Shown here: one piece after another, positions 1-16,833 of the stretch
Position numbering within the stretch: the first letter of the stretch is position 1
How the letters are laid out: the number at the start of each line of letters is the position of its first letter
Source: an uncultured Lacibacter sp.
GTDB taxonomy: Bacteria; Bacteroidota; Bacteroidia; Chitinophagales; Chitinophagaceae
DNA: 16,833 bases
Direction: 5' to 3'
NCBI RefSeq assembly: GCF_946479605.1
Contig: NZ_CAMLGT010000048.1
Coordinates: 1-16,833, forward strand
Position numbers and translations under genes: made by a program
The notes under the pieces: model-generated
What the model saw: only the letters and a program-made list of their open reading frames with translations
Told to the model about the DNA's origin: nothing
Databases searched by the model: none

Positions 1-629
1 CCAAGCACTCTTGCCAAACTTCCCTTTGAATGATCTGTAACAAAATTCACCGATGCTTTATTAGCCTGTTCAATTGTACCATTTTGCTCACGCTGCAGAA
101 TTAGAAATCTCGTATAGTTCTTCTTCATGGTTTGAATGCCGGGAGCGATCACATTCAACCCATACAATTCGGCAGCGAGTTTGCTGGCAATAGCAGCAAT
201 ATGTTTGCTCTTGTGCTGGTAAATATGTTTTGCGCTCAACGCCGTATCTTCTGTTTCAACCAGCTTCCATTTGTATTTATCCAAATAATCGTAGCACTGC
301 TGCAGGGCCATCGTATGCGAATGCACTTCTTTAATATCTTCCAGTTTCACACCCTGGTTGACGATAAGGTTTTGTTTGATGTGCAGGTACACTTCACCAA
401 CAATCGTGAGATTACTTTTTTGCAATAAATTATAGTTGGGCAAAATGCTGCCGGCAATGGAATTCTCAATGGCCATTACGGCTCCATCGCTTTCTTTTTT
501 GTTGGCGCCAATCTTCACCACTTCCCTGAATGTAGCACAGGGAATCACTTCCACATCCTTTCCAAAAAATTGCCTGGCCGCTTCCTGGTGGAAACTGCCT
601 TCGTAACCTTGTATTGTAACTTTCGCCAT
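1..629 (-). CDS. pheA: Prephenate dehydratase, 5' part (runs off the left edge)
   Basis: Converts prephenate to phenylpyruvate in phenylalanine synthesis, in the cytoplasm. The reading frame starts at the ATG at 629-627 and stays open to base 1, giving about 209 codons of a protein usually 270-290 long. Visible family motifs are a GYEGSFHQEAA N-terminus (family YLGPEGSF), AIENSIAGS (family PIENS.EGS), HSHTMALQQC (family HPQALAQC) and TRFLIL near residue 180, the catalytic TRF. The last visible residues (VNFVTDHSKGSLARVL) look like the start of a C-terminal ACT domain, the usual site of phenylalanine feedback inhibition. No chorismate mutase domain precedes it, so this is the stand-alone form. 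There is no Shine-Dalgarno sequence. A hairpin ends 13 nt before the ATG and a Phe-rich leader ORF lies further upstream, so expression is probably attenuated by Phe supply. In related genomes this gene often heads an aromatic operon, but what follows lies outside the window. Confidence 0.95.
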   Translation of the reverse strand, partial: MAKVTIQGYEGSFHQEAARQFFGKDVEVIPCATFREVVKIGANKKESDGAVMAIENSIAGSILPNYNLLQKSNLTIVGEVYLHIKQNLIVNQGVKLEDIKEVHSHTMALQQCYDYLDKYKWKLVETEDTALSAKHIYQHKSKHIAAIASKLAAELYGLNVIAPGIQTMKKNYTRFLILQREQNGTIEQANKASVNFVTDHSKGSLARVL

Positions 630-642
630 AGTCTTAAATGAC

Positions 643-668
643 GAATCCCGACCTTTCGGCCGGGATTC
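643..668 (-). terminator. Attenuator hairpin (3:4 stem) in front of pheA
   Basis: In the minus-strand RNA, GAAUCCCGGCC pairs with GGUCGGGAUUC over 11 bp, closed by a GAAA (GNRA) tetraloop at 657-654. One of the pairs is G-U, so the helix is continuous only in the minus-strand transcript; the plus strand has an A/C mismatch at 651/660. This supports selection on the RNA made toward pheA. The sequence after it (GUCAUUUAAGACU, then AUG) has no real U-tract. The hairpin may therefore end transcription inefficiently, or may instead mask the start of pheA. It is the default structure expected when the leader ribosome does not stall. Confidence 0.75.
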
Positions 669-724
669 TTTATGTTGATTTCGTTTGTTCGTTTAGTTCG
701 CTTTCAACAAAAGGAGTCCCGGCC
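658..724 (-). promoter_or_regulatory. Antiterminator pairing (2:3 stem) of the pheA leader
   Basis: The minus-strand RNA at 724-717 (GGCCGGGA), inside leader codons 20-22, is perfectly complementary over 8 bp to 665-658 (UCCCGGCC). That second segment is the left arm of the attenuator hairpin. The two helices cannot coexist. A ribosome stalled on the Phe codons at about 758-741 would leave 724-717 free, letting this pairing form and releasing pheA. A ribosome that runs to the stop at 693-695 would favour the downstream hairpin. The pairing is seen directly; the switching is inferred from known leader-peptide attenuators. Confidence 0.72.
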
Positions 725-782
725 TCGTTCTAAAATAAAAGAAGCTAAAATAAAAGAAACCGTATGCCTTGTTTGTTGTCAT
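693..782 (-). CDS. Putative Phe/Tyr-rich attenuator leader peptide of pheA
   Basis: A 29-codon ORF with ATG at 782-780 and TAA at 695-693. Its middle reads GFFYFSFFYF, giving 6 Phe and 2 Tyr in ten residues; a further Tyr precedes it at residue 7. The Phe-rich part is built from two tandem 15-bp units (730-744 and 745-759), each encoding FFYF plus one residue. The ORF ends 63 nt before the pheA ATG. It starts 6 nt after a good Bacteroidota -7 element, so its mRNA may be almost leaderless. Downstream lie two alternative RNA pairings of the kind used in ribosome-mediated attenuation. The layout parallels the enterobacterial pheL leader (MKH..FFFAFFFTFP-type), but the sequence is unrelated. It may have no function as a protein; translation itself would be the sensor. 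The ORF is certain; its translation is inferred. Confidence 0.8.
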   Translation of the reverse strand: MTTNKAYGFFYFSFFYFRTRPGLLLLKAN

Positions 783-788
783 GAGATT

Positions 789-818
789 CAAATGTAGACA
801 GGCTTTTCTATAAAACAA
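789..818 (-). promoter_or_regulatory. Promoter of the pheA leader transcript
   Basis: A -33 TTG (818-816) and a -7 TACATTTG (796-789) are separated by 19 nt, a full match to the Bacteroidota consensus TTG-N17..23-TAnnTTTG. The -7 element ends only 6 nt before the leader ATG at 782, so transcription would start at or just before the ATG. Confidence 0.72.
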
Positions 819-899
819 GCGTTAGCCGTAAAAAAAAATCTGCGCAACCGTTGTCAAATACTACACTAACAAACGCTGTATCAGTGAGCTTTTAGGGCT

Positions 900-928
900 A
901 AAAACGAAAAAAGCCATTCCAGGAATGG
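900..928 (-). terminator. Terminator of the small lipoprotein gene
   Basis: In the minus orientation CCATTC pairs with GAATGG (928-914) around a tiny loop, followed by CTTTTTTCGTTTTT (913-900). This is a short stem with a good T-rich tail. It lies about 100 nt after the lipoprotein stop and upstream of the pheA leader promoter, so it separates the two units. Confidence 0.7.
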
Positions 929-1031
929 AACGGCCGTTAACGATTGCTTGCCATATGAAAATCTTTATAAGATCAAATCCTTACCCGGCAAGCGGGGCTT
1001 TATAGTTGGGTTGATCTATTTCGTTCGCAAA

Positions 1032-1211
1032 TTACTTTGCAACTGCAGGAGAATCTACTTTAGGAGAATCAACAGCAGGAGTATCAACTTTAGGAGTATC
1101 AACAACAGCTGGAGCTTCTACTGCAGGAGTGTCAGCAGCTGGTTCTTTTTCACCTTCATTGTTACAAGCTACAAAACCGAGGATTGCGAACGCTAATAAA
1201 ACCTTTTTCAT
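1032..1211 (-). CDS. Small Pro-rich repeat lipoprotein, 59 aa
   Basis: An ORF of 59 codons with ATG at 1211-1209 and TAA at 1034-1032. The first 15 residues (MKKVLLAFAILGFVA) form a lipoprotein signal with Cys at 16; -1 Ala and -2 Val fit a lipobox, though Phe at -3 is slightly unusual. The mature part is acidic, then Pro/Val/Ala-rich, and ends in four copies of a five-residue unit D-(T/S)-P-(K/A)-V at residues 38-57. It is likely anchored to the outer or inner membrane and largely unfolded. It has its own terminator and is divergent from the sigma factor operon (145 nt between starts), so it is a possible target of that sigma factor (inference). I do not recognise a named family. Small lipoproteins of this kind are common in Bacteroidota but uncharacterised. 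Confidence 0.75.
   Translation of the reverse strand: MKKVLLAFAILGFVACNNEGEKEPAADTPAVEAPAVVDTPKVDTPAVDSPKVDSPAVAK
1041..1100 (-). repeat. Four tandem 15-bp coding repeats
   Basis: Codons 38-57 of the small lipoprotein consist of four in-frame 15-bp units of the form GAT-(A/T)CT-CCT-NNN-GTN, encoding DTPKV, DTPAV, DSPKV and DSPAV. The period of exactly five codons means slippage changes length without breaking the frame. Confidence 0.8.
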
Positions 1212-1273
1212 TCTTTTTGAGTTTTTAAAAGTTTAAGATAATTATCGAGGATTAATACCTGTACTTAAAAAAG

Positions 1274-1320
1274 GTAACCCGGTTTTTTTAATTTTTTTTT
1301 TTAGCCGTTCTTTGGGTTAC
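1274..1320. promoter_or_regulatory. Inverted repeat flanking a T-tract in the divergent intergenic region
   Basis: GTAACCC (1274-1280) and GGGTTAC (1314-1320) are perfect 7-bp inverted arms, 33 nt apart, flanking a T-rich tract (1283-1302). They sit between the divergent lipoprotein and sigma factor genes, 36 bp before the sigma GTG. No clean TAnnTTTG element is seen for either gene, so the promoters here may be of another type, perhaps read by the encoded sigma factor. A binding-site role is a guess. Confidence 0.35.
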
Positions 1321-1355
1321 AAATTGTCCTTTTTGGTATTAAAAACAGAGAAATA

Positions 1356-1922
1356 GTGAAACCTGAGATAAACGAATCGGAATTACTGGCAGGTTTAGCC
1401 CGGAACGACAGGAAGGCTGTGGAAACCCTTTACAAGCTGAATTACAGCATGGTACAGGCGTTTATTGTCAACAATAATGGTACAGCAGACGATGCAAGAG
1501 ATATATTTCAGGAAGCCATGATTGTTCTTTACGAGAAGGTAAGAGAAGGTTCGCTTGAGCTGAACTGCCAGATAAAAACGTACATGTATTCGGTCTGCAG
1601 GCGGCTTTGGCTGAAAAGGTTACAGCAGTTACAACGCTTTGGAGCACCGGTTGAAAGCCTGGAAGATGTGGTACCTGTTGAAGAAGAACTGGAAGAACAC
1701 GAGCGGAAAAATGAAGCATTTGGCGTAATGGAGAAAGCCCTGACGCATTTGGGCGAACCCTGTAAAAGCTTATTAGAGTCCTATTATATACAGAAAAAAC
1801 AAATGCTTGACATTGCAACGGAGTTTGGGTACACCAATGCCGACAATGCCAAAAACCAGAAGTATAAATGTTTAATGCGACTGAAGAAACTATTCTTTGC
1901 TCAATATAAAAAGGTGGACTGA
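1356..1922 (+). CDS. RNA polymerase sigma-70 family (ECF-type) factor
   Basis: A 188-residue cytoplasmic protein of the length expected for ECF sigma factors, which direct RNA polymerase to specific promoters. Residues about 25-93 match the sigma2 region (LYKLNYSMVQAFI, then DDARDIFQEAMIVLYEKVREG, then YMYSVCRRLWLKRL). Residues about 128-182 match sigma4 with a helix-turn-helix (LLESYYIQKKQMLDIATEFGY). An acidic stretch (residues about 101-117) links them. The start is GTG at 1356; the next Met (residue 31) would remove part of sigma2, so GTG is preferred. The stop is followed after 1 nt by the ATG of a membrane anti-sigma/protease protein, indicating one operon and probably coupled translation. 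Its regulator is therefore likely the downstream protein. Its own targets cannot be read from the window. Confidence 0.88.
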   Translation: MKPEINESELLAGLARNDRKAVETLYKLNYSMVQAFIVNNNGTADDARDIFQEAMIVLYEKVREGSLELNCQIKTYMYSVCRRLWLKRLQQLQRFGAPVESLEDVVPVEEELEEHERKNEAFGVMEKALTHLGEPCKSLLESYYIQKKQMLDIATEFGYTNADNAKNQKYKCLMRLKKLFFAQYKKVD

Positions 1923-1923
1923 G

Positions 1924-3021
1924 ATGGATGATATTTTACTTTTAGATGCGACTGAACGTTACCTCAACGGTGAAATGAACGCTGAAGAGAAAGCGATGTT
2001 TGAACAACTCCGTCAAACCAACCAGGAGGTTGACCAGATGGTGGTGGAACATACTTTCTTTTTACAGCAGTTTGAGCGCTATGGTGGCGTACGTGAAATG
2101 AAACACACTCTGCATGATGTGCACAACCACCTAATGCAGGATGGTGAAATAAAAGAAGAGGTACTGTCAACCAGTGCAAAAGTGGTAAATCTATGGAAGC
2201 GTTACAAACGTACCATTACCATTGCAGCCTCTATAGCTGGTATTACAGCTTTGTCTATCAGCAGTATGACATTACTTGTAGCACCAAAGGGTAATGAAAA
2301 GGCTATTACAGACCTCAGTAAAAAAGTTTCGGTATTGGAACGTAACCAACGTGAACAAGCCAGCCAAATCAATACTGTTATCAGCAAGCTTGAGCCAGGT
2401 GCTGTTATTAAAGAAAGCGGTTCAGCCTTTTTAGTTGATACCAAGGGTTATCTTGTAACCAATGCACACGTTGTGAAGAATGCAAAAGGTGCTATTGTGT
2501 TAAACAGTAAAGGAGCTGAATTTAAAGCCATCATTGTTAAGGTTGATGAAGCAAAAGATATCGCCATCCTCAAGATCCAGGATAAAGATTATAAATCTGC
2601 CGGGATACTTCCTTATGCAATCCGCAAATCTTCAACTGATATTGCTGAGCCCATTTTTACATTGGGCTATCCACGTAATGAAATTGTGTATGGCGAAGGT
2701 TACCTGAGTGCTAAAACAGGTTTTAATGGCGATACGCTCAGCTGCCAGATTGCTGTTGCAGCAAACCCGGGTAATAGCGGCGGCCCTGTATTTAACAGGC
2801 AAGGTGAAGTGATCGGTATTTTAAGTACAAAAGAAACAAAAGCTGATGGTGTGGTATTCGCCATCCAGTCGAAATACATTGTTGAAACAGTGAATCAGCT
2901 GAAAAAAGACGATTCAACCATTGAACTGAAACTCCCTTCTAAATCTTCCGTAAAAGGAATGGACGCTGTACAGCAGGTGAAGAAGATCCAGGATTATGTT
3001 TACATGGTGAAAGTATATTAA
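1924..3021 (+). CDS. Anti-sigma-like membrane protein fused to a periplasmic trypsin/DegS-like protease
   Basis: 365 residues from the ATG at 1924. A TTG nine codons earlier would overlap the sigma gene and is less likely. Residues about 8-70 resemble a helical anti-sigma domain (ERYLNGEMNAEEKAMFEQL). A basic KRYKR precedes one membrane span (about 97-119), placing the N-terminus in the cytoplasm. A predicted coiled coil (about 125-153) leads to an S1/HtrA-type protease domain (about 160-325). His182 (TNAHVV), Asp212 (KDIAILKI) and Ser285 (GNSGGP) form an intact catalytic triad. There is no PDZ domain. RseA (anti-sigma) and DegS (protease) are separate proteins in E. coli; here both roles seem joined. 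The likely job is to hold the upstream sigma factor at the membrane and release it on envelope stress. Protease identity is firm; the anti-sigma role is inferred from fold-like sequence, topology and operon position. Confidence 0.82.
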   Translation: MDDILLLDATERYLNGEMNAEEKAMFEQLRQTNQEVDQMVVEHTFFLQQFERYGGVREMKHTLHDVHNHLMQDGEIKEEVLSTSAKVVNLWKRYKRTITIAASIAGITALSISSMTLLVAPKGNEKAITDLSKKVSVLERNQREQASQINTVISKLEPGAVIKESGSAFLVDTKGYLVTNAHVVKNAKGAIVLNSKGAEFKAIIVKVDEAKDIAILKIQDKDYKSAGILPYAIRKSSTDIAEPIFTLGYPRNEIVYGEGYLSAKTGFNGDTLSCQIAVAANPGNSGGPVFNRQGEVIGILSTKETKADGVVFAIQSKYIVETVNQLKKDDSTIELKLPSKSSVKGMDAVQQVKKIQDYVYMVKVY

Positions 3022-3055
3022 TCAGATTTTCCTGTCCTTTCCCGTATTAAAACTA

Positions 3056-3090
3056 AAAATCCCCCCGCAATAGCGAGGGGATTTTCTTTT
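3056..3090. terminator. Bidirectional terminator between convergent genes
   Basis: AAAATCCCC (3056-3064) pairs with GGGGATTTT (3077-3085), with an inner CGC/GCG pair (3066-3068 with 3073-3075). The plus strand continues TTTTCTTTTG and the minus strand continues into a T-rich stretch. It can serve both the protease gene and the PUR gene. Confidence 0.85.
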
Positions 3091-3107
3091 GTATAAGTTT
3101 TGGTCTA

Positions 3108-3563
3108 TTACCATTTATCAACCTCTTCGTTTGCAAGGTTGTCGCCGCTTGAAGCAGGCACTTCAACAGCTGCAGGAGCTTCCTGTACGGGAACCGGAGC
3201 TGGAGCAGTTGCAACCGGTGCAGCTACTGTTTCAGGTGTATCGTTATAATCACCATCGCCGCTTGAAGGAGCATCTTCATGGTTAAATGCATCAAAATCG
3301 AAATCAGGCATCAATTCTGTTTTCACATAATCAATCGCTTCATTCAATCCTTTAATAAATTTGTTGAAATCTTCTTTGTAAAGGAAAATCTTATGACGGT
3401 CATACCCTTCACCTGTAAAGCGTTTACGGCTCTCCGTAATAGTGAGATAGTAATCGTTACCACGTGTAGATCTTACATCAAAGAAATAAGTTCTTCTCTT
3501 ACCAGCACGGATGCGCTTGCTGTAAATGCTTTCCATCCGTTTGTCATTGTTTTCGTACGCCAC
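3108..3563 (-). CDS. PUR family DNA/RNA-binding protein (DUF3276)
   Basis: A 151-residue protein. The N-terminal half (about 10-85) carries the conserved block YSKRIRAGKRRTYFFDVRST, then GNDYYLTITESRKR, typical of the Bacteroidota DUF3276 family. These proteins share the PUR fold of eukaryotic Pur-alpha and bind single-stranded nucleic acid. The C-terminal tail is acidic, then Pro/Ala/Val-rich and probably disordered. The start is GTG at 3563-3561, because family members begin just before the YSKR.RAGKRRTYFF block and a Met at residue 10 would trim it. A good promoter lies about 44 nt upstream. It is convergent with the protease gene and shares its terminator. The cellular role in Bacteroidota is not well established; a Borrelia relative acts as a nucleic-acid-binding regulator. 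Confidence 0.88.
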   Translation of the reverse strand: MAYENNDKRMESIYSKRIRAGKRRTYFFDVRSTRGNDYYLTITESRKRFTGEGYDRHKIFLYKEDFNKFIKGLNEAIDYVKTELMPDFDFDAFNHEDAPSSGDGDYNDTPETVAAPVATAPAPVPVQEAPAAVEVPASSGDNLANEEVDKW

Positions 3564-3606
3564 AGTTATTAGGTTTTAGTTCGCAATGCTTTTTTTCAAA
3601 CAGCGA

Positions 3607-3635
3607 CAAAGATATAGTTCTTTTCGATTTGGCAA
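3607..3635 (-). promoter_or_regulatory. Promoter of the PUR gene
   Basis: TTG (3635-3633), an 18-nt spacer and TATCTTTG (3614-3607) match the Bacteroidota consensus. The 5' leader would be about 40 nt, with no Shine-Dalgarno sequence before the GTG start. Confidence 0.7.
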
Positions 3636-3674
3636 AATTTTCCAAAAACCGTCAAATGGCGTTGATTTTCACTA

Positions 3675-5495
3675 TCAGGAAGGTGTTTCTTCCAGCTGCT
3701 GACGATTGTATAAATCGGCATACAAACCCTGTTTTTGAAGCAGCTCTTCATGTGTTCCCTGTTCGGCAATACGGCCATCATCCATTACAATAATTCTGTC
3801 AAATTGCAGAAGAGAAAAAATACGATGTGTAATTACAATCGCTGTTTTATGCTGCAGGTAATTTGATAAGTGAGTCAGAATTTCTTTCTCCGTACGGGCA
3901 TCCACAGCATTCAAACAATCATCCATAATAATCAGCCCAGGGTCTTTTACCAATGCACGGGCAATGGATATACGTTGTTTTTGTCCACCGCTGAGTGTTA
4001 CACCTCTTTCGCCCACCATTGTATTATATCCTTCAGGAAAAGCCAGTATATCCCGGTGTACAGATGCAGATGTGGCAGCTGCTTTTATTTCTTCTTCTGT
4101 ATTTGCTCCTGTTCCAAATGAAATATTATTTGCAATCGTATCGCTGAACAGAAAAACATCTTGCGGAATAAAACTCACCTGGCTGCGGTAATGTTGCAAG
4201 GCCAGTTGCTGTAATGGAATACCATCTATTTTCACCGTTCCGTTTGACGGATCGTAAAACCGAAGCAGGAGTTGAGCAATGGTTGATTTACCCGAGCCGG
4301 TACGGCCAATAACCGCCACCTTCTCCCCCTGCCGGATGCTGAGTGAAAAATCTTTTAATGCCGCAATACCTGTATGCGGATATACAAAGTTTACATGTTC
4401 AAACTCCACATTACCCTGCAATGTATGTTTAACAGCATTGGGCGGATTGGCAATGTTTGTTTCCGTGAGCAGAAATTCGTTTAAGCGTTGCTGTGAGGCG
4501 GCAGCTCTTTGAATGGTGCTTGCCACCCAGCCAATAGCGCTTACAGGAAAAGCCAGCATGGTGAGGTACATGATAAATGCAGCCATGTCGCCGAAATTGA
4601 TCTGCCCCTCCATGTACTTCAACCCGCCGATCAACACAACCAGCAATGTGCTGATGCCAATGATCAGTCCCATAACTGGAAAGTAAACAGCTTCCACTTT
4701 GTACAGAGCGGTAGCACTGTTGCGGTATTGTTCACTATTGGTTTTAAAAAAATGCAGCATTGCTTTTTCCTGCACAAATGATTTAATTACACGTATGCCG
4801 GAGTATGATTGCTGTGCATTGGTAGTAAGATCAGACAGTTTCGCCTGCACCTGTTCACTTTTCTTATGAATGATATTATTTACAAAATAAATGGCAATGG
4901 CAAGAATGGGCATAGGAGCCAACACATACAACGACAACTCGGCGTTCTTCTTCACCATATAAAACACACTCAGCGAAATAAGTGCAATCAGATTGATGAG
5001 ATACATAATGGCCGGACCTGTGTACATCCGCACACGGCTTACATCTTCTGCCATGCGGTTCATCAAGTCGCCCGTTTCATGCGTTTTGTAAAAATCAGGA
5101 TCAAGCTGCAGGTAATGCTGAAACACTTCGTTCTTCTGATCAAACTCTATGTGCCTGCTCATAACGATAATAGTTTGCCGCATGAGGAACATAAAAAAGC
5201 CACGCAACACAGCAAACAACAGCAATACAACCGCCAGCAATGCCACGATACCTGTTGCCGACACTGACATACTTTCGATCCAGTTAACAGTAACAATCAC
5301 CAACCGGTCATCCTGCCGCAGTAATCCTTTGGGTATTGTACCGGTTAAGAAAGCCTGTACCTTATCAATAATGTAACCTGTTACCTGCGGAGCAAGCACA
5401 GCAAAATAGTTGGAAACAAAAATGAAAATAATGCCCAGCAACAATCGCCACCTGTACTTCCAGAAATATTTATTGAGATACGAGAGATGTTTCAT
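3675..5495 (-). CDS. ABC exporter half-transporter (membrane domain plus ATPase)
   Basis: 606 residues from the ATG at 5495. A reading starting 12 codons earlier lies upstream of the -7 element and is rejected. The N-terminal six-helix exporter domain (about 15-330) is followed by an ATPase domain (about 360-595) with Walker A GRTGSGKST (397-405), Q-loop Gln445, signature LSGGQKQR (501-508), Walker B LIIMDD (521-526) and H-loop His557. Asp526 stands where most exporters have the catalytic Glu, and the D-loop reads NAVD. MdlA- and YheI/BmrC-type half-transporters also have Asp here and work as heterodimers. No partner gene is adjacent. It probably exports lipids or drugs from the inner membrane; the substrate cannot be read. 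No terminator is visible before the PUR gene 111 nt downstream. Confidence 0.92.
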   Translation of the reverse strand: MKHLSYLNKYFWKYRWRLLLGIIFIFVSNYFAVLAPQVTGYIIDKVQAFLTGTIPKGLLRQDDRLVIVTVNWIESMSVSATGIVALLAVVLLLFAVLRGFFMFLMRQTIIVMSRHIEFDQKNEVFQHYLQLDPDFYKTHETGDLMNRMAEDVSRVRMYTGPAIMYLINLIALISLSVFYMVKKNAELSLYVLAPMPILAIAIYFVNNIIHKKSEQVQAKLSDLTTNAQQSYSGIRVIKSFVQEKAMLHFFKTNSEQYRNSATALYKVEAVYFPVMGLIIGISTLLVVLIGGLKYMEGQINFGDMAAFIMYLTMLAFPVSAIGWVASTIQRAAASQQRLNEFLLTETNIANPPNAVKHTLQGNVEFEHVNFVYPHTGIAALKDFSLSIRQGEKVAVIGRTGSGKSTIAQLLLRFYDPSNGTVKIDGIPLQQLALQHYRSQVSFIPQDVFLFSDTIANNISFGTGANTEEEIKAAATSASVHRDILAFPEGYNTMVGERGVTLSGGQKQRISIARALVKDPGLIIMDDCLNAVDARTEKEILTHLSNYLQHKTAIVITHRIFSLLQFDRIIVMDDGRIAEQGTHEELLQKQGLYADLYNRQQLEETPS

Positions 5496-5502
5496 GCAGT
5501 GG

Positions 5503-5535
5503 CAAAGGTACAAAGGGAAAGGCCATAGCATGGCC
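5503..5535 (-). promoter_or_regulatory. ABC exporter promoter with palindromic operator candidate
   Basis: A -7 element TACCTTTG (5510-5503) ends 7 nt before the ATG, so the mRNA leader would be very short or absent. No TTG is seen at the usual -33 distance. Instead a perfect dyad GGCCAT-AGC-ATGGCC (5521-5535) covers the -18 to -35 region, where a repressor or activator dimer could bind. The promoter match is good; the operator role is inferred from position and symmetry alone. Confidence 0.5.
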
Positions 5536-5571
5536 GTTCATCAAATGCTCAATCATTAAATGTTAAACTTA

Positions 5572-6000
5572 TCAGGACTGAATATAATTCTGCAACTGTT
5601 CAATGGTTTCCTTCTGCGACAGAATGGTTTCCGTTACCACATCATTGATGGAGATAATACCAGTTACTTTATCATTTTCAAAAACAGGCAGGTAACGGAT
5701 ATTGCTTTCGCTCATGATATGCATGCAGGTTTCAATGGAGTTTTCAGGGGTTATCCTTGGCAAACCTGTTGTCATAATATCTTTTACAAATGTTTCGGTT
5801 GAAGACTTACCACGCAGAATCACTTTACGGGCATAATCACGTTCAGTCATTACACCCAGGTATTCATCAGCATCCATCACCATTACCGATCCAATATTTT
5901 TTTCGGCCATCAGTTGCAGTGCATTGATCACCGGCAACCCTGGTTCAACTGAAATAACATGTTTGCCTTTGCGCTGAAGGATGTGTGATACTTTTCTCAT
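5572..6000 (-). CDS. CBS-pair domain protein
   Basis: 142 residues made almost wholly of two CBS motifs: about 8-60 (NALQLMAEKNIGSVMVMD, then GVMTERDYARKVI) and about 74-132 (SIETCMHIMSESNIRYLPV, then GIISINDVV). CBS pairs bind adenosine nucleotides such as AMP, ATP or SAM and usually act as energy sensors. Stand-alone CBS proteins of this length are common but mostly of unknown partner. There is no signal peptide, so it is cytoplasmic. It lies 76 nt upstream of the ABC exporter on the same strand, and the exporter has its own -7 element, so co-transcription is possible but not required. The start ATG at 6000 gives the full first motif. Confidence 0.9.
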   Translation of the reverse strand: MRKVSHILQRKGKHVISVEPGLPVINALQLMAEKNIGSVMVMDADEYLGVMTERDYARKVILRGKSSTETFVKDIMTTGLPRITPENSIETCMHIMSESNIRYLPVFENDKVTGIISINDVVTETILSQKETIEQLQNYIQS

Positions 6001-6046
6001 TCTGTTCGTGTTTTAATTCAACCTTAAGTTAATGAAATTAAATAAA

Positions 6047-6073
6047 AAAGATGTGCGGGAAAGGCACATCTTT
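6047..6073 (-). terminator. Terminator downstream of the cupin gene
   Basis: AAAGATGTGC (6047-6056) pairs with GCACATCTTT (6064-6073), a perfect 10-bp stem with a 7-nt loop. In the minus orientation it continues TTTTATTTAATTT. It separates the cupin gene from the CBS gene. Confidence 0.8.
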
Positions 6074-6131
6074 CTAATGTTTAAAATATTATTGACTGAT
6101 GCGGAAAAATTAATACAACAGTTATGTTCTG

Positions 6132-6626
6132 TTAACGTCCAAAGTCGTCCTGTAATCGAACAATATCTTCTTCATCTGATGGGTTTGAAGGATCGGTATG
6201 CTGCCAGATCTCTGCAATTACACCCCAGCCATTTAATCCTACCAACCTATGACGTTGTCCTTTGTTTAGAACAATTACATCGCCAGGCTCAAAATGATTT
6301 ACTTCCTGCTGTTCATCTGTATCGCTCATGACCACTCCCACTTCTCCTTCTACCACACGCCAAATTTCAGCACGGCGGTGATGATATTGCCATGAAAGAC
6401 GTTGCTGTGGAGCTACACATAAAATTTTCGGGCTGAGTTTATTACCCAGCATCAGATCTTCCTTTTTATACGTTGGAAAATAGGTTTCTATAAACATATC
6501 GGCCTGGCTTTCATCAAGCACAAAAAAACCACCCCACGGACGGCTGAAATCATACGACTGAATACGAAATCCATCCTGCTCAATATACTGTTGTTGTTGT
6601 TCAAAAAACTGTTGTTTGTCGCTCAT
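6132..6626 (-). CDS. Cupin protein of the mannose-6-phosphate isomerase type II / phosphoheptose isomerase-like group
   Basis: 164 residues, mostly a single cupin barrel. Residues 64-98 (LSPKILCVAPQQRLSWQ, then YHHRRAEIWRVVEGEVG) and 114-130 (EPGDVIVLNKGQRHRLV) give the two cupin motifs. His82, His83, Glu87 and His126 are likely metal ligands. A conserved tail (WQHTDPSNPSDEEDIVRLQD) closes the protein, as in type II sugar-phosphate isomerase C-terminal domains. The enzyme probably acts on a hexose or heptose phosphate, but it lacks the nucleotidyltransferase half of GMP synthases, so the reaction is uncertain. It is cytoplasmic. It has its own downstream terminator and lies 98 nt from the next gene upstream, from which a terminator also separates it, so it is probably a single-gene unit. 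No strong promoter is seen; TATTTTTA about 20 nt upstream is a weak candidate. Confidence 0.82.
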   Translation of the reverse strand: MSDKQQFFEQQQQYIEQDGFRIQSYDFSRPWGGFFVLDESQADMFIETYFPTYKKEDLMLGNKLSPKILCVAPQQRLSWQYHHRRAEIWRVVEGEVGVVMSDTDEQQEVNHFEPGDVIVLNKGQRHRLVGLNGWGVIAEIWQHTDPSNPSDEEDIVRLQDDFGR

Positions 6627-6679
6627 ATATCAATTTGTTTCGGAGTAAAAATAAACCAGCTACAGGTGCGGGCAAAAAA

Positions 6680-6701
6680 AAACCCTCTAAGCCGAGGGTT
6701 T
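6680..6701 (-). terminator. Terminator after the small membrane protein gene
   Basis: AAACCCTC (6680-6687) pairs with GAGGGTTT (6694-6701) around a 6-nt loop. The minus strand continues with a run of eight more Ts into the cupin upstream region, a canonical intrinsic terminator for the gene ending at 6725. Confidence 0.88.
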
Positions 6702-6724
6702 CTTTTATGAATTGGTTCACTGGA

Positions 6725-7171
6725 TTATGCTGCTAGAGCAATCAGCCAGAGAACAAAGAATATTACTGAAGCCAACCAGGCAAGGCCGGATAATGCCCAA
6801 ACAAACGGAACAAACCATCCGATAATACCCAGCACAATGGCAATAATTGCAAAAAGGATCCATAAACGGAGCATTTTGCTTTTATCTTTCGTGTCGAGTG
6901 CCTTCCCTTTTTTCAGTTGCTTTTCCATTTTCTTTTGCGCCATTTTCAAAGCAATCTTCTGACCAAAAGACAATTTCTGGCCGGTCATTTCCTCGATCTT
7001 AGAAGGGGTGAGCGACAGGAATGCATCCATGTTGGTTGCTTTTACTTTTTCAATGGTTGCTTCAACACCAGCTTTGGTATTGTCTGATGCATTTGAAGGC
7101 ACATAAATGATACCTGCATAAGACGAAACGCTGAATACAGCAGCTAAAAGGACGATGATAATTCTTCTCAT
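6725..7171 (-). CDS. Exported small membrane protein, paralogous N-terminus to its neighbour
   Basis: 148 residues; not recognised as a named family. It starts with a clear signal peptide (MRRIIIVLLAAVFSVSSYA, cleavage about 19/20). The mature N-terminus GIIYVPSNASDNTKA nearly matches that of the TM2 gene upstream (GIISVPENASDVTKA). A charged helical stretch follows (about 55-98; many Lys) and then two hydrophobic spans (about 102-124 and 127-147) that end the protein. It is probably inserted in the inner membrane with the charged part in the periplasm. The bases around the ATG (CTCTACTATGAGAA) also match the neighbour (CTCTACAATGAGAA), which supports descent from a duplication. A terminator follows directly. 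Function unknown. Confidence 0.8.
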   Translation of the reverse strand: MRRIIIVLLAAVFSVSSYAGIIYVPSNASDNTKAGVEATIEKVKATNMDAFLSLTPSKIEEMTGQKLSFGQKIALKMAQKKMEKQLKKGKALDTKDKSKMLRLWILFAIIAIVLGIIGWFVPFVWALSGLAWLASVIFFVLWLIALAA

Positions 7172-7227
7172 AGTAGAGTTGTTTAATTGATTAAATATTT
7201 AAGGTTGTAAAATCTTTCTTTCGGTAA

Positions 7228-7267
7228 CAAATAGTAAGATAAGAATTGTTTTGTGCAATGCTGCACA
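7228..7267 (-). promoter_or_regulatory. Candidate promoter and dyad upstream of the 6725-7171 gene
   Basis: TTG (7258-7256), 19 nt, then TACTATTTG (7236-7228) resembles a Bacteroidota promoter with a -7 element one base longer than consensus. A dyad TGTGCA-ATGC-TGCACA (7252-7267) overlaps the -33 TTG and could be a protein-binding site. Both calls are tentative. Confidence 0.35.
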
Positions 7268-7327
7268 GGTTTTTTTGGTTAACATGCTGTGGATTCAGGC
7301 GCTCAGGTTATACAAGACAATTAGTAT

Positions 7328-7354
7328 AATAGAGCCCTTTTACAGGGCTCTATT
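7328..7354 (-). terminator. Terminator after the TM2-domain gene
   Basis: AATAGAGCCCT (7328-7338) pairs with AGGGCTCTATT (7344-7354), an 11-bp stem with a 5-nt loop, 17 nt after the TM2 gene stop. The minus-strand tail (ATACTAATTG) is AT-rich but lacks a run of Ts, so efficiency is uncertain. Confidence 0.65.
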
Positions 7355-7371
7355 TAAAATGTTCAACCGGA

Positions 7372-7893
7372 TTAATCGGTATAAGAACCATCAACAGGTT
7401 GGTAAGAACCAGTGAGGATCCTGATAAAGTCAATCAATGCCCAGATGCTTACGCCTAATAAAAGAATCCAACCGATCAGCGCAAGAACAGGTACAGTTAC
7501 TGTTGCTGTAGTGGCTAAAGTAGCAACACCTACTGCAATTAAAACGATACCAGCAACTGTGAGGATAATTTTCAGCAAACCTGCTTTTTTGTTACCAAGA
7601 TAAAAATCATGGATACCAAGGTTACCCAGGAAGAAGGCTAATAAAGCAGCAACGACCTTGCTTTTATCGCCAGCTTTTTTTCCTTTTGCCGCCATTTTCT
7701 CCAGCTTATTCTTTAAAATCTTCATGAACAGTTTGCTCTTTGAAGATTTTTTTGCCGTAGCTGTTTTTGTTGTGGCAGGCGCTGTAACCATTGCTTTGGT
7801 TACGTCAGATGCATTTTCTGGTACAGAAATAATACCAGCATTTGCCGTAAAGCCGATGATGGCTGCAAGAAGAATGAACACAATCTTTCTCAT
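7372..7893 (-). CDS. TM2 domain-containing membrane protein with signal peptide
   Basis: 173 residues. A signal peptide (MRKIVFILLAAIIGFTANA, about 1-19) is followed by the mature motif GIISVPENASDVTKA, shared with the next gene downstream, then a Lys/Ala-rich linker (about 35-78). The TM2 domain begins near 80: a first span containing LLAFFLGNLGIHDFYLGNKKAG, the hallmark turn of TM2 proteins, then two more hydrophobic stretches (about 106-132 and 135-160). TM2 proteins are small inner-membrane proteins of unknown biochemical role, found fused to many sensor or tail domains. The Bacteroidota form with an N-terminal export signal is common. A one-mismatch promoter lies about 30 nt upstream, and the gene has its own terminator. 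Confidence 0.85.
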   Translation of the reverse strand: MRKIVFILLAAIIGFTANAGIISVPENASDVTKAMVTAPATTKTATAKKSSKSKLFMKILKNKLEKMAAKGKKAGDKSKVVAALLAFFLGNLGIHDFYLGNKKAGLLKIILTVAGIVLIAVGVATLATTATVTVPVLALIGWILLLGVSIWALIDFIRILTGSYQPVDGSYTD

Positions 7894-7924
7894 TGTAGAG
7901 CGTGATTTTGGTTAATAATGATTA

Positions 7925-7954
7925 CAATAATATGAATTCAATTGAAAATTTCAA
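7925..7954 (-). promoter_or_regulatory. Candidate promoter of the TM2 gene
   Basis: TTG (7954-7952), 19 nt, then TATTATTG (7932-7925) fits the consensus with one mismatch in the -7 element. The 5' leader would be about 25-30 nt. Confidence 0.5.
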
Positions 7955-8291
7955 TACCATTAGTCGGGTATTTTCTAACTGTGTACTGTGGAAAAACGGG
8001 CACGAATAAACGCAGTAATAACTGCGCCTGCTGACCCGGCTGTACTGATAACAAAATAATAATAACGGCCATTGAAGAGGCCTCCAAAGAGAGTAGAAAA
8101 TAGCATCACAAATGATAAGGTTTATTACTTACGGCTGCAAAATAATGGAAGCCTGTGGTATAACGAACTACATAAATATGTGATACCGGAAAGTAGTATA
8201 ATTACCAAAACCATGAGGCCGGGCCGATATTTTTCTGCCGGCTGTTTTATGTTACCGGCTCTTCCCCTATCTTCGCAAAAATTTTCGACGC
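7955..8291. other. Intergenic stretch without a convincing gene
   Basis: Divergent region between the TM2 gene and the small plus-strand membrane gene. A minus-strand ORF of 43 codons (8106-7975, MLFSTLFGGLFNGRYYY at its start) is hydrophobic at its N-terminus and ends just before the TM2 promoter. It has no promoter or terminator of its own and could be chance or a relic. Other ORFs here lack coding character. TATCTTCG (8268-8275) is a one-mismatch -7 element 16 nt before the plus-strand gene. Confidence 0.4.
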
Positions 8292-8453
8292 ATGGAAAAG
8301 AAATCATCTGCATTAAACTGGATCCTCTTTTTTGTTTCCGTAGCTGTTTGTTTGATCATGTACTTGGTTCCCGGTTTAGGATTGGCCAATTACATTACTG
8401 CTACATTCCCGTTTATCTGCTATTACTTTGTAAAAGCGTTGGACCTTATTTAA
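8292..8453 (+). CDS. Small two-span membrane protein, 53 aa
   Basis: ATG at 8292, TAA at 8451-8453. The sequence has a short polar start (MEKKSSALNW), a hydrophobic span (about 11-33, ILFFVSVAVCLIMYLVPGL) and a second one (about 33-52, with ITATFPFICYYFVKAL). Lys3 and Lys4 place the N-terminus in the cytoplasm by the positive-inside rule, giving a hairpin with both ends inside. I do not recognise a family. Support for a real gene comes from a near-consensus -7 element (TATCTTCG) 16 nt before the ATG and a strong, correctly oriented terminator 24 nt after the stop. A longer plus-strand ORF in another frame covers the same bases, but starts upstream of that promoter and runs into the terminator stem. 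Confidence 0.62.
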   Translation: MEKKSSALNWILFFVSVAVCLIMYLVPGLGLANYITATFPFICYYFVKALDLI

Positions 8454-8476
8454 GTAAGCTTACATTCTATATAGAT

Positions 8477-8506
8477 AGCCCGTTACTGATGTAACGGGCT
8501 TTTTTG
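8477..8506 (+). terminator. Intrinsic terminator of the 53-aa gene
   Basis: GCCCGTTAC (8478-8486) pairs with GTAACGGGC (8491-8499) around TGAT, extended by one A-T pair and followed by TTTTTTG. Textbook form in the plus orientation. Confidence 0.9.
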
Positions 8507-8535
8507 TATATGTCAAACATAAGTTGCAAACATAA

Positions 8536-8561
8536 AAAGCCCCAACTATCGTTGGGGCTTT
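8536..8561 (-). terminator. Terminator of dnaK
   Basis: AAAGCCCCAAC (8536-8546) pairs with GTTGGGGCTTT (8551-8561), an 11-bp stem with a 4-nt loop. In the minus orientation it continues TTATGTTTG, 37 nt after the dnaK stop. It lies back to back with the terminator at 8477-8506. Confidence 0.85.
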
Positions 8562-8597
8562 GAAATTAAAAATTCGCTATTCACAACTCACCATCCA

Positions 8598-10502
8598 CTA
8601 CTTCACTTCTTCAAACTGTGCATCTTCTACATTATCGCCAGCAGCTCCTGCACTTGCTCCAGCTCCTGCATCAGCACCCGGTTGTGCACCTTGTGCGTCC
8701 TGTGTGGCTTTGTACATTTCTTCACTGGCGGCTGTCCATGCTGTGTTTAATTCTGTCATGGCAGCATCGATACCTGCGAGGTCCTGTGCTTTGTGTGCAT
8801 CTTTCAGTTTGGTAAGAGCAACTTCAATCGGTGCTTTTTTATCAGTCCCAATTTTATCACCATACTCTTTCAACTGCTTTTCAGTTTGGAAGATCAAACT
8901 ATCAGCCTGGTTGATCTTTTCTACTCTTTCTTTTTCGGCTTTGTCTGCAGCTTCGTTGGCCTTTGCTTCGTTCTTCATCTTTTCAATTTCTTCCTTGCTT
9001 AAACCACTACCTGCTTCAATCCGGATCTTTTGCTCCTTGCCTGTTCCTTTATCCTTTGCACTTACGTGTAAAATACCATTGGCATCAATATCGAATGTTA
9101 CTTCAATCTGAGGCACACCACGTGGGGCAGGAGGAATACCATCGAGGTTAAACATACCCAGGCTCTTGTTATCCTTACTCATCGGACGTTCGCCCTGCAA
9201 TACATGGATCTGTACACCGGGTTGATTGTCGGACGCAGTTGAAAACGTTTCACTCTTCTTAGAAGGAATAGTTGTATTGCTGGCAATCAAGGTTGTCATT
9301 ACACCACCCATTGTTTCAATACCAAGGCTCAGCGGAGTAACGTCGAGCAACAATACATCTTTCACTTCACCGGTTAATACCGCACCTTGAATGGCCGCAC
9401 CTACTGCCACTACTTCATCAGGATTTACACCACGGTTTGGTTTTTTACCAAAGAATTTCTCAACGATCTCCTGCACTTTCGGGATACGTGTACTACCACC
9501 CACCAAAATCACTTCATCAATTTCGTTAATGCTCATACCTGCATCTTTCAATGCAGCTTCGCAAGGGCGTAAGCAACGTGCAAAGAGGTTATCGGCCAGT
9601 TGCTCAAATTTTGCACGGCTCAGTTTCAGTACAAGGTGTTTGGGAACTCCATCTACTGCTGTAATATATGGGAGGTTGATTTCTGTTTCGCTTGAAGAAG
9701 ACAATTCCACTTTTGCTTTTTCAGCAGCTTCTTTCAAACGTTGCAAAGCCATCGGATCTTTACGCAGATCAATATTTTCCTGAGATTTGAATTCATCAGC
9801 CAACCAGTCGATGATCACTTTATCAAAATCATCACCACCAAGATGTGTATCACCATTGGTTGATTTTACTTCAAATACTCCATCGCCCAGTTCAAGGATA
9901 GAAATATCGAATGTACCACCACCAAGGTCGAACACGGCAATCTTTTGGTCTTTGTGTTTTTTATCAAGACCGTAAGCCAATGCTGCGGCTGTAGGTTCGT
10001 TTACAATACGACGAACATTCAACCCAGCAATTTCACCGGCTTCTTTTGTTGCCTGGCGCTGTGCATCGTTAAAGTAAGCAGGTACGGTAATCACCGCTTC
10101 TGTTACTTCCTGGCCCAGGTAATCTTCAGCGGTTTTCTTCATTTTCTGAAGCACCATTGCCGAAATTTCCTGTGGTGTGTACAGTCTGCCATCTATGTCA
10201 ATACGAACGGTATTATTGTCACCTTGCGATACTTTGTAGCTCCAATGTTTGATCTCCTCGCCCACTTCGTCGAAACGACGACCCATGAAACGCTTTACTG
10301 AGTTGATGGTATTGATGGGGTTTGTGATGGCCTGACGTTTTGCAGGATCGCCCACTTTACGCTCGCCGTTTTTCAAAAAAGCCACTACCGACGGGGTTGT
10401 ACGGCGTCCCTCATCGTTTGCAATTACAACGGGCTCGTTTCCTTCCATTACCGAAACGCAGCTGTTTGTTGTTCCTAAGTCGATTCCTATAATCTTGCCC
10501 AT
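8598..10502 (-). CDS. dnaK: Chaperone protein DnaK (Hsp70)
   Basis: 634 residues from the ATG at 10502; a Met eight codons earlier is less likely because the family starts at [18 protein letters not shown]-dependent cytoplasmic chaperone that binds exposed hydrophobic segments with DnaJ and GrpE. The nucleotide-binding domain (1 to about 380) shows GIDLGTTNS (6-14), FDLGGGTFD (191-199) and VGGSTRIP (334-341). The linker DVLLLD (382-387) precedes the substrate-binding beta domain with [12 protein letters not shown] (389-400), and a helical lid ends in a Gly/Ala-rich stretch and EDAQFEEVK. All motifs are intact. Neither dnaJ nor grpE is adjacent. No CIRCE-type inverted repeat is seen upstream, and no clear TAnnTTTG element, so the promoter is unresolved. 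It has its own terminator. Confidence 0.98.
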
Positions 10503-10690
10503 GATATGGATTGTTTTTAAGTTCATTAAGAGTACTCAATGATGATGCCATGCGGGGCTGAGGTGAAAAAATGGCAGAAAATAAAGCGGGTAGCCATAAG
10601 TTCTTAGTTTTTAGTCCAATTAAACGACTGAACTCATCATCCTGACCTGCACATTTCGCATAAAGCAATCCGGGTGACTGGGCAAGTACT

Positions 10691-10698
10691 TATCTTTA
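10691..10698 (+). promoter_or_regulatory. Candidate -7 element of the YdeI-like gene
   Basis: TATCTTTA matches TAnnTTTG at seven of eight positions and ends 16 nt before the ATG at 10715, implying a leader of about 10 nt. No clear -33 TTG is seen. The rest of the 212-bp divergent region with dnaK shows no repeat or hairpin. Confidence 0.4.
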
Positions 10699-10714
10699 GT
10701 CAAACCCCTCTGAT

Positions 10715-11374
10715 ATGCCAAATACGCTTGCCCAAAAACTCAGGATCAAAGAAAATTTTTCATTGCTCACTATTAATGCGCCCAAGAATTTTGAAAAAAG
10801 TCTTGGTAAACTGCCTGCCCATGTAGAGATCATCAGCGCAGGTAAACAATACAACCAGGTGCATTGGTTTGTGTTGAACAGAACACAGATGGAAAAAGAA
10901 ATGAGTAAAGTGATGAAGTTGCTAAAGTCTGATGTAACGGTGTGGGTGTATTACCCCAAAGGAACATCGGGCATACAAACCGATCTTACCCGTGATAAAG
11001 GTTGGGATTGTTTGCTGGCCGAAGGCGATAAACTTACATGGATCAGCTTGATCTCTTTTGATGATACGTGGAGCACATTCGGCTTCCGCCCAAAAAACGA
11101 AGCCGATAAAAAGAAAGAAGCTGCACCCAAAGTGAGGGAGATTTTTAACTGGGTGAACCCGGCTACCAAAGAAGTAAAACTTCCCAATGATCTTGCAGCT
11201 GCTTTGAAGAAAAACAAAAAAGCGAACGATTTTTTTCAATCGCTTTCGTTTACCAATAAGAAAGAATACATTGAGTGGATCGTTTCAGCTAAACAAGAGA
11301 AGACAAGAACTGATCGTGTAGCCGGAACAATTGAACGACTGGGTAAACAATGGAAAAATCCGAGGAATATTTGA
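10715..11374 (+). CDS. DUF3052-like N-terminus plus YdeI/OmpD-associated (OmdA) domain protein
   Basis: 219 residues, soluble, no signal peptide. Residues about 5-115 resemble DUF3052-type domains (LRIKENFSLLTINAPKNFEKSLGKLP, read in two parts, and a VWVYYPKGTS core). Residues about 160-216 match the OmdA/YdeI module found at the C-terminus of bacteriocin-protection proteins (LAAALKKNKKANDFFQSLSF, then KKEYIEWIVSAKQEKTRTDR, then ERLGKQWKNP). Such proteins are widespread; one member affects peptide resistance in Salmonella, but the mechanism is unclear. It is divergent from dnaK and followed by a structured intergenic repeat. The start ATG at 10715 follows a near-consensus -7 element. Family call is good; function is not known. 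Confidence 0.8.
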   Translation: MPNTLAQKLRIKENFSLLTINAPKNFEKSLGKLPAHVEIISAGKQYNQVHWFVLNRTQMEKEMSKVMKLLKSDVTVWVYYPKGTSGIQTDLTRDKGWDCLLAEGDKLTWISLISFDDTWSTFGFRPKNEADKKKEAAPKVREIFNWVNPATKEVKLPNDLAAALKKNKKANDFFQSLSFTNKKEYIEWIVSAKQEKTRTDRVAGTIERLGKQWKNPRNI

Positions 11375-11423
11375 TGACTGCCCACCCAAAGGGTGACTGT
11401 TCATCTTTCACTATAATAACTCT

Positions 11424-11500
11424 GACGCAGAGAACAGGAGATAAAGAGTTAAACGCAGAGCAAGCTCTGCGAAAACCTTAGCGTTCTTCTTTCTCTGCGC
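11424..11500. repeat. CGCAGAG-type imperfect inverted repeat element
   Basis: Four copies of the heptamer CGCAGAG or its complement lie at 11426-11432, 11454-11460, 11465-11471 and 11493-11499, forming a nested inverted repeat. The inner pair closes a perfect 7-bp hairpin with loop CAAG (11461-11464). The outer pair extends as GACGCAGAGAA against TTCTCTGCGCC. Purine-rich CGCAGAG runs are known as dispersed intergenic repeats in several phyla. This copy lies between the YdeI-like gene and the aspartate kinase promoter and may also work as a terminator. Confidence 0.65.
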
Positions 11501-11549
11501 CGAAAACAAGTTGTTCCGTCAGCTTTCAGGTGAACAGGCAACCAGCTAC

Positions 11550-11557
11550 TATCTTTG
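11550..11557 (+). promoter_or_regulatory. -7 element of aspartate kinase
   Basis: TATCTTTG is a perfect TAnnTTTG match, 63 nt before the ATG at 11621. A -33 TTG at the usual spacing is missing. No lysine riboswitch or leader peptide is apparent between it and the ATG. Confidence 0.55.
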
Positions 11558-11620
11558 CAACACTATACAATAACGGGTTTAAACAAATCCGAGATCAGAC
11601 ATCAAAAATCAAACATCTTC

Positions 11621-12883
11621 ATGAAGGTTTTCAAATTCGGCGGTGCCAGTGTAAGTAACTATGAAAAAGTGCAGAATCTTGGCAACATCATCAAACAGTT
11701 TCCCGATGAACAATTGATGATCGTTATTTCAGCAATGGGGAAAACCACCAATGCACTGGAAAAAGTGGTCGAAGCATTTTTCGCAGGTAAGAAAGACGAG
11801 GCATTGCACTTATTCCGTGCAGTAAAGCTGCAACATTTAGATGAAGCAAAGTATTTGCTGGTTACACACTTTAACCCGTTGATGGAACAGATGAACGATT
11901 TCTTTACAGAAGTGGAATGGTTGCTGCACGATAATCCTGTACGGGAATTCGATTACTATTACGATCAGATCGTTTGTGTAGGTGAATTATTAAGCACTGC
12001 TATTGTTAGTGCTTACCTCAACGAAATCGGCATCAGCAATCAATGGATCGATGTACGGGATGTGTTCCGTACTGATGATAATTTCCGTGATGCGGCCATT
12101 GATTTTGCATTTACACAACAACAGGTAGATGTACAGGTAAAACCATTATTCAATAAACACCGCATTGTTATTACGCAGGGATTTATTGGTTGTACCGATG
12201 AAAACGAAAGCACCACGCTTGGCCGTGAAGGAAGTGATTATACTGCTGCTGTATTTGCTTACATGCTGGATGCAGAAAGTGTTGCTATCTGGAAAGATGT
12301 AAAGGGCATTATGAATGCCGACCCGAAATTATTTGCCGATGCACAATACATCAGCGAACTGAATTATGATGAAGTGATTGAAATGGCTTTTTACGGCGCA
12401 CAGGTTATTCACCCGAAAACAATAAAGCCGCTGCAGAATAAAAACATTCCGCTGCATGTAAAATGTTTTGCTGATGCAAGTCTGCCCGGCACCATTATTC
12501 ATAACAACCCGGTAAAGAATCTGCCGCCGATCATCGTCATTAAACAAAACCAGGTATTGCTGGAACTGCACACCAAAGATTTTTCGTTTGTTGGCGAGCA
12601 GCCGATGAGCGATCTGTACGAGATGATGGCGAAGCTGCATATTAAACCGAACCTTATTCAAACGCATGCTGTGAGTTTGCAGTTGTGTTTGGATGATCGT
12701 CCGGACAAAGTAGAAAAACTGGCGCTTGCTGCCTCAAACGAATTTGATGTGCAGGTAGAAAAGGGATTGACATTACTCAGCATCCGCCATTATAATAACG
12801 AGATCGTTGAAAAATTAACCGCAGGAAAAACAATTGAACTGAAACAGCAAAGTGCAGCAACCATACAAATGTTGTTACTGTAA
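11621..12883 (+). CDS. lysC: Aspartate kinase, monofunctional
   Basis: 420 residues from the ATG at 11621; an upstream in-frame start begins inside the -7 element and is rejected. Phosphorylates aspartate, the first step to lysine, threonine and methionine, in the cytoplasm. The catalytic domain (about 1-295) has KFGGASV (5-11), the substrate loop CVGELLS (119-125), GFIGCTDENESTTLGREGSD (187-206) and KDVKGIMNADP (225-235). Residues about 310-390 form the ACT region used for feedback inhibition. No homoserine dehydrogenase domain follows, unlike the bifunctional ThrA-type enzymes. The gene ends at 12883, exactly next to the stop of the convergent gene, with no terminator between. The symbol is given for the reaction; Bacteroidota often carry more than one aspartate kinase and this could be a second isoform. 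Confidence 0.93.
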   Translation: MKVFKFGGASVSNYEKVQNLGNIIKQFPDEQLMIVISAMGKTTNALEKVVEAFFAGKKDEALHLFRAVKLQHLDEAKYLLVTHFNPLMEQMNDFFTEVEWLLHDNPVREFDYYYDQIVCVGELLSTAIVSAYLNEIGISNQWIDVRDVFRTDDNFRDAAIDFAFTQQQVDVQVKPLFNKHRIVITQGFIGCTDENESTTLGREGSDYTAAVFAYMLDAESVAIWKDVKGIMNADPKLFADAQYISELNYDEVIEMAFYGAQVIHPKTIKPLQNKNIPLHVKCFADASLPGTIIHNNPVKNLPPIIVIKQNQVLLELHTKDFSFVGEQPMSDLYEMMAKLHIKPNLIQTHAVSLQLCLDDRPDKVEKLALAASNEFDVQVEKGLTLLSIRHYNNEIVEKLTAGKTIELKQQSAATIQMLLL

Positions 12884-14860
12884 TTATTGCTTCAGCAGTT
12901 TTGCAGAATAAGATTCTTCTTTATTTTCTAAACGAATATTATAAATACCGGCAGATAATTGTTTTACTGAAACAGGAACCCTGTTTTGTAATGATGAAAT
13001 AAACAATTGCTGATTAATCAACTGACGCCCGGTTATATCTGTTACTACTATTCTTGTTTTACCAGTAAAATTTGCAGGTAAATAAATCGTTACATCATCC
13101 TTGGCAGGATTAGGGTAAAGTTGAAATGTTTTCCTTTCAGCAACTTCAAAAAACAGATGATTTGAATATTGGCGCTCGCCATTCAATGTATAAACTACAA
13201 GACGATAAGTAACGTTGAAATTGGTTGCTTCATCTGCATAAAATCCATTTACAGACAAAGGATTTTTCTGCTCAGCTATTTTTTCAAACTGTTCATTACC
13301 GGTTTTTCTTTCCAGCACAACTTTCTGAACATTGTCAATACTTGTAAGCACCCAACTGAGTTGCACGGTATGAATACTTCGTTTGCCGGTAAATTGCTTC
13401 AACAGATCAAGTGGCAAAATAGAACAGTTGATGGTATTGTTTCCCTGTGGTGCAACAAAACCTGATTGAACAAGACCAGCACTTCCGGCAACAGCACCAT
13501 TTGCCGAACCCTCACACGGTGGATTGTGTGACGGAGCATTTTTGATGATACCACTTGCTCCGCCATTTACATTTGTTGTAACAGTTCCCGGCAACGCCCC
13601 ACTCGACCATATAACTCCTCCTCCACCTCCACCACCCGGCCCCGGACATTGATCCTGAAAGCCTGCATTACTTCCATTTGCACCTCTCGCCTGTACGGAA
13701 AGGTTTCCTGAAAAATTATTGACTTGCAGCAGTACAACCCCACCCGCACCGCCACCACCTCCACCATCGCCGGCAGCCTCTGTTTTAACAGGTAAAACAG
13801 GGTTTACACCTTGTGCTCCATTGGCAGAAATGTTGAAACCATTTCCAACTAAAGTAGAAGCTTTGATAAAAACAATCCCACCGCCATCGCCACCAGGAGT
13901 GCCTGCACCTGTTGTTCCGCTATAAATATTATTCATTTCACCGCAGCCTCCACCACCGCCAAGAAAAATTTTATTGTTGGTGCTTGTTGCAGTAACTGAG
14001 GCAGGATAGCCCAGTAAGTTTAGTGCCATGCCGCCTAAACCAACAGTATTGGCACTACACCAAAATGAATTGTTTTTTTCGCCACCATTTCCACCTGTTC
14101 CATAGTTACTGCCACCACCTCCACCTGTATTATCAACATTCGCACCACCACCTCCGTTTGATTGTCTTCCACGGCCATACTCCCTGTTTGCAATGTAATA
14201 GGCTACACCTTCGCCTTTTGGCGAACCTCCAAGATTGGAACCTGATGATTGTGCAAGTGAATAATAATATCCTGTTTCTTCCCCACATCGGTCAGTTGTA
14301 TTCACAAAAAGCCCACCTCCTTTAAACCCCGCACTATCTGCACTTATTGCAGCATTAAGTGTAACTGTCCCTGATGCTTCAAAAGCAATAACACCTCCGG
14401 TTTCAGAAACGGGATCCCATTCGGTTGCTCTTACTGTACCTGTTACCGTAACATCTGTATACACAGGCACCCGCACAACCTGCACACTTGCTACATCATA
14501 GGTATGCAGCAAATGATTACTCAATACAATAGTGTTGTTTAAAAACCCACAGACAGATGAGAATTCATATTTACCGGCATTTCCTATAGATGAAACATCT
14601 CCAAAGCTTGAGCTGTTGGAACTGGTAATCGTCGCACCCTTCATCTGAATGATCAAAACACGATCACCGGCAGATAATCCTGTTACACTTTGTAAAGTAA
14701 TTCCGGAATAAGAGTAAGAATTGTAAGTGCCGTAATTGGTTATACCTGTTACATTATAATAACTATTTATAACACCGGATATAGTTTGCCCTTTGCTTTC
14801 TTGTGGAGATAAAAAAGCAAACAGAGATAAGCAGATAGTTATGATCGATCCATTCTTCAT
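12884..14860 (-). CDS. Secreted glycine-rich protein with type IX secretion C-terminal sorting domain
   Basis: 658 residues from the ATG at 14860 (a GTG five codons earlier would break the compact signal peptide). The signal peptide is about 1-24 (MKNGSIITICLSLFAFL...). The region to about 195 is Thr/Ser/Val-rich and beta-like. About 200-440 holds many Gly runs (GGGGGAN, GGGGGSNYGTGGNGG, GGGGGGGV) with scattered Cys, like a glycine-rich adhesin or PE-PGRS-like fold. The last 80 residues (YPNPAKDDVTIYL, then GIYNIRL and a basic KLLKQ end) are a type A sorting domain, directing the protein through the Por system to the cell surface or medium. It lies 63 nt after the L,D-transpeptidase gene on the same strand. 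Substrate or partner unknown. The sorting tail is firm. Confidence 0.9.
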   Translation of the reverse strand: MKNGSIITICLSLFAFLSPQESKGQTISGVINSYYNVTGITNYGTYNSYSYSGITLQSVTGLSAGDRVLIIQMKGATITSSNSSSFGDVSSIGNAGKYEFSSVCGFLNNTIVLSNHLLHTYDVASVQVVRVPVYTDVTVTGTVRATEWDPVSETGGVIAFEASGTVTLNAAISADSAGFKGGGLFVNTTDRCGEETGYYYSLAQSSGSNLGGSPKGEGVAYYIANREYGRGRQSNGGGGANVDNTGGGGGSNYGTGGNGGEKNNSFWCSANTVGLGGMALNLLGYPASVTATSTNNKIFLGGGGGCGEMNNIYSGTTGAGTPGGDGGGIVFIKASTLVGNGFNISANGAQGVNPVLPVKTEAAGDGGGGGGAGGVVLLQVNNFSGNLSVQARGANGSNAGFQDQCPGPGGGGGGGVIWSSGALPGTVTTNVNGGASGIIKNAPSHNPPCEGSANGAVAGSAGLVQSGFVAPQGNNTINCSILPLDLLKQFTGKRSIHTVQLSWVLTSIDNVQKVVLERKTGNEQFEKIAEQKNPLSVNGFYADEATNFNVTYRLVVYTLNGERQYSNHLFFEVAERKTFQLYPNPAKDDVTIYLPANFTGKTRIVVTDITGRQLINQQLFISSLQNRVPVSVKQLSAGIYNIRLENKEESYSAKLLKQ

Positions 14861-14923
14861 GTGGTTGGGTTTCACCAGGGTCGGGAACGCTTTACATGAA
14901 TGCCGGACTTGGGTAAAAGGTGC

Positions 14924-16099
14924 TTAATCTAAATCTTCAGGAGCAACAATATTCAGGTTCTGTACAAGTTTGGTATTAACAGCCTCACCATCTTTTAACG
15001 CAGGCTGCCATTTCAATTCCTTTTCAAATTTTTCTTTCACCACTTTATTCAACTCAGTATAACCACCACGAATAACCGTTGCCAAAGCAGTATTGCCATT
15101 TTTATCAACAATAAACTCAACCTGTAACGACATGGAAGTATTTCCATTCAACATAGGAACAAGTGACTGACTTAAATTAAACAACCACTTCTGCAATGCC
15201 GCATTACCATCTTTGTGAAATGGCACACGATCAACTTTTTCTTCCAACGCCCATGCTGCATAAGGATTTACCTTATCGTTGGTTTCAATAACCTTTAGGC
15301 GTTTTACTTTTGGTATGTCAGGGTTACCTGCCACAACATAGTTCCCGTTTTTCGAGATCATAACAGCAGGCAACTGATGTGTGTCTTCAAAAAATTCGTA
15401 CGCTTCCTGTATTTGTGTAGCAAATTCCTGTACACCTTGTTTGTGTTTTGTTTTCGATACAAGTTGTTGCATTGCTTTTTCGCTATCATAGCGCAATGGG
15501 TAAATATGTACCGGAATAAAATCCTGTCCCTGATCTTTTACAATAGATGCCAGGTAATACACCTGCTCAATGAGAGAATCAGTTAACGGCAGGCAGCCAA
15601 TGGTTACACAATTACCATGAATATAAATATCGCCACCTGGTTTGTTATGATCGCTCAGGATAGCATCTGATGCGTTGGGGTAGTTTAAACCCAATGCAAG
15701 ATGATAATTACTGTTGGGTTTGAATTCATTGATATAATAAAACCCTTCCGGTATTTGTTTATCGCCTTCTTTACGTTTTGGCCCGTAAGTGCCTGATGTA
15801 GCACATACTTTATATACTTTGAAGAGTTCAAATTTTTCAGCCCAATCATTTTTTAACCACACCTCTAATTGCTTTTCATGTTTAAAGGCACGTACATACA
15901 TGTACTTTAAAGGCCATTGAAAACCTTTTTCCTTTAATTCCTTGCGTAACGAATCTTCAACTTTTGAAAAGAGATTGGCACCTTTAAATGTACGGGCTGC
16001 CGAAACTGTAGCGCTGCTGCCCTCATAATGAGATTGCGCAAAAACACCTGTAAATACCAGGCCAATACTGAGAACGAATAAGAGGCTTTTTTTGAGCAT
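14924..16099 (-). CDS. Periplasmic L,D-transpeptidase (YafK-like) with TonB-C-like C-terminal domain
   Basis: 391 residues. The signal peptide is about 1-21 (cleavage at VFA-Q). Residues about 60-200 form a YkuD/YafK catalytic domain; HGNCVTIGCLPLTD (161-174) holds the active His161 and nucleophile Cys169 in the YafK arrangement. These enzymes make or remodel peptidoglycan 3-3 links or attach or release proteins from it. Residues about 315-385 (MSLQVEFIVDKNGN, then KEKFEKELKWQPALKDG) match the TonB C-terminal fold that contacts outer-membrane partners; a middle part (about 205-310) is unassigned. A transpeptidase with a TonB-C-like tail is unusual. It heads a likely operon with the type IX cargo gene, has a full-consensus promoter, and follows the hppD terminator. 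Confidence 0.85.
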   Translation of the reverse strand: MLKKSLLFVLSIGLVFTGVFAQSHYEGSSATVSAARTFKGANLFSKVEDSLRKELKEKGFQWPLKYMYVRAFKHEKQLEVWLKNDWAEKFELFKVYKVCATSGTYGPKRKEGDKQIPEGFYYINEFKPNSNYHLALGLNYPNASDAILSDHNKPGGDIYIHGNCVTIGCLPLTDSLIEQVYYLASIVKDQGQDFIPVHIYPLRYDSEKAMQQLVSKTKHKQGVQEFATQIQEAYEFFEDTHQLPAVMISKNGNYVVAGNPDIPKVKRLKVIETNDKVNPYAAWALEEKVDRVPFHKDGNAALQKWLFNLSQSLVPMLNGNTSMSLQVEFIVDKNGNTALATVIRGGYTELNKVVKEKFEKELKWQPALKDGEAVNTKLVQNLNIVAPEDLD

Positions 16100-16127
16100 A
16101 CTGGATTTGTTATGAACGGGCTGTTGT

Positions 16128-16158
16128 CAAAAATATTTCAAATTGTGGATAAATTCAA
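16128..16158 (-). promoter_or_regulatory. Promoter of the L,D-transpeptidase gene
   Basis: TTG (16158-16156), 20 nt, then TATTTTTG (16135-16128) matches the Bacteroidota consensus. The leader would be about 25 nt. Confidence 0.65.
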
Positions 16159-16163
16159 AAGAA

Positions 16164-16186
16164 ACGGGGCAGTAAAACTGCCCCGT
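16164..16186 (-). terminator. Terminator of hppD
   Basis: ACGGGGCAGT (16164-16173) pairs with ACTGCCCCGT (16177-16186), a perfect 10-bp stem with an AAA loop. In the minus orientation it continues TTCTTTTGAATTT, 4 nt after the hppD stop. Confidence 0.9.
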
Positions 16187-16190
16187 AAAA

Positions 16191-16833
<643 letters not shown>

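What the first reader, a model, noticed from the sequence alone, without database searches (positions are those of the whole stretch)
643..818. Complete Phe-dependent leader-peptide attenuator in front of pheA in a Bacteroidota genome
Four independent parts line up: a consensus Bacteroidota promoter, a 29-codon ORF with GFFYFSFFYF, an 11-bp GNRA-capped hairpin just before the pheA ATG, and a perfect 8-bp competing pairing between leader codons 20-22 and the hairpin's left arm. The gene controlled makes phenylalanine. The hairpin includes a G-U pair that works only in the pheA-sense RNA. The logic equals enterobacterial pheL/pheA attenuation, but with unrelated sequence and probably independent origin. 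I cannot tell whether it has been described before in this phylum.
Basis: partly seen in the sequence, partly recalled or inferred. Interest (0 to 1): 0.88.

Follow-up and report, generated by a model that had tools for sequence, protein, structure and literature searches.

The report
Phe/Tyr leader-peptide switch before pheA
Before the gene that makes phenylalanine, this bacterium carries a tiny reading frame full of phenylalanine and tyrosine codons plus two competing RNA hairpins, a classic amino-acid-sensing on/off switch that turns out to be conserved across a large part of the phylum Bacteroidota.

Summary
The window is Lacibacter-like (Chitinophagaceae). On the minus strand: promoter TTG-N19-TACATTTG, a 29-codon ORF (782-693), an 11-bp GAAA hairpin (668-643), pheA from 629. 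A Phe/Tyr-rich leader precedes pheA in 80 of 80 relatives fetched by PheA similarity. Both competing helices are kept with compensatory changes; the antiterminator (724-704 with 678-658, about 18 bp) is longer than reported. In a phylum-wide draw, 31 of 128 prephenate-dehydratase loci have the leader just upstream. On a PheA tree these and five Chitinophagaceae fall in one 38-leaf clade (support 0.986), whose only two other members carry the leader at the head of a longer operon. Operons of relatives also make Tyr, and 81 of 81 leaders contain Tyr codons, so the switch may sense both. Caveat: this window's U-tract is among the weakest (rank 76 of 81), so its terminator may be leaky or act partly on translation. 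A 2021 Flavobacterium paper already noted a structured 5' element before pheA; no Rfam family matched. A well-supported new member of a known mechanism; nothing was measured.

The parts
789..818 (-). Promoter: TTG (818-816), 19-nt spacer, -7 box TACATTTG (796-789)
   Evidence: Read. TANNTTTG lies within 40 nt upstream of the leader start in 74 of 81 leaders, 3.9 expected in shuffles. TAnnTTTG is named as the sigmaA -7 box of a flavobacterium in PMC9723704 (passage).
693..782 (-). Leader ORF MTTNKAYGFFYFSFFYFRTRPGLLLLKAN, 29 codons plus stop
   Evidence: Phe/Tyr-rich leader in 80 of 80 relatives; Tyr in 81 of 81.
732..761 (-). Control codons: GFFYFSFFYF run of the leader (six Phe and two Tyr codons)
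   Evidence: 8 of 10 codons Phe/Tyr, 6 of them Phe. In the last eight codons of 81 leaders position 3 is T or C in 636 of 648, position 2 is T in 369 and A in 238.
704..724 (-). Segment 2 (antiterminator 5' strand) GGCCGGGACTCCTTTTGTTGA, inside the leader ORF
   Evidence: its GCCGGG core starts 8 nt after the last Phe/Tyr codon in 66 of 81 (2 not matched by the pattern used).
658..678 (-). Segment 3 TCAACATAAAGAATCCCGGCC, pairs with either segment 2 or segment 4
643..668 (-). Segment 3:4 hairpin, 11 bp with GAAA loop: terminator in the family; weak U-tract here
   Evidence: 93.1% of cells paired, 8 of 11 pairs with two-sided changes; folds; U score.
1..629 (-). pheA, prephenate dehydratase (PDT), cut by the window end
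   Evidence: PF00800, E = 1e-59; 99% identical to Lacibacter cauensis prephenate dehydratase.

Best explanation
This is a ribosome-mediated transcription attenuator controlling the pheA operon by the supply of charged tRNA-Phe, and very likely charged tRNA-Tyr. Transcription starts just before the leader ATG. When Phe or Tyr is scarce, the ribosome stalls in the GFFYFSFFYF run; segment 2, which begins about 8 nt beyond the last Phe codon, stays free, pairs with segment 3 as soon as that is made, and prevents the 3:4 terminator, so pheA is transcribed. When both are plentiful, the ribosome reaches the stop codon and covers the 3' half of segment 2; segment 3 pairs with segment 4 and transcription stops before pheA. 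Shown by sequence: ORF, codons, promoter match, both helices, their conservation, the clade-wide distribution, and the operon content in relatives. Inferred: start site, stalling, termination, response to Phe and to Tyr. In this genome the U-tract is weak, so basal read-through or an added effect on pheA translation is likely.
For: Leader in 80 of 80 relatives chosen by PheA alone. Terminator stem: 93.1% of cells paired, 8 of 11 pairs with two-sided changes (52 cells, 15.8 in shuffles). Antiterminator: 88.0% paired, 10 of 18 pairs (42 cells, 13.6 in shuffles). Seg2:seg3 mean -22.7, shuffled -7.7 kcal/mol. The leader C-terminus is read in different frames while the RNA is kept (RPGMLLL, SRESFC, SRVVFAKA). 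Geometry: 8 nt from last Phe/Tyr codon to the segment 2 core in 66 of 81; stop codon 39 nt after the start of that codon in 53 of 81. With segment 2 free the window RNA folds as 2:3 (-26.2); with it left out, as 3:4. Phylum sample: 31 of 128 PDT loci have the leader, all inside one 38-leaf PheA clade; the other two leaves have it at their operon head. In 32 distant leaders, 31 with a detected hairpin: 29 have a seg2:seg3 duplex at z of -2 or lower and 29 a T run of five or more. Downstream genes in relatives: aminotransferase and tyrA (L001), the same plus DAHP synthase (L187).
Against: Window U-tract weak (rank 76 of 81, tied with three relatives); T run of five or more in only 51 of 81. For the antiterminator, sliding the partners by one column gives as many pairs with two-sided changes (10 and 11 against 10), so only the fraction paired, the cells (42 against 29 and 33) and the score (0.119 against 0.050 and 0.071) stand out; six of its ten changed pairs lie in the core shared with the terminator. 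Swapping segment 3 among loci weakens the duplex only modestly (-22.7 to -20.4; 69% of swaps weaker). Two of 31 distant leaders fail the duplex test (z 0.0 and -1.9) and one hairpin was not detected. The antiterminator is the more stable helix in only 53 of 81. By a crude motif test tyrA was seen near pheA in 13 of 30 distant positives (DAHP synthase in 29 of 30), so Tyr codons do not need tyrA next door. A 1:2 stem appears in one fold but was not tested for conservation. No expression data.
Confidence: 0.9

Rival explanations
1. Translational attenuation in this genome: the same leader and switch, but the 3:4 hairpin mainly blocks ribosome entry at pheA (its foot is 13 nt from the ATG) instead of ending transcription. 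(This overlaps with the best explanation: same sensor and switch, different output, in the window's lineage only.)
For: Weak U-tract; 13-nt spacing in the window and in L002; the fold adds a 5-bp stem GUCAU/AUGGC that takes in the pheA ATG.
Against: 51 of 81 of the set have a T run of five or more; in 30 of 81, including L001 and L003-L005 which are among the closest relatives, the hairpin lies 101-194 nt before the conserved PheA start, so occlusion is not the conserved mode.
Confidence: 0.2
2. The ORF encodes a functional small hydrophobic protein and the hairpin is an unrelated terminator.
For: The peptide is aromatic and hydrophobic and conserved in character.
Against: The C-terminal part changes reading frame among relatives while the RNA pairing is kept; segment 2 inside the ORF stays complementary to segment 3 outside it; in two genomes the leader is at the operon head, away from pheA.
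Confidence: 0.03
3. A metabolite riboswitch or T-box, the ORF being incidental.
For: A structured 5' region before a biosynthetic gene.
Against: No Rfam match at gathering score in the window or eight relatives; the aligned region shows the two helices, and no further conserved structure was looked for; Phe/Tyr codons conserved.
Confidence: 0.02

Closest known systems
Enterobacterial pheL/pheA attenuator (Rfam RF01859 Phe_leader)
   Same: Phe-codon leader peptide, competing antiterminator and terminator, controls pheA.
   Different: No match by covariance model: 17.9 bits against a gathering score of 55, E = 2. Here Tyr codons are present in 81 of 81 leaders, and in relatives the operon goes on to an aminotransferase and tyrA (L001) and DAHP synthase (L187). 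That pheL uses Phe alone is recalled.
Structured 5' element upstream of pheA in Flavobacterium psychrophilum and other Flavobacteriaceae (PMC9723704, 2021; passages and section 19 read)
   Same: Same phylum, same gene, no Rfam hit; the paper reports strong clues for leader-peptide attenuation at amino-acid operons in general.
Bacteroid-trp RNA (RF01692; Weinberg 2010, PMC2864571, table seen)
   Same: Bacteroidetes, marked as probably cis-regulatory, trp by name.
   Different: No match in the window or eight relatives. That it is a Trp leader attenuator is recalled, not seen.
Multi-amino-acid leaders such as thrL and ilvL, and the Lactococcus Leu/phe leader RF01743
   Same: More than one amino acid sensed by one leader (recalled for thrL and ilvL; RF01743 seen only as a table entry).
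   Different: Different codons, genes and phyla (recalled).

Membership tests
Ribosome-mediated leader-peptide transcription attenuator | Short ORF rich in codons for the pathway's product, upstream of the operon | tested here: met
   81 of 81 in the Chitinophagaceae set, window included; 31 of 128 PDT loci phylum-wide, all in one clade.
Ribosome-mediated leader-peptide transcription attenuator | Mutually exclusive antiterminator and terminator helices | tested here: met
   for the antiterminator one measure of the slid controls is not exceeded.
Ribosome-mediated leader-peptide transcription attenuator | Intrinsic terminator with U-tract | tested here: inconclusive
   T run of five or more in 51 of 81 and in 29 of 31 distant leaders with a detected hairpin; weak in the window (rank 76 of 81).
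Ribosome-mediated leader-peptide transcription attenuator | Read-through rises when the amino acid is scarce, dependent on leader translation | not testable with these tools
   Needs expression data.
Rfam RF01859 Phe_leader (enterobacterial pheL) | Covariance-model match above gathering score | tested here: not met
   17.9 bits, cutoff 55.
Rfam RF01692 Bacteroid-trp | Covariance-model match above gathering score | tested here: not met
   No hit in the window or in eight relatives.
T-box or riboswitch | Match to any such Rfam family above gathering score | tested here: not met
   no match to any family.

The most novel reading that the evidence does not exclude
A single-origin, clade-wide Bacteroidota attenuator that senses phenylalanine and tyrosine together with interleaved codons and so governs the Phe-plus-Tyr branch, and that stays at the head of the operon when its gene order changes (in G113, and by similarity G078, it precedes DAHP synthase-chorismate mutase, aroB and aroA, with pheA last). 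In Chitinophagaceae the leader ORF is translated from an almost leaderless 5' end.
Probability: 0.6. Interest if true: 0.65.

Novelty: new member of a known kind. Interest (0 to 1): 0.55.

Why it matters
[quoted passage not shown] Here such a switch is a conserved regulator in a phylum with unusual promoters and, in the flavobacterium studied in PMC9723704, no Shine-Dalgarno sequences (passage). It offers a family of natural variants to ask how Bacteroidota ribosomes and RNA polymerase couple, whether one leader can read two amino acids, and how such switches are kept while the operon is reshuffled. It could also become an Rfam family: none matched it here.

Tried and rejected
A covariance model of segments 2-4 (R1) searched in 395 genomes gave 154 genomes with hits, but weak hits are largely ordinary terminators: of the 30 loci returned (L083-L112), 15 are pheA leaders and 15 are not (29 read; L083 is the Lacibacter cauensis leader already seen as L001). 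So the tally of 154 is not used as a distribution. None of the 30 showed the leader before a gene other than pheA; hits without a locus were not read.

An error of mine: I took loci returned for minus-strand hits as already turned round. They were not. One search corrects, and one search replaces the counts and trees (31 instead of 30 positives, same clade). One search, a first attempt at the correction that guessed strands from stop codons, mis-turned some loci and is discarded. One search was made before this and does not include L141. The motif counts quoted concern only its 30 positives, whose strands were right.

A search for histidine-rich leaders (six His codons, 7 genomes) gave 6 matches in 5 genomes; none of the 5 loci read looks like a leader. 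A scan with an E. coli-type promoter consensus found none in 560-1000. Literature: nine searches; the only paper I found that names a pheA element in this phylum is PMC9723704. Lopatovskaya et al. 2010 (seen only as a citation in PMC4833913) is not held and may list Bacteroidetes attenuators; Vitreschak et al. 2004 is recalled only. So I do not claim that this is unpublished.

Full report
What is there. The window comes from a Lacibacter-like member of the Chitinophagaceae: its PheA is 99% identical to that of Lacibacter cauensis, whose locus is L001. Everything described is on the minus strand. A promoter of the Bacteroidota type (TTG, 19 nt, TACATTTG, 818-789) is followed by a 29-codon ORF (782-693), MTTNKAYGFFYFSFFYFRTRPGLLLLKAN, then an 11-bp hairpin with a GAAA loop (668-643), then pheA from 629. 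PheA is prephenate dehydratase (PF00800, E = 1e-59).

Conservation in relatives. The choice did not look at the leader. In all 80, and in the window, a stop-free stretch of ten codons with at least seven Phe or Tyr codons lies in the 420 nt upstream of the PheA match. Taking the start nearest the run, 79 of 81 begin with ATG and 2 with GTG; the leaders hold 466 Phe, 315 Tyr and 18 Trp among 2262 codons; Tyr is present in 81 of 81, Trp in 17. The last eight codons of the run keep T at position 1 (617 of 648) and T or C at position 3 (636 of 648) while position 2 switches between T and A (369 and 238), which is what selection for Phe and Tyr, not for a base run, would give. A TANNTTTG box lies within 40 nt upstream of the start in 74 of 81, against 3.9 in shuffled sequence, mostly 12-18 nt before the start codon. 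If the box sits around -7 (its name in PMC9723704; exact spacing recalled), transcription starts only a few nucleotides before the leader ATG in this family. In the more distant leaders the box was found in 13 of 32, mostly 25-29 nt upstream, so a nearly leaderless leader would be a Chitinophagaceae trait.

The two helices. In the alignment of 81 leaders (A2) the terminator stem is formed in 93.1% of cells, with two-sided changes in 8 of 11 pairs (52 cells; 15.8 expected from shuffles); sliding the partners by one column gives 57-60% paired, 5 pairs and 9-17 cells. The antiterminator is formed in 88.0%, with two-sided changes in 10 of 18 pairs (42 cells; 13.6 from shuffles); sliding by one column gives 49-51% paired and 29-33 cells but as many changed pairs (10 and 11), so that one measure does not set it apart. 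Six of the ten changed pairs are in the core that the terminator also uses; of the ten pairs outside it, four have two-sided changes, the best being G-C to A-U or U-A in 10 sequences. Shuffles ignore relatedness, so these figures are supportive, not probabilities. Readable examples: GTTGA/TCAAC becomes GTTAA/TTAAC in L046, L065 and L068; GCCGGG/CCCGGC becomes GCCAGG/CCTGGC in L022 with a G-U kept in the terminator; both strands change together in L027, L058 and L038. The seg2:seg3 duplex averages -22.7 kcal/mol, against -7.7 (sd 2.8) with segment 2 shuffled and -20.4 with segment 3 taken from another locus. The C-terminal part of the ORF is read as RPGMLLL, SRESFC or SRVVFAKA in different relatives although the RNA is kept, so that part is conserved as RNA.

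How it most likely works. The segment 2 core begins 8 nt after the last Phe/Tyr codon in 66 of 81. A ribosome stalled in the run leaves it free; one at the stop codon, 39 nt from the start of that last codon in 53 of 81, would cover the 3' half of segment 2, the CTTTTGTTGA part (footprint sizes recalled). For the window, RNA with segment 2 free folds as antiterminator (-26.2), and RNA starting behind it folds as the 3:4 hairpin. Across the 81, the antiterminator is the more stable in 53, so the switch is probably kinetic in the rest. A 1:2 stem appears in the full fold of the window but was not tested for conservation.

The weak point. The window's tail after the hairpin is TTCGTCATTTAAGAC; its U score ranks 76 of 81, tied with L002, L004 and L005. 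A T run of five or more was counted in 51 of 81. In the window and L002 the hairpin ends 13 nt before the pheA ATG, and in the window a 5-bp stem can take in the ATG, so an effect on translation is possible there. In 30 of 81 the hairpin is 101-194 nt away from the conserved PheA start, so this is not the family's general mode.

Breadth. Of 148 genomes drawn from the phylum, 128 have prephenate dehydratase, at 129 places. I examined 128 places; the one left out is G001, the genome of L001. With strands corrected, 30 of 128 have seven or more Phe/Tyr codons in ten within 450 nt upstream, against 1 of 128 on the reverse strand. One more, L213, has six; at six or more the reverse-strand control gives 12 of 128, and I count L213 because it also has the ATG, the terminator and a seg2:seg3 duplex at z -6.0. 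That makes 31. On a tree of 133 PheA domains (these 128 plus five Chitinophagaceae), the smallest clade with all 36 positives has 38 leaves and support 0.986; none of the 95 leaves outside it has six or more. In the two negatives inside it, G113 and G078, the conserved PheA start lies 8 nt behind another ORF. In both, a leader MLITAAIYFTFFYFYFRSQ...N with its own terminator stands at the head of the longer operon; in G113 Pfam identifies the genes as DAHP synthase-chorismate mutase, 3-dehydroquinate synthase, EPSP synthase and prephenate dehydratase, and G078 encodes similar proteins in the same order. So all 38 leaves of the clade carry the leader. For the 95 others only the stretch before pheA was looked at, so a leader at a distant operon head there is not excluded. 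Among 32 distant leaders (L141 not included), one hairpin was not detected; of the remaining 31, 29 have a seg2:seg3 duplex at z of -2 or lower and 29 have a T run of five or more; the misses are L176 (z 0.0) and L185 (-1.9), and for T runs L203 and L229. The one without a detected hairpin, L232, seems to have two leaders in tandem.

What it controls. The window ends inside pheA, so its own operon is not seen. In L001 pheA is followed by an aminotransferase and prephenate dehydrogenase (tyrA); in Maribacter by the same two and DAHP synthase. In L212 and L223 the next ORF looks like DAHP synthase instead (by eye). A crude motif test on 30 distant positives saw DAHP synthase in 29 and tyrA in 13 (motifs recalled, stretches of about 4.3 kb). 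The mixed codons fit an operon that serves both Phe and Tyr; that Tyr is truly sensed is inference.

Comparison with what is known. The mechanism is that of pheL/pheA. It does not match Rfam Phe_leader (17.9 bits, cutoff 55), and no Rfam family reached its cutoff in the window or eight relatives. The closest report found is on Flavobacterium psychrophilum (PMC9723704; passages and section 19 read): structured 5' elements including one upstream of pheA, present in other Flavobacteriaceae genera, without Rfam hits, and leader-peptide clues at amino-acid operons. [quoted passage not shown] I therefore call this a new member of a known kind, with the Phe/Tyr pairing, the single-clade inheritance and the tie to the operon head as its distinctive features.

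Noticed in passing
L232, within 460 nt upstream of its PDT gene: Two Phe/Tyr-rich leader ORFs in tandem (MLQTRFFFGYYYFYAAA and a second one ending VFFTYGYYFFYLKKPARCCQC), each followed by a GC-rich inverted repeat and a T run: possible double attenuator.
   Followed up: partly
window 625-642, minus strand: Just after the hairpin, GUCAU can pair with AUGGC, taking in the pheA start codon; possible translational layer in this genome.
   Followed up: partly
window 912-960, minus strand: A strong intrinsic terminator (GGCCGTTCCATTCCTGGAATGGC, then six Ts) upstream of the leader promoter, preceded by the block ATATGGCAAGCAATCGTTAAC; block and terminator are nearly identical in L002, L006 and L014, as if they were the conserved 3' end of an unknown transcript.
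   Followed up: no
L001 and L003, between the hairpin and the conserved PheA start: In L001 PheA has an N-terminal extension whose DNA includes CCCCCTTGAGGGGGCGGAGGGGG, with a like stretch in L003; looks like repeat insertions next to or inside the gene start.
   Followed up: no
window 1356-3021, plus strand: A sigma-70 family factor (Sigma70_r2) next to a protein with a trypsin-like domain, a possible sigma/regulatory protease pair.
   Followed up: no
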